Positions 1 through 64,000 of a stretch of 64,000 bases of DNA are shown here, piece after piece; the stretch's first letter is position 1, and each line of letters begins with the position of its first letter. Where the stretch lies: NCBI RefSeq assembly GCF_900182555.1, contig NZ_FXTH01000008.1, positions 1 through 64,000 on the forward strand, read 5' to 3'. Both the position numbers and the translations under genes were made by a program. The notes beneath the pieces were generated by a model. The model had not been told where the DNA came from, made no database searches, and saw nothing but the letters and a program-made list of their open reading frames with translations. Origin of the DNA: Fodinibius sediminis (GTDB lineage Bacteria; Bacteroidota; Rhodothermia; Balneolales; Balneolaceae).

Positions 1-176
1 TCCGACCAGCGAGCGATTTTGTGGCGAAGCCGCCCGTAAATATCAGTGACCGACCGTCGGGAAATACCAGTAAGTTCAGCGGCATCGGTGGCCGTCAAAT
101 CCATCGAAAAATAACGAATCAATCGCCGAAATTTGGCCTCAGAAATTTTTGAACGTTTATAATACTTATTAATCAT
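1..176 (-). CDS. IS1595-family transposase, N-terminal 58 residues (cut by window edge)
   Basis: Reading the minus strand from the ATG at 176 gives an open frame to the edge of the window. It begins MINKYYKRSKISEAKFRRLI and continues with LTATDAAELTGISRRSVTDIY, which I recognise as the N-terminal helix-turn-helix of IS1595-type (ISXO2-like, DDE/DDN) transposases. The catalytic domain would lie beyond position 1, so intactness is unknown. The family call rests on memory of the family N-terminus, not on a search. Confidence 0.7.
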   Translation of the reverse strand, partial: MINKYYKRSKISEAKFRRLIRYFSMDLTATDAAELTGISRRSVTDIYGRLRHKIARWS

Positions 177-228
177 TGCATAGCAATATCTTACAAAGTT
201 TTATAACATGCTATGCTTCACTAGACCC
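1..228 (-). mobile_element. End of an IS1595-like insertion sequence (rest lies off the left edge)
   Basis: The transposase start (176 on the minus strand) is followed by about 50 bases of non-coding element end. Within it lies a perfect 8-bp inverted repeat, GCATAGCA at 178-185 and TGCTATGC at 209-216. The likely outer terminus is TGCTTCACTAGACCC at 214-228, inferred because the same 15 bases occur once more at 44989-45003, far from any transposase. The exact boundary and target duplication cannot be fixed because the other end is outside the window. Confidence 0.5.
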
Positions 229-252
229 TTAATTTTTAAGTTGATCTTTCTT

Positions 253-780
253 ATGTCAGATACAAATATTGGGAAGGATATATTCAAGGAAATTGACTCT
301 GCTTTAGAGGAGATTGGTGAGGTAGTTGAGGAGAAAAGAGAATTTGCTAAACTGCACCAAGCTCTATCAATAATTGAGAATGAGAGATACAGGAAAACAC
401 TGGAAGGAATATTGGATCAGGTTCAGTATTTAAAGCAAAACGAATACACTACTGAGGCTCATCAAGAGCCTATTGGGAAGCACTACAAAGCAGGGCAAAT
501 CTTTAAGACAAAACTCTTCCCTGATACCTCCAAAAGATTCAGGGACTTAGTGGTTAAGGAAACCAAATATCTGAGGATGCAGACCTCCGAATATAATGAG
601 AATTGTGGTTTAGCTATTGGCTCTGTAGGTAATTTGATTCCTATGGGAGGAGAGCCTGTAAAGCAGGAACTCTACCTAAATGCACTCATAAATCTAATTA
701 TAGATTTTAGGCTAAGTACCCTACCTGATAATCAAGCGTTGGATTTTCTAGCTCAGAGCGTTCTCAAGACAAAACTTTAG
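253..780 (+). CDS. Hypothetical protein, 175 aa, next to an IS end
   Basis: I do not recognise this protein. The start at 253 (MSDTNIGKDIF) is preferred over an upstream in-frame ATG at 208, because that one lies inside the presumed insertion-sequence terminus. The first 60 residues are rich in Glu, Lys and Leu and look like an amphipathic helix or coiled coil (ALEEIGEVVEEKREFAKL). The rest is a mixed, soluble-looking domain with no signal peptide or membrane segment. Its 3' end overlaps the 3' end of the minus-strand HTH gene by 17 bases. Base composition is AT-rich compared with most genes of the window, in keeping with an acquired segment. The insertion may have removed its natural promoter. 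Confidence 0.55.
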   Translation: MSDTNIGKDIFKEIDSALEEIGEVVEEKREFAKLHQALSIIENERYRKTLEGILDQVQYLKQNEYTTEAHQEPIGKHYKAGQIFKTKLFPDTSKRFRDLVVKETKYLRMQTSEYNENCGLAIGSVGNLIPMGGEPVKQELYLNALINLIIDFRLSTLPDNQALDFLAQSVLKTKL

Positions 781-1357
781 AAACCCACGCTCTGGAGCAG
801 TTAAATTTTCGGGCAATGTCAGCCTGAGTATCGACCTCTCCTGAGGCTAATAACTGTTCAAATATTTCCCTCTGCTCTTCTTTGCTTTTCTTCTTTTTCT
901 TGGGTTTTCGGTTAACAGAATTAACCGTTTTGTAATGGTTCGCATTGCTCCAATTTGGGTACTTTTCGGCCAATTTTCGGTAATGAATTTGGTAGTCAAT
1001 TCCATTAGGCCCTTGGTTAACAGCTCTGAGGGGCATTTTTGCAGTAAAAATAGTTCGCATTGCGGTGACTCGTGGGGAGCCGATCGAAGCTAAAGTGCGA
1101 ACTTGGTCCTTTCCAGGTTCGCACTTTCTTATTTTATGCCAGTCTTTTTCCAGCTGTTTATCGGCTATATACTGTATTTTGATCGTTCCAGTGCCATTCT
1201 CGTCCACATTGGCGTTAACAGAATGAATTAACGCTTTTACAATGTGTTCACGCTTATTGATGTGTCCGTTCTTCCATTCGGCGATGAAATATTTAAGGAT
1301 CTTAATCCTTACAGTCGATCCAATGAGGGATATTATAACTATCCAGAGCACATTCAT
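764..1357 (-). CDS. Helix-turn-helix protein with recombinase-like C-terminal HTH, copy 1
   Basis: The C-terminal third carries a basic linker (RKPKKKKKSKEE) followed by a clear helix-turn-helix, EVDTQADIARKFNCSRAWVSKVL, split here as a first helix (QADIARKF) and a recognition helix (SRAWVSKVL). This resembles the HTH at the end of serine recombinases, but no resolvase catalytic domain is visible. The remaining 120 residues are unrecognised. A paralogue at 3798-4331 shares the motif YPNW.NAN.YKTVNSV.RKPKKK and the HTH. The first 30 residues are hydrophobic and may not be translated; a start inside the frame is possible. Probably a DNA-binding protein; its function is unknown. Confidence 0.6.
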   Translation of the reverse strand: MNVLWIVIISLIGSTVRIKILKYFIAEWKNGHINKREHIVKALIHSVNANVDENGTGTIKIQYIADKQLEKDWHKIRKCEPGKDQVRTLASIGSPRVTAMRTIFTAKMPLRAVNQGPNGIDYQIHYRKLAEKYPNWSNANHYKTVNSVNRKPKKKKKSKEEQREIFEQLLASGEVDTQADIARKFNCSRAWVSKVLS

Positions 1358-1564
1358 AGAGTATTCCTGTATCAGATAAGCAACCCAAAGTGGAGATCAT
1401 AATATTTGTCTTTCAAAAAATTTTGTTGCAAAAGGACAGGTGAGGATTCAATATTTAAATGGAAAATCCTTACGTGTTTCTTAGAAATCTCCTTACATAA
1501 GCCAGGCTGTAAAAGTAATAATATAATAGCATAAAACATTACATGGTTTAAGGAGGGGCTTATT

Positions 1565-2773
1565 ATGCTAAAACTCAAGGAACCAACCCAAAGCCACCAA
1601 ATTGAGGGACATGTGGGCAAACGCTTTGAAGCCGTGCGTGAAGCATTCGCTGAGAATTTCAATCGCCGGCACGAGCTGGGTGGCGCCTGTTGTGTGTACT
1701 ACCGAGGCGAGATGGTTGTCGACCTGTGGGGTGGCGTTCGGAACAGGGAGACCGGCGAACCTTGGGAAGAGGACACCATGGTTATCATCTGGTCGGCCAC
1801 CAAGGGCCTGGCTGCGATGACACTCGCAGTTGCCCATTCGCGGGGCTGGCTTGATTATGAGGAGCGGGTTAGCAGATACTGGCCGGAGTTTGCCCAGCAC
1901 GGAAAAGAGAGCATCACCGTCCGACAGCTCCTGGCGCACCAGGCGGGCCTGTTTGCCTTCGATGAGCCGGTCGATAAAAGTGTGGTCGCCGATCTTGATA
2001 TGCTCGCCACTGTACTTGCCCGCCAGAAACCGGCCTGGGAGCCAGGCTCCCGTCAGTCTTATCATGCGCTCACGCTGGGTTTCTACGAAGGAGAGTTGCT
2101 GCGCCGGATAGATCCGAAGCATCGCAGCCTGGGGCAGTTCTTCCAGGAGGAGATCGCTGCGCCGCTTGGTCTGGACCTTTATATCCGTCTGCCTGAGTCG
2201 ATTCCAAACTCCAGGCTGGCTACCCTTTCCAGCCCGAGTTTGCTAGAAAGACTTTTGCACTTTCCGATTCGATTGACCTTGGCCGGGATGAATACTCGTT
2301 CTGATATCCACCGTGCGCTCATTGTGAATCCGGGTGCCGGTATATCACTGGATAAGGAGCGCATCTACGCGAGGAATTTCGAGGTTCCTTCCGGAGGCGG
2401 GGTCGGAACCGCACGGTCAATCGCAAAAGCTTATAGCGTATTTGCGACTGGTGGAAGGGAATTGAACTTGCGCCCGAAGACAGTGGAGGCCTTGTCTGCA
2501 CCGGCGATCCCTTCTGAAAACGGCTTTTTCGACGAGGGGATGAAGGGGGAGGTGCAGTTCTCGCTGGGATTTATGAAATCCAATCCAACCATACCGTTCG
2601 GCAGTTCAAGTTCATTCGGTTCTCCCGGAGCGGGTGGGGCCATGGGTTTTGCCGATCCGGAGAACGGAATCGGTTACGGATACGTCACCAGCCAAATGGG
2701 AACAACGCTAACAGGCGATCCCCGGGACCTCGCACTCCGAAAAGCGGTGTATTCAGTCATTAATGATAATTGA
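1565..2773 (+). CDS. Serine hydrolase of the beta-lactamase/family VIII esterase fold
   Basis: A 402-residue cytoplasmic-looking protein without a signal peptide. The SxxK motif is Ser77-Ala-Thr-Lys80 (WSATKG) and the second catalytic motif is likely Tyr166 (QSYHALTLGFYEGELLRR), the arrangement of EstB-type carboxylesterases and LACTB/CubicO proteins. The C-terminal part has a Gly-rich stretch (GAGGAMGFADPENGIGYGY) typical of the third motif region of this fold. These proteins hydrolyse esters or amides; the substrate cannot be told from sequence. The start is well supported by a strong ribosome site, GGAGGGG, 7 bases upstream. It is clearly more GC-rich than the flanking HTH genes, so it belongs to a different sequence background from its neighbours. 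Confidence 0.85.
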   Translation: MLKLKEPTQSHQIEGHVGKRFEAVREAFAENFNRRHELGGACCVYYRGEMVVDLWGGVRNRETGEPWEEDTMVIIWSATKGLAAMTLAVAHSRGWLDYEERVSRYWPEFAQHGKESITVRQLLAHQAGLFAFDEPVDKSVVADLDMLATVLARQKPAWEPGSRQSYHALTLGFYEGELLRRIDPKHRSLGQFFQEEIAAPLGLDLYIRLPESIPNSRLATLSSPSLLERLLHFPIRLTLAGMNTRSDIHRALIVNPGAGISLDKERIYARNFEVPSGGGVGTARSIAKAYSVFATGGRELNLRPKTVEALSAPAIPSENGFFDEGMKGEVQFSLGFMKSNPTIPFGSSSSFGSPGAGGAMGFADPENGIGYGYVTSQMGTTLTGDPRDLALRKAVYSVINDN

Positions 2774-2817
2774 TTTGACTCCTTAATGTAAATTACAAGC
2801 TCATATACAATCAAAAA

Positions 2818-3456
2818 TTGGAAACAAGACAGGTTGGTCAAAAGGTACTGCTTGTCTGCGGCATCCTGTCTTCGGTGCTTTGGATTGCTGCCGATATTAT
2901 TGCATCCACACTATTGGAGGGCTATAGCTATTTCCATCAAACCCCCAGTGAGTTGAGTGCTATTGGGACTCCGACAAAAACGCTCTTGGTCCAAACCGGC
3001 GTTGCGTACAGCATCCTCCTTACCGCATTCGGTTTTGGAGTCTGGTTGTTCACTCATAGAAAGCACTCTATACGCATATCTGCAGGATTGTTAATCGCAT
3101 ACGGAATCATCAGTTTTGCATGGTTTTTTGTCCCGATGCATCCCAGGGGAACCGAGTTTACGCTGACCGATACCCTGCACGTCGGGATGGCGGCGGTAAC
3201 GGTTCTTTTGGTTCTGCTCATCATCGGATTCGGGGCTAATGCTTTTGGAAAACGGTTCCGCATCTATTCGATTGTGACGCTCCTGATGCTTGTGGTGTTC
3301 GGCGGATTGACTTTCCTGCAAGCCGATCGGGTCACGGCAGACCTGCCGACGCCCTGGATGGGAATTTATGAGCGCATTAACGTCTACGGGTACATGCTCT
3401 GGGTCGCAGTACTGGCCATCGGCCTCTTGCGTAGCCGGAGTGGAAGCGAACAATGA
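2818..3456 (+). CDS. DUF998 family integral membrane protein
   Basis: Six hydrophobic segments are visible across 212 residues, with the family-typical N-terminal segment (VLLVCGILSSVLWIAADI) and a conserved loop containing FHQTPSELSAIGTPT and MHPRGTEFTLTDTLH. This pattern matches the DUF998 family, whose function is not established. The frame opens with TTG at 2818; no better ATG exists near the N-terminus. It lies 44 bases after the serine hydrolase and overlaps the next small gene by 4 bases (ATGA), so the three genes at 1565-3740 probably form one operon. Confidence 0.75.
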   Translation: METRQVGQKVLLVCGILSSVLWIAADIIASTLLEGYSYFHQTPSELSAIGTPTKTLLVQTGVAYSILLTAFGFGVWLFTHRKHSIRISAGLLIAYGIISFAWFFVPMHPRGTEFTLTDTLHVGMAAVTVLLVLLIIGFGANAFGKRFRIYSIVTLLMLVVFGGLTFLQADRVTADLPTPWMGIYERINVYGYMLWVAVLAIGLLRSRSGSEQ

Positions 3457-3740
3457 ATATCTCCAAAACACCGTACCGAATCAGGGGGATCGCAGGACTT
3501 CTCTTAGTTGGGCTCTCACTTGTTGCCTCCAGTATTAACGTCTATGGCCAGGCCGAGGCGACTTTGCCGGCACTGGTAAGGGGGGGCTTTGGGCATTTCT
3601 GGCTAAACAACTACACATGGGCGACAGATACCATAATTCGATTTGATGTAAACAATGATGACCCAGCCAACGTGCACATTGATTTTGGTATAAGCAAAGA
3701 ATCCACTGGTTTCTACCTTCAATTTGATGAAGCATGTTAA
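3453..3740 (+). CDS. Small secreted protein, possibly truncated
   Basis: The product has a convincing signal peptide (IAGLLLVGLSLVASSINVYG, cleavage likely near GQA at residue 32-34) and about 60 mature residues with aromatic and Asn/Asp-rich beta-like sequence (HFWLNNYTWATDTIIRFDV). I do not recognise a family. It starts inside the stop of the DUF998 gene (4-base overlap), suggesting translational coupling. The mature domain is short and the gene ends only 57 bases before the minus-strand HTH copy 2, so it may be the front of a longer gene cut by a rearrangement. Confidence 0.5.
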   Translation: MNISKTPYRIRGIAGLLLVGLSLVASSINVYGQAEATLPALVRGGFGHFWLNNYTWATDTIIRFDVNNDDPANVHIDFGISKESTGFYLQFDEAC

Positions 3741-3797
3741 GCTAGAATATGATAATCGTAGAGTATCAATCAGTAATACAGTTAGAACCGAAAATTT

Positions 3798-4331
3798 TTA
3801 TTTCAATACCTTAGAAACCCAGGCGCGCCTAACTTCATATTTTCGAGCAATTTCAGCTTGCGAATCTACCTTCCCAGAGGCTAAAAGTTGTTCAAATATG
3901 TCCCTCTGTTTTTCTTTATTTTGGCCCTTTTTCTTTGGTTTTCGGTCAACAGAATTAACCGTTTTGTATTTGTTCGCATTGTTCCAATTGGGGTACTTTT
4001 CGGCCTGTTTTTCGTAATGAATCAAATACTCAATTCCCTTTGGACCCCTGTCATCAACTCTGATAAGACATTTTACTGAAAAAATAGTTCGCAGGTCGCC
4101 AATTACCATGGAGCTCAGAAATTCAAGCACTGACAGGCGAGAGCCGGTCCGTCCTTTTTTATTTATGTCTACTCCGCTTCCAGTTCCAACTGTATGTTCC
4201 CAAATAGTTGATCTCAATATCTCTTTTGTTTTCATCATATAGCTGAGAATTACTGACTGGATAACAGTTTTCATCAGATCTTCTTTCCCTCTGCTGTCAG
4301 ACTCATCCCATCCGGTGATGGACACTTCCAT
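3798..4331 (-). CDS. Helix-turn-helix protein with recombinase-like C-terminal HTH, copy 2
   Basis: Paralogue of the gene at 764-1357. The two share their last 90 or so residues closely (YPNWNNANKYKTVNSVDRK, then a Lys-rich linker, then FEQLLASGKVDSQAEIARKY and RRAWVSKVLK) and are visibly similar at DNA level over about 300 bases, whereas their N-termini differ (here MEVSITGWDESDSRG). No recombinase catalytic residues are seen. Likely DNA-binding. Together with copy 1 in the same orientation it forms direct repeats bracketing the esterase/DUF998 segment. Confidence 0.6.
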   Translation of the reverse strand: MEVSITGWDESDSRGKEDLMKTVIQSVILSYMMKTKEILRSTIWEHTVGTGSGVDINKKGRTGSRLSVLEFLSSMVIGDLRTIFSVKCLIRVDDRGPKGIEYLIHYEKQAEKYPNWNNANKYKTVNSVDRKPKKKGQNKEKQRDIFEQLLASGKVDSQAEIARKYEVRRAWVSKVLK

Positions 4332-4988
4332 GATGACTTTATAGGTGTCATTACCATCTATTTTTCTGTTTTGAGCGCTTCTTTGCTCTCCTTACGGTAC
4401 CCGGACTTCTTCATGCTGTTGGCAATCTGCTCTTGGCAAAGCTGAACTGATGGGCTATTAGGGTGAGATTGAGGGTATTGTTCATGTCTTTCTTGACAGT
4501 ACTAAGGGGGGAAGGTAAAGCAGATAATCTAATCGCCCCATCTTACACTCAAGGATAGCAGTTTTCTCGTCCAGGTCAGAAAAGGGTATTGTATTAAATT
4601 GGTTTGATGGAGCAAGTATAAAAGAAATATTGGGAGATGTTAAAATAGATAATTGAATTATCGTTGGTGTTTTTTATCCACAATGGAGATAAGAGCGATC
4701 AAAAGGGGGGCTACCTAAACTGCCCGGATTTCCCCTTACGACAGGATCAGCCTTTTTACTGCAAATTACTCTGCTAATTCCGTTCATGATTGGTCGGGAT
4801 AACTTTTAGCTTGAAATATATAAGATATAGCATAGTGCGAAGTACGCGAGGCAGAACATATGACCATAGGGCATGGAGAGAACATGTAATTTCTGGTATT
4901 CCTCTTGCTCATGCTCGTGGAGATCATGGCAGTGCTGGTATTCAGTGAATGTAGTAGAATGGAAGAGATATTACTATAAAAAGGCATC
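4332..4988. other. 657-base intergenic stretch with short coding remnants
   Basis: No complete gene is supported. Two short open stretches look protein-like: on the minus strand, about 40 codons ending near 4371 contain QLCQEQIANSMKKSGYRKES; on the plus strand, about 37 codons ending at 4948 contain HVISGIPLAHARGDHGSAG. Neither has a recognisable family. The plain reading is decayed accessory DNA plus the promoter of the large fusion gene at 4989. Confidence 0.35.
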
Positions 4989-7900
4989 ATGAGAGACTCA
5001 ATTCGGTTTGATCACATTATAAACGCAGATATCAAATTAACAGAGTCACCGGTACAGAACCTGGCCGAATTGATATTTTACAACCTAAATCACCGGAGTG
5101 AAAAAGGAGAAATTATTCTGGGGCACGATAATAAAAAGCTCATAAGGATATCTCTGCATCGGTACCGCTATATTCATCTGCAATTGTACAAACAGTTCTC
5201 TGAGAACAACATTAAACAGGGGGATACAATGCTCCTTGCGGGCGTACCAGGCAACAACGAGATGATCCAGGCACTACTGTTTTCGGCATTGTCTTCCTAC
5301 GGTGTTCGTGTATTTATGCCAATGTTTATGGAGACGAACGAATTGGACGAATGGCTTTCTGTTTCTAATTGCCGGCTGGCAATTATTCCCATGACAGAAA
5401 TTCGCCGGTTAGATCATCATGTAAAGGCAAAAGCCGTTGTTGATGACATCATTGAAAAGGTTCAAGGGCACGGCATCAAGATCTGGGATACGTTCAGCTC
5501 TTTTAACATTTTGCACTGGTTGAACTGCGAGCTTCCCAGAGACAATTTCCTGTCAGATCCGCTTGTTGCAGCCATTGTCGAAAGAACGAACCTGAATCAG
5601 GAGGCTTTGATCATTACGACCTCGGGATCCACGGGACGGTCTAAGCTGGTTGTTTACCGTCAGGGCGCCTTTCTTAACAGCTGCCTGAGTTGGCAGATGG
5701 GTGGCATGCTGGAAAAAAGCAGGCTTGGCGGTCGGGGCTTTACGCCGCTTTTTACCCACACTATGGGGATTCGAACCTTCTTTAACGCGTTGTGGACGGG
5801 AAACCCCGCGTGTCTGATCAATACGGAGTGGTTCGAAGAGCAGCCGGAGATTGTGAGGTATTTTTTGTTAAAAATGAAACCGGAACATATTACCGGTGGT
5901 CCAGCCGCTTTTCAGCTCTTGCTTGAGATGACGAGAAATTTCCCAGAGCTGATTCCGGGTTTTCGAAACCATTTTAAAACATTGGTATCCAGCGGGGCCC
6001 CATTTGATTCCAGGCTGGTGCAAGAGCTTCAATCTATCTTTGAGCTGCCGATCCATAATGCACTGGGTACCACCGAGACGCAGCAGGTGACCAATACCAT
6101 GAGGGATGATCCGAATGAAGATCCCGTAACCGGCGGCCTTGGCGCCCCGCTGCCCGGTGTAAGCTTGGGCTTGAAACGGGGAGAAATTGGAAATACCTAC
6201 CGGTTGTTTATCAAGTCGCCCTTTGGATGTTCTGGAATCCTAAGCAAGGAGGGGATAACTCCACAAGATGAGTATTTCTATTCAGGGGATATCGTGGAAT
6301 TGAAAAAAGGGAAGCTTGTCTATGCCGGCCGTGATGGTAGAGACTTTTTCAAGGATGGATTCGGGGTGAAAATACCCATAAATAGTGTAGGTGAATATTA
6401 CCGGGAGCTTGATCCGATGATCTCCCATATCGAGTTTTACACTCTGCAGGGAGAACCGGGATTGGCAGCCTTGGTATTTGTTAGGACTTCTTCACTATTG
6501 CCGGGAAAGGTGAAAAACAAGGAGGTCATTACCAATATTAAAAGCCGGTTAGAAACAATTAATGACCAGTTGTTCAGGGAGTTAAATCCGCTTGAATTTC
6601 GCCACCGCTCGATACGGCGTTTTACTTTATTAAATGCGGAGCCCCCCAAAACACTAAAAGGCAATGTATCCCAGAAGCTGATACAACAAAAGCATGCTTC
6701 GATAATTCTCGCTTTACGAAAATATTTTGTCTCAGAAGACTGGATCCACACCGTCAAAACCCGCCAGCTGCAATTCGATACGTTTACCGAGCATGCCAAT
6801 TCGTACGTGGGGCGGTATCTCAGGGATCTCAAAATGGACTTGGTTTACCATCGGGCGGAGAAAGATTCCCTATTTGCATATAGGGAAGGAAAAGAAATTG
6901 AGATCCTCGATCTGGTTGGAGGATATGGGGGGAATCTGCTGGGGCATAATTATCCTGCATTGCGAAAGGCCTTGAACAAATTCCTGGATCGCGGGGCCAT
7001 TGCTATTGCAAACCAGGGAAGTATTCACAATCAGGTAGGTCGGCTGGCCGAGAAGTTGAATGATATGGCAGGCCGTGAAACAGGCCGCCATTTTCGTACG
7101 TTATTTGGATCAACGGGCGCAGAAGCCGTGGAAATGGCGCTTCATCACGCCTGCATGGAGTGGAGAGAGCGAATGCAGAAGATGGAGCGGCGCCAGCTTC
7201 AACAATTTGGCAGCCGGGATGCGGGAAACTTCCAGGAAATATGGGAGCAAAACAGAAAAAAAATTGAAACCACCCGCCTTGGCGTGATTACCCTGAAGTC
7301 TGCCTTTCACGGGCATTCAACCGGGGCTCGCTCCCTTATCGGAAACAAGGATCAACGCTACAAATTCAGCAATATGTTGACGCTGGATTCTTTGCCTGTT
7401 GATGATAGTAATCCTGGCTGGCGCGATCAAATAGACCAGCATATTCAGCAGGCTCATATAGAACTTACAATCTACAAGAAAAGAAAAGGTCGCATCCAGA
7501 CTACAACCCAACGAATATCCACAATTATTGCTGCAATTGCTGAGCCTATCGCGGGCGAAGGAGGAGTTCGGCAGGTAAACAGGGCGGTATTGCGCTACCT
7601 CTCCGGCTGCAAGTTTCCGCTCATTTTGGATGAAATACAGAGTGGGCTTGGGCGTTCCGGAGAATTTCTTGCCTCGAAAGGGATTGCCGGTGATTACTAC
7701 CTGCTGGGTAAATCGCTGGGTGGGGGACTGGAAAAAATTTCAGCCCTCCTGGTAGATAAAAATCGATATATAGATGAGTTTGGCAAGTATTATACCACCA
7801 CGTTCGGAAATGGAGAGCTTGCGGCACGGGTTGCCAGGGAAATGCTGTCGCTGGTTAGCGCTGTAGAAATTCCAAAACGTGCGCGCGAACGCGGAGTACG

Positions 7901-9410
7901 ACTAAAAAACCGTTTGCAGGCGGCTGTCAATCGATATCCTGATGTACTGGATGCGGTTGTTGGCAGAGGACTGATGCTCGGCATCCGTTTCAGGGATTTT
8001 TCAGCTCTCGGCAACATTTTTCTTCGGTTGATGTATCGCCAGGAATTCCTGGGATATGTTTGTGCATCCTACTTGCTGAACCGGCACTTCATCAGGGTAC
8101 TGCCTACTCTTTCTGCTCCCAATGTATTGCGAGTTGAACCATCGGTATTTATCACGGATGAAGAGATCAATCAACTGGGAACAGCCCTGGAAAGCCTGGC
8201 TGAAATCATCCAGCAACAGTCACTCTACGATCTGTTTCTCCATTTTATGGAGGATGATCCCTTTGACGACCAAAAAGGGTATGAGCCCCCGGGCGGTTTG
8301 ATCTATCCTGCCCTGGATCTACCGGAGGAGGGAGCTAAACAGGTCACATTCCTGGCCCATTTCACCAGTCCATCTGACGAACTGCGAATACTGGAGCCCT
8401 CCTTTGCCAAGGCCTCCAACACCGGCCTGCGACTATTGTTTAATCATCTGCAGGTATTAATGGAGATGAAGCCAGTGACACTCTTCAGCAAGAAACTGTT
8501 TGGAGGACGTATCCACTTCCAGATGAAAGTTATACCCCTGGGATCAGCTGAACTCGAACGAATGCACCGGGAGGGGAAAAAAAGAGAAATCATCGAAAAA
8601 ATTCAGCAAGGAGTGGATGAAGCTGCTATAGAGGGTTCCGAGTTCGTGGCCCTGGGAGGTTATACCTCCATTTTTACGAACAACGGCATGGCCCTGGTTG
8701 AGCCTTCATCGACAAAAATTATAACGGGTAATACGCTTACAGCGGCTTCAGGTATTCGGCGAGTGCTGCATGAGATTAAGACAAGTTCGGATGTTAATAA
8801 ACCGTGTACACTTGGAATAGTGGGGGCGGCCGGGAATATCGGACGAGCGATTACCGACTATATGTCGAAGCAGGAGCACTATTTCAATCGGATCAACTTG
8901 ATCGTCCATAATACGAAACAACAGGTATGGCTGGAGCAACAGTTACAAAAATCAACGGATAAATCGCCGTTAATTGAAATAGCATGCAGTGTGAATATGG
9001 AGCACCTGCGGCAGTGTGATGTTATAGTGATAACCACAAATGCCAACAAACCCCTTGTATTCCCACAACATATCAACCCAGATTATCCGGTCCTTATTTC
9101 TGACAATTCCGTGCCGAGTGCCCTTTCCCCGGAGGTCGAAAAAATGGATCGCGTCACAATGGTCCCCTTTTCTTCATACTTGAAACTGCCAATGGATCCG
9201 GAGTTCGTTATCAGTTCTCACACCCCCAGGGGAACGGCGTTCTGTTGTTCCGTAGAAGCCATGCTCTGCGGGTTGGAAGAGGTCAATGTGCCTCTTAGAG
9301 GAACATTGGAAGAATCCTCGATCGAATTAATGATGAAGCTTGCTGAAAAATGGGGATTGTTTGGTGAGTTTGGCACTCTAAGCAGTTTCAAGAGTAATGC
9401 ATATTTCTGA
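4989..9410 (+). CDS. Three-module enzyme: ANL acid-activating domain, class III aminotransferase, acyl-ACP-reductase-like domain
   Basis: Residues 1-570 form an ANL (AMP-ligase) domain: phosphate loop TTSGSTGRSK at 210-219, GTTETQ near 360, GD near 432, GRDGRDFFKDGFG near 450 and a C-terminal PKTLKGN near 553. Residues 600-1075 form a fold-type I class III aminotransferase: GSTGAEAVEMALHHA near 706, FHGHSTGARSL near 772, PLP-binding Asp881 (LDEIQSGLGRSG) and Schiff-base Lys908 (LLGKSLGGG). Residues 1115-1470 resemble cyanobacterial acyl-ACP reductase: ALGGYTSI, ITGNTLTA, nucleotide loop GAAGNIG at 1279-1285 and Cys1420 (FCCSVEAM), which aligns with that enzyme's acylated cysteine as I remember it. 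No phosphopantetheine carrier is visible. I infer a route acid to acyl adenylate or thioester to aldehyde to amine; substrate unknown. An AAAGG site precedes the ATG. Confidence 0.8.
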   Translation: MRDSIRFDHIINADIKLTESPVQNLAELIFYNLNHRSEKGEIILGHDNKKLIRISLHRYRYIHLQLYKQFSENNIKQGDTMLLAGVPGNNEMIQALLFSALSSYGVRVFMPMFMETNELDEWLSVSNCRLAIIPMTEIRRLDHHVKAKAVVDDIIEKVQGHGIKIWDTFSSFNILHWLNCELPRDNFLSDPLVAAIVERTNLNQEALIITTSGSTGRSKLVVYRQGAFLNSCLSWQMGGMLEKSRLGGRGFTPLFTHTMGIRTFFNALWTGNPACLINTEWFEEQPEIVRYFLLKMKPEHITGGPAAFQLLLEMTRNFPELIPGFRNHFKTLVSSGAPFDSRLVQELQSIFELPIHNALGTTETQQVTNTMRDDPNEDPVTGGLGAPLPGVSLGLKRGEIGNTYRLFIKSPFGCSGILSKEGITPQDEYFYSGDIVELKKGKLVYAGRDGRDFFKDGFGVKIPINSVGEYYRELDPMISHIEFYTLQGEPGLAALVFVRTSSLLPGKVKNKEVITNIKSRLETINDQLFRELNPLEFRHRSIRRFTLLNAEPPKTLKGNVSQKLIQQKHASIILALRKYFVSEDWIHTVKTRQLQFDTFTEHANSYVGRYLRDLKMDLVYHRAEKDSLFAYREGKEIEILDLVGGYGGNLLGHNYPALRKALNKFLDRGAIAIANQGSIHNQVGRLAEKLNDMAGRETGRHFRTLFGSTGAEAVEMALHHACMEWRERMQKMERRQLQQFGSRDAGNFQEIWEQNRKKIETTRLGVITLKSAFHGHSTGARSLIGNKDQRYKFSNMLTLDSLPVDDSNPGWRDQIDQHIQQAHIELTIYKKRKGRIQTTTQRISTIIAAIAEPIAGEGGVRQVNRAVLRYLSGCKFPLILDEIQSGLGRSGEFLASKGIAGDYYLLGKSLGGGLEKISALLVDKNRYIDEFGKYYTTTFGNGELAARVAREMLSLVSAVEIPKRARERGVRLKNRLQAAVNRYPDVLDAVVGRGLMLGIRFRDFSALGNIFLRLMYRQEFLGYVCASYLLNRHFIRVLPTLSAPNVLRVEPSVFITDEEINQLGTALESLAEIIQQQSLYDLFLHFMEDDPFDDQKGYEPPGGLIYPALDLPEEGAKQVTFLAHFTSPSDELRILEPSFAKASNTGLRLLFNHLQVLMEMKPVTLFSKKLFGGRIHFQMKVIPLGSAELERMHREGKKREIIEKIQQGVDEAAIEGSEFVALGGYTSIFTNNGMALVEPSSTKIITGNTLTAASGIRRVLHEIKTSSDVNKPCTLGIVGAAGNIGRAITDYMSKQEHYFNRINLIVHNTKQQVWLEQQLQKSTDKSPLIEIACSVNMEHLRQCDVIVITTNANKPLVFPQHINPDYPVLISDNSVPSALSPEVEKMDRVTMVPFSSYLKLPMDPEFVISSHTPRGTAFCCSVEAMLCGLEEVNVPLRGTLEESSIELMMKLAEKWGLFGEFGTLSSFKSNAYF

Positions 9411-9584
9411 ATTTTTATATGATGTCGGTGCCTCCCGCGATAATCCGGCGATGAAGTTAAAAGTATTGACCGTTCATCAGCTTGTCGAGTGCTGTGCGTA
9501 GCCGGCACCGGGGAGGCATGGCTGGATATTATCTGTGCGGATACAGTTTTAGAGGAATCCAGAATTCTGTGATAACTATCAAAT

Positions 9585-10478
9585 ATGAGAGAGATGGCAA
9601 AACGAATATTATTCCGTACCAAGACAGAGCCTCAAGATACAGATCTGAGCAGGTACGGTCCCTGCTCACGTCGGATTATCGATCGATATATTTCGCTGCC
9701 CAATGGGATTGATCTGCGTGTCGTATCATTTTATCCCCTGAAGAGTGTCCATCCACCGGTGGTGATGATTACTGGACTGGCGTCAGTTATGGAGAGCTCA
9801 AAGGAGATTACCCGAGCGCTTACCCGTGATTTCACTGTCCATTATCTGGAAACCCGCGAAAAAAAAACATCGAGAACAAATGGGAAGCGGAATTTCGAAA
9901 TCGAGGCGATAGGAGAAGACATTGCCCTGGCAATTTCAGAGCTGGGGCTTGACAACAGGGGATACATCCTTTTGGGCGCTTCCCTTGGTGCCACAGCTAT
10001 AGTAGATTCATACCGGTTATTGGCTGACAGACCTCTTGCCCTGTTCATGCTAGAGCCCAATGCCTCATTTAAAATTCCGCGCTGGAGTATTCCGTTAATC
10101 TATCTCTCCTCTTATACATACGGAATCATTAAACCGGTAGCCAAATACTACTTAAAAAATTATCGTATCAATATTCAGGAGGATTACGAGATGTATGAAA
10201 TTTCATCTCGTGCACTCGATGCTGCTGATCCATACAAGCTGAAGAGGGCAGTACTTTCGTTGAGTCGTTATAAAATCTGGGAGCGCCTCGAATCGGTGGA
10301 TGCCCCGACACTTATTGTGGGGGCTTCAAAAGACCATTTTCACAACCATGAGGAGATGCTCGAAATGGCCGATCAATTGAAAGACTGCACTTTCATTGAT
10401 CTGGAAAACCATCAGCGAACGCACAGCGCGGAGTTTGCAGCAATCGTCAAAGATTTCCTCAAAGAACTGCTTAATTAG
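9585..10478 (+). CDS. Alpha/beta hydrolase
   Basis: A 297-residue alpha/beta hydrolase with a nucleophile elbow GASLGA, a putative acid in GASKDHFH and a putative catalytic His in ENHQRTHS near the C-terminus. There is no signal peptide. A second ATG at 9594 is better placed after a GA-rich stretch and may be the real start. It lies 174 bases after the three-module enzyme on the same strand, and is the only neighbour that could act with it, for example as an acyl-thioesterase or amidase. That pairing is inference from position; the family is too broad to name a substrate. Confidence 0.75.
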   Translation: MREMAKRILFRTKTEPQDTDLSRYGPCSRRIIDRYISLPNGIDLRVVSFYPLKSVHPPVVMITGLASVMESSKEITRALTRDFTVHYLETREKKTSRTNGKRNFEIEAIGEDIALAISELGLDNRGYILLGASLGATAIVDSYRLLADRPLALFMLEPNASFKIPRWSIPLIYLSSYTYGIIKPVAKYYLKNYRINIQEDYEMYEISSRALDAADPYKLKRAVLSLSRYKIWERLESVDAPTLIVGASKDHFHNHEEMLEMADQLKDCTFIDLENHQRTHSAEFAAIVKDFLKELLN

Positions 10479-10857
10479 GATATTAGAATATCTGTACGTA
10501 TGCCTGTAGCTGGAATGCTTTATCAGAGATCATCTTGAACGGCCGGTTGGGGGATGGGGTATGACAATGCTTTTAGTCGGGTAACTGGTCAGCCTGTGTA
10601 ACATTACCATAACAGGCAGACCAGGGCTAATGGATCCATGTATGATCTTCCTGCCGTGGAGATAGTGTCGCAGGCCGTGTGCTGCCCCGTTGGCCAATTA
10701 CAATTGCCGTGACTCTGACACATGCTACCCGTCATATATACGGTCATTAGGTAATTTAAAGTTGGAGAATTATTTAGATTAAGACTATATTAGATATAAA
10801 GGTCTAAAAATATGAAAAGCCAAAGGCAACCGAACTGTTCACCTAAAATAAGGTCAT
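10479..10857. other. Intergenic region holding the promoter of the FTR1 operon
   Basis: I see no gene here. A small palindrome GATATTAGAATATC sits right after the hydrolase stop (10480-10493). The last 100 bases before the FTR1 start are AT-rich and contain repeated TTTAGA/TTAGA/TCTAA elements (10773-10807), including the half-palindrome TTAGA-N8-TCTAA at 10790-10807. Confidence 0.4.
10800..10815. promoter_or_regulatory. Candidate operator, GTCTAAAAATATG variant of the shared motif
   Basis: The bases AGGTCTAAAAATATGA lie 43-58 bases upstream of the FTR1 start. They match the core found upstream of both ferredoxin genes, nuoA and the second Rrf2 gene in this window (CTAAAWATCT), with one change (ATAT for ATCT). 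This is the weakest of the five copies and could be AT-rich coincidence. Confidence 0.35.
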
Positions 10858-12081
10858 ATGTTAGAGGCAGCAGGTATTACACTCAGAGATTCAATTGAGG
10901 CTATTCTCGTTATTTTTGTAATGTTAGCCTATCTAAAGCGAAGCGGACAGGAAAATCGAAAGCGCTATATTTACGGCGGTGCTTCTATAGCAGTGATCAT
11001 TAGTATAGCAGCGGGTATAATTTTGTCTCACATTGGAGTTAATCCGGAAAATGAATGGGTGGAGGGAATGCTGTATTTTGCTTCAGCGATTCTGGTCGGT
11101 TCCCTGACCATCTGGATGATTCGTCACTCAAGTGATCTGAAGTCCGATATAGAAGAAAAAATGCAGAAGAGTTCGAGCGGTATGATGTTGGGCTTTATTG
11201 CATTTGTCATGGTCCTGAGAGAGGGGGCGGAAATTGTTGTTTTTATGCAAAGCCTGCTTTTGGCTGGCAATACGCCGGTGCAGAATTTTCTAGGAGGGGT
11301 AATGGGAATGGTATTATCGATCATTTTTGGCTTTGTTTTTCTTTGGGGCACGACAAAGATCCACATGGGTCGTTTTTTCAAAGTTACATCCGTGATATTG
11401 GCAATACTGGTTTTGCAGTTGACGGCCAACGGATTTCATGAACTTTTTGAAATCGGGGTGCTTCCCTCCACGGAAATGGTGATGCTGGGTATTGGATTTC
11501 TTGCCAAAGATTCTACTGGTACGTTAATTATTGCACTGATGCTATTCGCCCTGATTCTGCTGGTGATGTACGATCTGATTAAATCGCATCCCCCCGAGTT
11601 TTCAGGGTTGAAACCTACCGACCGGCGCAAAAAGCGATACCGTTTTTACAAGGAAAAATATGCAAAGATGTCGCTTTCAGGCCTGTTGATTTTTCTGGCG
11701 GTCCCCCTTTTCTCTACGACAGTAGCCACTTCAAGCCTGGTGGTCCCCGAACCGGCATCCGTTACACCGGTAAATGGAGTAATCACCATTGATATTCCGC
11801 AGGAAGATGGTTTATACAAGTATGAATATGAAGGCATTCGACTCTTGGTTACTCGAAAAGAGGGGGAGGTTAAAGCGGCACTGGACCGCTGCTATATATG
11901 TCCGCCAACCGGTTACGGATACAATGGTGAGCAATTGGTATGCCAGACCTGTTCAGCGCCCATCGATCCGTCTACCATAGGTCATGCCGGCGGTTGTAAC
12001 CCGAAGGTTATTGACTACGAAACCGGTTCGGACACCATCAGCATTTCTGCAGATGAACTAACAACACACTGGGGGCAATAG
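10858..12081 (+). CDS. FTR1-family iron permease with C-terminal DUF2318 domain
   Basis: The N-terminal 270 residues hold about seven membrane helices with the two iron-permease motifs: Arg10-x3-Glu14 (RDSIE) in helix 1 and Arg121-x3-Glu125 (REGAE) in helix 4. Residues 300-407 form a periplasmic-type DUF2318 domain with paired cysteines Cys345/Cys348 (CYIC), Cys362/Cys365 (CQTC) and Cys380. The same fused layout is known from the FTR1 of the Campylobacter Cj1658-Cj1663 and related FetMP iron systems, where FTR1 works with a P19 protein and an FtsX-type ABC transporter. Here the ABC genes follow directly but no P19 or thioredoxin-like gene is present. An AAGG site precedes the ATG. Expected role: ferrous/ferric iron import across the inner membrane. 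Confidence 0.85.
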   Translation: MLEAAGITLRDSIEAILVIFVMLAYLKRSGQENRKRYIYGGASIAVIISIAAGIILSHIGVNPENEWVEGMLYFASAILVGSLTIWMIRHSSDLKSDIEEKMQKSSSGMMLGFIAFVMVLREGAEIVVFMQSLLLAGNTPVQNFLGGVMGMVLSIIFGFVFLWGTTKIHMGRFFKVTSVILAILVLQLTANGFHELFEIGVLPSTEMVMLGIGFLAKDSTGTLIIALMLFALILLVMYDLIKSHPPEFSGLKPTDRRKKRYRFYKEKYAKMSLSGLLIFLAVPLFSTTVATSSLVVPEPASVTPVNGVITIDIPQEDGLYKYEYEGIRLLVTRKEGEVKAALDRCYICPPTGYGYNGEQLVCQTCSAPIDPSTIGHAGGCNPKVIDYETGSDTISISADELTTHWGQ

Positions 12082-13293
12082 ATGATTTCATTTATATTGC
12101 GCCTGGCAGCCCGCGCGGTGCGCATCAAGAATCTCCGTTTTTTATCATTAACGCTAACCATGGTGGCTGCTTCTTCTCTGCTGGTTATTCTGTCATCGGT
12201 TTATATGAATGCCGAGTCAAAGTTGGCGATGGATATAAGCGGGGTGCCGAATATGGTTATTCAAAATGGTGGAGATTTGCTCGATGATAACATACTGAAA
12301 GTACAGGATATAAAAGAGCTGAAAACGAAACGCCATTTCTGGCGAAATAATGTGTTGAACGCCATGCCCATTCTCGAAGCCGAGGCCGTCATCGATGGGG
12401 AAACGGTACATGTGGCCGGTACCTGGTTTCGCAAAGAGGTATCAATAGACGAAGAGAGATACAACTTTGGATTATTGCATTTTGACGGCTGGAAGTATGA
12501 GGGGGTGTCTTCATCTGACGCCAATAGCGTGATTCTGGGAGCCAATATCGATATTGACGATGCAATCGCATTATCAATACATGGCAGGAAAGCAGAATAC
12601 ATGGTAGCCGGAATGATAGAAACCGGTACCTACTGGGATGATTATATTTTTATGGATATCGAGAAACTCAAGGAACTGGCCGAAAGGAGCAGTATAGATA
12701 AAATCCTTGTCAGTGCATTGATTAAGCCTCAGGATGAATTATCGCGGAAGGCAGAACAGTATGGCGTGAATACGCTGAATTCAGAGGAGCTGGAAAAATG
12801 GTCGTGTTCACCTTATGCCGGTTCAATTGCGTATTCAGTCGGGCAGGTTCTTCCGGGTAATAATGTTCGCATACTTCGCAGGATAACCGAAGTACAGGGA
12901 GGGGTCATCAAGGCATCTACAGGCATTTTCTTTGGCCTGTTTGTTTTGACCCTGGCATCATCCCTCATTGCCATCATCAGCGCAGAAAAAATGTATGTAA
13001 CCTCACATCTCGAGGATTTTGGAATTATGGCTGCGATCGGCGGATCGAGTAAAAAAATAATGCTGCAGCTTCTGGTCGAGTTGGGAATGGCCTCGTTCAT
13101 TTCCGCTGCTATTACCTACATGCTTAGCGCACTGACACTGAATTATGTGAGTCACGTTATTTTTAATATCGAGTTTTCATCGCACCAGCTTTTGATTGTC
13201 ATGTCATTGGCAATTCCATTTTTAATCTCTTTTTCAGCGCTGCTGTTTGCCAGGAAGGGATTGACAAACAATACCACTGAACTTTTGAGATAG
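12082..13293 (+). CDS. FtsX/MacB-type ABC transporter permease of the FTR1 system
   Basis: A 403-residue protein with one N-terminal membrane segment, a large extracytoplasmic domain (about 45-270) and three C-terminal helices beginning IFFGLFVLTLASSLIAII, the FtsX fold. The cytoplasmic loop MAAIGGSSKKIMLQLL is the typical coupling segment of these permeases. It starts at the base following the FTR1 stop codon, so the two are probably cotranslated. In the Campylobacter system two such permeases and one ATPase lie next to FTR1; they are thought to power a step in iron handling rather than form the pore. Confidence 0.8.
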   Translation: MISFILRLAARAVRIKNLRFLSLTLTMVAASSLLVILSSVYMNAESKLAMDISGVPNMVIQNGGDLLDDNILKVQDIKELKTKRHFWRNNVLNAMPILEAEAVIDGETVHVAGTWFRKEVSIDEERYNFGLLHFDGWKYEGVSSSDANSVILGANIDIDDAIALSIHGRKAEYMVAGMIETGTYWDDYIFMDIEKLKELAERSSIDKILVSALIKPQDELSRKAEQYGVNTLNSEELEKWSCSPYAGSIAYSVGQVLPGNNVRILRRITEVQGGVIKASTGIFFGLFVLTLASSLIAIISAEKMYVTSHLEDFGIMAAIGGSSKKIMLQLLVELGMASFISAAITYMLSALTLNYVSHVIFNIEFSSHQLLIVMSLAIPFLISFSALLFARKGLTNNTTELLR

Positions 13294-13297
13294 TAGC

Positions 13298-14260
13298 ATG
13301 TTATTGAACATCGTAACCAAATCAATAAAGTCGCGCCGAGACCTGTATTTTCCCATGATTATGGCCGTTGTTATAACGTTGAGCCTGATAGGCGCCGCTG
13401 AAGTGGTTGGAGACGAGTTTAACCGGGTTATCGATCGGGAAATGAGCAAATACGGCATAAACGTGATTCTCCGCCTCGAAGAAGGGGAACAGGCTACCGC
13501 CGGCGTCCCGGTTCAGCTGAAAACAGCTTCCGTGAACGGGGAGCAAAAAGAACTTGCGGTAACTCCCGTTTTTTCATTAATGGAGATCAATCCGGCATGG
13601 ATTATTTTGGGACAGAGCGATTACGTTGTCGGTCAGCTTGTAGCCGATGAACTGGGAATCGAACAGGGGGATGCCCTTACCATTGATGGAGCGCTTATAC
13701 AGCCGTCCATACTCAAAAGCGGCACCCGGTTCGATAGCTATATTTTTAGCAATGGAACGCCTCAGAATGCTTCATTAGCGTTAATCAGGACTGATAATCC
13801 TGGAATGTATGAAGGCAGAAATGCCATAATTCTCAAGGAGATGGTACAAACCAGATATCGGTTTTTGGGCAGTATAGAATCGCTGATGTTGACCATTGCA
13901 ATGATCTCGGTCCTGGCTTCGTTCGCTACGGTTATTAATCTGGCCAGGCTCGATGCGGGGAAAAGAAGAAAAGAGTTGGGGATTTTTAAATCGCTGGGAG
14001 GGTCGGGAAGCCGAATACTACTGCTAATAAGTTCTGAATATTTGATTCTGTCCCTGGTTTCGATAATCGCGGGGGTGGCCGGCACCCTGCTGTTAAGCTG
14101 GGCAATTCTGCAGTACGTTGCTGACTATGCACCGGTTATAGGGCTCACAACTATTTTTTATATCAGCGGTGTAACTTTTATTGCGTTCGGTTTTGCCGGT
14201 TTAACGTATATGATAGAATCTCACAATCACAATGTTGTCCATGAATTGCGTGGCGTATAA
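13298..14260 (+). CDS. Second FtsX-type ABC permease of the FTR1 system
   Basis: Same architecture as the preceding gene but shorter (320 residues): N-terminal helix (YFPMIMAVVITLSLIGA), an extracytoplasmic domain of about 150 residues, then three helices with the coupling loop KRRKELGIFKSLGGSGSRIL. The pair would form a heterodimeric transmembrane part. The gene starts 4 bases after its partner stops. Confidence 0.8.
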   Translation: MLLNIVTKSIKSRRDLYFPMIMAVVITLSLIGAAEVVGDEFNRVIDREMSKYGINVILRLEEGEQATAGVPVQLKTASVNGEQKELAVTPVFSLMEINPAWIILGQSDYVVGQLVADELGIEQGDALTIDGALIQPSILKSGTRFDSYIFSNGTPQNASLALIRTDNPGMYEGRNAIILKEMVQTRYRFLGSIESLMLTIAMISVLASFATVINLARLDAGKRRKELGIFKSLGGSGSRILLLISSEYLILSLVSIIAGVAGTLLLSWAILQYVADYAPVIGLTTIFYISGVTFIAFGFAGLTYMIESHNHNVVHELRGV

Positions 14261-14273
14261 AAAATATATCACT

Positions 14274-14945
14274 ATGATATCGACTGTTGATCTTTGTAAG
14301 GATTACGGAAGCGTAAAGGCTCTCGACAATATTTCCTTTTCAGTGGGAAGAGGACGAATAATGAGTATTATGGGGCCGTCGGGAAGTGGAAAAACCACCC
14401 TTATTAACTTGATCGCCGGATTGGATCAGTCAACCAGCGGCCGAATTAGCATAGGGGGGACTGATATTACGGATTTCGATAATGATGAGAAGGCCCGGTT
14501 TCGCCTGGAACACCTGGGTATTATTTTCCAGCAATTTCATCTGGTTGATTATCTGACAGCTCTGGATAATGTGATGCTGGCACAGTATTTCCACAGCATG
14601 CCTGACAGGGAAGATGCCATGCAATCGTTAAAGATGGTTGGGCTCGGCGACCGCGCGGATCACCTGCCAGGCGAATTAAGCGGTGGGGAGAAGCAGCGAG
14701 TAGCCATCGCCAGGGCCATCACCAACGACCCTGAGCTCATTCTGGCGGATGAACCAACTGGAAATCTCGATGAGGATAATGAGCGTATGGTCATGGATAT
14801 CTTCAAGGAGTTAAAAGTGGAAGGCAAAACTATTATTCTCGTAACCCATAATCATTCGCTTGGGGAACAATGTGATGAAGTTATCAGGTTGAAACATGGC
14901 AGAGTTGATAACCACCGTATTAGAGAACTTGAAATGGTTAAGTAG
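14274..14945 (+). CDS. ABC transporter ATP-binding protein of the FTR1 system
   Basis: A LolD/MacB-type nucleotide-binding protein with Walker A GPSGSGKTT, signature LSGGEKQRVAIARA, Walker B LILADEPTGNLDE and switch His in VTHNH. The start at 14274 (MISTVDLCKDYG) is chosen over an ATG at 14232, because the family sequence begins here and 14232 lies inside the preceding permease. The 13-base gap to that permease fits one operon. It should drive the two FtsX permeases at 12082-14260. Confidence 0.85.
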   Translation: MISTVDLCKDYGSVKALDNISFSVGRGRIMSIMGPSGSGKTTLINLIAGLDQSTSGRISIGGTDITDFDNDEKARFRLEHLGIIFQQFHLVDYLTALDNVMLAQYFHSMPDREDAMQSLKMVGLGDRADHLPGELSGGEKQRVAIARAITNDPELILADEPTGNLDEDNERMVMDIFKELKVEGKTIILVTHNHSLGEQCDEVIRLKHGRVDNHRIRELEMVK

Positions 14946-15214
14946 ATTCATGGTGTGCTGCCAATGCCATGGAATGGGCGCCAATTTTCTAATCATCAGG
15001 ACCAGCTGTTCCCTGTTCTTATTCCCTTTCCTATCCAAAGCATCAGGGATAGCGGATATCCTGGTGCTGAAATTTTGGGGTGAGGAAATTGAGGCAATAA
15101 ATACACCACTGGCCTGCCATCCATTTTTTAAAATGCCGGTCGTATAAACCGAATGTTGTCTGAGGCAATTCTGCAGCTCAATAGGCGAAGGGATATTCAA
15201 TGGAATATTCCGGG

Positions 15215-15664
15215 CTATCCTGCGACCGATTTATCACCGGGAGCCTGCCCGCCAAATGCATCGCTAACGATGATATCCTTAACCTTTTGTGCCAAATGGG
15301 TGCACTCTTTGACAATATTGATGTTATTGCAGAAATAAATCTCTTCATCATTTACGATCTCTTTAACATCCTTGCAGGTACATCGCATGGGAGAGAAATC
15401 TATTTCACCAACGCCGCTTACGTGCTGTGTGGCGTATTCGATTAGTTCATCAATTGTTTTCTTGCCCTGCTCGAGCGTTTTATCAATTTCCTCATTAGAC
15501 TTGTGAACATATAAACATCCCAGAAAATGGTACAGGGAGCTTCGGGCTGATATGCAGGCGGAATATGTTACAACGTCTTCCTCCGGCTTATGCAGCTCTT
15601 CGGTTGCCTTCGACAATAGATTGTCGGCCTTTGCATATAGTATTTCTACTCTTTCATCATCCAT
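15215..15664 (-). CDS. Conserved-looking small protein, possibly HEPN-like, last gene of the nuo run
   Basis: A 149-residue helical protein. The first half (ADNLLSKATEELHKPEEDVV then SACISARSSLYHFLGCLYV) resembles the HEPN-type helical bundle, but the RNase motif RxxxxH is not evident, so I would not call it a toxin. Cysteines occur in MRCTCKDV, YFCNN and KECTHL. It starts 49 bases after nuoN on the same strand and could be cotranscribed with the complex I genes, although no role in that complex is known to me. Confidence 0.55.
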   Translation of the reverse strand: MDDERVEILYAKADNLLSKATEELHKPEEDVVTYSACISARSSLYHFLGCLYVHKSNEEIDKTLEQGKKTIDELIEYATQHVSGVGEIDFSPMRCTCKDVKEIVNDEEIYFCNNINIVKECTHLAQKVKDIIVSDAFGGQAPGDKSVAG

Positions 15665-15713
15665 GATATTGTATTTTTAAGTGAATGTTGGATGGTTTTA
15701 TGGTCTTTCCATA

Positions 15714-17213
15714 CTATTTTAGTCCAAATATTACAATTGACTGTTTTGCAAACTCAACAAGGGGAGTAAAGTATACGCCCAGTAAAAGCGTTGGAACCAG
15801 CAGGACCCCCAGCATTACTTTTGATCGGATATTGAATTTAGCTCTTGATGCGCCTTCATCCGGATTATAAAGGAACATATTCCGAACTACCCGAATGTAG
15901 TAATAGAGGGAAATAACGGTAGTAATACCAGCGATGGCCACCAGCCAGATCCATCCGGCGCTTACGGCTGCTCCAAAAATGTACAGTTTTGCTATAAATC
16001 CGCCGGTAGGGGGCAGTCCCGTAAGCGATACAAGAAAAATTGTCATAGCTATACCCTCCATCGGCGCACGGTGGCCCAGCCCCTTGTATTCTTCTATGGA
16101 TTCGGTATGGAAAGAATCGGAAAAGAGCATGGCCGTGTAAAAGGCTCCCAGGTTCATAAACAGGTAAATAAAGGTGTAAACCAGGATGGATGAAACGCCC
16201 TGTTCCGAGAATATCACCACGCCCATAAGAATATATCCCGCATGGGCAATGCTGGAATAGGCAAGCATGCGTTTGATATTATCCTGCATCAGAGCCGTCA
16301 AATTGCCGACAATCATAGCCAGTGCCGCCATTATGCCGATTACGATATCCCAAGGAACATCATCAGTAAAAATAGTCTGCCATACACCGCTCTCGCTCAT
16401 AGTGCCGATGTCGATAAAGGAGACCGTGAATAACCGAACAAGCAGGCCCAGCGCCGCAATTTTTGAGGCTACAGCGAGAATGGCGGCGATGGAGAACGTT
16501 GCTCCTTCGTAAATATCGGGAGCCCAGAAATGGAAGGGTACCACGGCGATCTTGAACCCGAGACCGACCAGTATCATGGCTACGGAGAGGTTAAAGATCA
16601 CAGGCTGCGAAATGCCTGCATTCAGAGCGGCATTAACAGCAAATATATCGGTCGCTCCCGTCACACCAATAAGGAGTGAGAGCCCGTAAAGCATGATTCC
16701 CGATGAAACTGCCCCGAATATGATATATTTCATGGAAGATTCGGAAGAGCGGCGCGATTTTTTCGTGAAGCCTACCAGTACATACGAACTGATACTGGTA
16801 ATCTCAAACACCAGATACATCAGAAGTAGATTCGTCGCTCCTACCATAAGCAGCATTCCCAGCACCATGCCGGAAAGAAGCATATAGAATTCGCCTGTCC
16901 GTGATTGATATTCTTTCAGTTCACTGCTGTTCATGGAAAACAGGACTACAAATACAGCGGCGAGAATAACGAGTATCTTAAGAAATACGGCGAAAGGGTC
17001 AACCGCTAATACCTCATGGAATACCGCTTCATTCGTACCAATTTGAAAAAGGGTGGCGATACCGGCGAGTATCAGTCCATCCAGCATGATCAGCCCGGCA
17101 GAATTACTATTCCCTTTTGCAAAAAGATCACCAATAATTATAGCACACAAGGTAAGTACGATGATAATCTCAGGATAAAACTGGCTAATACTATGTAATA
17201 TCTGTTCAACCAT
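15714..17213 (-). CDS. nuoN: NADH-quinone oxidoreductase-type subunit N (antiporter-like membrane subunit)
   Basis: A polytopic protein of 499 residues with about 14 helices and the proton-translocating antiporter-like core: KYIIFGAVSSGIMLYG, FKIAVVPFHFWAPDIYEGA (key Lys in helix 7 region) and LMQDNIKRMLAYSSIAHAGY (discontinuous helix 8 with Lys). It is the last of three large pump subunits in the L-M-N order and is separated from nuoM by 105 bases, the longest gap in the run. Confidence 0.93.
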   Translation of the reverse strand: MVEQILHSISQFYPEIIIVLTLCAIIIGDLFAKGNSNSAGLIMLDGLILAGIATLFQIGTNEAVFHEVLAVDPFAVFLKILVILAAVFVVLFSMNSSELKEYQSRTGEFYMLLSGMVLGMLLMVGATNLLLMYLVFEITSISSYVLVGFTKKSRRSSESSMKYIIFGAVSSGIMLYGLSLLIGVTGATDIFAVNAALNAGISQPVIFNLSVAMILVGLGFKIAVVPFHFWAPDIYEGATFSIAAILAVASKIAALGLLVRLFTVSFIDIGTMSESGVWQTIFTDDVPWDIVIGIMAALAMIVGNLTALMQDNIKRMLAYSSIAHAGYILMGVVIFSEQGVSSILVYTFIYLFMNLGAFYTAMLFSDSFHTESIEEYKGLGHRAPMEGIAMTIFLVSLTGLPPTGGFIAKLYIFGAAVSAGWIWLVAIAGITTVISLYYYIRVVRNMFLYNPDEGASRAKFNIRSKVMLGVLLVPTLLLGVYFTPLVEFAKQSIVIFGLK

Positions 17214-17318
17214 AATCAGCTAATAATTCTAAAACATTTGCGTTTGTACTCCGGTGATGATGTTCCATCCAGAATCGTCATCGTATTTTTGATAATGTTT
17301 CTTGCAGAAGTTTCCATG

Positions 17319-18905
17319 CTATATACCTCCTCCGGTTACAAGTTCCACAAGACCGCTTAGCGAGCTGTTAATTAGATCAATGGCCAGCGAGGGAAAAATT
17401 CCAAGCAGAACAATGAGAATAATAAGCGGCACAAAGCTTATATATTCCCTTAGAGTAAGGTCTTTGAGATCCTCCCAGCGGTCCGGCGTTTTTCCGAGAA
17501 ATATTCTCTGTATGGTCCACAGGATATAGGCGGCCGTTATTATGATACCGGTAACCGATATGATGGTAATCCAGCGATAGGCTGCAAAGGCTCCGAGGAA
17601 TGAGAACAGCTCACTTACAAAGCCGTTAAGCCCCGGTAGTCCCATAGCAGCAAACATACCCACCATGGCGATCCCCGTATATTTCGGCATTTGATTGGCC
17701 ATGCCTCCGAAATCATATAGCCCCCGAGTGTGGGTCCGATCATAAAGCACCCCTACCGAGAGAAAGAGAACAGCGGTAATAATACCGTGATTGAACATCT
17801 GTAGTACCCCGCCTACCATACCCTGCGTATTGAGAGCCGCGATGCCGAGAATTACGATACCCATGTGACTGATGGAGGAGTAGGCAATCAGTTTTTTGAA
17901 GTCATCCTGCGCCATGGCACAAAAGGCTCCGTAAATGATGCTGATCATTCCAAGTACCGCCATAAAGTATCCGAAATAGAGCGTAGCGTCAGGGAATATC
18001 GGAAAGTTGATTCGCAGCAGGCCGTAGGCTCCGAGTTTCAAAAGAACACCGGCCAGGATTACACTAATAGGGGTGGGGGCCTGTACGTGAGCATCCGGCA
18101 GCCAGGTATGAAATGGGAAAATAGGTATTTTGATTGCAAAGTTTATAAATAGTGCCATCCATGCTACATAACGCCAGGTGGTATCCAAACCGCCCAGCAG
18201 CCCGCCATCCACAAAATTATCGGGATTCATCATATGCAGGATGTTGAAGGTATGGATGGATTCGCCTGTAGCGGGATCGGTGTATGCAACGCTGAAATAG
18301 AGGGCCAGCATCGTAAGCAGCATCAGGATACCTCCTATAAAAGTGTACAGGAAGAATTTGATAGCCGCGTATTCCCGTTGTGGACCGCCCCAGATACCGA
18401 TCAGGAAGTACATTGGCAGCAGCATGACCTCCCAGAATATGAAGAACAGAAAGAAGTCGAGGGCCACAAATACGCCCATAATACCGGCAATCAACAGAAG
18501 GTAGAGGGCGAAATATCCTTTTACCATCTTTTTGATATTCCAGGATGAGATGACACCGACAAACGCTATTAGCGCGGTTAGAATTACCATTAAAATACTC
18601 AACCCGTCCAGGCCGAGGAAGTAATCGATCTTGATTTTCCCTACCCAGGGGACGGCATCGACGGTGATCCAGTTATGATGTTCTACAAACTGGAAGCTTT
18701 CAATATTGTTGATGCCCGTTTTTGCCTGGTCGAAAACCGAATAGATGATACCAGCCAGAAGTACCTGTATACTGGTAACGGCAGCGGCAGTCCATCGAAT
18801 GGCATTACGATTTCTGTCAGGAATAAGGAGTATGATTATCATACCCAGGATCGGTATGAAAACAATCCAGGAAAGTATACCTAGGCCTAAAAATTGAAAT
18901 TCCAT
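17319..18905 (-). CDS. nuoM: Complex I subunit M (antiporter-like proton pump)
   Basis: A 528-residue protein of about 14 helices. The core motifs of NuoM are present: FWEVMLLPMYFLIGIWGG, the conserved Glu/Lys region FAIKIPIFPFHTWLPDAH and MAQDDFKKLIAYSSISHMG. Length is normal for the family (about 500). It follows nuoL with a 40-base gap. It should form one of the three proton channels of the membrane arm. Confidence 0.95.
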   Translation of the reverse strand: MEFQFLGLGILSWIVFIPILGMIIILLIPDRNRNAIRWTAAAVTSIQVLLAGIIYSVFDQAKTGINNIESFQFVEHHNWITVDAVPWVGKIKIDYFLGLDGLSILMVILTALIAFVGVISSWNIKKMVKGYFALYLLLIAGIMGVFVALDFFLFFIFWEVMLLPMYFLIGIWGGPQREYAAIKFFLYTFIGGILMLLTMLALYFSVAYTDPATGESIHTFNILHMMNPDNFVDGGLLGGLDTTWRYVAWMALFINFAIKIPIFPFHTWLPDAHVQAPTPISVILAGVLLKLGAYGLLRINFPIFPDATLYFGYFMAVLGMISIIYGAFCAMAQDDFKKLIAYSSISHMGIVILGIAALNTQGMVGGVLQMFNHGIITAVLFLSVGVLYDRTHTRGLYDFGGMANQMPKYTGIAMVGMFAAMGLPGLNGFVSELFSFLGAFAAYRWITIISVTGIIITAAYILWTIQRIFLGKTPDRWEDLKDLTLREYISFVPLIILIVLLGIFPSLAIDLINSSLSGLVELVTGGGI

Positions 18906-18945
18906 AAGTTCAGCGCTCAGTTTTTATTGATTGTTGAAATTTCGT

Positions 18946-20982
18946 TTAGATAAAAAGGATAAATAGTACCAGGAAACTAAAAATCACATAGACCAGGTAC
19001 GTTTGGATTTTACCGGTCTGTATTTTGCTAAGCATGCTTCCGGCACGATCGGCAGATGCGGCAGTAGCATGTACAAGTCCATCTACTATGTTGGTATCGA
19101 ACAGTCCGGCAACGCTTGCGATGCCGCGGCTAACCCATGCTGAGCTGTTGACTATAGCATCGATGATATGCTCGTCAAACCACTTGGATATTCGCGTTAA
19201 CAGGAACAGGCCGCTTACGAAGATACGGTCGTACAGCTCGTCGAAATACCAGCTGTTAAAAGACAAATCGTATAGAACGCCCGTTCTTTGTACAAGGTTT
19301 TCGGCTTTGATCTTTTTCCAGTAATACATGCCGATGGCGAGCAGAATACCACTCAGGGCAAATAAGATTGACAGTACCATGGCTGTGCCGTGAATGTGAT
19401 GGACTGCCTCTTCAAAAATTCCCGCATCCACAGGCTGCAGCATGTTCGGAACCATACTTATGGGCCGCTCAATGGCCTGGTATAACCATCCGTCAGCTGC
19501 TCCAAAGGGATTAAAACTGTAGAAAACGAACAGGGAAACTGTTGCCAGAACAATGAGCGGAAGGGTCATCACCAGGGGAGATTCCTTAATTGCTGAAATG
19601 CGTTCTCTGTCGGATGGATTGCCGTGGAAGGTGAGGAGAAGCAGGCGGAACATGTAAAATGCGGTCATCCCCGCTACAACAAAACCGAGGAGGGGCAACA
19701 GCCAGTGCCCGTTAAGGGTGCTGTAGGCCAGTGTGCCTGCCAGAATTTCATCTTTACTCAGAAATCCGGAAGTAAGTGGAATTCCTGAAATAGCCAGAGT
19801 AAACATCAGGAATGTATAGTAGGTGACAGGCATCTTTGATTTAAGCCCACCCATATTCCGCACGTCCTGGGCATCGGTATGGTGATCATTCTGCGCGTGC
19901 AATACCTGGTGCATGGCGTAGATTACGCTGCCCGCCCCGAGGAAGAGACCGGCTTTAAAGGCGGCATGGGTTACCAGGTGCATAAAGCCGGCCGTATAGG
20001 CCCCGACGCCAAGTGCAAGAATCATATAACCCAGTTGGCTAATTGTAGAGAACGCCAGAACCCGTTTGATATCGAATTGCGTTAGTGCGATGGATGCGGC
20101 GAGGAATGATGTTATGGCACCGATATAGGCGATTACCAGCAAGGCGTCTGCGGTAAGCATCGGGAACATGCGGGCAACGAGATAGACACCGGCTGCTACC
20201 ATGGTCGCCGCGTGAATGAGAGCGCTGACAGGAGTTGGGCCCTCCATGGCATCGGGCAGCCATACCTGCAGCGGAAACTGTGCTGATTTACCGATAGCTC
20301 CGCAGAAAATGAGCAGGCCCGCAGTGGTTAGCCAGCCCGTGCTGCCGTAGGGAAGCTGTCCCGCTTCGACGAGATCGAAGATCTCTTTGAAAGAGAAGGT
20401 GGCAAAGTTTACGAATAGGATCATTATCCCGAGAAACATCCCGAAATCTCCCACCCGATTCACGATAAACGCCTTGTTGGCGGCATTAGAGGCCGATTTC
20501 TTTTCATACCAGAAGCCGATAAGCAGATAGGAGCTAATGCCAACCAATTCCCAGAATATGTACATGAACAGCAGGTTGCTAGTGAGAACTATTCCCAGCA
20601 TGGAGAAGGAGAACAGCCCGAGATAGGCGTAGTATCGAGAATATCGCGGATCATCTTTCATATACCCGATAGAGAACAGGTGCACCAGAGAACTGACCAG
20701 GGTAACGACTACCAGCATCACCGCCGAGAGGTTATCAATGGTAATGCCAAAATGGATGGTGTGTGTGCCTATTGCAAGCCATCTGAATGTTTGGGTAAAA
20801 GATTCGTCGGGCTGACCGGCCAGCTTTGAGATTAGCAGGCTGAGAGACAGTGCCAGGGCTGTTATCAGAAGGCCGGCTGCAAGCCAGTCGCCTTTCCGGG
20901 GAAGACGCTTGCCTAAAAATATGAGCAGTAAAAAACCCAGCAAGGGCAGAACCAGTATTATAAGAGGCAGTTGAGTAAACAT
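18946..20982 (-). CDS. nuoL: Complex I subunit L (distal proton pump with lateral helix)
   Basis: At 678 residues it is longer than NuoM and NuoN, as expected for the subunit carrying the C-terminal lateral helix. Core motifs include FWELVGISSYLLIGFWYE, SAQFPLQVWLPDAMEGPTP and ALTQFDIKRVLAFSTISQLG. The C-terminal region has an amphipathic stretch (SWYFDELYDRIFVSGLF) and a final membrane anchor (YLVYVIFSFLVLFILFI). Normal length argues for an intact coupling element. Confidence 0.95.
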   Translation of the reverse strand: MFTQLPLIILVLPLLGFLLLIFLGKRLPRKGDWLAAGLLITALALSLSLLISKLAGQPDESFTQTFRWLAIGTHTIHFGITIDNLSAVMLVVVTLVSSLVHLFSIGYMKDDPRYSRYYAYLGLFSFSMLGIVLTSNLLFMYIFWELVGISSYLLIGFWYEKKSASNAANKAFIVNRVGDFGMFLGIMILFVNFATFSFKEIFDLVEAGQLPYGSTGWLTTAGLLIFCGAIGKSAQFPLQVWLPDAMEGPTPVSALIHAATMVAAGVYLVARMFPMLTADALLVIAYIGAITSFLAASIALTQFDIKRVLAFSTISQLGYMILALGVGAYTAGFMHLVTHAAFKAGLFLGAGSVIYAMHQVLHAQNDHHTDAQDVRNMGGLKSKMPVTYYTFLMFTLAISGIPLTSGFLSKDEILAGTLAYSTLNGHWLLPLLGFVVAGMTAFYMFRLLLLTFHGNPSDRERISAIKESPLVMTLPLIVLATVSLFVFYSFNPFGAADGWLYQAIERPISMVPNMLQPVDAGIFEEAVHHIHGTAMVLSILFALSGILLAIGMYYWKKIKAENLVQRTGVLYDLSFNSWYFDELYDRIFVSGLFLLTRISKWFDEHIIDAIVNSSAWVSRGIASVAGLFDTNIVDGLVHATAASADRAGSMLSKIQTGKIQTYLVYVIFSFLVLFILFI

Positions 20983-21020
20983 TCGCTATATCCGGTTAAA
21001 TTGGTTTTCTTTCTTGCGTA

Positions 21021-21356
21021 TTACCCTTTTAGTGAATCAATTTCGTCGAGATGAACCGTATTGAATCTGCTGTACATGTTTAATACGATAGCCAGTGCAA
21101 CAGCGGCTTCAGCTGCAGCGATGATTATGACAAAAAGTGCGATCATCTGCCCTTCGAGAGACAAAGAGGTATAGCGGCTAAAGGCAATGAGATTGATATT
21201 GGCGGAGTTTAGAATTAATTCTACGCCCATGAGAACCATAATTACGTTACGTCTGGACAGTACGGCCATCAGCCCCAGTGAAAGCAGCAGTGCACTTACT
21301 ATCAGAAAATGAACTAGTCCTGGTTCCGCAAGCCACGGTGTTATCATGAGTTCCAT
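21021..21356 (-). CDS. nuoK: Complex I subunit K
   Basis: A small three-helix protein (111 residues) with the family core VLMGVELILNSANINLIAFSR containing the membrane Glu, and a second conserved Glu in IIAAAEAAVALAIVL. These two glutamates belong to the proton path near the quinone module. The gene follows nuoJ with a 5-base gap. Confidence 0.95.
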   Translation of the reverse strand: MELMITPWLAEPGLVHFLIVSALLLSLGLMAVLSRRNVIMVLMGVELILNSANINLIAFSRYTSLSLEGQMIALFVIIIAAAEAAVALAIVLNMYSRFNTVHLDEIDSLKG

Positions 21357-21361
21357 AATGC

Positions 21362-21877
21362 CTATTGTTCTTCGTTTTTAATTGCCGTTAATCGGGTCGA
21401 CATCAGTATGGCTCCCACGATGGCGATCAGGAGCAGTACGCCTGCAATAATAAAAGGCAGTATATAGTCGCTCATGAGAAGTATGCCGAGGTCATAGACG
21501 GTTTCACTTCGCTCCTCCGGCATAACCATCTGCCATGAGGTCGTAGCATAGGCGTAGACCAGAAGTACCGTTGTCACCGCAGCCAGCAAAGATGCGGGCA
21601 GCATATTGACGGTCACAGCTTTAAACTTCTGTGTTACCGCCTGTTCGGTGAGCATCAGCCCGAAAAGAATGAGGATAAGAATGCCGCCTACATAAACCAG
21701 CAGCTGGGTAGCGGCAATAAAATCGGCATATAGCAGCACATACAGTACCGCTATGCCGGCCAGTGAAAACATAAGCGCAAAGGCGGAGTGCACGATATTT
21801 TTTGAAAAGACCATTATGGCCGCGGCCCCCACGGTTACAATTGAAAAGAGATAAAAAACTATAGCAGTGAGATCCAT
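21362..21877 (-). CDS. nuoJ: Complex I subunit J
   Basis: Five predicted helices in 171 residues, beginning TAIVFYLFSIVTVGAAAIMV. The segment LLYADFIAATQLLVYVGGIL with the family-typical YVGGILIL helix that contains the pi-bulge is present. The C-terminus continues a few residues past the last helix (STRLTAIKNEEQ). Spacing to nuoI is 4 bases. Confidence 0.95.
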   Translation of the reverse strand: MDLTAIVFYLFSIVTVGAAAIMVFSKNIVHSAFALMFSLAGIAVLYVLLYADFIAATQLLVYVGGILILILFGLMLTEQAVTQKFKAVTVNMLPASLLAAVTTVLLVYAYATTSWQMVMPEERSETVYDLGILLMSDYILPFIIAGVLLLIAIVGAILMSTRLTAIKNEEQ

Positions 21878-21881
21878 CAGT

Positions 21882-22466
21882 TTATCCTTCTGAATTTTTC
21901 TGTTTGGCTTTTGAGGTTTGGTCTGCTTTTTGCGCTTTTTTCTTCCGGGCCGCCTCTTTCTTTTTTCTCTGTTTCTCTTCCTGTTCCTTTTCCGCTTTTT
22001 CTTTTACTTCGGTTACTTTATCGGCACTTAATTCGCTGAATTGGAACAGAAGATTGTTTCGATCATATTCGGAGTATTCATATTCCGGTACCATGCTTAT
22101 GCATTCGGTGGGGCAGGGGGGGACACACATATCGCAATACATGCATTTCGACATATCTATGTTAAAGGTTGTGATCCAGAAACGTTTAGGATTTCCGGTG
22201 GAAGTTTTTCCCAGATCCACATCTTTGGTAGCCTGGACCGTTTCGATGGCGATACAGTTAACCGGGCAGGCCCTTTCACAGAGCTTGCAGCCAATGCAGT
22301 CATCAATATGTACAAACAGCTTGCTGCGCGCCCCGGAGGGGAGTTCATCCCGCTCTTCGGGATATCTGAGGGTCACCGATGGCTGCAAGAGGTGGCGCAT
22401 GGTTACGCCCATCCCGGTAAAGATTGTTTTGAAGGTTGTCCAGCTTTTTTTCAGAGTCTGTACCAT
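21882..22466 (-). CDS. nuoI: Complex I subunit I, 2[4Fe-4S] electron-wire subunit with a long charged tail
   Basis: Two classical cluster motifs bind N6a and N6b: Cys57, 60, 63, 67 (CIGCKLCERACP) and Cys108, 111, 114, 118 (CMYCDMCVPPCP). The N-terminus has the amphipathic helix that packs on the membrane arm. After the conserved domain ends near residue 146, a tail of nearly 50 residues runs to 194. It is dominated by Lys, Glu and Gln (KEQEEKQRKKKEAARKKK) and strongly basic towards its end. Most NuoI proteins I know lack such a tail. With no NuoEFG encoded here, NuoI would be an exposed entry point for electrons, so the tail may be a docking site for an acidic ferredoxin (inference). Confidence 0.95.
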   Translation of the reverse strand: MVQTLKKSWTTFKTIFTGMGVTMRHLLQPSVTLRYPEERDELPSGARSKLFVHIDDCIGCKLCERACPVNCIAIETVQATKDVDLGKTSTGNPKRFWITTFNIDMSKCMYCDMCVPPCPTECISMVPEYEYSEYDRNNLLFQFSELSADKVTEVKEKAEKEQEEKQRKKKEAARKKKAQKADQTSKAKQKNSEG

Positions 22467-22484
22467 AAGTTCACTTTTCTAGTA

Positions 22485-23519
22485 TTAAAAGGTCATTTCC
22501 CATAATGCTATCAGCACAAAATTTATGAATGAGACGGGGATCAAAATGGTCCAGCATATCTCCATAAGTTGATCCACACGGTATCGCGGGAGTGTCCATC
22601 TCATCCACATCATCACAAATACAAACAGCAGGCCTTTCAGCATGAACCAGATGAATCCCCAGACCGGACCGGACAAGTATGAGCCGAACGGGCTTGCCCA
22701 TCCGCCAAAGAAAAGTACAGCACCAAGCAGAGACAGCAGCAGCATATCAGCGTATTCCGCGAGCATGAAGATGCCCCAGCGCATGCCGGAGTATTCGGTC
22801 TGGAAGCCCGCAACCAGTTCCGATTCTGACTCCGGAAGGTCAAAAGGCACCCGGTGCGACTCGGCTACAATCGAAATGAAAAAGATGATGAATGCTACAA
22901 TCAGGAAAGGATTTTGAAAGATCAGCCAGTTGGGCAGAAAACCAAGTATATCATTGCCGGTCTGCATTTCGCTTATAGTCATCAGGTTCAGGGAACCGGC
23001 AACCACCAGTACGGAGAGTACCGACATAATGGTGGGAACTTCATAGCTCACCATCTGGGCCGCAGTTCGCATTCCGCCCAGCAGCGACCATTTATTGTTT
23101 GATGCCCAGGCCCCCATTATTACACTAAGCGTGAGCAGGGAGGTTACAGCGAGCAGATAAAAGACGCCGATGTTTATGGAACTGCCTATATAGGCGCTGC
23201 TGAAGGGGATCACCGAAAAAGCCGCATAGGATGCCGCAAATAGTACAAAGGGGGCCGATTTAAATAGAAATCGACTGGCATTGGTCGGTATAATATCTTC
23301 TTTCTGGATCAATTTGAGCATGTCGGCTATGGTTTGAGCCCATCCGTGCCAGCCGCCTACCCGCATGGGGCCGAGCCGGTCCTGTATATGGGCAGACACC
23401 TTTCGCTCCAGCCATATGGCAAAGAGAGCATAACCGACGATTAACAGCAGAGGCAAAGTGGCAAATATGAGCAATGCCACTGTTGATGAAGGGGTTATTT
23501 GTTCAAGTAAGCTCAGCAT
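22485..23519 (-). CDS. nuoH: Complex I subunit H (quinone-site membrane subunit)
   Basis: Eight helices in 344 residues. Family landmarks are WLERKVSAHIQDRLGPMRVG at the N-terminal side, AESHRVPFDLPESESELVAG for the quinone-cavity loop with its glutamates, and YSGMRWGIFMLAEYAD. All the charged residues of the E-channel loop appear intact. It lies 18 bases upstream of nuoI and 30 bases downstream of nuoD. Confidence 0.95.
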   Translation of the reverse strand: MLSLLEQITPSSTVALLIFATLPLLLIVGYALFAIWLERKVSAHIQDRLGPMRVGGWHGWAQTIADMLKLIQKEDIIPTNASRFLFKSAPFVLFAASYAAFSVIPFSSAYIGSSINIGVFYLLAVTSLLTLSVIMGAWASNNKWSLLGGMRTAAQMVSYEVPTIMSVLSVLVVAGSLNLMTISEMQTGNDILGFLPNWLIFQNPFLIVAFIIFFISIVAESHRVPFDLPESESELVAGFQTEYSGMRWGIFMLAEYADMLLLSLLGAVLFFGGWASPFGSYLSGPVWGFIWFMLKGLLFVFVMMWMRWTLPRYRVDQLMEICWTILIPVSFINFVLIALWEMTF

Positions 23520-23549
23520 AAGTGATATTCAATCGTTTCGTTTTCAGGA

Positions 23550-24695
23550 TTATCGGTCTACGCCTCCCAGCACAATATCGATACTGCCCACAATCGCTAC
23601 CAGATCTGCTACGAGCGCCCCTTTTGATATGGCAGGCAGAATACTCAGATTCACGAAACTCGGTGTTCGTGCTTTTATGCGATAGGGGCCGGACTTTTCA
23701 CTGATAATGTAGTATCCCAGCTCCCCTCTCGGCGTTTCGGTCCGAACATAAACTTCGCCCTCTTTTGAGCGTATTCTTCTGGGAACAGCTTCTTTTACAT
23801 CGCCTTCCCCGGGCATCTGGTCCAGAGCCTGTTCGATTATTTTCAAACTTTCTTCCATTTCCCGAACCCGGACGATATAGCGGTCCCAGCAGTCTCCCAC
23901 GGTTCCCATTTCCCCTTGGCCCACCGGAACGTTGAACTCAAAGCGATCGTAAATGGAATAGGGGTCGTTTTTACGCAGATCCCAGGATACGCCGGACCCC
24001 CGCAGCATAGGCCCGGATGCACTGTAGTTGAGTGCAACTTCTGCCGGCAGCACGCCGATATTGGCTGTCCTGTCGATGAAAATACTGTTGGTTGTCAGCA
24101 GATCGTTTAATTCTTTGATTTTGGGTCGGAAGGAAGTAACGAATTCCCAGGTATCAGACGTAAAATCAGTGGGAATGTCACGCATCAAACCGCCTACGCA
24201 GAGGTAGTTGTAGAGCAGACGAGCACCGCTTACTTTTTCAAGAATACGCAGAATATTTTCCCGTTCGATGAAGCAGTAGAGAAAGGGGGTAAAAGCGCCC
24301 AGATCGAGCCCGAAGGTTCCGATACCCAGAAGATGACTGGCAATACGCTGTAACTCGGCGAGAATGACGCGCATGTATTCCACGCGTTCGGGCACTTCCA
24401 GTTCCAGTAGCTTTTCAACAGCAATTACATACCCCATCTCCTGATGAAGAGCGGAAACATAATCTATGCGATCGGTGTACGGTACCACTTTGGCATAATC
24501 GCCAAGGGATTCCGCATATTTTTCAAAACATCGATGCAGATAGCCGATATCGGGTTTCACTTTTGTAACGACCTCTCCATCAACAGTTACTTCGAGGCGA
24601 AGTACCCCGTGCGTAGACGGGTGCTGTGGTCCCATATTAATGGTCATCGTCCTATTTTCTATTGCGGCCGGTTGGGGAGACGTTACTGGTGCCAT
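23550..24695 (-). CDS. nuoD: Complex I subunit D (49-kDa quinone-binding subunit)
   Basis: The 381-residue product has the signature [17 protein letters not shown], in which the His and the loop line the quinone pocket, followed by [14 protein letters not shown] and the Tyr-containing [17 protein letters not shown]. The C-terminus ends VLGGVDR, as in other NuoD proteins. It is not fused to NuoC, which is encoded separately just upstream. Confidence 0.95.
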
Positions 24696-24711
24696 GAGCC
24701 TTCGGTTTCAT

Positions 24712-25194
24712 TTAAATTCCTGTTGATACGTTTCTGTACGATTCCTGCTGTTCATAATCCTTCCTGAGCGGGTGCCCCTCCCAGTCCTGCGGCGTTAGAA
24801 TGCGAAGGAGGCCGGGATGCCCCCGAAATGTAATGCCGACGAGGTCGTATGCTTCCCTTTCATGCCAGTTGGCGGTCTTCCAGAGCGATTCAACGGACGG
24901 AACTACAGGGTTGTCTTCAGGAACACGGACTTTCATGACCAGTTTGTGATCATGAATAGTGGAATGAAGATGATAGGCGACTCCCAGCTCATTTTCCTTT
25001 TGGTAGTGAATACCGCTGAGGCACATGAGGTTATTAAATTGAAGGTTTTTATCGTCTCTTAACGTTTTTGCGACTTCCCGGAGTACAGAAGGGGATACTG
25101 TTATCCATGAATCACCTGCTTCAGCATAGGTGGGATCCAGATTGCCACCGTACTCCCGGTTCAGATATTCTGTGATCTCCTCGGTTGTCATCAT
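24712..25194 (-). CDS. nuoC: Complex I subunit C (30-kDa)
   Basis: A soluble 160-residue subunit with the family block WHEREAYDLVGITFRGHPGL and the C-terminal LTPQDWEGHPLRKDY. It ends soon after that block, unlike NuoC versions fused to NuoD. It lies 2 bases after nuoB and 16 before nuoD. Confidence 0.94.
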   Translation of the reverse strand: MMTTEEITEYLNREYGGNLDPTYAEAGDSWITVSPSVLREVAKTLRDDKNLQFNNLMCLSGIHYQKENELGVAYHLHSTIHDHKLVMKVRVPEDNPVVPSVESLWKTANWHEREAYDLVGITFRGHPGLLRILTPQDWEGHPLRKDYEQQESYRNVSTGI

Positions 25195-25196
25195 GA

Positions 25197-25736
25197 TTAT
25201 TCGACCTCTATCGGTTCTTTTTCTTCTTCTGTCGATTCCTGTTCCGTTTCTCTGGGTTCAATGATGGTTTCATTGGATATGCGTTCCTGGAGTTTTAGAA
25301 ACCCTTCAAGTAACGCTTCGGGCCGTGGTGGACAGCCGGGTACATAAACATCAACGGGAATGACCTTGTCTACTCCTTTCAGAACATGGTAGCCGTGCTC
25401 CCAGTAGGGACCGCCGCTGTTGGAGCAGGAACCCATGCTGATTACATACCGGGGCTCAGACATCTGCTCGTAAAGCCGCTCAATTCTGGAAGCCATTTTC
25501 ATGGTAACCGTGCCGGCTACGATCATCACGTCGGCCTGACGGGGTGATGATCGTGGAATGATACCGAAACGATCGAAATCATAGTCGGAGGCTGCGGTCG
25601 CCATCATTTCTATGGCACAGCATGCAAGCCCGAACTGTTCGTACCAGAGTGATGATTTCCGCGCCCAGTTCAGGGCACTTTCCAGCGAAACGATGATGAT
25701 GTTGCTGTCGTGATATTTTTTATCTAACAGTCCCAT
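25197..25736 (-). CDS. nuoB: Complex I subunit B (cluster N2 subunit)
   Basis: All ligands of cluster N2 are present: the tandem cysteines in [11 protein letters not shown], the cysteine in [12 protein letters not shown] and the one in [11 protein letters not shown]. The family motif [21 protein letters not shown] is intact. The C-terminus adds about 25 strongly acidic residues ([13 protein letters not shown]) beyond the usual end. N2 passes electrons to quinone at the NuoB/NuoD interface. Confidence 0.95.
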
Positions 25737-25763
25737 ACGACATACGGTTTATTGCAAATAGCG

Positions 25764-26225
25764 TTAAGGTTTTAATTTTGTTTTCATGGCCGGGTCAACA
25801 GAAGATTCCTCCGGCTCGTCTTCAACAACACCCACCCCCTCTATATACCGGGGAATCACCGGCCTGGGGATGTCCCACTGCAGGTGCCCCTTACCAAGTT
25901 CATAGGCAAATCCAATAAAGATGAGGAATACAAAGACAAGCATGGCCAAAAATGCGAACCAGCCGATATCCTGAAACACCATCACCCAGGGAAAGAGCAA
26001 TAGAATTTCCACTTCGAAGATGAGAAACATCAAACCGATAATATAAAACCGGTTGTTGAATTGTACCCGGGCGGAACCAAAAGGGGTCTCACCGCATTCA
26101 TAGGTCGCCAACTTTTCTGGATTTGGACGGTCGGGACGCAATAGCCTGGCCACTGCAAGACTCACAGCTACAAAAAGGATGCCCAGAACTAGAAAGAGCA
26201 ATACATTACCGAATTCAGCAAGCAT
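25764..26225 (-). CDS. nuoA: Complex I subunit A, first gene of the nuo run
   Basis: Three helices in 153 residues with the family sequence YECGETPFGSARVQFNNRFY in the first loop, the region that lines the quinone entrance, and FEVEILLLFPWVMVF. A C-terminal extension of about 35 residues (YIEGVGVVEDEPEESS) goes beyond short NuoA versions. A candidate operator and an AT-rich promoter region lie 38-55 bases upstream. No clear Shine-Dalgarno sequence is seen. Confidence 0.95.
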   Translation of the reverse strand: MLAEFGNVLLFLVLGILFVAVSLAVARLLRPDRPNPEKLATYECGETPFGSARVQFNNRFYIIGLMFLIFEVEILLLFPWVMVFQDIGWFAFLAMLVFVFLIFIGFAYELGKGHLQWDIPRPVIPRYIEGVGVVEDEPEESSVDPAMKTKLKP

Positions 26226-26262
26226 ATCTCAAGAGGTTAATGAAGGTTATTATATATTTTTA

Positions 26263-26280
26263 TACCTAAATATCTAAAAT
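26263..26280. promoter_or_regulatory. Shared motif copy upstream of nuoA
   Basis: TACCTAAATATCTAAAAT on the plus strand, 38-55 bases upstream of the nuoA start. The core CTAAATATCT is identical to the copy upstream of the first ferredoxin gene (31114-31131, read on the other strand) and differs by one base from two further copies. The core is itself nearly palindromic (TARATATYTA). Confidence 0.5.
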
Positions 26281-26400
26281 TGTGAAAAAAATCCGGAATC
26301 TACGGTCCCCCTCCATGGGATTATTCCTGCCAGGGCGAAGGTACAATCAGCCTGTATGTTTAGAATTACTGAGTTCATCATTACTCATCAATTTAATTTA

Positions 26401-26419
26401 TCACTCTTCGATGGAGTGA
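26401..26419 (-). terminator. Hairpin after citrate synthase
   Basis: TCACTC at 26401-26406 pairs with GAGTGA at 26414-26419 around a 7-base loop, 17 bases after the gltA stop. Read on the minus strand it is followed by an AT-rich run (ATAAATTAAATT) but not by a clean U-tract, so termination is only likely. It would separate the Kor/citrate synthase unit from the nuo unit. Confidence 0.4.
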
Positions 26420-26435
26420 AAAGCAGCGAGAAATG

Positions 26436-27728
26436 CTACCGATTTTCAATATCGACATAATTCCTCTCCGTGGGCCCTGTATAAATCTGGCGCGGACGGG
26501 AAATCGGTTCTTTATTGTCTCGCATCTCTTTCCATTGTGCAATCCAGCCGGGTAGTCTGCCGAGGGCAAACATCACGGTAAACATTTCAGTGGGGATGTT
26601 CATCGCCCGGTAGAGAATGCCCGAGTAAAAGTCCACATTTGGGTAGAGTTTCCGGTCAACGAAATAACTGTCCGACAGTGCCACCTCTTCGAGTGACTTG
26701 GCAATATCCAGCAGGGGATCGTCAATACCGAGTTCATCAAGTACTTCATCGCATACCTGTTTAATAATTTTAGCCCTGGGATCGAAATTCTTGTATACGC
26801 GGTGGCCGAAGCCCATCAGTCGAAAATCGCTGCTCTTATCTTTGGCTTTTTCCACCATTTTCTGAATACTTTCGTCTGCTTGATGTATTTGTTTCAGCAT
26901 TTCAATAACCTGCTGGTTCGCGCCACCGTGGAGGGGCCCCCAGAGAGCGCAAACGCCGGCCGAAATTGCGGCGTACAGGCTGGCGTGTGAAGATCCCGCC
27001 ATACGTACGGTAGAGGCCGAGCAGTTTTGCTCATGGTCGGCGTGGAGAATCAGCAGGGTATCCAGGGCATTGGCAATAACCGGATTTACGTTAAATTCCT
27101 CTGTGGGCTGCGCAAACATCATGTGCAGAAAGTTTTCCGTATAGCTGAGCCGGTTCTGCGGATACATAATGGGGAAGCCCTTTGATTTTTTATACGACCA
27201 CGCCGCGATGGTGGAAATTTTGGCAATGAGCCGTATAATCGTTAGTTCAACTTCAGCAGGATGGAGCTCTGATTTCTGGGACTCGGGGTAGAAGGTAGAC
27301 AGAGCACTTATCATTGAAGCAAGTACACCCATGGGGTGTGCTTTTGAGGGATATCCCTCATAGAATTTCTTCATCTCCTCATGAATGAGCGTATGCCGAG
27401 TGATCTCAGAGACAAAATTGTCCAGCTCCTGTTTGGGCGGAAGTTCACCGTAGATCAGCAGATATGCCACTTCCAGAAAAGTGGATTGTTCTGCAAGTTG
27501 TTCTATAGGATAACCGCGATAGCGCAATACTCCGTTTTCTCCATCGAGATAGGTGATGGCGCTGTTAGTGGATCCGGTATTCTTAAAGCCGGTATCCAGT
27601 GTTATGTAGCCGGTTTTTCCCCTGAGGCTGGAAACATCGATTGCTTTTTCGTTTTCCGTGCCTTCAACAAGGGGCAGCTGATGGGTTTCCCCGTCAAAAC
27701 GGAGGGTAATGTTATCTGCTATAGACAT
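26436..27728 (-). CDS. gltA: Citrate synthase
   Basis: A 430-residue citrate synthase of the bacterial hexameric (type II) type. It has the small N-terminal beta domain (MSIADNITLRFDGETHQLPL) and catalytic blocks LHADHEQNCSASTVRM, GVCALWGPLHGGANQQV and FGHRVYKNFDPRA, which carry the catalytic His residues; the last catalytic Asp is likely in YPNVDFYSG. It makes citrate from acetyl-CoA and oxaloacetate. It starts 43 bases after korB, so it is probably in one transcript with korA and korB. The cycle's entry enzyme is thus joined to its ferredoxin-dependent 2-oxoglutarate step. Confidence 0.94.
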   Translation of the reverse strand: MSIADNITLRFDGETHQLPLVEGTENEKAIDVSSLRGKTGYITLDTGFKNTGSTNSAITYLDGENGVLRYRGYPIEQLAEQSTFLEVAYLLIYGELPPKQELDNFVSEITRHTLIHEEMKKFYEGYPSKAHPMGVLASMISALSTFYPESQKSELHPAEVELTIIRLIAKISTIAAWSYKKSKGFPIMYPQNRLSYTENFLHMMFAQPTEEFNVNPVIANALDTLLILHADHEQNCSASTVRMAGSSHASLYAAISAGVCALWGPLHGGANQQVIEMLKQIHQADESIQKMVEKAKDKSSDFRLMGFGHRVYKNFDPRAKIIKQVCDEVLDELGIDDPLLDIAKSLEEVALSDSYFVDRKLYPNVDFYSGILYRAMNIPTEMFTVMFALGRLPGWIAQWKEMRDNKEPISRPRQIYTGPTERNYVDIENR

Positions 27729-27771
27729 AATCTGATTCTTTTTAATTCATAATTTATAGAACAATACCTTG

Positions 27772-28800
27772 TTACTGAACTTCCCAGGTATTGCCGCTGT
27801 GGAACAGCTCTTGGAGATTCTTGTAGCTGCTTTTTTTCTGTGATTGTTCAATAATGTTATGTAATTCCTCTTCAAAACTGGTGGATTCGGTATTTCTGAT
27901 TATTCCCATTGCGACTGGGAAATCGGGCAGCTGTAATTTGGCAAGAGCGATATGCTGCTGGGTTTCCTCTTCAGTGGCATCGTGAATGAGCGTGTTGGCG
28001 CTGTCTTTATCCTCAAGGCGCACCTTTTTCAATTTCATGCCGTCTATTTGAATGCCGAATTCATTTTGTTTGCCGAAAACCATCGGTTCGCCCTGCGTGA
28101 GAACCAGCTGATTTTCATCCTTGGTTTCCCTGTCGGTAAGCTTTTCATGGATGCCATCGGTAAAGATCACGCAGTTCTGCAGAACCTCGATTACGGATGT
28201 CCCTTTATGCCTGTAGGCCTCCATCATTACCTCGCCGAGCAATTGGGGACTTTTATCCGGAACGCGTGCGAAGAAAGTGGCACCGGCGCTAATTGCAAGT
28301 TCGCCAATATTGAAGGGAGGTTCGTAGCTGCCATAGGGCGCCGTCTTGGTTTTCATGCCTATGGGCGTGGTTGGGGACGACTGTCCCTTGGTCATACCAT
28401 AGATCTTGTTATTAAATATGATGATATTAATATCCAGATTTCTCCGGCAGGCATGTATAAAGTGATTGCCCCCAATTGCCATGCTGTCTCCGTCTCCCGA
28501 AACTACCCAGACACTTAAGTCGGGATTTGCAAGCTTGAGTCCGGTAGAGACCGCCGGCGCGCGCCCGTGGATAGAGTGAATGCCGTAGGTGTTGAGATAG
28601 TAGGGCAGACGGGATGAGCAGCCAATCCCTGAGATGCATACTATATCTTCCTTGGCATGATCCAGCTGGGTAAACGTTTTTTGCATCATCGAAAGAATCA
28701 TGTAGTCGCCGCACCCGGGACACCACTTTACATTCCGGTCACTTTTAAAATCCTTGACGGACAAAGGCTTTCCATTCTTTTTCCTTTTTTCGGTTTTCAT
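27772..28800 (-). CDS. korB: 2-oxoglutarate:ferredoxin oxidoreductase, beta (TPP) subunit
   Basis: The 342-residue subunit has the cluster-ligand motif KWCPGCGDY near the N-terminus, SGIGCSSRLPYY, and the thiamine-diphosphate fold motif GDGDSMAIGGNHFIHACRRN followed by the ligand stretch FNNKIYGMT. A cysteine later in the chain (LQNCVIF) could supply a further cluster ligand. The two-subunit layout with a fused gamma-alpha partner is that of mycobacterial and Bacteroidota KOR. The preferred substrate (2-oxoglutarate) is inferred from similarity to KOR and from the adjacent citrate synthase. Confidence 0.9.
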   Translation of the reverse strand: MKTEKRKKNGKPLSVKDFKSDRNVKWCPGCGDYMILSMMQKTFTQLDHAKEDIVCISGIGCSSRLPYYLNTYGIHSIHGRAPAVSTGLKLANPDLSVWVVSGDGDSMAIGGNHFIHACRRNLDINIIIFNNKIYGMTKGQSSPTTPIGMKTKTAPYGSYEPPFNIGELAISAGATFFARVPDKSPQLLGEVMMEAYRHKGTSVIEVLQNCVIFTDGIHEKLTDRETKDENQLVLTQGEPMVFGKQNEFGIQIDGMKLKKVRLEDKDSANTLIHDATEEETQQHIALAKLQLPDFPVAMGIIRNTESTSFEEELHNIIEQSQKKSSYKNLQELFHSGNTWEVQ

Positions 28801-28802
28801 AA

Positions 28803-30650
28803 CTAAGCCTCCAGTATCTTGATAATCTCAGATTTAATTTCGGAAGTGAAGAAAGGTTGTGCCTGATTTTTATTGAACTGTTCGTAGGTAAACATAGGCA
28901 GCTTTGTTCTCAGGTAATTAGCGAACTGACCGGTATTCAATTCACAGACCAGAATTCGATCGAATTTTTCAAATATTTCAGCGGTGTTTTCAGGAAGAGG
29001 AGAGAGGTAATTGAAATTGGTAAATCCAACATTTTCATGACCTTCTTCAAGAAGCTCTATAACAGCTGAATTTATAGCTCCGTAAGAACTTCCCCATCCT
29101 ACAACAAGCAGATTACCGGACTGGGCGCCTGTGATTTCCTGGCTGGGAAGTTTCTTAGCAACCCGGTCAATCTTTTCCTGCCGCAGGTGGACCATTTTTT
29201 CGTGATTTTCAGGATCATACGTTAAATGACCGCTAATATCCTCTTTTTCCAGGCCGCCAATGCGGTGTTCATACCCCTTTTCACCGGGGATTTTCCAGTA
29301 GCGGTTCAAAAATTCCGGATCACGCAGATAGGGAGCCCAATCTTCGGCCTCGCCTTCATATTCGGGAAGTTGAATATCCGGCAGTTCATCAAGCGAGGGT
29401 ATACGCCAGGGGCTTTTTCCGCTGGCGAGATAGGAATCGGACAGCAGAACAACCGGCGTCATGTGTTCCATTGCCACCCTGCACGCCTGATATCCGTAAA
29501 AGAAACAGTCGTCCGGGGAGCTTGCGGCCATTACAATCAGCGGAGCCTCACCGTGTCGACCATAAAGCGCTTGTGCCAGGTCGCCCTGTTCTGTCTTGGT
29601 TGGCAAACCCGTAGATGGGCCGGATCGCTGCACGTTGATAATTACCAGCGGAAGCTCAGCTATGACTGCCAGCCCCATGGCCTCGGTTTTTAACGATATG
29701 CCGGGGCCGGATGTGCTGGTGATGGACAGATTGCCTGCATACGAGGCACCGATGGCAGCACAGACCGCCGCAATCTCGTCCTCGGCCTGTAAGACAATGG
29801 CTCCCTGGTCCTTGCGGGCGGCAATTTCATGAAGAATTTCAGAGGCAGGAGTAATGGGATAAGAAGAAAGGGATAATTTCTTCCCGCTCTTTTCTGCGGC
29901 TGCCAGGGCCCCCCACGCAATTGCTGTGTTGCCATTTATATTCCTGTATGTGCCTTTGGGAAGATCCGCCGGGGGGATAACAATAGAGGCCGGGAGAACA
30001 TCGGTCGTTTCCGCAAAGTAATACCCCGCTTTCAGGGCCCGCATATTTGCCTGTATTACCTTGGGCTTTCCCTTGAATTTCTTTTCAAAGAAATCGATGG
30101 TCGGTTCCATCGGACGATTGAACAGGTGATAGACAATCCCCAGTGCAAACATATTTTTGCTTCTGGTTACGGACTGCATATCAAGTCCGAGATTCTTCAA
30201 AGCCTCTTTTGTAAGTGAGGATGCGGGGGCTGCAAGAACCTGATAATCTTCCAGGGATCCATCTTCCAGCGGATTCTCATCGTAATTTGCTTTCTTGAGA
30301 AATTTCTTTTTGAAATTATCACGGTCCGCAATGACGGTTCCGCCGGGTTTCAGAAATTTCAGATTGGCGGACAGTGCCGCCGGGTTCAGGGCAACTAAAA
30401 CGTCAACCTCATCGCCGGGCGTGTAGATTTCCGTACCGCCAATTTGAATTTGGAAACTTGAAACCCCGCCTATACTACCCTGTGGGGCTCGAATCTCAGC
30501 AGGGAAATCGGGAATGGTGGTAAGGTCATTACCCGCAGATCCGGATGACTGTGAAAAGATTTCGCCGGTCAGCTGCATCCCATCTCCGGAATCTCCCGAA
30601 AACCGGACAACTGCCTTTCTCATTTTCATTTTGGATTTAGTATCAGGCAT
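28803..30650 (-). CDS. korA: 2-oxoglutarate:ferredoxin oxidoreductase, fused gamma-alpha subunit
   Basis: Residues 10-200 are the gamma domain (VVRFSGDSGDGMQLTGEIFSQ) and residues 220-615 the alpha domain (SSYPITPASEILHEIA, LQAEDEIAAVCAAIGASYAG, TSTSGPGISLKTEAMGLA, GPSTGLPTKTEQGDL). The order gamma then alpha in one chain is normal for this KOR class. Several Met codons near the start (positions 1, 8, 10) leave the exact start open. It lies 2 bases upstream of korB. Together they oxidise a 2-oxoacid with CoA to the acyl-CoA and CO2, reducing ferredoxin; the most likely acceptor is the ferredoxin encoded 48 bases upstream. Confidence 0.9.
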   Translation of the reverse strand: MPDTKSKMKMRKAVVRFSGDSGDGMQLTGEIFSQSSGSAGNDLTTIPDFPAEIRAPQGSIGGVSSFQIQIGGTEIYTPGDEVDVLVALNPAALSANLKFLKPGGTVIADRDNFKKKFLKKANYDENPLEDGSLEDYQVLAAPASSLTKEALKNLGLDMQSVTRSKNMFALGIVYHLFNRPMEPTIDFFEKKFKGKPKVIQANMRALKAGYYFAETTDVLPASIVIPPADLPKGTYRNINGNTAIAWGALAAAEKSGKKLSLSSYPITPASEILHEIAARKDQGAIVLQAEDEIAAVCAAIGASYAGNLSITSTSGPGISLKTEAMGLAVIAELPLVIINVQRSGPSTGLPTKTEQGDLAQALYGRHGEAPLIVMAASSPDDCFFYGYQACRVAMEHMTPVVLLSDSYLASGKSPWRIPSLDELPDIQLPEYEGEAEDWAPYLRDPEFLNRYWKIPGEKGYEHRIGGLEKEDISGHLTYDPENHEKMVHLRQEKIDRVAKKLPSQEITGAQSGNLLVVGWGSSYGAINSAVIELLEEGHENVGFTNFNYLSPLPENTAEIFEKFDRILVCELNTGQFANYLRTKLPMFTYEQFNKNQAQPFFTSEIKSEIIKILEA

Positions 30651-30698
30651 GGGGTCAAATTTTATATTTCCAATCTCAGTTTAGCTCGTGAGGGCCTG

Positions 30699-31052
30699 TT
30701 AGGCCTCGTGCAGAAACGTCTGCCGCTCCAGTAGCGCATCCTCGGTTTCGTCATGTTCCGGATGAACGATAATGCATTCGGGAACCGGGCAGAACGCAAG
30801 GCACTGCTCTTCGTCGTGGAAGCCCTTGCACTCGGTACATTTGTCAGGAACGATGAAATAGAAGTCGTCGGAGAGCGGCTCTTGCATCTCGTCGGCATCA
30901 ACTTCTTCACCGTTCATTAAGGTAACAGTGCCTTCAAGGCTGGTGCCTTCCGCCATTGACCATTCCATGCCCGGCTCATAAATGGCTTGATTGGGACATT
31001 CCGGTTCGCAGGCGGCGCAATTGATGCAGGTCTCGGTAATTGAAAGTGCCAT
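30699..31052 (-). CDS. 2[4Fe-4S] ferredoxin with a long inter-cluster insert, copy 1
   Basis: Cysteines 9, 12, 15 and 19 (CINCAACEPECP) and 72, 75, 84 and 88 (CTECKG, then CLAFCP) make two cluster sites. The second has the C-x2-C-x8-C-x3-C spacing of the Alvin/YfhL-type ferredoxins. About 50 residues lie between the sites, against roughly 20 in ordinary bacterial ferredoxins, and this stretch is acidic (NGEEVDADEMQEPLSDD). An extra Cys93 follows. The gene sits just upstream of korA on the same strand, so it is the best candidate for the KOR electron acceptor. Its paralogue at 36863-37222 has identical cysteine spacing. Confidence 0.9.
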   Translation of the reverse strand: MALSITETCINCAACEPECPNQAIYEPGMEWSMAEGTSLEGTVTLMNGEEVDADEMQEPLSDDFYFIVPDKCTECKGFHDEEQCLAFCPVPECIIVHPEHDETEDALLERQTFLHEA

Positions 31053-31113
31053 AATGGTATGCTTTAATGAATGTGAGGGTTAGAGATATCAGGATGAACG
31101 TCAATGTTGGTTA

Positions 31114-31131
31114 ATTATAGATATTTAGACA
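31114..31131. promoter_or_regulatory. Shared motif copy upstream of the first ferredoxin
   Basis: ATTATAGATATTTAGACA on the plus strand; read towards the gene (minus strand) it is TGTCTAAATATCTATAAT. It lies 62-79 bases upstream of the ferredoxin start. Beyond the core, this copy and that upstream of the second ferredoxin also share an adjoining AAAACTC element (31133-31139 here, one base different in spacing), which makes the similarity hard to ascribe to AT-richness alone. Confidence 0.55.
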
Positions 31132-31256
31132 AAAAACTCTAATTTAATGTAGCTAAATTCGAAATCTCTTACAACTTCTAGTCGAAAAATTTGGAAAAAA
31201 ATTTTCAAGAGCCTGTCACCGACGTTGGTGGACCGTTTTGACGAAGGGACACAGGC

Positions 31257-32264
31257 CTAGCGAATATCATCCGGGTTAAACCCCTGAAGCGTTTTGATAT
31301 AATTTGCTCGTTCAAATGCCCCAGGGTCCGCTACCGAAGCAGAGCTCATTGCCCCCTTCATTTCTGATATTGATTCATACCCTTTGTCTTCCATGAATTC
31401 GGCTATACCGTCCAGAATATTCTGCAGGGTTTCAATACCTTCCCTGATCAGTACAGACGCCATCATGGTCACATCGGCGCCCGCCAGTATCATTTTTACA
31501 ACATCTTCTGCGGTATGAATGCCGGTTGTCGCCGCAAGGCTGCCCGAGAGGTGCGGTCGCAGCATCGCAATCCATCGCAGCGGCAGCCGTTTTTCAAAAC
31601 TGCTGCTCAGTTCCAGACTCGGTTTTACCTCCAGATTTTCAAGGTCGATATCCGGTTGGTAGAACCGGTTAAATAGAACGAGACCGTCGGCGCCGGCCTT
31701 TTCCAGCTGAACCGCCATGTTGGCAAATGAACTGAAATAGGGTGCCAGCTTTACTGCGATCGGAATACGGATGTTTTGTTTGACGGTTTTAATATCATGG
31801 AGGTATTGTTGCTCAACTTCTTCTGAGCTCAGCGAAGGATCTGCCGCAATATAATAGATGTTCAGTTCCAGTGCGTCGGCGCCGGCCTGTTCCATCTTTT
31901 CCGCATAAGACATCCATCCGCCTTTAGAAACGCCATTCAGGCTTGCTATCACGGGAATGTCGACAGTATTTTTTAATATCTGGATATGCGCAAGATAATC
32001 TTCAGCGTGCAGGTTGTGATAAACGCCGGGATCAGGAAAATAGCTGAGTGCCTCGGCGTGACCTTCGCTGGAGCGTGTTAGAATATGATCCAGTGCCTGG
32101 TTTTCGCGATTAATCTGTTCCTCAAAGAGGGAATACATTACGACAGCAGACGCACCCGCATCCTCCATCTCTTTGACACGGTCTACTTCGTTCGAAAGCG
32201 GAGAGGCGGAAGGTACCAGGGGATTTTTTAAAGAAAGTCCAAGATATTCGGTTTCCAGGTTCAT
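31257..32264 (-). CDS. Dihydroorotate-dehydrogenase-like FMN protein, partner of the pyruvate oxidoreductase
   Basis: A 335-residue TIM-barrel flavoprotein beginning LETEYLGLSLKNPLVPSASP, with phosphate-binding segments TTGIHTAEDVVKMILAGAD and MMASVLIREG. It lacks the PyrD-specific context, and proteins of this exact type are commonly found next to nifJ, where their reaction is unknown to me. It follows nifJ with a 60-base gap on the same strand. An electron-transfer role with pyruvate oxidation is more likely than pyrimidine synthesis, but this is inference. Confidence 0.85.
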   Translation of the reverse strand: MNLETEYLGLSLKNPLVPSASPLSNEVDRVKEMEDAGASAVVMYSLFEEQINRENQALDHILTRSSEGHAEALSYFPDPGVYHNLHAEDYLAHIQILKNTVDIPVIASLNGVSKGGWMSYAEKMEQAGADALELNIYYIAADPSLSSEEVEQQYLHDIKTVKQNIRIPIAVKLAPYFSSFANMAVQLEKAGADGLVLFNRFYQPDIDLENLEVKPSLELSSSFEKRLPLRWIAMLRPHLSGSLAATTGIHTAEDVVKMILAGADVTMMASVLIREGIETLQNILDGIAEFMEDKGYESISEMKGAMSSASVADPGAFERANYIKTLQGFNPDDIR

Positions 32265-32324
32265 CGATTTGAGATTTGTTATAGTTCTACATTTCTATTT
32301 ATTAGCATCAGCATAAGAATTCAC

Positions 32325-35300
32325 TCATTTCTTATCGGTACTCCCATTAGGTTCATAGACCGATACCATCTGTTCATACACCTTCCATCGCTCGTTTACT
32401 TCTTTCTGAGCCCGCTTCATGAGTTTCTTGGCTGCGCCCGGCTTCGATTTTGACAGCATCAGGTAGCGCATTTCATTGTATGCATACTCTTCCAGCGATA
32501 TTTTGGGTGCTTTGGAATCCAGCTGGAACGGGTTCTCTCCTGCATCCATTTTCAGCGGATCGAATCGGAAGAGCGGCCAGTAACCGGAATCAACGGCGAG
32601 CTTCTGCTGATTAAGCCCGTACTTCATATCGTAGCCGTGAGCGATGCAGTGGCTGTAGGCGATAATGATAGACGGTCCGGGATAACGCTCGGCTTCCATA
32701 ATGGCCTTCATGGTCTGCCTGTCGTTTGAACCCAGGGCGATTCGAGCCACATAGGCATTGCCGGTGGAAACAGACATCAAGCCGAGATCTTTTTTAGATG
32801 TTCGCTTTCCAGAAGCGGCAAATTTTGCAACTGCACCAAGTGGCGTAGCCTTGGAGCACTGGCCGCCGGTGTTGGAGTAGACTTCGGTATCCATTACCAG
32901 AATATTGACATCGCGTCCGCTTGCCAGCACATGATCGAGTCCGCCGTAGCCGATATCATATGCCCAGCCGTCTCCGCCGAAGATCCAGACACTCTTTCGA
33001 ACAAGATAGTCAGCTATGCTTAGAAGCAGTTTTGCGTTTTTGTGGACCGAAGATTCAAGCTGTTTCTTCAGGCGCGCAACTCGGATTCGCTGCTCGAAAA
33101 TGCCCGGCTCGGTGGTTTGATCTGCGTTGAGGATATCATCCTTTAATCCGGGGTCGATATCATCGCCCATGGACTGCAGCAGCTCCCGGGCCTGTGCTTC
33201 CTGTTTGTCGATTGTGAGCCGGAAACCGAGACCGAATTCTGCGTTATCCTCGAACAGGGAGTTAGACCAGGCCGGGCCGTATCCATCGGCGTTGGTGGTG
33301 TAGGGGGTGGCCGGCAGGTTGCCTCCGTATATGGAGGAACAACCCGTGGCGTTGGCAATAACCATGCGGTCGCCGTACAGCTGGGTAATGAGTTTGATAT
33401 AGGGCGTTTCGCCGCATCCGGCACAAGCACCGGAAAACTCAAAAAGCGGCTCGAGAAATTGCGAACCTTTTACGGTTTCTTGCTTGATTTCCGAACGGTC
33501 ATACTCCGGAAGGCCGACAAAGAAATTCCAGTTTTCAATTTCCTGTTCCAGCAGCGGCTGGACGGCTTCCATATTGAGTGCCTTTCGCCCCACCTGCTGG
33601 CGATCTTTGACCGGACATACCTCCACGCAAAGCTCGCATCCGGTACAGTCTTCGGGAGACACCTGAACGCTGACTTTCGTATTATCCGGCCATTCGCGGC
33701 CGCGGGCATCCATGTATTTAAAGAGTTCGGGCGCATCCGCCGCAAGATCACCGTCGAAGGCCTTCATGCGTATGACCGCGTGGGGACATACCAGGGCACA
33801 TTTTCCGCATTGAATACAGATGTCGGGATCCAGCACGGGAATTTCCTGAGCAATATTTCTTTTTTCCCACTTGGTGGTTCCGGTGGGGAAGGTGCCGTCC
33901 GGTTCGAAGGCACTTACCGGCAGGTCATCGCCGTTGCCGGCTATAATTTCACCGATGACCTTCTGCACATAGTCGGGCGCTTCCGCGGGAACGGCAGGCC
34001 GCATTTCAATATTTGAGGTTACCTTCTTCGGCACTTCTATGTGGTGGAGATTTTCAATGGAGTTGTCCACGGCGGCGTAGTTGCTCTGAAGCACTTTTTC
34101 GCCCTTGCTGCCATAAGCCTTCCTGATGCCCTCCTTGATCAGAAGGATGGCCTTTTCTCGGGGAAGAATATTGGAGATGGCGAAGAAACAGGTCTGCATC
34201 ACGGTGTTGATACGTGTGCCCATACCGTTTTTGCGCGCCACTTTATAGGCGTCAATGCTGTAGAAATCCAGATTCTTGTCAATAATCTGCTGCTGCACCT
34301 TTTCGGGAAGGTTATCCCATACCTCGTCGCGACCGTAGGGAGCGTTCAACAGGAACGTAGCACCCTCACGTGCATTATCCAGCATATCGAGGCGGTCGAG
34401 AAACTGCGACTGGTGACAGGCCACGAAGTCTGCCTTGTCGATCAAATAGGCTGAGTGTATGGGCTTCGGACCAAACCGCAGGTGAGAAACCGTAGTGGCT
34501 CCGGATTTTTTGGAGTCATAGACAAAATAGCCCTGCGCGTAGTTGTCGGTGTTGTCGCCGATGATTTTAATGGAATTCTTATTGGCACTTACCGTACCGT
34601 CGGACCCCAACCCATAGAACAAGCCTTCAAATCTGTCTGCATCTGTTTTCAGGCCGTTTTCTTCAACTTTCAGGCTGGTGTGGGTAATGTCATCGTGGAT
34701 ACCGATGGTGAAGTGGTTCTTCGGTTTGTTCTCTTCAAGTTCATCAAAAATGCGTTTGACCATCGAAGGCGTGAATTCCTTGGAGGAAAGTCCATATCGG
34801 CCGTTAATTACTTTGGGGTTGGATTCAAATGGTTTCCAGTTTTCAATTTGATTCTCGTAGAGGCTGGCAAGCACATCATTATATAGCGGTTCGCCCGGGC
34901 TCCCCGGCTCCTTGGTGCGATCCATCACCGCAATACCGCTAACACTTTCGGGTAACGACTGGATCAGGTGAGTCATGCTGAAAGGACGGAAAAGGCGAAC
35001 TTTAACCAGGCCCACTTTTTCGCCGTCACTATTAAGCCTGTCTACCGTTTCATGAGCCGTTTCCGCTCCGGATCCCATCAGAATGATCACCCGTTCTGCA
35101 TCTTCCGGTCCGTGATATTGAAACAGCTGATATTCACGTCCGGTAAGGTCTGCGAAGGTATCCATGGTTTTTTGAACGATAGACGGGCAATGATTATAGT
35201 AGCTGTTCACTGTTTCACGGGCTTGGAAAAATACATCCGGGTTCTGTGCGGTGCCGCGAAGAACGGGATCATCCGGGGTAAGTGCCCGGTTTCTGTGATC

Positions 35301-35903
35301 GATAATCCATTGATCGTCTATCATTTCAGCCATTACATCCGTCGGGATTTGCTGGATCTTCTGTACTTCATGGGAGGTCCGGAATCCATCAAAGAAATGA
35401 ACGAAGGGGATGCGCGATTCGAGCGTGGCCGCATGGGCGATCATGGCTATATCCATCGCTTCTTGCACACTGTTGGAGCTTAGCATGCCCATTCCTGTAA
35501 GTCTCGCTGTCATAGAGTCGCTATGGTCACCGAAAATGGACAGGGCGTGGGTGGCAACGGTTCTGGAAGCTACATGCACCACGGCTGGTGTAAGCTCCCC
35601 GGCTATTTTATAAAGGTTGGGCAGCATTAGCAGCAATCCCTGAGAAGCGGTGAAGGTAGACGTCAAAGCTCCGGTCTGCAGTGCCCCGTGCATGGTACCG
35701 GCGGCGCCTCCTTCGCTTTGCAATTCCACAACATCGGGGATGGTTCCCCAGATGTTTTTCTGTCCCCTCATGCTCCATTCGTCTGCCCACTCACCCATTG
35801 GTGAGGCGGGAGTAATGGGATAAATGGCAACAATTTCGCTGAGATTATGTGCAACGTAGGCCGCTGCCTGATTGGCATCGATGGTTAGTTGTTTGTTTGA
35901 CAC
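32325..35903 (-). CDS. nifJ: Pyruvate:ferredoxin (flavodoxin) oxidoreductase, single chain
   Basis: At 1192 residues it is a full-length homodimer-type enzyme. Seen in order: domain I with YPITPASPMGEWADEWS and the substrate-loop region; the gamma-like domain near 420-630 (RFGPKPIHSAYLI); two [4Fe-4S] sites near residue 697 (CIQCGKCALVCP) and 752 (CTGCELCVEVCP); then the proximal-cluster and TPP domain with CAGCGETPY near 826, NATGCSSIYGGNLP, and GGDGWAYDIGYGGLDH near 981. It converts pyruvate plus CoA to acetyl-CoA and CO2 and reduces ferredoxin. It starts with GTG, preceded by a strong AAGGAGGAGC site, and lies 28 bases downstream of the Rrf2 gene at 35932. Confidence 0.95.
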   Translation of the reverse strand: MSNKQLTIDANQAAAYVAHNLSEIVAIYPITPASPMGEWADEWSMRGQKNIWGTIPDVVELQSEGGAAGTMHGALQTGALTSTFTASQGLLLMLPNLYKIAGELTPAVVHVASRTVATHALSIFGDHSDSMTARLTGMGMLSSNSVQEAMDIAMIAHAATLESRIPFVHFFDGFRTSHEVQKIQQIPTDVMAEMIDDQWIIDHRNRALTPDDPVLRGTAQNPDVFFQARETVNSYYNHCPSIVQKTMDTFADLTGREYQLFQYHGPEDAERVIILMGSGAETAHETVDRLNSDGEKVGLVKVRLFRPFSMTHLIQSLPESVSGIAVMDRTKEPGSPGEPLYNDVLASLYENQIENWKPFESNPKVINGRYGLSSKEFTPSMVKRIFDELEENKPKNHFTIGIHDDITHTSLKVEENGLKTDADRFEGLFYGLGSDGTVSANKNSIKIIGDNTDNYAQGYFVYDSKKSGATTVSHLRFGPKPIHSAYLIDKADFVACHQSQFLDRLDMLDNAREGATFLLNAPYGRDEVWDNLPEKVQQQIIDKNLDFYSIDAYKVARKNGMGTRINTVMQTCFFAISNILPREKAILLIKEGIRKAYGSKGEKVLQSNYAAVDNSIENLHHIEVPKKVTSNIEMRPAVPAEAPDYVQKVIGEIIAGNGDDLPVSAFEPDGTFPTGTTKWEKRNIAQEIPVLDPDICIQCGKCALVCPHAVIRMKAFDGDLAADAPELFKYMDARGREWPDNTKVSVQVSPEDCTGCELCVEVCPVKDRQQVGRKALNMEAVQPLLEQEIENWNFFVGLPEYDRSEIKQETVKGSQFLEPLFEFSGACAGCGETPYIKLITQLYGDRMVIANATGCSSIYGGNLPATPYTTNADGYGPAWSNSLFEDNAEFGLGFRLTIDKQEAQARELLQSMGDDIDPGLKDDILNADQTTEPGIFEQRIRVARLKKQLESSVHKNAKLLLSIADYLVRKSVWIFGGDGWAYDIGYGGLDHVLASGRDVNILVMDTEVYSNTGGQCSKATPLGAVAKFAASGKRTSKKDLGLMSVSTGNAYVARIALGSNDRQTMKAIMEAERYPGPSIIIAYSHCIAHGYDMKYGLNQQKLAVDSGYWPLFRFDPLKMDAGENPFQLDSKAPKISLEEYAYNEMRYLMLSKSKPGAAKKLMKRAQKEVNERWKVYEQMVSVYEPNGSTDKK

Positions 35904-35931
35904 GGTTGCTCCTCCTTATATCACGTTCAAA

Positions 35932-36381
35932 TTATTTTTCTGATGGTTTTACAATTTCTCCCATGCTCTGTCCATTCTTGATCTCCTCATTCAGCGCGAT
36001 CAGTGTTTTCTCTTTAAAAAGTTCGTATACCCGGTCGCGTATTTTTTTGTAGTCGCTATGGATGGGACATGCTTTATCAGGATTGCATTTCCGAAATCCA
36101 ATGCCGCACTGATCAAAAATATCCAGCCCGTCTATGGCCTCCACGATTTCGAGCAGGCAAATTTCATCGGCGGAACGATTCAGCTTATATCCGCCGGTAG
36201 GTCCTTTCATGGAAACCAGCAGCTTGTGTTTTACCAGCAGCTGCAAAATTTTGCTTAGAAAATGCTTGGGAATGTTCTGTTCAGCCGCAATCTCGTTGAG
36301 ATCCACATTCTTCTCTTCCGTTGAATGCAGTGCGATATAAAACATGGCTTGCAAACCGTAGTGGCACGATGCTGAGAACAT
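35932..36381 (-). CDS. Rrf2-family Fe-S regulator, IscR/NsrR-like, copy 1
   Basis: A 149-residue winged-helix protein: N-terminal DNA-binding domain (YGLQAMFYIALHS, NIPKHFLSKILQLLVKHKLL, KGPTGGYKL), a linker helix, then candidate cluster ligands Cys92, Cys99, Cys105 and His108 (CGIGFRKC, ACPIH). The positions are close to those in IscR (92, 98, 104 and 107). This indicates a redox-, oxygen-, NO- or Fe-S-status sensor. It is directly followed by nifJ and preceded by the second ferredoxin unit, so it probably controls its own operon. A GGGAG site precedes the ATG. It is about two-thirds identical by eye to copy 2 (37372-37824). Confidence 0.92.
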   Translation of the reverse strand: MFSASCHYGLQAMFYIALHSTEEKNVDLNEIAAEQNIPKHFLSKILQLLVKHKLLVSMKGPTGGYKLNRSADEICLLEIVEAIDGLDIFDQCGIGFRKCNPDKACPIHSDYKKIRDRVYELFKEKTLIALNEEIKNGQSMGEIVKPSEK

Positions 36382-36396
36382 TGCTCCCTAATTTTG

Positions 36397-36795
36397 TTAA
36401 TGTTGTGATCCGGGCGGTTCAAGATAGCAGGACGGATAGTATGCAACGCCTTTGCCGCATGGCTCTGTAGGGCCGGTCGGTGAATCTCCGGCTTCCATAT
36501 AATTACCGGGCTTGTCAGAATCGCATCCGTGTTGCAGTGGGAGGCAGACAATGGGCTTGAGATCTCTGCTAAGGTGAATAAGCTGCTTTCCGGTGCTGTA
36601 TTGTCGGGTATGTTTACGAAAATAGTTAAGGAAGCCCGTACCGTCGCGATCCAGTATTCTTGTCCCTTTGATCATCTCTTCAAATATCCGCTCATGTGAA
36701 TAGGTCCCTACGTAAAGGGAAATAAGCCCGTATAGATGGCTTGCCGTGATGTTACGGTGATTATTCCGGTTTTGTTTTTTTATACCAATATCCAT
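36397..36795 (-). CDS. Hypothetical protein between ferredoxin 2 and Rrf2 copy 1
   Basis: An unrecognised 132-residue soluble-looking protein. The middle (ISLYVGTYSHERIFEEMI, LNYFRKHTRQYSTGKQLIHL) reads like real protein, and four cysteines (84, 91, 113 and 123) are spread over the second half, which is Pro/Gly-rich. It lies on the same strand as its neighbours, 67 bases after the ferredoxin gene and 15 before the Rrf2 gene, so an operon is plausible. The gene call is moderate because no family supports it. Confidence 0.45.
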   Translation of the reverse strand: MDIGIKKQNRNNHRNITASHLYGLISLYVGTYSHERIFEEMIKGTRILDRDGTGFLNYFRKHTRQYSTGKQLIHLSRDLKPIVCLPLQHGCDSDKPGNYMEAGDSPTGPTEPCGKGVAYYPSCYLEPPGSQH

Positions 36796-36862
36796 GGCAG
36801 CATTATTCGGGATTCAGTGATTACTTATTTTGCAATAAAAATGGTTTTCAGCCGGCCGGTTG

Positions 36863-37222
36863 TTACTCATTGACATCTGGGTTCATATGGAATTGTTTTA
36901 GCAGCAGTCCGATAATTTTTTCGCTGTGCCTGCCTGTTCGCAGGCTTTCGGGATTGGGACAAACTTCCGCGCACTGCGGCATATCATAAGCGCCTTTGCA
37001 TTCCGAACATTTTTCGGGCACGATAAAATGATATTGTTTAGACAGGGGAGGATGGAATTTCTTAGCATTGATTTCTCTTCCCTCACCAACCATCACTCGT
37101 CCCTTCAGCCGGGTGCCTTCCGCCAGTGACCATTCCATGTCTGGCTCATAAATTGCCTGGTTGGGACATTCCACCAGGCAATACCCGCAATTAATACAAT
37201 CATCTGTTATTAGTAAGGCCAT
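36863..37222 (-). CDS. 2[4Fe-4S] ferredoxin with a long inter-cluster insert, copy 2
   Basis: The cysteine positions are the same as in copy 1: 9, 12, 15, 19 (CINCGYCLVECP) and 72, 75, 84, 88 (CSECKG, CAEVCP). The insert keeps YEPDMEWSLAEGT, almost identical to copy 1, but is basic rather than acidic in its second half (GEGREINAKKFHPPLSKQ). The C-terminal tail also differs (SLRTGRHSEKIIGLLLKQF). This difference in charge suggests the two ferredoxins serve different partners. It heads the unit ferredoxin, hypothetical protein, Rrf2, nifJ, DHOD-like, and is the likely partner of the pyruvate enzyme. Confidence 0.9.
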   Translation of the reverse strand: MALLITDDCINCGYCLVECPNQAIYEPDMEWSLAEGTRLKGRVMVGEGREINAKKFHPPLSKQYHFIVPEKCSECKGAYDMPQCAEVCPNPESLRTGRHSEKIIGLLLKQFHMNPDVNE

Positions 37223-37284
37223 TTGAGCTCTCTCTAAGCTTCTGTAGGTAATAAAAGCAGTCCTTCTTATCGGACTCTAAATCA

Positions 37285-37302
37285 GTATAAGATTTTTAGA
37301 CA
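37285..37302. promoter_or_regulatory. Shared motif copy upstream of the second ferredoxin
   Basis: GTATAAGATTTTTAGACA on the plus strand, or TGTCTAAAAATCTTATAC towards the gene, 63-80 bases upstream of the start. Compared with the copy upstream of ferredoxin 1 it keeps the TGTCTAAAnATCT core, the distance to the start codon and the adjoining AAAACTC. Confidence 0.55.
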
Positions 37303-37371
37303 TAAAACTCCAAAATAAAATTGCAGAAAAAATCCGTCGCTTGTTTTAATTCTTCAATGAGAAACAGGGCA

Positions 37372-37824
37372 TTAGGATGGGCTGGGTTTATGTCCCAGGG
37401 CTACAATGCTTTCACCGCTTTCCACATCTTCAGTAAGTTCCTTAAGCGTCTTATTTTCGAAGAGATTTCGAATTTTATTTCTCACCTCTTTGTATTCGTA
37501 GTGAATAGGGCAGGGATTTTCATCATTGCATTTTTTAAATCCTATGCCACACTCATTAAAGATATCAAGGCCGTCGATGGTATCAATAATCTCAATAAGT
37601 CTAATATCGGAGGGGGGGCGATTGAGGCGAAAGCCACCGGTTGGGCCTTTCATGGATATTAGCAGTTTATGTTTAACAAGCATTTGAAGGATTTTGCTAA
37701 GAAAATGTTTTGGGATATCGAGTTCCTTCGATATGCTGGTCAGATCTATATTTTCTTCATCCGAATAATGCAGGGCTAAAAAAAGCATCGCCTGCAAGCC
37801 ATAATCGCAAGAGGTTGAAAACAT
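37372..37824 (-). CDS. Rrf2-family Fe-S regulator, IscR/NsrR-like, copy 2
   Basis: A 150-residue paralogue of copy 1 with the same ligand set, Cys92, Cys99, Cys105 and His108 (CGIGFKKC, PCPIH), and an almost identical recognition region (IPKHFLSKILQMLVKHKLL). The main differences are in the dimerisation helix and the C-terminus (DVESGESIVALG). It stands at the upstream edge of the minus-strand energy island and carries its own copy of the shared motif 126-143 bases upstream, which would fit autoregulation. Confidence 0.92.
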   Translation of the reverse strand: MFSTSCDYGLQAMLFLALHYSDEENIDLTSISKELDIPKHFLSKILQMLVKHKLLISMKGPTGGFRLNRPPSDIRLIEIIDTIDGLDIFNECGIGFKKCNDENPCPIHYEYKEVRNKIRNLFENKTLKELTEDVESGESIVALGHKPSPS

Positions 37825-38174
37825 ATGGATGTATAATTTATATGGTTTTTTTTCGAAGGCTAAAGGTAGAATAAATGAACCTTACCCTCCAGAATATTTA
37901 TGAATTAACTAAAAAACGTTGGGTAATAATATATTATTATGGATAAAAATACCTAAAAATCTATAAAATGGGAAAGTGACCATTTACAGCAAGATATGAT
38001 CGCAGGCATAAGCTACTTTTTCCACGTTATTCTTTAGCTACGTTTTGGAGAAGATCCGAAGTGTCAACAGTTGCAGCCGGGCGCTAGGCAGCGCTTGAAT
38101 TATGCTGCGGTTTTATTGACAGCAAAAAACCATCATTGCGGAGGCTTTCATCACGACCACTGTATAATTGACGT
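37825..38174. other. Intergenic region upstream of Rrf2 copy 2
   Basis: No gene seen. The part next to the Rrf2 gene is very AT-rich and includes the shared motif (37950-37967). Further right there is a short GCGCT/AGCGC hairpin (near 38080-38093) without a T-run. Confidence 0.4.
37950..37967. promoter_or_regulatory. Shared motif copy upstream of Rrf2 copy 2
   Basis: TACCTAAAAATCTATAAA on the plus strand, in the same orientation as the nuoA copy (TACCTAAATATCTAAAAT), with which it shares the leading TACC. It lies farther from its gene (126-143 bases) than the other copies. Confidence 0.45.
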
Positions 38175-39092
38175 TTATCGGCTATACACATTCTGCAGCC
38201 GGGTGGTACGGCCATTTTCATCCACGATCTCCAAATCATATCGAATTACAATGCGCGTGCCCGGGGGCGCGTAGTAATAAAGGTACCAGGCGGCGGCCTC
38301 GGAGGTGCCGATACAGCCGTTTGAGTAGGCCTTGCCCAGTGTTTCGATGTTGGTGGTGGGATGGATGAGCTGGCCATAGCGTACGCCGTTGATCTCGGGT
38401 TCCAGCCATGGGATATTGGGCAACCTGGTCACTGTGCCGTCATCCCGCCGGGTGACGTGGTAGACGTGGTTGTTGACGGGATTGATAAAAACGGGATTCT
38501 TTATGTGCCGTACAATGGTCCCTTCTCCGGAACGCGTGCGCAGATCCATAACCCGGCCCGCCATGGCCAGGTATTTACGCTCATCTCGGCCTACACGCAC
38601 CGGAAATTCGTAAACAGTTCGTTCTCCCTGCCGTACCCGGAGCTTGAATTCAGGGATATTCAGATCCAGGTAGGTCTGTTTGAAAAGCCGGTTCAGGCTG
38701 TCCGCCGCGGCAGAATCGGGTATAACCAGATGTTGGCCGGGCCTGAAGATCGGCAGTTCTTTGGGATCCAGGTTGGTAATTCCACGCTCCTTCAGATGGT
38801 AATAATCGGTAGCAGCCAGCGAATCGATCACCCAGGGATTGTTCCTGATAATCAGATGCTCCGAAACAGGGTACGAGAGCAAGGAGTCATACCGGTGTAC
38901 GATATCGTCCATCACCTCAAAATAGTCCTTGACCTTTACAGTATCCTCCAAAAGGTGGAGGGGCTGTACCCTGTTGGCCGAAGTTTCGGCGACAGATGCA
39001 TTAAAAGAAATGACGGCTTTCCCCTTGTTGTAGCCTGCCAAAAGAAGCAGGGCCGTTGCCAGCAGGATCCATATGTTACCGCGTGTTATCAT
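38175..39092 (-). CDS. L,D-transpeptidase (YkuD domain)
   Basis: A 305-residue exported protein with an N-terminal membrane anchor or signal (WILLATALLLLAGYN). The catalytic block is HPTTNIETLGKAYSNGCIG, with the nucleophilic cysteine near residue 257 and its His upstream. A LysM-like segment, LPIFRPGQHLVIPDS, precedes the catalytic domain and may bind peptidoglycan. These enzymes make 3-3 cross-links or attach proteins to the wall in the periplasm. The gene stands alone; neighbours give no further hint. Confidence 0.88.
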   Translation of the reverse strand: MITRGNIWILLATALLLLAGYNKGKAVISFNASVAETSANRVQPLHLLEDTVKVKDYFEVMDDIVHRYDSLLSYPVSEHLIIRNNPWVIDSLAATDYYHLKERGITNLDPKELPIFRPGQHLVIPDSAAADSLNRLFKQTYLDLNIPEFKLRVRQGERTVYEFPVRVGRDERKYLAMAGRVMDLRTRSGEGTIVRHIKNPVFINPVNNHVYHVTRRDDGTVTRLPNIPWLEPEINGVRYGQLIHPTTNIETLGKAYSNGCIGTSEAAAWYLYYYAPPGTRIVIRYDLEIVDENGRTTRLQNVYSR

Positions 39093-39850
39093 GGTGGTGG
39101 AAGAGTGGTGTACGGGGTGTCGTTAGCTGCAAAAGTCGGCATAAAAGATCGCTTACTGTTGGTGCAGGCTTTCGTTTGCCCTTCATCAGCTCCGTGAATT
39201 AATTGCGATTATTTGTCAGGTTCGGAATAAAAACGCTACCAATTAGTTTTTTAAAACGCTGGTTTTCATTAGCTAACATACGGTTAATCCAATTGGAAGT
39301 TTGTAGGGCAAAGTATTACGCTGATATTTGTTAAAGCCTGTTTCATTAATATTGTTGAATGTCGGCTTGCATTGAAGCTAAATCTCCCCCAAATGGAATG
39401 GGATAGTTGATAAAGGATGGGTGAGCGGCGTATCGAAGGGGACCGCGTATGCAGGGAAAATCACCATGGCTTCATCAATTTTCGCATACTGCAAGCTCTG
39501 GATTTACGATATTCAGGCGGCTGGCTATGTTATTGCTGTACTGAGAACCTGTTGATCCTGGAAGTAGATTCCAGTTCTTCCAGGATTTGGTTAACAATGG
39601 CGTTCCGCTGGCAATCTTAATATCTGCTAGCAGGTTGGTCCATGATGCCACTCCCTTTTATAACCACTGCATCAATATGGATGTGCCCGCCGTGTTTCAG
39701 AATTATGGCCTTCCCGTTTCTGCATGATTCTGCCGGCCGCGAGACACTGCAAAGGGGACCTTTTCAACCGGCAGCTTCTATCCTGTCTGAGATAAAACGG
39801 CTTTCTGCCAGATATTCATCAAAGAGCGGAGAATTTTACTGCTCCTGTTG
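39093..39850. other. 758-base stretch without a supported gene
   Basis: Several short open frames exist on both strands but none is convincing. One minus-strand stretch near 39620-39760 reads KAIILKHGGHIHIDAVVIKG between two stops, which looks like a fragment of a real protein whose family I cannot name. Probably partly decayed sequence plus promoters. Confidence 0.35.
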
Positions 39851-40729
39851 CTACATCAGGATAAATGAGACGCCCAGCGACAGGGTTTGCATCAGCTGTA
39901 CCTCCTCCGAAAAGTCATCGTCGTAGGCTAAGTCGAACCGGAGCGAGGTACTAATCAGATCATTGACCTTCCCGGTAAGCTCATTGGCAAAATATACATC
40001 AGTACCGGAAAGTGATTTGTTGACATTGGTGAAGGTTTCTACTGTTGAACTCAGCAGAAAGTTTGGGGCTATGGATTGTTCATAGGCAAGGCCCAGGGTA
40101 AGGCCGCCCTCATTCTTGATGGTATCGCCGGGTTCAAGACCATAATTGGTAACCAGGTTATCATCGGTTACAATGGTTTGTTTAAGGGCTAAACCGGCTT
40201 CGGCACTGAAGTAATCGGTGGGTATGTATGCAATACCAGATCCCTGCTGAAAGTAGGCCGGTGACATAAATCCGGATATGAGTACATCATTGTCGTCGGG
40301 TCCGGCATCATACTCAAATCCATCATCGAATTGTGTGCGAAAGTTGATGTTTGCATACGCTGAATAATTGCTCTCCTTCTCTATCAGCTCATAGAGAAAC
40401 CGATTTTTTATGACCAGTTGGTCAGATGTTTTACGGATGCCCTGCTTTTCAATTTTGGATTTCCCATACCGCGCAGCAAGTAAAAAGCCATAGGAAAAAC
40501 GGTCCTCCCTGTGCTTGGCCGTAAATGAGGAGTTGCCCGACAGAGCAATATTGTTGACGCCCCCCTGCGACCAGTTGGAATAGGCGGCCTGGGAGCCATT
40601 AAGGCCGGTAACCCAGCTGTAAGACCAGCCTGAGAGGCTATCAGGTACAATCATTGCTTCCTGCGCCTGTATTTGTGAGCTTATTAATAGTACAAAAATT
40701 GTAATTACAATTTTCTTCATAAATGCCAC
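39851..40729 (-). CDS. DUF3078 outer-membrane/periplasmic protein
   Basis: A signal peptide (KKIVITIFVLLISSQIQAQ) is followed by the family hallmark region GLNGSQAAYSNWSQGGVNNIAL. The rest is alternating beta-strand sequence ending in a hydrophobic strand with a terminal aromatic-type pattern (LSLGVSFILM), as expected for an outer-membrane beta-barrel-like protein. Function is unknown; the family is typical of Bacteroidota. Length (292) is normal. Confidence 0.82.
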   Translation of the reverse strand: MAFMKKIVITIFVLLISSQIQAQEAMIVPDSLSGWSYSWVTGLNGSQAAYSNWSQGGVNNIALSGNSSFTAKHREDRFSYGFLLAARYGKSKIEKQGIRKTSDQLVIKNRFLYELIEKESNYSAYANINFRTQFDDGFEYDAGPDDNDVLISGFMSPAYFQQGSGIAYIPTDYFSAEAGLALKQTIVTDDNLVTNYGLEPGDTIKNEGGLTLGLAYEQSIAPNFLLSSTVETFTNVNKSLSGTDVYFANELTGKVNDLISTSLRFDLAYDDDFSEEVQLMQTLSLGVSFILM

Positions 40730-40982
40730 TTGTCATTTAATAGATGAGAAAAATGAAAGAATCTAAATAAGGTTATTTCAGCAAGGTCTGCAAATTAACT
40801 TTCCAGGGTCGGAACTATGCTCTGTTTCACGATGGCTTTGCAGTTTTGTGGGCAAGCATAAAATTATTTCCTCTGGTTCCTGAAAGAGGATAAAATCGCT
40901 AAGCGCTTGCCTTTAAAGAAATAGGTTGCCAAATTGAATTATTGACAAGGTATAATTTGTTTATTGCATTAAGTTGCCACCA

Positions 40983-42494
40983 ATGAGCAAGATGACCGAT
41001 AATTCAGCATCATTTAATTTTAATTATCTACTGCTTGCAGGGTTAGGGCTGGTCTCCATTGCAGTATTTATCATTGACCTCCGGTTTCCGCTGGGGGTGG
41101 CGGGAGGTATTCCTTATGCGCTGTTGATAATGGCTACCTACTGGTCCAGGCGAAAGCGTCATACGGTAGGGGCAGGCATACTGTCAACCCTGCTTATTGT
41201 TGCGGGCTATTCTTTTTCACAGCCGTCGGGTTATCTTGTCATGGCAGTGGCCAATCGTTTAATGGCAATCATTGTTATTTGGGGCACTGTCTGGTTTGTG
41301 ATCAACTACAAAAGATCCCTGAATCGCATCAAGAAAAGCGAAGATCGAATGTCGGCACTTTTTGAGGCCGCAACAGAGGGGATTATAATATCAGACTTGA
41401 ATGGCCGGATTGTCATGGCAAACCAGAAGATTGAAGAGTTGTTTGGGTATCCTCGCGAGGAACTAGTGGGAGAAAAGATAGAGGTATTGATCCCCAACCG
41501 TTACCAACCAAAGCATAAGCGTTTTCGCCTGGACTACTATGACGACCCCGAACCGCGACCGATGGGACAGGGACGCGATTTATACGGGCTTCACAAGGAT
41601 GGGGAGGAATTCCCGGTGGAAGTCAGCCTCAACCATTTTGAAAATGAGGAGGGCCGGTTTGTCATCAGTTATGTAATTGATATTACCCAGCGAAAAAAGG
41701 CCGAGCACAAGCTTCTTAAAGCCCACCGGGAGCTCAAGCAAAAAGCCGTGGAGCTCAAACATTCAAATGAGGAGTTGGAGCAGTTTGCCTATGTGGCTTC
41801 CCATGACCTTCAGGAACCACTGCGGATGGTTGCCAGCTACACGCAGCTGCTTGCTCGCCGCTACAAAGATCAGCTTGATGAAGATGCCAGTGATTTTATC
41901 AACTATGCGGTAAACGGGGCGCAGCGGATGCAGGAATTGCTCAATGACCTGCTGCAGTTTTCACGCGTGGGATCCCGGGCCAAACGGTTTAAAAAGGTTA
42001 GTAGCGAAGCGGTCATAGAGAATGTACTGCAAAACCTGGAAAGATATATTGAGGAAAATGATGCCAATATTGTTACAGAATCACCCTTGCCCGAGCTCTC
42101 GGCGGATAAACTGCAGCTTGTTCAGCTGTTCCAAAACCTGATCCAGAACGCTATTAAATTTAAGAAGGAGGGAAAGCCGGAGGTCAGAATAAAGGCCAGC
42201 GAGTTGGAGGATTATTGGCAATTCAGTGTAGCTGACAACGGCATGGGCATTGATGAAAATTATCAAAAACGGATTTTTGTCATTTTTCAGCGTTTGCACC
42301 AGCGTGAGGCGTACAGCGGATCAGGGATCGGACTGGCAATCTGTAAAAAAATTGTCGAGCGGCATGGCGGCGAAATATGGGTTGACTCCGAACCGGGCAG
42401 GGGAGCAACCTTTCATTTTACCATTGCCAAAAACCTTGAGTCGGCGCAGGAAGAGAAACGTAAAGAAGCAATAAAAAACCAAATATTCAGCTAA
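40983..42494 (+). CDS. Membrane PAS-domain histidine kinase
   Basis: An N-terminal membrane region of about four helices (residues 12-105) is followed by a PAS domain (DRMSALFEAATEGIIISD to VIDITQRKKAE, about 120-235), a short coiled coil, a HisKA domain with phospho-accepting His near residue 273 (ASHDLQEPLRMVA), and an HATPase domain with N box QNLIQNAIKFKK, DNGMGI and GSGIGLAICKKIVERHGG. The ATG at 40983 is taken over an upstream TTG at 40974. This kinase type (SHDLQEPLR) commonly pairs with an Rcp1-like response regulator, and exactly such a gene begins at the next base. Confidence 0.9.
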   Translation: MSKMTDNSASFNFNYLLLAGLGLVSIAVFIIDLRFPLGVAGGIPYALLIMATYWSRRKRHTVGAGILSTLLIVAGYSFSQPSGYLVMAVANRLMAIIVIWGTVWFVINYKRSLNRIKKSEDRMSALFEAATEGIIISDLNGRIVMANQKIEELFGYPREELVGEKIEVLIPNRYQPKHKRFRLDYYDDPEPRPMGQGRDLYGLHKDGEEFPVEVSLNHFENEEGRFVISYVIDITQRKKAEHKLLKAHRELKQKAVELKHSNEELEQFAYVASHDLQEPLRMVASYTQLLARRYKDQLDEDASDFINYAVNGAQRMQELLNDLLQFSRVGSRAKRFKKVSSEAVIENVLQNLERYIEENDANIVTESPLPELSADKLQLVQLFQNLIQNAIKFKKEGKPEVRIKASELEDYWQFSVADNGMGIDENYQKRIFVIFQRLHQREAYSGSGIGLAICKKIVERHGGEIWVDSEPGRGATFHFTIAKNLESAQEEKRKEAIKNQIFS

Positions 42495-42938
42495 ATGGAC
42501 AGGCCGGTAGAAATACTTTTAGTCGAGGACAACGAGGCGGATATCCGCCTGACTCGAGAGGGAATAAAAGAGGCGAAAATTCGGAATAACCTGCATGTTG
42601 TGCGCGACGGGGAGGAGGCCATGGACTTTCTGAATAAGAAGGGGGACTACCGTGATGTGATAACCCCTGATTTAATACTGCTGGATTTGAATCTTCCCAA
42701 AAAAGATGGCCGTGAAGTTCTCGAGGAGATTAAAAATGACGACAGGTTGGCACTTATTCCCGTGGTGGTTCTGACAACTTCTGAGGCTGAAAAAGATATT
42801 GTCAAATCCTATAAGTTGCATGCCAATTGTTATGTAACGAAACCGATGGGTATTGATCAATTTGTGGAGGTTATTACGGCAATAGAAAACTTTTGGTTTA
42901 CTATTGTAAAATTACCAACAGGCATCAAAGGAAAGTAG
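42495..42938 (+). CDS. Single-domain response regulator, Rcp1-like
   Basis: The 147 residues form one receiver domain: acidic pair in LLVEDNEAD, phospho-acceptor Asp64 ([13 protein letters not shown]), the Thr in VVVLTTS and Lys116 (YVTKPMG). No output domain is present; a short tail ends the protein. It directly abuts the kinase stop codon, so translation is probably coupled, and it should receive phosphate from that kinase. Confidence 0.92.
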
Positions 42939-42939
42939 A

Positions 42940-44739
42940 ATGGATGATCTGGAACAAATAAAGACGCTGCTAATCGAGGATAATCCTGGTGATGCCCGGT
43001 TGATTGAAGAGTATCTGAAAGAATCATTTTTCGAATTTAAGCCGACTCTGACGTTGGCAGATACGCTTGAGAAGGGCATGAGTTTTCTTCAGGAAAAAGA
43101 TTTTGATGTCATACTCCTGGATTTATCACTGCCCGACAGTTTTGGACTGGCCACCTTTGATGCCATTCACAAGACGACCGAGACGGTTCCGGTTATCGTG
43201 TTAACAGGCCTGGATGATGAAAAATTGGGCATTGAGGCTGTACAGGCAGGGGCTCAGGATTTTCTGAAAAAAAAGGATATTGATGCAATCCTGCTGGGAA
43301 GGGCTATTCTTTATGCCATGCAGCGACATCAGCTAACCCTCAGGCTCGAAAAAAGCCAGCAGCGGCTGCAGCAAGCTCAGGAGCTGGCCCATCTGGGAAA
43401 TTATGAGCTGGACCTTGAGTCTGGAGAGATCACCTGGTCTGACGAGACCTTTCGTATCTTCGAAATGGATCCGGAAGAACCGGCGCCAACGTATGAGGAG
43501 CTGAAACCGATCATCATTCCGGAATACCGGGAGGATATTGATGCCGCGATACGGGAAGTGCAGGAAAGAGGTCAGCGTGGCTATCTTGAGCTGGGAATTA
43601 CAACGAAAAGCGGAAAAACGAAATACCTGTACAGCATCGTTGATCCCATCAAGGACAAGAATGGAGAAGTTGTAAAATTATTTGGGACGACGCAGGATAT
43701 TACCGATCGCAAGAGGGCAGAGCTGCAGCTGCGTGAGAACGAACGCCGGTACCGCATGTTATTTCAGGGTACCACCGACGAAATTCTGGTGTTCCAGGTC
43801 GATGACAACAGAGAGCCGTTGCCTTTTCTGGATGTCAACGACATCGCCTGTGAACTTCTGGGGTATTCACACGAGGAGCTGTTGGAGAAAACATTGTATG
43901 ACATTGTCGCTGCCGAAAAAGATGAAATTCAAAAACGGATTGCTGATGTTATCGACAGCGGCAAAAGAATCCATGAATCGCAGCATATTACCAAAGAGGA
44001 CGAAGTTATTCCGCTGGAAATTAGCGCCCGGTCATTCAGTTACAATGGTCGGCCTACCATTATATCAATTGGTCGTGATGTGCGGGACCGGCGTAAACTG
44101 GAACAGGAGATCCTCAACATAAGTGAGCAGGAAAGGCAGCGCATCGGACGGGACATGCATGATGGGCTGGGGCAGATGCTTACGGGGATCGGACTTATCG
44201 CTCAGAGCTTGTCCAATAAACTGGAATCACAGGGGGCGGAAGGAGCGGAGAAAGTGCAGGAGATTGCCGATTTGGTAAAGGAGGCCGATGAGTATGCCCG
44301 GGCGCTGACTCAAGGTTTAGTGCCGGTGAACATTGAATCAAACGGTTTGGACAGTGCGCTTCGGGAATTGACCAGGAAGTTGTCGAAGATGTATGATATT
44401 GACATCCAATATTCCAATACGCCGGAGGCAAAGGTGGACGATAATGCTTCGGCCGTTCACCTGTATCGCATTGCCCAGGAGGCTATAAACAATGCGATTA
44501 AACATGGAAATGCCTCGGTCGTTCACGTTGCGTTGAATATGGAGAAGGATCATATTATGCTTCATATTGAGGATAACGGCCAGGGATTTCCAGGGCCAGA
44601 GGAAATAAGCGATGGAATGGGCGTCCGTATTATGAATTTTCGGGCGCAAATGATTGGTGGGCATTTGGAAATTAAAAGTGAAAACGGAGAAGGAACGGAG
44701 GTTTTCTGCCAAATGCCTTCGGCAGACGACAACCGATAG
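42940..44739 (+). CDS. Hybrid receiver-PAS-PAS-histidine kinase of the NarX/LiaS type
   Basis: Residues 1-130 are a receiver with Asp61 (VILLDLSLPDSFG). Two PAS domains follow (about 145-260 ending in TQDITDRKRAE, and 265-385 ending in RDVRDRRKLE). Then comes a HisKA_3 domain with His407 (RIGRDMHDGLGQML) and an HATPase domain (RIAQEAINNAIKHGNAS, EDNGQGF, GMGVRIMNFRAQMIGG). No membrane segment is seen, so it is cytoplasmic. It begins one base after the response regulator. Its partner with a LuxR-type output is not in this window. The order of genes suggests a relay from the membrane kinase through the single receiver to this protein's receiver. Confidence 0.9.
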   Translation: MDDLEQIKTLLIEDNPGDARLIEEYLKESFFEFKPTLTLADTLEKGMSFLQEKDFDVILLDLSLPDSFGLATFDAIHKTTETVPVIVLTGLDDEKLGIEAVQAGAQDFLKKKDIDAILLGRAILYAMQRHQLTLRLEKSQQRLQQAQELAHLGNYELDLESGEITWSDETFRIFEMDPEEPAPTYEELKPIIIPEYREDIDAAIREVQERGQRGYLELGITTKSGKTKYLYSIVDPIKDKNGEVVKLFGTTQDITDRKRAELQLRENERRYRMLFQGTTDEILVFQVDDNREPLPFLDVNDIACELLGYSHEELLEKTLYDIVAAEKDEIQKRIADVIDSGKRIHESQHITKEDEVIPLEISARSFSYNGRPTIISIGRDVRDRRKLEQEILNISEQERQRIGRDMHDGLGQMLTGIGLIAQSLSNKLESQGAEGAEKVQEIADLVKEADEYARALTQGLVPVNIESNGLDSALRELTRKLSKMYDIDIQYSNTPEAKVDDNASAVHLYRIAQEAINNAIKHGNASVVHVALNMEKDHIMLHIEDNGQGFPGPEEISDGMGVRIMNFRAQMIGGHLEIKSENGEGTEVFCQMPSADDNR

Positions 44740-45367
44740 CCTTGCACCTTGTCATTGATTGTTCCTGCTTTCTGAGATGATAGCGTGCCTTTATCATTTT
44801 ATTTTCTTCTTATCATGTTCCAGAATCCCAATAAGCTCATACTACCAGCCGGCCGTTTTTATTCATGACAGACAATAAGTAAAATGACGCTGTTTCCGGC
44901 TGCCCCGGCTCTTTTGATGGTTATGCATCCTCTTTCATAAAAGAGTACATATTACAGCCCCAATCTTACTATCCCTCTCTAAATCGTTTGCTTCACTAGA
45001 CCCAGGATAAATATTTGGTCACTGGGTTGTCAAGATAAGTTTAGGAATCAAATATGATATAATTTTGTTACCTTTTGCTGTTTAATAAGATATAGAGAAA
45101 GTTGGCAGAAAAGAAGAAAGGTTATGAACCGGCTTGGAATTTGAAGTCCTTGCCCGTTTGATAATCGGTGTATTTTGAAGCTAAAAAAGCGCTTTTGGGT
45201 ACATACGGATCTTATGTATTTACCAAACGTATGTTCTGGGGCTTTCTTTCAAGGCGGAATGATTTCCTCTACTGCAGTTCTTGAACTACCAAAATTATTA
45301 TAGTTGTATGTCATCGCTTTATATGGATGAGAATAGTATCCTTTCAGAGGATAGCCCAAGTAAAAAA
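44740..45367. other. Intergenic stretch with an isolated IS-end-like repeat
   Basis: No gene is supported. It is AT-rich and holds the second copy of the 15-base IS-terminus-like sequence (44989-45003) and the presumed promoter of the Kelch protein. Confidence 0.4.
44989..45003. repeat. 15-base repeat identical to the presumed IS terminus at 214-228
   Basis: TGCTTCACTAGACCC occurs here and at 214-228 in the same orientation and nowhere else that I found. At 214-228 it borders a transposase gene; here no transposase or second end is visible. It may be a solo terminus left by a deleted or imprecisely excised element. Confidence 0.4.
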
Positions 45368-47527
45368 ATGAGTGAACCAACAACAGGACGGCGTATATTG
45401 ACCGCACTGTCTCCATGGGTACTGTTAATCATGTTGTTGCTGGTACCGCTTGCGCCTACGAAAGCCGACCCCCTGAACAACGGTGAAATAAGCAGGATTG
45501 CAGAATTGCTGGCAGATCATGACGGGAATGGGCAGCCCGACCGGCTGGGAGAGCGGGTAACGGTCAGGGGAAGGGCAACGGTGGGAACGGACGTTTTCAG
45601 TGAGCAGTATATGATCCTGTATATGCAGGACAGCACGGCAGGAATTATGATATTTTCCGATACGCTGGATACACCGGTTGCCAGAGGGGACAGCCTGCAT
45701 GTTACCGGTACACTTGAGGTGCATGCCAGCAAACCGGAAATTGTGGTCGAGCATTTGGAAGTGGTTGAGGGAGACAGCCGTATTCCTGAAGTAGTGCCGC
45801 TGAACCGGGTGTTTGGGGATCCCGGACGCCACAGGGGGGTGCTTGTAAGCGGAGAGGCCATTGTTCAAAACGGAGATTACGGCAAAGATATAAAGATGCT
45901 TCGAATAGCTCCCCCTGACGGTTCAAAGGACTCGCTGCATATTTTCGTCTCCCGTTCCAGTGTTTATTACGATGATTTTAAATTTGACATGCTCGATGGC
46001 GGCGAAAAAATCCGTATCCGCGGCATCCTAATTCGTTATGTCTCCGGGTACACCGGGGAAACTTTCTATCAAATTCTGCCGCGTAGTCGGCAGGATTTTG
46101 CCATCCGCGGACTCAGGCCGATGCTGGAAGACGGTTCGTTTGTCTATGCGGATATCGATACAACTTCAGAAAGAGTCTATGTGCTGCTTAAAAACGGTTT
46201 GTGGAGCTATGACCTGATCGATGACCGCTGGCGGTTTCTTGATGCCATGAAAGATGTTGAGGGGGCCTTCGGCCAGTTTGAATTCGGTGTCGATCCGCAG
46301 GGAGGCGTCATTCAGCTGTGGTCGAGAGGGGTGGGAGAGGTTTATACCGTTGACCCGGATACATACGATATCGAACGAGAAGACCGCTCATTCGATCACC
46401 GGAACCAGTTCGGTCACTATCCCTTCTACCGGGAGGGCAGGCTCTATGTTTTCGGGGGCTACGGTTTCTGGGAGCATCACAATATCATGGTTTTCTATAA
46501 CCAATCACATCATCGGTGGGGCATACAGCAAGTCGACAGGGACTCCCCGCTCCCGGCCCGCAGGATCCCCGGAACCGGCCTCTATGATCAGAAAAGGGAC
46601 CAGTTGTACATATTCGGCGGGGAGGGCACCGAGGCGGGGTATGCCAGCGCCGGGGATGTGTCCCCACGGAAATTCCGTGATATCTGGAGGTTTTCTTTCA
46701 ACAACCAGAAGTGGGATAAAATCCTAACGATTGATCAGTCCAGCCGCGAGGCGGCGAATGCTGCAGTCTCGCCTGCCATCGGGAGAACCAACAAAAAATC
46801 CTCTTCCTTGTACCTGCCGGATGAGCGAATGTGGTTCCTTCCTTCTTTCAACGCGAAACCATCGGGCGATAGGTTCCATCTCAGACCGGTGGATCTGCGA
46901 TCCCAGGAGACAAAGGCTGAAATATCACTGGAGTTCGGTTCCTCCAGTCAGTTTATACCCACCAATTACCTGTACAATCCCAATGCGGAGGAAGCGGTGT
47001 TTGTAGGAGTGGAAACGCTTTCCAACACGGAGAGCCACCCGGTACGGATCTTCCGGCTGCCGGCTGATTCGCTGCTGGCCAGGATCGGCGAATCCCCCTT
47101 TTATGCCTCCATGCAGTTATACTACTATCTGACCGGGCTGGCGTTAATCGGAGGAATTCTGTTCTGGGTATACAGTAACAGAAAGGCCGATGACAATACA
47201 AAAGAGAAAGAAGAAGAGCAGCGCGATTTCATATCGCTCGATATCCTGCTGCAGGGCGGGGAGTTCAACAGCAAGGAGGTGAGGCTGCTGGAGTATATGC
47301 ATGAGCAGGGGCGATTTATGGATTCGAATGAGATTGAGGAGCTGCTCTGGAGTGATGTGGAGTCGTATGATTACCGGAGAAGGCTCAGGAACGACATCAT
47401 CAAGTCGATTAATAAAAAGTTTGTGAAACAGGTCTCCGGGGAGGATGAGCTGATCCTCAGGAGGAAAGACCCGAATGACAACCGGCGCTACAGGTACGGC
47501 CTGAACCAAAATCTGCTGGAAAGGTAA
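45368..47527 (+). CDS. Membrane protein with periplasmic OB-fold and Kelch repeats and a cytoplasmic winged-helix-like domain
   Basis: The start at 45368 (MSEPTTGRR) gives a clean signal or anchor (VLLIMLLLVPLAPTKA); an upstream TTG at 45281 would add 29 unlikely residues. Next comes an OB-fold-like region (ERVTVRGRATVGTD, MQDSTAGIMIFSD), then Kelch-type repeats (GRLYVFGGYGFWEHHNIMVF, DQLYIFGGEGTEAGYASA), a membrane helix (LYYYLTGLALIGGILFWVY) and about 110 cytoplasmic residues. That tail (FNSKEVRLLEYMHEQGRFMD, RRRLRNDIIKSINKKF, then a YRYGLNQ beta-hairpin-like end) resembles an OmpR-type winged helix. If so, this is a one-component membrane regulator sensing something periplasmic. The DNA-binding call is inference. 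Confidence 0.75.
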   Translation: MSEPTTGRRILTALSPWVLLIMLLLVPLAPTKADPLNNGEISRIAELLADHDGNGQPDRLGERVTVRGRATVGTDVFSEQYMILYMQDSTAGIMIFSDTLDTPVARGDSLHVTGTLEVHASKPEIVVEHLEVVEGDSRIPEVVPLNRVFGDPGRHRGVLVSGEAIVQNGDYGKDIKMLRIAPPDGSKDSLHIFVSRSSVYYDDFKFDMLDGGEKIRIRGILIRYVSGYTGETFYQILPRSRQDFAIRGLRPMLEDGSFVYADIDTTSERVYVLLKNGLWSYDLIDDRWRFLDAMKDVEGAFGQFEFGVDPQGGVIQLWSRGVGEVYTVDPDTYDIEREDRSFDHRNQFGHYPFYREGRLYVFGGYGFWEHHNIMVFYNQSHHRWGIQQVDRDSPLPARRIPGTGLYDQKRDQLYIFGGEGTEAGYASAGDVSPRKFRDIWRFSFNNQKWDKILTIDQSSREAANAAVSPAIGRTNKKSSSLYLPDERMWFLPSFNAKPSGDRFHLRPVDLRSQETKAEISLEFGSSSQFIPTNYLYNPNAEEAVFVGVETLSNTESHPVRIFRLPADSLLARIGESPFYASMQLYYYLTGLALIGGILFWVYSNRKADDNTKEKEEEQRDFISLDILLQGGEFNSKEVRLLEYMHEQGRFMDSNEIEELLWSDVESYDYRRRLRNDIIKSINKKFVKQVSGEDELILRRKDPNDNRRYRYGLNQNLLER

Positions 47528-48191
47528 CAGCTGGAGAAGGGAGGGTGAGTTTTCGTGTGTATGTTAGCGGAAAAACAGCTTGTTTTTTCAACTGGGAATA
47601 CTCAAGGCTTGCCGTGCTGAAGAGCCGCTGCCCCAATTCAGTGTTTAGGCAGTAGCCTGAAGGATAGTCCCCCGCTGGCTCCGGGATCATAATCAAAAGC
47701 TGATCCTGCACGATGTTATGACTTTCTTTTTATCTTGATATCTTGCGAAATGGGGAGTGTGCTCAGATTAAGGGGATCGCCAGACATCGTTTTGTAATGA
47801 ATTACAATCAAACGCTTTTTGATAAGCAGGCGCAGGACGGCACAGATCGGTTCGTTTTGAGGTATTACGGTCAAGACGGACTGCGGATTTCTGATGCTTA
47901 CTGCCTTGCTTTTATTTCCTGCAGGAGAAAGTAACTTTCGCAAAATTATTCGTTGGTTGGCGCGATTTTCCGATGTCTTTCTGTTGTCCTCTTTACAGAA
48001 TATTGATTTCCAACAAGATCAGGCTAACAGTTTTACCCTTTTGTTGGCGCATAGCATACGGTACAGCTATACTGCGGGGAGCAAAATATTGACAAAGCAG
48101 CGTATTGGTTGTAATATGATGGAGGATAGAAAAATATTTTCTGAGATGAATAACTGAGAGTTGCACTTACACAAATTCAACAGCTTCTATT
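47528..48191. other. 664-base stretch without a supported gene
   Basis: Short minus-strand frames exist, one beginning MQDQLLIMIPEPAGDY and overlapping the end of the Kelch gene, and one at 47716-47943, but neither has family support. The region around 47730-48150 is AT-rich and probably contains the promoter of the small membrane protein at 48192. Confidence 0.35.
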
Positions 48192-48617
48192 ATGGCTGGG
48201 AAAGCTTCGGTGTCGACCTATTTTGCAGGAGCAGTCTATGGCGCTTTCATTTTGATCGTCCTGATGTATCTGTTGAAGGTACTGGGACTGGCGGGGAATC
48301 CGGGATTTGTCAACACCTACCATGCTGTTTTTGGCGAGCACTTTCTTCTGCTTGACCATTTCACGGCAGCACTTCTTTTTGCCATAAGCGGCGGCATATG
48401 GGGCATTGTTTTCCGGCTGGTTCCAAATCCCACGCCGCTGAAGGGGATGGTGTTCGGTCTTCTTCCCTCCCTTTGGCTGTGGACAGTGGTAGTACCCGCT
48501 GTAGGCGGCGCCTTTTTTAATAGCTTTGCTTTGAAAGGCATTCTCATGCCCCTGCTGTTCAACTGTGTAATATGGGGCAGCTTTGTGGGATGGTATGTAC
48601 AGAGAAAACAGAACTGA
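48192..48617 (+). CDS. Small four-helix membrane protein
   Basis: The 141 residues hold four hydrophobic helices (AVYGAFILIVLMYLLKVLGL, HFTAALLFAISGGIWGIVF, GMVFGLLPSLWLWTVVVPAV, ILMPLLFNCVIWGSFVGWY) with short loops. I do not recognise the family; it loosely recalls small DUF-type membrane proteins with repeated Gly-rich helices. It converges on the ArsP-like permease gene, 69 bases apart, and is not in an operon with it. Confidence 0.65.
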   Translation: MAGKASVSTYFAGAVYGAFILIVLMYLLKVLGLAGNPGFVNTYHAVFGEHFLLLDHFTAALLFAISGGIWGIVFRLVPNPTPLKGMVFGLLPSLWLWTVVVPAVGGAFFNSFALKGILMPLLFNCVIWGSFVGWYVQRKQN

Positions 48618-48686
48618 TGCTGACGATTCCCTCTGCACTTGCTGATGCTGCCCGGAGCTTGTCTTGTTGTGCCCGAATAACAGTTT

Positions 48687-49883
48687 TTATGCCAGGAAGA
48701 AAACTGCGATGCCTCCCAGGAGGATGGCAATGAAGAGAAAGACTACAAATCTTTTTATCGGTCCGCCGCTTTCCATCTCCATCATCTTCATCTCGTGATC
48801 TTTTAGATACTGCCTGTTTTGCCATGCCAGCCAACCGGCCAGCCAGATGAAGCCCAGGTTCATCCAGAAGGTATAATCAATTTTGAACTGGGTGATGTTG
48901 GAGACGGCCTTCTGGCTCTCCGGGATAATACCCAGCACCGCAAAAAGACCATTGAGAATCAGGGCCGTCAGCACGATGCTCACAAACATCACGCCTGCGA
49001 TATACAGCGCAACCCTCCACCCGTAGTACTTTGCATTGATGTGCACCAGTGGCGGCACCATCAGGTCGGAATAGATGAAGCCCATGATGCCGGCAAAGAG
49101 CACTCCGTTCTCATTGAGCACGGTGGCCAGGGGGATATTGCCCATTGAGCCGATGAAGGTTGCGGCCGCCACAAAAGGTGCTACCGCCGCATTTTCCAGG
49201 GTCACCAGCCAGGCGGGCAGCTGTTTGGCGTTGGCCAGGAAGAGCGCCGACCAAAACGATTCGGGAACCAGCACTGCCACGAAGCCGGCAATGGTAAAGC
49301 CGATCAGGATATCCTCCCAGGCCATTTTCCAGTCATTGACGAACTTATGTCCCACCAGCTGCCAGCCCTCTTTGCTGGTAATGCGTTTCCGCCAGTCAAA
49401 CTCTTCGCTCATCCCGTCGCCTTCGCTCTCTACTTTTTCCCGGGCGGCCTGCATCCAGCTTTGCGGGTATGTCCACTTGATGAGCAGGCTGCTGATGGTG
49501 ATGAGGATCAGTCCCCCGATAAGTTCGGCTGCCAGGAATTGCCAGCCCAGGAAAATGAGAATCAGTATGCCCAGTTCAATCACCAGGTTTGTGGAGGCAA
49601 ACATGAAGGCCACGGCAGCTATAAAATGGGCGCCCTTCTTTACCAGGGATCGTGCGGCCGCAAGGGCCGCAAAGGAGCAGGAGGAGGAAGCGGCTCCGAA
49701 AAAGGTGGACAGGGAGATGCTTTTCAGGTCAGCATCGCCCATGTAACGGCTAAGCTTTTGCTTGGGGACGAACGCCTGGATCATCCCGCTGATAAAGTAA
49801 CCGAGCACGAAGGCCCAGCCCGATTTCCAGAAAAACCCCAGTGCCGTTTTGGCCGATTCGCCGTAAAGACTAATAAAATCCAT
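48687..49883 (-). CDS. ArsP/DUF318-family permease
   Basis: A 398-residue membrane protein with 8-10 helices. The family hallmark FGAASSSCSFAALAAARSLVKKGA, with its Ser/Cys-rich half-helix, and a second pseudo-symmetric half (NIPLATVLNENGVLFAGIMG, YSDLMVPPLVHINAKYYG) are clear. ArsP proteins export trivalent organoarsenicals; other DUF318 members have unknown substrates, so arsenic is only a possibility. A methyltransferase gene begins upstream on the same strand. Confidence 0.85.
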   Translation of the reverse strand: MDFISLYGESAKTALGFFWKSGWAFVLGYFISGMIQAFVPKQKLSRYMGDADLKSISLSTFFGAASSSCSFAALAAARSLVKKGAHFIAAVAFMFASTNLVIELGILILIFLGWQFLAAELIGGLILITISSLLIKWTYPQSWMQAAREKVESEGDGMSEEFDWRKRITSKEGWQLVGHKFVNDWKMAWEDILIGFTIAGFVAVLVPESFWSALFLANAKQLPAWLVTLENAAVAPFVAAATFIGSMGNIPLATVLNENGVLFAGIMGFIYSDLMVPPLVHINAKYYGWRVALYIAGVMFVSIVLTALILNGLFAVLGIIPESQKAVSNITQFKIDYTFWMNLGFIWLAGWLAWQNRQYLKDHEMKMMEMESGGPIKRFVVFLFIAILLGGIAVFFLA

Positions 49884-49955
49884 GGTCAGCTGCTATTGGT
49901 TAACTGGTAGATTATTAAAGGGATTGTGCAGGCTTCGAGTTCCGGCTATAGTTTT

Positions 49956-50621
49956 TCACTCTTGATCTGCGTGGTGTTCCACATCGCGGCCGGCCTTTGT
50001 GGCCCTTATTCTCTTGACAATACCGGTGAAAGAAAGGGGTTGGACTTCGTTGATCATCCATCCGGCCTTCTCGACGTTGTCCACAGTTCGCCGGGCGATA
50101 TGGACGCTGCTCAGGTAGTGGAGGGGGTGGTCAATAGTATTCATTACGGTGCCCAGCAGGGGATGGTCGGAACGCATGTGTTCGAGCAGGTGGAGGGTGC
50201 CGCCCGGCCGGGTAACCCTGAGGGCTTCCTGCAGTCCGGCTACAGCATCCGGCACGGAACAGAATACAAAGGTCGCGACGACTTCATCAAAGGTATGGTC
50301 CTCGAAATTCATCTGCTGGGCATCCATCTCCCGGAGGGTCACGTGCTTTTTACCAGATTTAGCAAGCTCTTTTTGGCCGCGGGCAAGCATTCGGGGCGAC
50401 AGGTCGATACCGGTGAGGGTAATATGGTCGGGGTAGAATGGTATATTTTTTCCGGTGCCAACACCTATTTCAAGTACCTGCGGGCCTTCGACCTCTCGCC
50501 AGAGCTCTCTGCGCCATGATTGGAACAGCAGTCGCTCAAGCGGCCACTCCATGAGGTTATAAACCGGGGCCAACAGGTCGTAGCGGCTTCGGGTATGTGC
50601 AGAATCGCGTTGTTTATTCAT
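49956..50621 (-). CDS. Class I SAM-dependent methyltransferase (UbiE/PmtA-like)
   Basis: The 221-residue protein has motif I VLEIGVGTGKNIPFYP, acidic residue of motif II in LTGIDLSPRML, and motif III-like ALRVTRPGGTLHLLEH. The start (YDLLAPVYNLMEWPLERLLF) resembles small-molecule or phospholipid methyltransferases. The conserved cysteines of arsenite methyltransferase ArsM are not apparent. It lies 72 bases upstream of the ArsP-like permease on the same strand and may be cotranscribed with it. Confidence 0.82.
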   Translation of the reverse strand: MNKQRDSAHTRSRYDLLAPVYNLMEWPLERLLFQSWRRELWREVEGPQVLEIGVGTGKNIPFYPDHITLTGIDLSPRMLARGQKELAKSGKKHVTLREMDAQQMNFEDHTFDEVVATFVFCSVPDAVAGLQEALRVTRPGGTLHLLEHMRSDHPLLGTVMNTIDHPLHYLSSVHIARRTVDNVEKAGWMINEVQPLSFTGIVKRIRATKAGRDVEHHADQE

Positions 50622-50980
50622 GGGACTTCTGTGCTTTCATCATATGTTTCGTCAAGGTCGATCTTGTGATTCGGGATTACCCATGCTTTCCTTTTACGCT
50701 CTTGCGGAAGCAGAACCCGGCCCGTCATACGGTCATACCTCATGTTGCTGCTGTGAAGATAAGCCGGGGACCCTCCCCCATGTTCTGTTTACCTTCATAA
50801 CATATGCCCTTTCCTTAATGTTCATAATCGTTGACCCTTTTGTGATCTTGTCGCAGCCGGTCACCGCTGAAGGATAGTCAGGCGGCAGATAAAATTGTCG
50901 CCTCCCGCAATTTCAATTATCTTATTGAGTTATATACTATATCTGAATCGCTAGTTATTAAATTCTGACAATGTAATGCT
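50622..50980. other. Divergent promoter region between methyltransferase and VWA protein
   Basis: I see no gene. The last 70 bases before 50981 are AT-rich (ATTATCTTATTGAGTTATAT) and suit a promoter for the VWA gene. Confidence 0.35.
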
Positions 50981-52006
50981 ATGATTTGGCAGAATAGCCT
51001 TTACCTGTGGTTTCTTCTGATCATTCCGGTTCTTATTGGTTTGACCTACTGGTACAATAGACGGCTGGATGAAAAGAGGAAAAAATATTTTGGGAGCAAG
51101 TTGCTCCAAAAACTGCGCCGGGGGTTCTGGCCGTGGGGTAAACGAATCAGGCATCTCAGCCTCTATATTGGCATCGCTTTGCTGATCCTAGCTGCGGCAG
51201 GCCCTAAAATTGGCACGGAAGTGCGCGAGGTAAAGCGGCAGGGCGTTGATTTGCTTATTGCGCTGGATCTCTCTGCCAGCATGAATGCCGAGGATGTCAA
51301 GCCCAGCCGGCTGGAAAAAGCCAAATACGAGGTCAGCCGCCTGATTGAAAAACTGCAGGGCGACCGGGTCGGACTGGTTGTTTTTACGGGCGAAGCCTAT
51401 CTGCAGTCGCCGATGACCATGGATTATTCGGCATTGCGACTGTTCCTGAATATTGCTGAAACCAACCAGATGCCCTCCTCTTCCACCGATTTTGGTGCGG
51501 CGATGGAAACGGCGGCCGATGCATTTGACAGGGGAGGCAAAGATGGCCAATCATCGAAAGCGGCAAAGGTCCTGCTTATCATTTCGGACGGGGAAAATCA
51601 CGGAGCGGATTACGACGGGGCGCTTGAGCAGTTAAAAGAAGAAAATGTTTCCATTTACACGCTGGGTCTGGGCACAGCGTCGGGGACTCGCATTCCCCTG
51701 TATAACGATTCCGGTACGCTTATAGGGTACAAAAGAGGGGAGAATGGAACCGAGGTAAAGACCCGGCTGCAGGCGGAGGTGCTTCGTTCTATTGCCAGTG
51801 AGGGCGGGGGCGAGTACTATGAAATTCGAAGCGGAGGTTCGGGCATTGATGCTTTTCTGGGGCAGATAGACGAGCTTCAGCAGGGAGAGTTTGCCAGCCA
51901 GGAATACGCTGATTTTAAGAACCAGTACCAGTGGCTGGTCGGTTTTGGACTGCTGTTTGTTATCGTGGGAGTGACCTTTCCCTACTACACGGCCGATAGT
52001 TCGTGA
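50981..52006 (+). CDS. VWA-domain membrane protein, BatA/BatB type
   Basis: Two N-terminal helices (LYLWFLLIIPVLIGLTYWY and ISLYIGIALL-like HLSLYIGIALLILAAAGP), a von Willebrand A domain with the MIDAS motif DLSASMNAEDV near residue 96 and further metal-site residues (FTGEAYLQSPMT, ISDGENHG), and a C-terminal helix (WLVGFGLLFVIVGVTFPYY). This is the usual Bat aerotolerance-type layout. The moxR and other bat genes are not next to it here, so it is an isolated member. Role: probably envelope chaperone-like; uncertain. Confidence 0.87.
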   Translation: MIWQNSLYLWFLLIIPVLIGLTYWYNRRLDEKRKKYFGSKLLQKLRRGFWPWGKRIRHLSLYIGIALLILAAAGPKIGTEVREVKRQGVDLLIALDLSASMNAEDVKPSRLEKAKYEVSRLIEKLQGDRVGLVVFTGEAYLQSPMTMDYSALRLFLNIAETNQMPSSSTDFGAAMETAADAFDRGGKDGQSSKAAKVLLIISDGENHGADYDGALEQLKEENVSIYTLGLGTASGTRIPLYNDSGTLIGYKRGENGTEVKTRLQAEVLRSIASEGGGEYYEIRSGGSGIDAFLGQIDELQQGEFASQEYADFKNQYQWLVGFGLLFVIVGVTFPYYTADSS

Positions 52007-52014
52007 GAAATAGC

Positions 52015-52034
52015 CTGCAGGCGTTTTCCTGCAG
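52015..52034 (+). terminator. Hairpin after the VWA gene
   Basis: CTGCAGG (52015-52021) and CCTGCAG (52028-52034) form a 7-bp stem with loop CGTTTT, 9 bases after the stop. No T-run follows, so it may be an attenuating or mRNA-end structure rather than a full terminator. Confidence 0.35.
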
Positions 52035-52084
52035 AACCACCTGGATAGAAATGACACTTAATTTTGAGAAAGTAACGATTACTG

Positions 52085-52858
52085 ATGATTAAACTCTTTA
52101 TTACTGACCTTGACGGTTGTATCTCTACACCTTTTACGACCCCTGACTGGAATCTTCTTTCTGAAATCCGACGGTTGAATGATCAGCATATGGATGACAG
52201 GGCTGTTCCACCGCTTACAATCTGCTCGGGCCGCCCGTTGCCGTATGTGGAGGCGGTGGCTCAGTGGCTGAATGTGCGGTATCCGGCGGTGTTTGAAAGT
52301 GCCGGGGTTTGCAATATTCAGCAGTATGAGGTGGAGTTTCTGCCCGTATTTGACAAAAAGGCGGAACAGCAGGTGGGGGAGCTGAAAGAGTGGCTCGAGC
52401 GGGAGGTCATTTCACAGTATCCGGGGATGATCCTGGAATTTACCAAGAAGATGGATGCAGGACTGATACACACGAAGAAGGAGGTTATTGACGAGGCCTT
52501 TCCTGTAATCAAACATTACGTGACCGACCACTATCCGATCTTTGAAGTGCATAAAACCGATGTGTCGGTCAATATTATTCTGGCCGATAACAATAAGGAG
52601 AATGGCATCCGCAAGCTTTGCGAGCTGCTGGATATCACTCCTGCCCAGGTGGCCTACATCGGCGACAGCAGTGGCGACATCCCCGGCTTGAAGATTGTGG
52701 GACAGCCGTACGCTCCCCGGAATGCGGTGGACGAGGTGAAGGAACACGCAGAAGTACTCGATGCGGAAGTAACCGAAGCCGTGTTAATGGCGTATAACCG
52801 CATCATCCGAAAAAACCGGGAGGGCCTGTCAGAGAAAATATCTCCGAAGGTTGGGTAA
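52085..52858 (+). CDS. HAD-superfamily phosphatase (type IIB, Cof/MPGP-like)
   Basis: Motif I is FITDLDGCI with nucleophile Asp8 and Asp10; motif II is the Ser in TICSGRPLPY; a Lys in the cap/motif III region follows (NKENGIRKL), and motif IV is YIGDSSGDIPGL. The cap domain (about 85-185) fits the IIB class that includes mannosyl-3-phosphoglycerate and sucrose-phosphate phosphatases. The substrate cannot be told. It stands 79 bases after the VWA gene on the same strand. Confidence 0.85.
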   Translation: MIKLFITDLDGCISTPFTTPDWNLLSEIRRLNDQHMDDRAVPPLTICSGRPLPYVEAVAQWLNVRYPAVFESAGVCNIQQYEVEFLPVFDKKAEQQVGELKEWLEREVISQYPGMILEFTKKMDAGLIHTKKEVIDEAFPVIKHYVTDHYPIFEVHKTDVSVNIILADNNKENGIRKLCELLDITPAQVAYIGDSSGDIPGLKIVGQPYAPRNAVDEVKEHAEVLDAEVTEAVLMAYNRIIRKNREGLSEKISPKVG

Positions 52859-52999
52859 TCCGTGGGTTTGTATTCTGATGCATTCCCTCCTTTTCCCTTC
52901 TGAAGCGAACTCTGGGAGCCCATGAATTCCGCTGGTAAAGAAAACCACCGGGGCTGGACTCAAAGCGGTACTGGAAATTTTTTCCGGTCTAAAATAACA

Positions 53000-53029
53000 A
53001 AGGGGAGCTTCTTTGCAGAAGCTCCCCTT
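53000..53029. terminator. Strong bidirectional-looking hairpin terminator
   Basis: AAGGGGAGCTTC (53000-53011) pairs perfectly with GAAGCTCCCCTT (53018-53029) around the loop TTTGCA. It lies between the convergent HAD phosphatase and histone-H1-like genes. It is 22 bases beyond the stop of the H1-like gene on the minus strand, where TTTGTTATTTTAG follows the stem. Confidence 0.85.
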
Positions 53030-53051
53030 GTATATAGAAAAAAGGAAATTC

Positions 53052-53234
53052 TTACACTTTGCCAGTGTTTTTCCATTCTTGAATTTCCATACGAATCTCT
53101 TGTGCTTTTTTCTTCATCGCCTGAAGAGTTTTGCGAGCACGGGTGCCGGCAGCTTTGTTGCCTTTTTCGTAGAACTTGGTAATGTCAGGTTCCAGCTGAT
53201 CTAATAGTTCACTCATTTCATCGTATCGGCTCAT
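53052..53234 (-). CDS. Histone H1-like DNA-binding protein (Bacteroidota type)
   Basis: A 60-residue basic helical protein, MSRYDEMSELLDQLEPDITK then FYEKGNKAAGTRARKTLQ. This sequence is characteristic of the small histone-H1-like (Hc1-family) proteins conserved in Bacteroidota, which are thought to bind DNA and compact the nucleoid. Length is normal. A CGGAGTA site precedes the ATG and the gene has its own terminator (53000-53029), so it is a single-gene unit, probably highly expressed. Confidence 0.9.
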   Translation of the reverse strand: MSRYDEMSELLDQLEPDITKFYEKGNKAAGTRARKTLQAMKKKAQEIRMEIQEWKNTGKV

Positions 53235-53439
53235 TATAATACTCCGTTTTATTTTGTATTAATATTAATCAAAGTCGCTTGATGATGATCAACGTTTTCA
53301 TCATCGATATGGTCGAATCTATGTATATGCTGGTGGTCTGTCAAGTTAAAATCCCCTTTTTGATTCAATATGCACGGTTTTTTTGCTTTTTATAGCCTGA
53401 AATAGGGCAAAGAGTCTTCAAAAGAGGCCATTGAGGGGG

Positions 53440-54096
53440 CTATTTAATTAAAATCGTGTGGTCTGTCTTCGGCAGATGGTGGAAATCACGTGCTGTTGAG
53501 AGGCGAACGGGACGATCGAAGCTGGTCAATTCGTCTGGAATCTGCTTCTCCCGGAACGAGGAATCCATAGTGCTCCACTGCATGGTATCGGGATGATCCG
53601 TTGACGTAAGAACTTCGGATTCATCGGATTTGGTGAAAAAGAAGACTTCGTCCGGCTTCAGTTCATCCTCCAAAAACCGAAGCATGCGCGGCAGGGCAAT
53701 ACCCACCTGCTGGCCGCGGGTCAGATCCTGAACCAGTGTGGAAAACAGCAGTACGGGCTCGGTGGGAAGGCGCTCCAGGAAGGAGTGATCCAGCGCCAGT
53801 TGGTCATCCCGCAGGGTAATGAAATTTCGCCTGTAGGGATTGAGGCCAATGGTTGAAACGCCCTGGTCGGCAAAAAGAGCGACCAGCCGCTTGTTCAGGT
53901 CTTTGAGACTTCGCACGGTGGCCTCCTCACGCATGACGCCGGTTTGGATAATACGGTCGGTATAGGCACTGTCGGTATGAACGATGATAGAGCGAAGGTC
54001 CCGGTTATTCTGCTGCTGGGACAGTGAGCGTGCAAGTGAGGTCAGGAAGACCCCGTTATCGAGATGAGCGTAATCTAAAGCTGCAAGATAGCGCAT
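53440..54096 (-). CDS. Uncharacterised protein coupled to cytidine deaminase
   Basis: The open frame extends upstream into the deaminase gene, but that part is out-of-frame coding sequence of the deaminase. The first sensible start is the ATG at 54096 (MRYLAALDYAHLDNGVFLTS), giving 218 residues. I do not recognise a family with confidence; segments such as VALFADQGVSTIGLNPYRRN and FSTLVQDLTRGQQVGIALPR vaguely recall the amino-acid-kinase fold, but the Gly-rich phosphate loop is missing. It starts 11 bases after the deaminase stop, so a shared transcript is likely. Confidence 0.65.
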   Translation of the reverse strand: MRYLAALDYAHLDNGVFLTSLARSLSQQQNNRDLRSIIVHTDSAYTDRIIQTGVMREEATVRSLKDLNKRLVALFADQGVSTIGLNPYRRNFITLRDDQLALDHSFLERLPTEPVLLFSTLVQDLTRGQQVGIALPRMLRFLEDELKPDEVFFFTKSDESEVLTSTDHPDTMQWSTMDSSFREKQIPDELTSFDRPVRLSTARDFHHLPKTDHTILIK

Positions 54097-54106
54097 ACAG
54101 AAAAAG

Positions 54107-54814
54107 TTAGGAGTTTGAGAGTGATGGAGAGTGAAAGCTGAAGGGCAGCAGATCATCAATGAAGTGGATTGACTGGGAGCGGTCCGCATGATGCAGATGA
54201 ACCTGGCGGTGCGACAGATGTTCGCTAATAACCTGTCGGCAGGCCCCACAGGGACTGCTGAAGTCGCCGTCACGGCTCAGGACATGAAGATCCCCGAGCT
54301 CGCCCTGGTGATAGGTCAGCGCCTTGGCAAGGGCCACCCGCTCGGCACAAAGACCCATATTCCAGGATGAGCATTCAATATTGACGCCGCAAATGTATCC
54401 TTCGTTCGTCTCAAGCAGGGCGGCAACGGGAAAATTGGACTGTTCAACAAGCGCGCGATCCAGCAGGGAGGAAAGAAGATCTACCGGCTCATAATTCCCG
54501 GCTATCAGGATTTGCGCAGGCTCGACTGCAGACAGGTTTTCGAGCTCAAGCTGGCCTGTCTGTATGCCGTACTCCTCCTCCCAGAAGGAAAGCAGCCGGT
54601 CGCCGTGATCGGTGACCAGCAGATTTTCCGGACTGTCGCCCTCACTCAGGCAGCAAAAAAGGGCATTTTGAGCTGCATTGATGGACAGCGGATAGGAAAT
54701 GTTTTCCACGCGTTTGCCGATGTAGGTGCGCCCTTCAGCACTTTGAACCACCGCCACTTCTGGCTGCCGGGAGTAGGGCACGTAGCTTTGTTCATAAACA
54801 GGGCGGATATCCAT
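54107..54814 (-). CDS. cdd: Two-domain cytidine deaminase with a degenerate N-terminal half
   Basis: The C-terminal half is a complete deaminase: zinc ligand Cys156 with catalytic Glu158 (LCAERVALAKAL) and the ligand pair Cys189/Cys192 (PCGACRQV). The N-terminal half has the same fold signature (YVPYSRQPEVAVV, VENISYPLSINAAQNALF) but lacks the catalytic residues; the CAE site reads AAQ and the CxxC pair is missing. E. coli Cdd also has one live and one dead half, but there the live half is N-terminal. Expected reaction: cytidine or deoxycytidine to uridine. The ATG shares one base with the stop of the GH3 gene (TAATG), implying translational coupling. Confidence 0.85.
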   Translation of the reverse strand: MDIRPVYEQSYVPYSRQPEVAVVQSAEGRTYIGKRVENISYPLSINAAQNALFCCLSEGDSPENLLVTDHGDRLLSFWEEEYGIQTGQLELENLSAVEPAQILIAGNYEPVDLLSSLLDRALVEQSNFPVAALLETNEGYICGVNIECSSWNMGLCAERVALAKALTYHQGELGDLHVLSRDGDFSSPCGACRQVISEHLSHRQVHLHHADRSQSIHFIDDLLPFSFHSPSLSNS

Positions 54815-57759
54815 TATTCAATGATTGATGATATTACAGCGTCGGCTACGTCGGCTCGTACTTTGCTTATGTCTCTGCCGTACGAACGGTACGGATACGT
54901 TCTGTTGGTAAGGATGATGATGGCCAGATCCCGTTGTGGATCGACCCAGAAACTGGTTCCGGTAAAGCCCGTATGACCAAACGACTGGTCACTGGCCAGC
55001 GTTCCTGCAGTACTGAGGCCCTCCTCGCTCTTGCGGTCGAAGCCGTAGCCCCGGTTGTTAAGCTCTGACTGGCGCCTGGTAAACTGTTCAACTGTGGACG
55101 GTGAAATATATTGGTTGCCTCCGTAGGAGCCCTTGTTGATAAGCATCTGTGCATAGGTTGCGATATCCGAACCGCTGGAAAAAAGCCCGGCGTGCCCGGC
55201 GACGCCATCCATATAGTAGGCCCGTTCATCGTGGGCCTGGGCCCGTACGGTCTTGTGCCGGTAGATGGTATCTCGTTCGGTGGGAGGGATACGGTTGACA
55301 ATCCATTTGCCGGCCTTGCGAGGATTGAAACGCGTACTGCGCATGCCCAGCGGCCGGTAGAAGGTTTCGTGCATGTACTCGTCAAGACGTTTGCCGGTCA
55401 CTTCGTGAACAATTTCTCCCATCAGAATAAAGCCCAGGTCGCTGTATTTGTAGGTGGTTCCGGGATCATTGATCAGGGGTTCATTTTTAACGGCTTCGAC
55501 AAGCTCATGGCGGGTCTGGAGCTCGTCGACATAGATACGGAAAGGAGGAAGCCCGGAATTGTGCAGCAGAAGGTTTTGAATGGTAACCTGGCTTTTCAGT
55601 CCTTCCTCAAATTCGGGAAAATAATCGCCCACCTTGTCATCGAGAGCTATTCTCCCTTCGTCCACCAGCTTCATCATGGCAGTGGTAGTACCGATAATTT
55701 TAGTAAGGGAAGCCAGGTCGTAAATATCTCCGTTGTATACGGGATTGACTTTTTCGTAGGTTTCATAGCCGAATGCTTTTTGATAGGCCACAATCCCATC
55801 CTTCAGCACCGTCACGATACCGCCGGGAAAGGTCGAGTCGAAAATGGCTTCGTGCATCAGCTGGTCGACCTGGTACAGCTTCTCTCCCGAAAGACCAGCT
55901 GCTTCTGCAAGGTCGTAGCGGATGGTCGACTGGGGCAGGGAGATGCCTTCGTTCATATCGTAGGCCCCCGGGATGTTAATCGGAAGCCTGCCGCTGATAC
56001 CGGATGCACCAAAGAGGGCCGGAGCGGTATTCTCAAGCTGATGATCGGAACCGTCCCACGCCAGCAGCTGAACATTGGCAGCGGGCAGATCCTTAACAGC
56101 ATAGGGATTCCCGAAGGTGATAAGCGCCTTGGGGGTTTGTGCGGGCAGTTGTTCCAGCCACCGCCGCTGGGAGAGATTAAACTGGCTGCTGCCGCTGGAG
56201 TTGATATACATATGAGCTCCGATAACGATGAGGTCGGCCCAGCGGACATTTTCTGTAAGCTCGCTTCGGTCTTCGGAGCTTATATCACGATAGATGACCC
56301 CGTGGCGTACAGAGGGATGATACTTCCGCATTTCTTTGACCAGGGCGGTGCCTTTTTCCTCAGCATCGGTGTCGGTGACGGAAATTACAAGCACCCGCGG
56401 ATACTTGTCGGCTGTAATCGGAAGGATGCCCCCCTCGTTTTTCAGAAGCGTGAGGGAGTTACGGGCAATCTCATCGGCAATAAGCTCGTTTTCCAGGCTT
56501 TTTATTTTCACATTCAGTTGTTCAAGGTCAACCTTTCGGTCCCGGAACAGGCCAGCTTGCCGCTTCTTCTCCAGGATTTTACGCACGGAGCGGTCAATGC
56601 GGGCTTCGCTGATTTCTCCGCGTTCCACGGCGCGCTCCACTTCCTGGATGGCCGTGATTTCATCGAGGCTCAGCAGCATCATATCAGCCCCGGCCTTCAG
56701 CGCCAGTGTCACAGCCTCACCCGGCGAGTAATGTGCAGAAATGCCTCTCATCTCCAGGCCGTCGGTGACAACAAGGCCCTTGAAATTGAGCGAGTCGACG
56801 AGGATGCGGTTCAGGATCGAAGGATCAAGCGTGCCCGGATACTGCGGATTGGAACTTATCTTCGGGAAGGCGATGTGGGCACTCATCACGCTCTGGAGGC
56901 CGTGGTTGATGGCCTGTTCAAAGGGGGCGAGCTCCACTTTCTTGAGGCGGTCATAATCGTGGTTGATGACCGGAAGCGCCCGGTGCGAGTCGGTATCCGT
57001 ATCACCGTGACCGGGAAAATGCTTGGCCGTCGCTACGACTCTTTGTGACTGAACGCCATCAATGAATCGCTGTCCGTAGAGGGCCACTGTATCGGGATTG
57101 CCGGAAAAAGATCGCACATTGATGACGGGGTTGCGCGGGTTGTTATTCACATCCAGGACCGGGGCAAAGATCTGCCGAACACCCAGCACCTTGGCCTCCT
57201 GGGCCGTAATCTTGCCTGCCAGGTAGGCATAGTCGGGGTTCTGGGTGGCCGCAATGCCCATGGCCGGGGTCAGCCGGGTGGTCTGCTCAACCCGCATGGC
57301 TGCCCCGAATTCCATGTCCTGGGTCATCCAGAGCGGAATGTCGCTCAGTTCCTGGAGCCTGTTGGTGAGTACGGCCTGCCCGTAGATACTGCCCTTGAAG
57401 AACACGATGCCGCCAAGGTTATAGTTTTTCACTTTCGAGGCAAGCGCGCGGTACGATTCGTCTTCGACATTCTTGAAATAGCCTCGGGCGCGGATGAAGA
57501 AGAGCTGGCCGATTTTTTCCCGAAGTGTCATCTCGTCCAGCAGGTTGTTGATATCCACTTCCTTCTCTGCGGCGGTTTCCGGCATCTTGTTTCCGGGGTC
57601 ATTGAAGTCGAAGAGGGTCTGCTGTCCGGCTACCTGGTGGGTGGTTACAGTGGGGGCGTCTGCACGGAAAGTGCAGGATTGAAAAACCAACGAAACTGCC
57701 ATGACAAGCCACAATATGCCATTCGCCGGGCAGCGGGTGTCAGATTTTGTAAAGTACAT
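54814..57759 (-). CDS. Lipoprotein fusion of GH3 beta-N-acetylglucosaminidase and beta-lactamase-fold domain
   Basis: An N-terminal lipoprotein-type signal ends in a lipobox-like Cys (SLVFQSCTF). Residues 70-600 are a GH3 enzyme; the NagZ-type catalytic loop KHFPGHGDTDTDSHRALPVI begins near 246, and a GH3 C-terminal domain follows. Residues 620-975 form a serine beta-lactamase/DD-peptidase-like domain with Ser-x-x-Lys near 683 (LASLTKIIG), Tyr motif YKYSDLGFILMGE and HTGFTG near 926. This double layout is known in Bacteroidota. It should act on cell-wall material in the periplasm or outer membrane, pairing a muropeptide glucosaminidase with a serine hydrolase. Downstream cdd is translationally coupled. 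Confidence 0.9.
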   Translation of the reverse strand: MYFTKSDTRCPANGILWLVMAVSLVFQSCTFRADAPTVTTHQVAGQQTLFDFNDPGNKMPETAAEKEVDINNLLDEMTLREKIGQLFFIRARGYFKNVEDESYRALASKVKNYNLGGIVFFKGSIYGQAVLTNRLQELSDIPLWMTQDMEFGAAMRVEQTTRLTPAMGIAATQNPDYAYLAGKITAQEAKVLGVRQIFAPVLDVNNNPRNPVINVRSFSGNPDTVALYGQRFIDGVQSQRVVATAKHFPGHGDTDTDSHRALPVINHDYDRLKKVELAPFEQAINHGLQSVMSAHIAFPKISSNPQYPGTLDPSILNRILVDSLNFKGLVVTDGLEMRGISAHYSPGEAVTLALKAGADMMLLSLDEITAIQEVERAVERGEISEARIDRSVRKILEKKRQAGLFRDRKVDLEQLNVKIKSLENELIADEIARNSLTLLKNEGGILPITADKYPRVLVISVTDTDAEEKGTALVKEMRKYHPSVRHGVIYRDISSEDRSELTENVRWADLIVIGAHMYINSSGSSQFNLSQRRWLEQLPAQTPKALITFGNPYAVKDLPAANVQLLAWDGSDHQLENTAPALFGASGISGRLPINIPGAYDMNEGISLPQSTIRYDLAEAAGLSGEKLYQVDQLMHEAIFDSTFPGGIVTVLKDGIVAYQKAFGYETYEKVNPVYNGDIYDLASLTKIIGTTTAMMKLVDEGRIALDDKVGDYFPEFEEGLKSQVTIQNLLLHNSGLPPFRIYVDELQTRHELVEAVKNEPLINDPGTTYKYSDLGFILMGEIVHEVTGKRLDEYMHETFYRPLGMRSTRFNPRKAGKWIVNRIPPTERDTIYRHKTVRAQAHDERAYYMDGVAGHAGLFSSGSDIATYAQMLINKGSYGGNQYISPSTVEQFTRRQSELNNRGYGFDRKSEEGLSTAGTLASDQSFGHTGFTGTSFWVDPQRDLAIIILTNRTYPYRSYGRDISKVRADVADAVISSIIE

Positions 57760-57843
57760 CAGATGGATAATTATGTTTTCTTTATGGAACTAAATTAGTT
57801 GAAAGCTGCTGTCAAGTCAACGTTTTTATATAGGGACGGAAAA

Positions 57844-60288
57844 TTATCCCTCCTGCTCCGGCACCAGCTTCATCGTCTGGTGCTGTGCACGGTCGAGAAA
57901 GCTTTCATCCTGGTACAGGAACTTGTACTGGCCGTTAAGCCAGCTTTCGGTCTGGTCGCCGTAATAGGCTGAAAAAGGATTTCCGGATTGGCCCGTGGGC
58001 AGGATAGACAAGGTATAATTCATATTGGAAAAGTCAATGATGCGCCGGATTGAGGGTCCCAGAACCATCTCGTAGGGAGCATCCCACAGGTATTCCCCAT
58101 TGTTGATACTCATGCCGTGACCCCGGGCGGCGAAAGGACCGTGATTCAACAGGTTGTTTACAATGAGTTTGAGGGAGGTGGGTGCTTCTCCCGATTTTAC
58201 GGCTTCCCCGAACAGGGGGGGGCGCAGCGTCAGCGTGTGAAGCTGTTCCCAGCGCCATTCAAAAGGTTCGGCCCCGTACTGCGAGCGCAGGAAAGAGATC
58301 GCTTCCTCCATACTCCGGGTGATGATCTGGTTCCTGCTTTCTTGCTCACCGGTGGTCACATCATCAAAGAAGGAGCTCTCATATTGCATAAGGCGCATCA
58401 GCGCTCGCTTGGGAAGACCCGAGAATTCGATAAACTTCTGGTAGGCATCTTTGTCCATCTCATCCTGGAAGGTATTTTCAGCCAGGCGCAGCAGAAATAC
58501 ATCCATGATCGAGGCCGCGGTCTCGGACAACTCGTAGGAGTAATCCCAGTTCTCCAGGTAGGAGATGACGGTTTCAAATTGTTGATCATGCTGTTTCAGA
58601 ACCGGCAGGATCAGCTGGGTCATGTCGCGGGCGTAAAGGGAGTGGGCGTCGTACTGCATCTGGCGGAATATTTCCGGGGATAGCTGTTCATACTCCGTCA
58701 GGTACTGCCGGATGCGGTCGTACCGGGCGTCGGGTTCCCAGTAAATGGACAGGTAGTAGGGGTAATTGTCTCCGGCGGGGGGATTGTTGGCGTTGGCAAT
58801 CCAGTTCCGATCGGGATTGATTTCGGAAGGAAGCTCCTCGTAGGGAACATAGCCCTGCCAGTCCTGTCCGGGATCCCACCCCTCGCGCAGAAGGATGGGG
58901 TTGCCGCTCCGAACGGGAATATTGGCCAGGGAAAGCTGGGCGATGTTGCCGGCCTTGTCGGCATAGATGAAATTCTGCCCCGGCACTTTAAACTGGCGGG
59001 CGCCCTGCTGGAACTCCTCAAGCGATTGGGCCCAGTTCATGGTAAGCAGTGCCTCCACCTCCTTGCTGACCTCGTGACCGCTCCACTTCATGGTAACCAC
59101 CCGGTCTCCGATCAGTTCCTGTTGGGGGTAGATGTCCGAAATCACGGGCCCATGCTTGGTCAGGCGCCGCGTAAAAACGGTATCATCCTGGTTCTTGATG
59201 CTGATAACTTCGCGTTGGAGGGTGAAATTCTCATACAGGGGTTCGCCTGCAAGGGTGTCGAGCACAAATTGCTCCGGGTTCTGCGGGTTGACGGCCTCCT
59301 GAAAAAAATCGGTGTCGTCCAGCATGACGTTGGTCATGGACCAGGCCAGGTGGTCGTTCTGCCCGAGCACCAGCATCGGGGCGCCGGGGATGGTGGCGCC
59401 GGCCAGGTTGCGTTTCCCGGTATTCAGGTGTACCTCGTACCACTTGCCGGGCATGCCGAGTCCAAGATGGGGATCCCCGGCGAGCATCGGAGCCCCGGTT
59501 GAAGATTTCTCGGCGGCCACGGCCCATGCATTACTGCCCTGGTGAATGCCCTGCGAGCCCGTGATGGTACGCAACTGCCGGTCAAGATCCAGCAGGGGAA
59601 GCAGAGACGCTGTCAGCGAGTCGGAGGTGTCGGTCGGTACTGGGCGGGGAAGAAACCGGTTGTCGGGACGCAGCTGCAGGAATTTCTCTTCCGGAAGCTC
59701 CTCGGACAGGTGGGCATAGGTTAGTTCGGACTTCCAGGACAGGTTCAGCTCCCAGGCCATCAGGCGCGAAAGCGCAACGGAGTGAGTGGGGGTCCAGGGA
59801 ATGGGGTCCATATCAGCCAGGGCAAAATGGATGGGCAATTTGTCGGGATGGGTATGAACATAGCCGTTGACGCCGGCGGCATAAGCCTGAAGGTAGCGCC
59901 GGGTGGTATCTGCCAGCGAGGCTTCAATCTTTTGTGCGGTTCGCCAGAAACCGATGGTGCGCTGCATGATGTCCAGCGGGAGCAGTTCTTCGCCCAGGAA
60001 TTCCGCAAAACGGCCCTGGGCCGCCATCTGGGAGACGGTCATCTGCCAGAGGCGGTCCTGGGCATGCACGTAACCAAGACTGTAGTAGAGATCCTGCTTG
60101 TTATCAGCATAAATATGGGGCACCCCGTGGCTGTCCCAGTGGATGTTGACGGGCTGCTGGAGTTCGGTTTGCTTAATGGTCGCCTTGTAGTCCGGCAAGG
60201 GCTGATAGAAGGTCCAGTAGATGGCAATGGCAGTAAGACCGGCTATAAAAAAAACGAATCCGAGCACTATGCCCAAGATCTTTTTCAT
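57844..60288 (-). CDS. Penicillin-acylase-family (S45, Ntn hydrolase) enzyme
   Basis: The ATG at 60288 (MKKILGIVLGFVFFIAGL) gives a clean signal or anchor; the frame extends 49 codons further upstream without merit. The alpha-chain part starts at about residue 45 (NIHWDSHGVPHIYADNKQDL) and the autoprocessing site is HQGSNAWAV, with the catalytic N-terminal Ser near residue 251. Downstream are DPHLGLGMPGKWYEVHL and the oxyanion Asn region (WIANANNPP). Family members hydrolyse amide bonds of N-acyl compounds such as beta-lactams and acyl-homoserine lactones. The substrate is unknown. 814 residues is normal. Confidence 0.9.
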   Translation of the reverse strand: MKKILGIVLGFVFFIAGLTAIAIYWTFYQPLPDYKATIKQTELQQPVNIHWDSHGVPHIYADNKQDLYYSLGYVHAQDRLWQMTVSQMAAQGRFAEFLGEELLPLDIMQRTIGFWRTAQKIEASLADTTRRYLQAYAAGVNGYVHTHPDKLPIHFALADMDPIPWTPTHSVALSRLMAWELNLSWKSELTYAHLSEELPEEKFLQLRPDNRFLPRPVPTDTSDSLTASLLPLLDLDRQLRTITGSQGIHQGSNAWAVAAEKSSTGAPMLAGDPHLGLGMPGKWYEVHLNTGKRNLAGATIPGAPMLVLGQNDHLAWSMTNVMLDDTDFFQEAVNPQNPEQFVLDTLAGEPLYENFTLQREVISIKNQDDTVFTRRLTKHGPVISDIYPQQELIGDRVVTMKWSGHEVSKEVEALLTMNWAQSLEEFQQGARQFKVPGQNFIYADKAGNIAQLSLANIPVRSGNPILLREGWDPGQDWQGYVPYEELPSEINPDRNWIANANNPPAGDNYPYYLSIYWEPDARYDRIRQYLTEYEQLSPEIFRQMQYDAHSLYARDMTQLILPVLKQHDQQFETVISYLENWDYSYELSETAASIMDVFLLRLAENTFQDEMDKDAYQKFIEFSGLPKRALMRLMQYESSFFDDVTTGEQESRNQIITRSMEEAISFLRSQYGAEPFEWRWEQLHTLTLRPPLFGEAVKSGEAPTSLKLIVNNLLNHGPFAARGHGMSINNGEYLWDAPYEMVLGPSIRRIIDFSNMNYTLSILPTGQSGNPFSAYYGDQTESWLNGQYKFLYQDESFLDRAQHQTMKLVPEQEG

Positions 60289-60563
60289 GAAGAGCACTGA
60301 CGTTAAATGGTTAGCAAGGAAGTAGCAAACATAGGGATTAATCAATAACGCTGAAAATAGTTTTTGGAAGCAGCAGGAGGGGGGGAGCTTTCTCTGGTCC
60401 GCTCTCCCCGACAGCGCCGCATGTATGCCCGGCAAGGAACCCGGAGGCGCCCGGAAAGTAGCATGTTTTGCCTATTCACGCGTTGCATATGCCGCAGAAT
60501 TTCGATACTCTCATTTTGTAGTACGACAAACGGCAGGTAATTTCAACCAAAGCAGAGAAGTGT

Positions 60564-61418
60564 ATGGACATCAGGAAAGTAGCAGTCATCGGCGGCGGTA
60601 CCATGGGCAATGGGATCGCCCATGTCTTCGCCATGCAGGGTATTCCGGTACATCTGGCAGAGATGAATCGGGAGCTGGCTGACAAGGCGCTGGCCGCCAT
60701 CGAGAGGAACCTGGAACGGATGGTCGGGAAGGAGAAGATTGATGCAGCCCGGAAGAAGCGGACGCTTGAGCATATTACTACGTTTACCGATGTCGCAGAG
60801 AGCGTGGAAGGGGTGGACCTGGTGGTGGAGGCCGTCCCCGAAAACTTTGAGCTCAAAAAGAAGGTGTTTAGCCAGATCGACCAGGCGGCCCCGGAAGCAG
60901 CAATTTTCGCCTCCAACACTTCCTCCATATCGATCACCCGCCTGGCAGCGACGACTTCGCGCCCCGGGCAGTTTATTGGTATGCACTTTTTCAATCCCGT
61001 GCCGGTGATGAAGCTGGTAGAGGTGGTGCGCGGGCTCGATACCAGCGACCGGACGGTGCAAATTGTAGAACAGATGGCTGAGCGGCTGGAGAAGACCCCC
61101 GTGGAGGTAGCCGACTATCCGGGTTTCGTGTCGAACCGCGTACTGATGCCGATGATTAACGAAGCCATCTACTGCGTATACGAGGGCGTGGCTGATCCCG
61201 AGGACGTGGATGCGGTGATGAAGCTGGGCATGGCCCATCCGATGGGGCCGCTCCGGCTGGCTGACTTTATCGGGCTGGATGTCTGCCTGGATATACTGCA
61301 TGTGCTGCACGACGGCTTTAAAGACCCCAAATACCGCCCCTGTCCGCTGCTGGTGAAGATGGTGGATGCCGGCAAGCTGGGCGACAAGTCGGGGGAGGGA
61401 TTTTATACCTATGATTAG
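60564..61418 (+). CDS. hbd: 3-hydroxybutyryl-CoA dehydrogenase
   Basis: A 284-residue single-function dehydrogenase: NAD fold VAVIGGGTMGNGIAHVFA, FASNTSSISITRLA, the catalytic His in GMHFFNPVPVMKLVE, and a C-terminal dimer domain with PGFVSNRVLMPMINEA and GLDVCLDILHVL. It lacks a hydratase domain, so it is the stand-alone type that oxidises (S)-3-hydroxyacyl-CoA with NAD. Use in butyryl or acetoacetyl-CoA metabolism or in fatty acid degradation is likely. No operon partners are next to it. Confidence 0.92.
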   Translation: MDIRKVAVIGGGTMGNGIAHVFAMQGIPVHLAEMNRELADKALAAIERNLERMVGKEKIDAARKKRTLEHITTFTDVAESVEGVDLVVEAVPENFELKKKVFSQIDQAAPEAAIFASNTSSISITRLAATTSRPGQFIGMHFFNPVPVMKLVEVVRGLDTSDRTVQIVEQMAERLEKTPVEVADYPGFVSNRVLMPMINEAIYCVYEGVADPEDVDAVMKLGMAHPMGPLRLADFIGLDVCLDILHVLHDGFKDPKYRPCPLLVKMVDAGKLGDKSGEGFYTYD

Positions 61419-61775
61419 GCAAGTGACGTTATCTGCGGGCTAAACGCTGCGGGCGTGCCGCATACCCGGCTGTATCCCGGTCTAATGCGGTGGGTTGCGC
61501 TTTCATATTGACGGGACCGGGCAATGGTGCTCCCCTTTTCCCGGCTCTCCGCCCTTTGTCCAGCAAGCGGTTCCGGCGGGCACGAAAACTGCCTCCCGCC
61601 CAGGTTTTTTGTAAGGATTGGTATCTTTTCGGGTCTTACGGTATAAGAGGTTGACCTGCATGGGTCTCCGAAGTCTAAAACGAAAGGGGATTGAGACAGG
61701 CGCTTATAGCTGGTCATTTCGGGGACTCCTGCTCAAAGATGAGACCTCAGAATACTAACCAAATCATACAATATT
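61419..61775. other. Intergenic stretch, 357 bases, nothing recognised
   Basis: Only out-of-family short frames are present. The right end should contain the promoter of the DUF4469 gene. Confidence 0.35.
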
Positions 61776-62477
61776 ATGCCTTTGGAATTCTATCTGGTAC
61801 CCAACCGAATGACGGAAGACGCGGATAACTATATAGCCATTAGCAGCAATAAAGAAACCTACTACCTGGAAGATATTTTCGACCATATGACGAGAGAGGG
61901 ATCGACTATTACCAGGGCCGAAGCGCTGGCGGGATTTGAAGAGACGGTAGCCGGCATCATGAACCTCGTGGAGCAGGGACATTCGGTCGTAACGCCCCTT
62001 GTCAATATCAGTTCGTCCGTTTACGGCGTATTCGATGCAGAGGATGATTCCTTTGATGATGGCAGGCACGGGATTCGCATTAATCTGAGGCCCGGCAAAC
62101 GATTGCGCGATATTGAGGACGATATTACGATTAAGAAAGTCAGGTCCCGCGAGCGCAAACCTGTTCTGCGGCATTATTATGACAATGGGACCGAAACCCA
62201 GGATGGCATGATCACGCCTGGTGCCGGGGCGCGTATCAGTGGGAAGCTGCTGAAATTTGATGAAGAGGATAGCCGCCAGGGGGTCTTTTTTATTGACAGC
62301 CGTGACAGCACGCAAACAAGAGTTGATGCGCGTATGCTCCGGAATATGCCGGGCGAGCTGATCTTTAACAATCCCTCCCTCACTGCTGGAACCTACCGGC
62401 TGGAGGTTCGTGCTATGCTGGAAGGAATCAGTTCAATACGTACGGGGGTGCTGGATAATGAACTGACGGTGGAGTAA
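61776..62477 (+). CDS. HU-like DNA-binding protein with DUF4469 C-terminal domain
   Basis: Residues 1-125 match the Bacteroidota HU/IHF-like domain (EFYLVPNRMTEDADNYIAIS, TITRAEALAGFEETVAGIMN), and residues 130-233 the DUF4469 Ig-like domain (DGMITPGAGARISGKLLKF, NNPSLTAGTYRLEVRAM). These are usually single-gene units of unknown exact role in DNA binding. A hairpin terminator follows 30 bases after the stop. Confidence 0.82.
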   Translation: MPLEFYLVPNRMTEDADNYIAISSNKETYYLEDIFDHMTREGSTITRAEALAGFEETVAGIMNLVEQGHSVVTPLVNISSSVYGVFDAEDDSFDDGRHGIRINLRPGKRLRDIEDDITIKKVRSRERKPVLRHYYDNGTETQDGMITPGAGARISGKLLKFDEEDSRQGVFFIDSRDSTQTRVDARMLRNMPGELIFNNPSLTAGTYRLEVRAMLEGISSIRTGVLDNELTVE

Positions 62478-62506
62478 CTGCAATTAATACAGCTTGAGAT
62501 AACGAA

Positions 62507-62563
62507 ACCCTATATGTAAAGAGGTTTCAGCCCATCGGTTGAAGCCTCTTCACATATAAGGTT
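62507..62563 (+). terminator. Long imperfect hairpin after the DUF4469 gene
   Basis: The left arm (CCTATATGTAAAGAGGTTTC at 62509-62528) pairs with the right arm (GAAGCCTCTTCACATATAAG at 62541-62560) with a few mismatches around a loop of about 12 bases. A T-run is absent (TTGGCTTGG follows), but the stem is long enough to suggest a transcript end. Confidence 0.6.
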
Positions 62564-62810
62564 GGCTTGGATTAAACCGACTACTTGAAAAGCAGTAACA
62601 TAGCCGGTTTATTTATCCTGAACCATAATGCTTAGCCATATCCAGACAGGCTCTGCTATGACACTCCAGGTCGGGTGCTGTAACACAAAGGCAGCGTGGG
62701 GAGGCCAATATCGCTCCCGCATTTTCTTTTCTTTTGCCTTATACTTTGAAAGGCTGCCTCTCTGGGGCATCCCCAAATTATGTAATTGTAATCTGACCAA
62801 CAGAACACCC

Positions 62811-63830
62811 ATGATTGATCTGCGCAGTGATACCGTAACCAAGCCAACCCCTGAGATGCGAACGGCGATGGCCGAGGCCGAGGTGGGCGACGATGTATTT
62901 GCGGAAGACCCCACCGTGAATAATTTCGAACTTAAAATGGCGAATCTTTTTGGTTTTGAGGCAGGGCTTTTTGTACCCAGCGGCACCATGGGTAACCAGC
63001 TGGGGGTACATGTGCTTACGGAGCCGGGCGATGAGGTTTTGATAGAAGAGACGGGGCATATTTTTAATTACGAGTCGGGGGGAGCGGCACACTTGTCTTC
63101 GGTCCAGCTGCGGCCGGTCCGGGGAGGCAGAGGCAAGCTTGCCGAAGAGGATCTGAAAGACCTGGTGCGGGGGGCGCAAGACTGGGAGCCCAATACCAAG
63201 GTGCTGGCCCTGGAAAATTCCACCAACAAGGGCGGGGGGTGCTGCTATACGGATCAGGAGCTCAGGGAGCTTCGCGACTATGCCGACGAGCAGGGACTGC
63301 ATCTCCACCTCGATGGGGCCAGGATCTGGAATGCCATGACGGCCACGGAAACGGATCCCGGCTTCTATGGTGTCATTGCTGATACCTTGTCTGTTTGCTT
63401 TAGTAAAGGGCTTGGGGCTCCGGTGGGATCGATGCTGCTGGCCTCTGCGGGACGTATCAGGAAGGCCCGGCGAATGCGTAAAATGTGGGGAGGCGGCATG
63501 CGGCAGGTGGGCATCCTCGCCGCAGCCGCCGACTATGCAGTGGGGAACCACCTGTCCCTGCTGTCGGAGGATCATCGCAGGGCGCGCGAGCTGGCCCGTA
63601 CAATCCGGACCTGTTCTAAACTATCCATTGATCCGGAGTCGGTAGAGACCAATATCCTGATCTTCGAGGTCTTGGAAGGAACAGCTCAAAAAGCAGTTGA
63701 ACGCCTGCAGGAGGATGATATTTACCTGGTTCCTTTTGGCCCGCAAACCCTGCGGGCAACTTTTCATTTCCAGATTACTGACGATGATCTCGAGAAGGTA
63801 AAGAGTGCCTTTCAAAGCCTCTTCGGCTAG
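62811..63830 (+). CDS. ltaE: Low-specificity L-threonine aldolase
   Basis: The family starts at MIDLRSDTVTKPTPEMR, so the ATG at 62811 is used; 61 in-frame codons upstream have no family match. Hallmarks are EAEVGDDVFAEDPTVN, the Asp/Arg block LHLDGARIWNA and the Schiff-base Lys199 in CFSKGLGAPVGS. The 339-residue length is normal. It cleaves L-(allo-)threonine to glycine and acetaldehyde, with PLP. The downstream gene converges on it with no gap. Confidence 0.93.
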   Translation: MIDLRSDTVTKPTPEMRTAMAEAEVGDDVFAEDPTVNNFELKMANLFGFEAGLFVPSGTMGNQLGVHVLTEPGDEVLIEETGHIFNYESGGAAHLSSVQLRPVRGGRGKLAEEDLKDLVRGAQDWEPNTKVLALENSTNKGGGCCYTDQELRELRDYADEQGLHLHLDGARIWNAMTATETDPGFYGVIADTLSVCFSKGLGAPVGSMLLASAGRIRKARRMRKMWGGGMRQVGILAAAADYAVGNHLSLLSEDHRRARELARTIRTCSKLSIDPESVETNILIFEVLEGTAQKAVERLQEDDIYLVPFGPQTLRATFHFQITDDDLEKVKSAFQSLFG

Positions 63831-64000
63831 CTACTGTTTTTTCGAGTCATCGGTATGCGACTGAAAGAGGGGATTGTCGCGCTTGACGGTGGGTTCCATG
63901 TCATAGATGCCGTAGAAACCGAACTCAAACTGGTTGTTAATGAAGGGGCTGACCGCTCGCATGAACTTCGATAGCCAGTCGGGACCAATATGCTTCTCCA
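63831..64000 (-). CDS. C-terminal 55 residues of an unidentified gene (cut by window edge)
   Basis: On the minus strand the frame is open from the edge to the TAG at 63833-63831, reading HIGPDWLSKFMRAVSPFINN, FGFYGIYDMEPTVKRD and ending DDSKKQ. It reads like real protein, and its stop immediately abuts the threonine aldolase stop. The family is not recognisable from this piece. Confidence 0.6.
   Translation of the reverse strand, partial: EKHIGPDWLSKFMRAVSPFINNQFEFGFYGIYDMEPTVKRDNPLFQSHTDDSKKQ

Follow-up and report, generated by a model that had tools for sequence, protein, structure and literature searches.

One open reading frame in the window analysed here, 64,000 nucleotides of Fodinibius sediminis DNA, encodes a protein in which an adenylate-forming (ANL) domain, a class III aminotransferase (AT) and an acyl-ACP-reductase-like (AAR) domain follow one another in a single chain. 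We put at roughly 60% the probability that this protein by itself takes a fatty acid all the way to a primary amine, as a relative of the TamA/TamH pair that does without a carrier. The acid-to-amine chemistry is already known; what is new is the three-module chain with no carrier. The reaction that we infer—its steps, its route of acyl transfer and the chain length of its substrate alike—would begin with the ANL domain activating a carboxylic acid, probably a long-chain one, with ATP to give the acyl-adenylate. The acyl group would then pass to Cys1420 of the reductase, either by way of CoA or straight from the adenylate, because the chain contains no carrier domain and none turned up near the gene. 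The acyl-enzyme would be reduced with NAD(P)H to the aldehyde, from which the fused PLP-dependent aminotransferase would make the primary amine.

The frame begins with ATG and runs unbroken to its end; its features are collected in Table 1. Pfam and NCBIfam give the order of the modules, with matches to AMP-binding (PF00501, E 6e-20), to Aminotran_3 (residues 630–1068, E 4.6e-43) and to a Shikimate_DH-type NAD domain (residues 1273–1391, E 1.5e-5). Together with matches in the PDB, they bear out the three identities, and the order, that had been proposed from the sequence-only reading. Because the same order recurs in other genomes, the arrangement is not a chance one. The span first noted, 4989–10478, comprises two genes, the fusion and a hydrolase.

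Table 1. Features of the fusion gene and its downstream neighbour, in window coordinates
Feature	Coordinates	Strand	Basis
ANL–AT–acyl-ACP-reductase fusion, 1473 aa	4989..9410	+	Open frame; Pfam, NCBIfam and PDB matches; same order in other genomes
ANL (adenylate-forming) domain, ~residues 1–570	4989..6698	+	AMP-binding match at residues 96–393; motifs TSGSTGRSK, GTTETQ, YSGD, GR
Asn559 at the A10 catalytic-lysine position	6663..6665	+	Lys in six relatives; Lys557 two residues earlier
Class III PLP AT domain, ~residues 596–1077	6774..8219	+	CrmG is the nearest solved structure
Asp881	7629..7631	+	Invariant in AT-reductase alignment
Lys908, expected PLP Schiff-base lysine	7710..7712	+	Invariant in AT-reductase alignment
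Acyl-ACP-reductase-like (thioester reductase) domain, ~residues 1110–1473	8316..9407	+	Sequence matches
GAAGNIG dinucleotide-binding motif, residues 1279–1285	8823..8843	+	
Cys1420	9246..9248	+	Invariant; lines up with a cysteine in PigE and in other AT-reductase proteins
Alpha/beta hydrolase, 297 aa	9585..10478	+	174 nt downstream of the fusion

The landmarks picked out in the sequence-only reading—Asp881, which we take to hold the pyridine nitrogen of PLP, Lys908 and Cys1420—are invariant columns in an alignment of 29 AT-reductase proteins, as are Gly1279 and Gly1282; the window protein also has the third glycine of GAAGNIG, which is not invariant among the 29. By phmmer, the aminotransferase matches CrmG and PigE in the PDB. 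Glutamate-1-semialdehyde mutase was considered as an identity for this domain and rejected: the top-ranked matches are PigE and CrmG, and HemL is absent from the best 25 of 78, 60 of 88 and 60 of 191 AT matches. An AlphaFold model of residues 591–1473 (pLDDT 86, pTM 0.84) superposes through its AT half on CrmG, with Z 39.9, 2.6 Å over 479 residues and a TM score of 0.85 of the target. The rows of this structure search span the AT half only (model residues 1–491), so it is sequence profiles that carry the assignment of the reductase.

These profiles match the C-terminal domain to acyl-ACP reductases, as had been proposed. In the PDB, the phmmer matches of the C-terminus are the N-terminal half of PigE and the cyanobacterial AAR. 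Taken alone, the C-terminal part matches the NCBIfam PigE model at 3.3e-14, far under the cut-off and within PigE's N-terminal, reductase half, and the acyl-ACP reductase model TIGR04058 at 3.8e-12 over model positions 66–322 of 339; the TIGR04058 score, 46.2 bits against a cut-off of 449.7 bits, is that of a relative and not of an equivalog. The PigE equivalog model, NF053554, gives 213.6 bits, below its curated cut-off of 850 bits, and describes the order reductase–AT rather than AT–reductase. A profile built from the C-terminal part and seven relatives matches the AAR structures 6jzq, 6jzu and 6jzz at 9.6e-39 to 1.7e-36; PigE supplies two of these seven, and the profile's match to PigE is therefore by construction. 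Two weaker matches of this profile, PDB 9e4s and 9e4x, are entitled ‘Amino acid adenylation domain protein’, and a literature search found no paper on them. A near-conserved Gly-Gly pair (1395–1396) is Ser-Ser in the window protein, at a spot that is variable in the relatives, too. In all, the AT-reductase part has the build of a TamH/KecF-type didomain, a class III AT followed by an AAR-like domain in one chain, with K908, GAAGNIG and C1420 kept. In a reductase tree, in which the cyanobacterial AAR is not among the rows, the window protein falls in a 17-row didomain group with support of 100/99, apart from stand-alone AAR-like proteins, and PigE rows form a separate branch; the window branch is 2.78 long, and the tree program warns that the placement of such long branches is unsure.

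The logic of acid to aldehyde to amine finds support in a described system. TamA (ANL-ACP) and TamH together convert C12 acid to C12 amine with NADH in vitro; K340 of TamH, the equivalent of Lys908, is discussed there (PMC9594044). By analogy with AAR, the cysteine equivalent to Cys1420 has been proposed to be the one acylated in PigE and in TamH (PMC8341465, PMC9594044). PtTamA and PtTamH, which act in tambjamine YP1 synthesis in Pseudoalteromonas tunicata, resemble the window protein in their ANL, class III AT and AAR-like domains, and in placing the AT before the reductase. They are, however, two proteins with a fused ACP, whereas the window protein is one chain with no carrier and a divergent ANL at its N-terminus; tambjamine synthesis also employs a dehydrogenase, TamT, where the fused relatives have a desaturase. 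KecF, from koreenceine synthesis in Pseudomonas, is likewise an AT-reductase didomain, proposed to reduce and aminate an ACP-bound chain, but a type II polyketide synthase is the proposed source of its substrate, and it is described with those two domains only (PMC6498172). PigE, of prodigiosin synthesis (PDB 4ppm), has both modules in one chain, an aligned cysteine and the best NCBIfam match, but the order is reversed, reductase–AT, and there is no ANL (PMC8341465).

Cyanobacterial AAR is related in sequence and has the GGYTSI, TGNT, GxxGxxG and Cys landmarks in common with the window protein, but it is a free-standing enzyme. Carboxylic acid reductases (CARs) activate and reduce acids in a single A-T-R chain. 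They differ in having a carrier domain and another type of reductase—Pfam finds neither the CAR carrier nor the CAR reductase here—and in having no AT; CAR was rejected as an identity for the window protein, in which no carrier domain lies between A and R. LuxC/LuxE fatty acid reductase offers a precedent in that it passes the acyl group from the adenylate to cysteines without any phosphopantetheine carrier; its reductase is a different one, and it is not known to include an AT. The initial view that no enzyme with these three modules in one chain and no carrier had been described stands to the extent that no paper on one was found in open PMC text, where absence counts for little. The pathway itself, in contrast, is not unprecedented, as TamA and TamH show; KecF and PigE, too, have the AT and reductase modules.

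The N-terminal domain was at first called acid-activating, and this holds in part: it has an AMP-binding domain with the A3, A5, A7 and A8 core motifs of the ANL superfamily, but it is divergent and without the A10 lysine. Asn559 occupies that position where 10 of 10 other aligned ANLs, and 6 of 6 fused relatives, have Lys, a placement that comes from MAFFT alignments, the profile comparison not having aligned the C-terminal ANL subdomain. Identity to ten ANLs from AT-reductase and PigE loci is just 15–20%. CAR is a weak PDB match of this part, whose single-sequence structure model, with a pLDDT of 36, is uninformative. The closest ANL found is a separate 577-aa protein of genome G512, with 37–38% identity; it has Thr at the A10 position and, in common with the window protein, a lysine two residues earlier. 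Judging from these alignments, either the A10 lysine has moved or adenylation may be weak in the window copy. The window protein keeps the P-loop lysine, which three relatives (L143, L144 and L147, the last from G974) replace by Arg or Ala; these replacements, together with Asn559, make ANL activity unsure across the family. With Asn559 where the lysine should be, adenylation by the window ANL is putative.

It could be, then, that this domain does not adenylate at all, and that the protein uses acyl-CoA or acyl-ACP from another enzyme, in the manner of TamH and KecF, with the ANL domain a relic or an aid to acyl transfer. Asn559 and the strong divergence both fit such an enzyme, and ACP thioesters are the substrates of TamH and the proposed substrates of KecF. 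We consider it unlikely, nonetheless: the other ANL motifs checked are present, and the Thr and shared earlier lysine of the G512 ANL suggest a possible shift of the lysine and not its loss.

If the ANL domain does activate the acid, as in the preferred reading, the acyl group must reach the reductase. From the A10 region to the start of the AT there are some 40–50 residues in the window protein (about 45) and in the six relatives that cover this stretch, which is too short for a carrier domain. Neither Pfam nor profile searches found a PP-binding match in the chain, and there is no ACP fused to the ANL in the manner of TamA. The chemistry might be right and a free acyl carrier protein act in trans between the ANL and the reductase, instead, although we judge this fairly unlikely. 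Two PP-binding proteins are encoded elsewhere in the host genome, on contigs C2 and C3 (the window is on C8), and so is one ACPS-type transferase. TamH used the ACP-bound form and gave no amine from C12-CoA (PMC9594044); the CoA route is therefore not assured. TamA's ANL, on the other hand, which is most like FAALs, did not load E. coli ACP (PMC5939613). Moreover, the eight stretches from the seven fusion-bearing genomes, the window among them, show no ACP-like frame, whereas 36 of 50 other AT-reductase loci do at E<=1e-3 (14 of 50 were without).

This last comparison needs to be read with care. ACP hits occur at all 21 Nocardia loci but at 15 of the 29 others, and thus the loci are not independent and absence of an ACP is not rare. 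The ACP profile was seeded from L011, L013–L015 and L067, making two of the 36 hits, and all three PigE hits, hits by construction, and it scores the host's own AcpP at just E 3.7e-4. The stretches compared differ in length, with those of G962 and G1055 cut by contig ends. A scan with the reductase alignment, by one peptide pattern, gave at least 80 loci, a tally that is not exhaustive, and all but 16 of these 80 were taken further. The set of 50 omits the partial L065 and eight loci with short flanks (L115–L119, L136, L138 and L139), among which an ACP-like frame occurs in L138 only and a desaturase in none, and it includes two loci with an ANL joined in other arrangements (L010 and L067).

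The order ANL-AT-AAR was found in six further genomes, complete in four, spread over two contigs in one, and ending before the reductase in another. In the phylum of L018 (the L018 genome being one of the Planctomycetaceae), 14 of 343 genomes match at E<=1e-50, only G582 among them aligning over residues 197–1430. In that of L064 (Deltaproteobacteria; Myxococcota by tree label), 9 of 377 genomes match, and five of the nine carry a window-type ANL joined to an AT: G924, G1079 and G974, which are complete including the reductase; G1055, whose fusion is split between the ends of two contigs; and G962, where the contig breaks off just as the reductase begins, leaving this module unseen. With likely starts chosen, the four complete relatives have 1368, 1369, 1390 and 1355 aa. 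Domain content was established by Pfam for G582 and by blastp to the window protein's domains for the other five. A genome-wide scan with the window protein gave no confirmed match, and a search with just the window ANL through 392 genomes from the phylum of G582 matched in G582 and G512 only.

In an AT-reductase tree of 28 hand-chosen rows, with the incomplete fused proteins L142, L145 and L146 omitted, the window protein and the four complete fused proteins form one clade with support of 100/100, and a single label change suffices on this tree. G974 is nearest to the window protein, at 36% identity, and the window branch has a length of 1.56. A Leisingera fusion of 1395 aa has the order AT-AAR-ANL and sits elsewhere in the tree, indicating that an ANL was joined at least twice. 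A frame-broken gene in a Limnobacter MAG reads ANL-ACP-AT, then AAR in another frame, its ACP being judged by a DSI motif. AT-AAR didomains as such are not rare: plasmid and genome searches found them in Rhodobacterales, Photobacterium, Paraburkholderia, Nocardia and other actinomycetes, cyanobacteria, planctomycetes and more, and an ANL gene stands near many of these loci.

The neighbours of the fused genes may hint at the kind of acid involved. Directly upstream and on the same strand, five of the six other fused loci have a membrane FA_desaturase (Pfam E 3e-25 to 2e-35), whose end abuts the fusion's start or runs into it in G582, G924, G974 and G1055; in G962 a gap of 159 nt separates the two. 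The sixth, G1079, has a penicillin-amidase-family gene 19 nt upstream in place of the desaturase, and G924 has a similar penicillin-amidase-type gene beyond its desaturase. A profile of the five desaturases found none at the 50 other AT-reductase loci or at the three PigE loci. Neither this profile nor a histidine-box scan found a desaturase in the window.

This association suggests long-chain acids, and it favours the long-chain guess of the sequence-only reading. That the acid is instead aromatic, dicarboxylic or of polyketide origin strikes us as improbable. The fusion's substrate is one that we infer, certainly, and CrmG, an enzyme of caerulomycin biosynthesis, is the best AT structure; the Leisingera AT-reductase-ANL protein, too, is encoded near 4-hydroxybenzoate monooxygenase and pabB. 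The latter protein belongs to a separate branch, however, and five of six related loci have the desaturase. More tentatively, and with the odds somewhat against us, we suggest that the fused proteins make up a dispersed family of enzymes, each of which aminates fatty acids within one chain and with no carrier. In these, the acyl group would go straight from the acyl-adenylate (or by way of CoA) to the reductase cysteine and the aldehyde would be channelled to the AT, with a membrane desaturase as partner, and the products would be unsaturated long-chain amines or amine lipids so far undescribed from these bacteria.

The downstream gene matches Abhydrolase_1 at 2.7e-5, just under the cut-off, and it had been thought that its product could trim an acyl thioester or release a product. 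That idea did not survive the comparison: searches of the fused loci at E<=1e-5, and of L007–L095 at E<=1e-4, gave no counterpart of the hydrolase, which was rejected as a partner. Nor did it match at E<=1e-8 in any of 57 further genomes sampled from the family, and an FTR1 gene further downstream has no match at E<=1e-30 in 11 congeners. The fusion was found in one of 128 genomes of the host's order and in one of 395 sampled from its phylum, each time the host's own, in searches that scored the first few candidates per genome. No close relative appeared among 96 other genomes of the host's own group (E<=1e-30), and the remaining 127 genomes of the order and 394 of the phylum sample gave none, either (E<=1e-40). 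With the fusion, the hydrolase and the FTR1 gene all missing from sampled relatives, the region looks accessory. Such a distribution, along with the long branch and the loss of consensus residues, would also suit a recent acquisition in decay, with no present function, but the frame is intact over 4.4 kb and the catalytic residues of the reductase and AT are kept, and we regard decay as very improbable.

Conversion of a carboxylic acid to an amine normally calls for several enzymes, or for a carrier protein that must first be primed. If our reading is right, a carrier-free single chain would be a simpler biocatalyst than TamA and TamH together, and the fusion would put to the test whether a reductase of the AAR type can receive its substrate in the absence of ACP. 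It also suggests that some myxococcal and planctomycete bacteria make fatty amines, perhaps unsaturated ones.

The modules of the fusion (ANL-AT-AAR) recur elsewhere in other arrangements. AT-AAR proteins of Nocardia are mostly 1946–2089 aa long, and in the one scanned for domains among the Nocardia loci, that of L016, PPDK_N and PEP-utilizer domains come after the AT-AAR pair and the chain closes with a thymidylate-kinase-like part. The protein is built as if a TamH-like protein had been joined to a PigC/TamQ-like ligase. The Limnobacter MAG protein is a TamA-TamH-like fusion that carries an ACP, with its frame broken before the AAR. On a Leisingera plasmid the order is AT-AAR-ANL, and the protein is accompanied by an MMPL transporter, a lipoprotein-sorting protein, pabB and a hydroxybenzoate monooxygenase.

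Parts also occur singly. The ANL closest to that of the window (37% identity) is an unfused protein of genome G512, followed immediately by a DUF3419 gene (E 1e-41), of a BtaA-like family (betaine lipid). Free-standing AAR-like proteins of ~355 aa occur in Armatimonadota, Bacillota and one archaeal MAG.

Upstream of the fusion, a beta-lactamase-like gene is flanked by two small ORFs, 62% identical across 112 aa and without a match in Pfam, that give the impression of being duplicates of a single gene, mobile or repeated. Adjoining the fusion is an iron-uptake-like gene set, whose FTR1 protein gave no match in the 11 congeners searched (E<=1e-30). Two of the fused enzymes have a penicillin-amidase-family gene nearby, whose product might be an acylase with an amide of the amine as its substrate.

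Features in the window and at related loci (L)
Feature	Location	Strand	Remark
Nocardia AT-AAR protein	L016 8369-14209		similar loci in Nocardia
Limnobacter MAG fusion	L067 5947-10801		ANL-ACP-AT frame, then AAR in different frame
Leisingera plasmid cluster	L010 1-19767		around AT-AAR-ANL protein
G512 ANL and DUF3419 gene	L123 8620-11660		
Stand-alone AAR-like proteins	L041, L043, L053, L061, L069, L071		and others
Small ORF 1	window 764-1357	-	related to small ORF 2
Small ORF 2	window 3798-4331	-	related to small ORF 1
FTR1-FtrD-like fusion, two FtsX-type permeases, LolD-type ATPase	window 10858-14945	+	Pfam/NCBIfam
Penicillin-amidase-family gene	L143 13015-15663	-	near a fused enzyme
Penicillin-amidase-family gene	L144 4236-6893	+	near a fused enzyme
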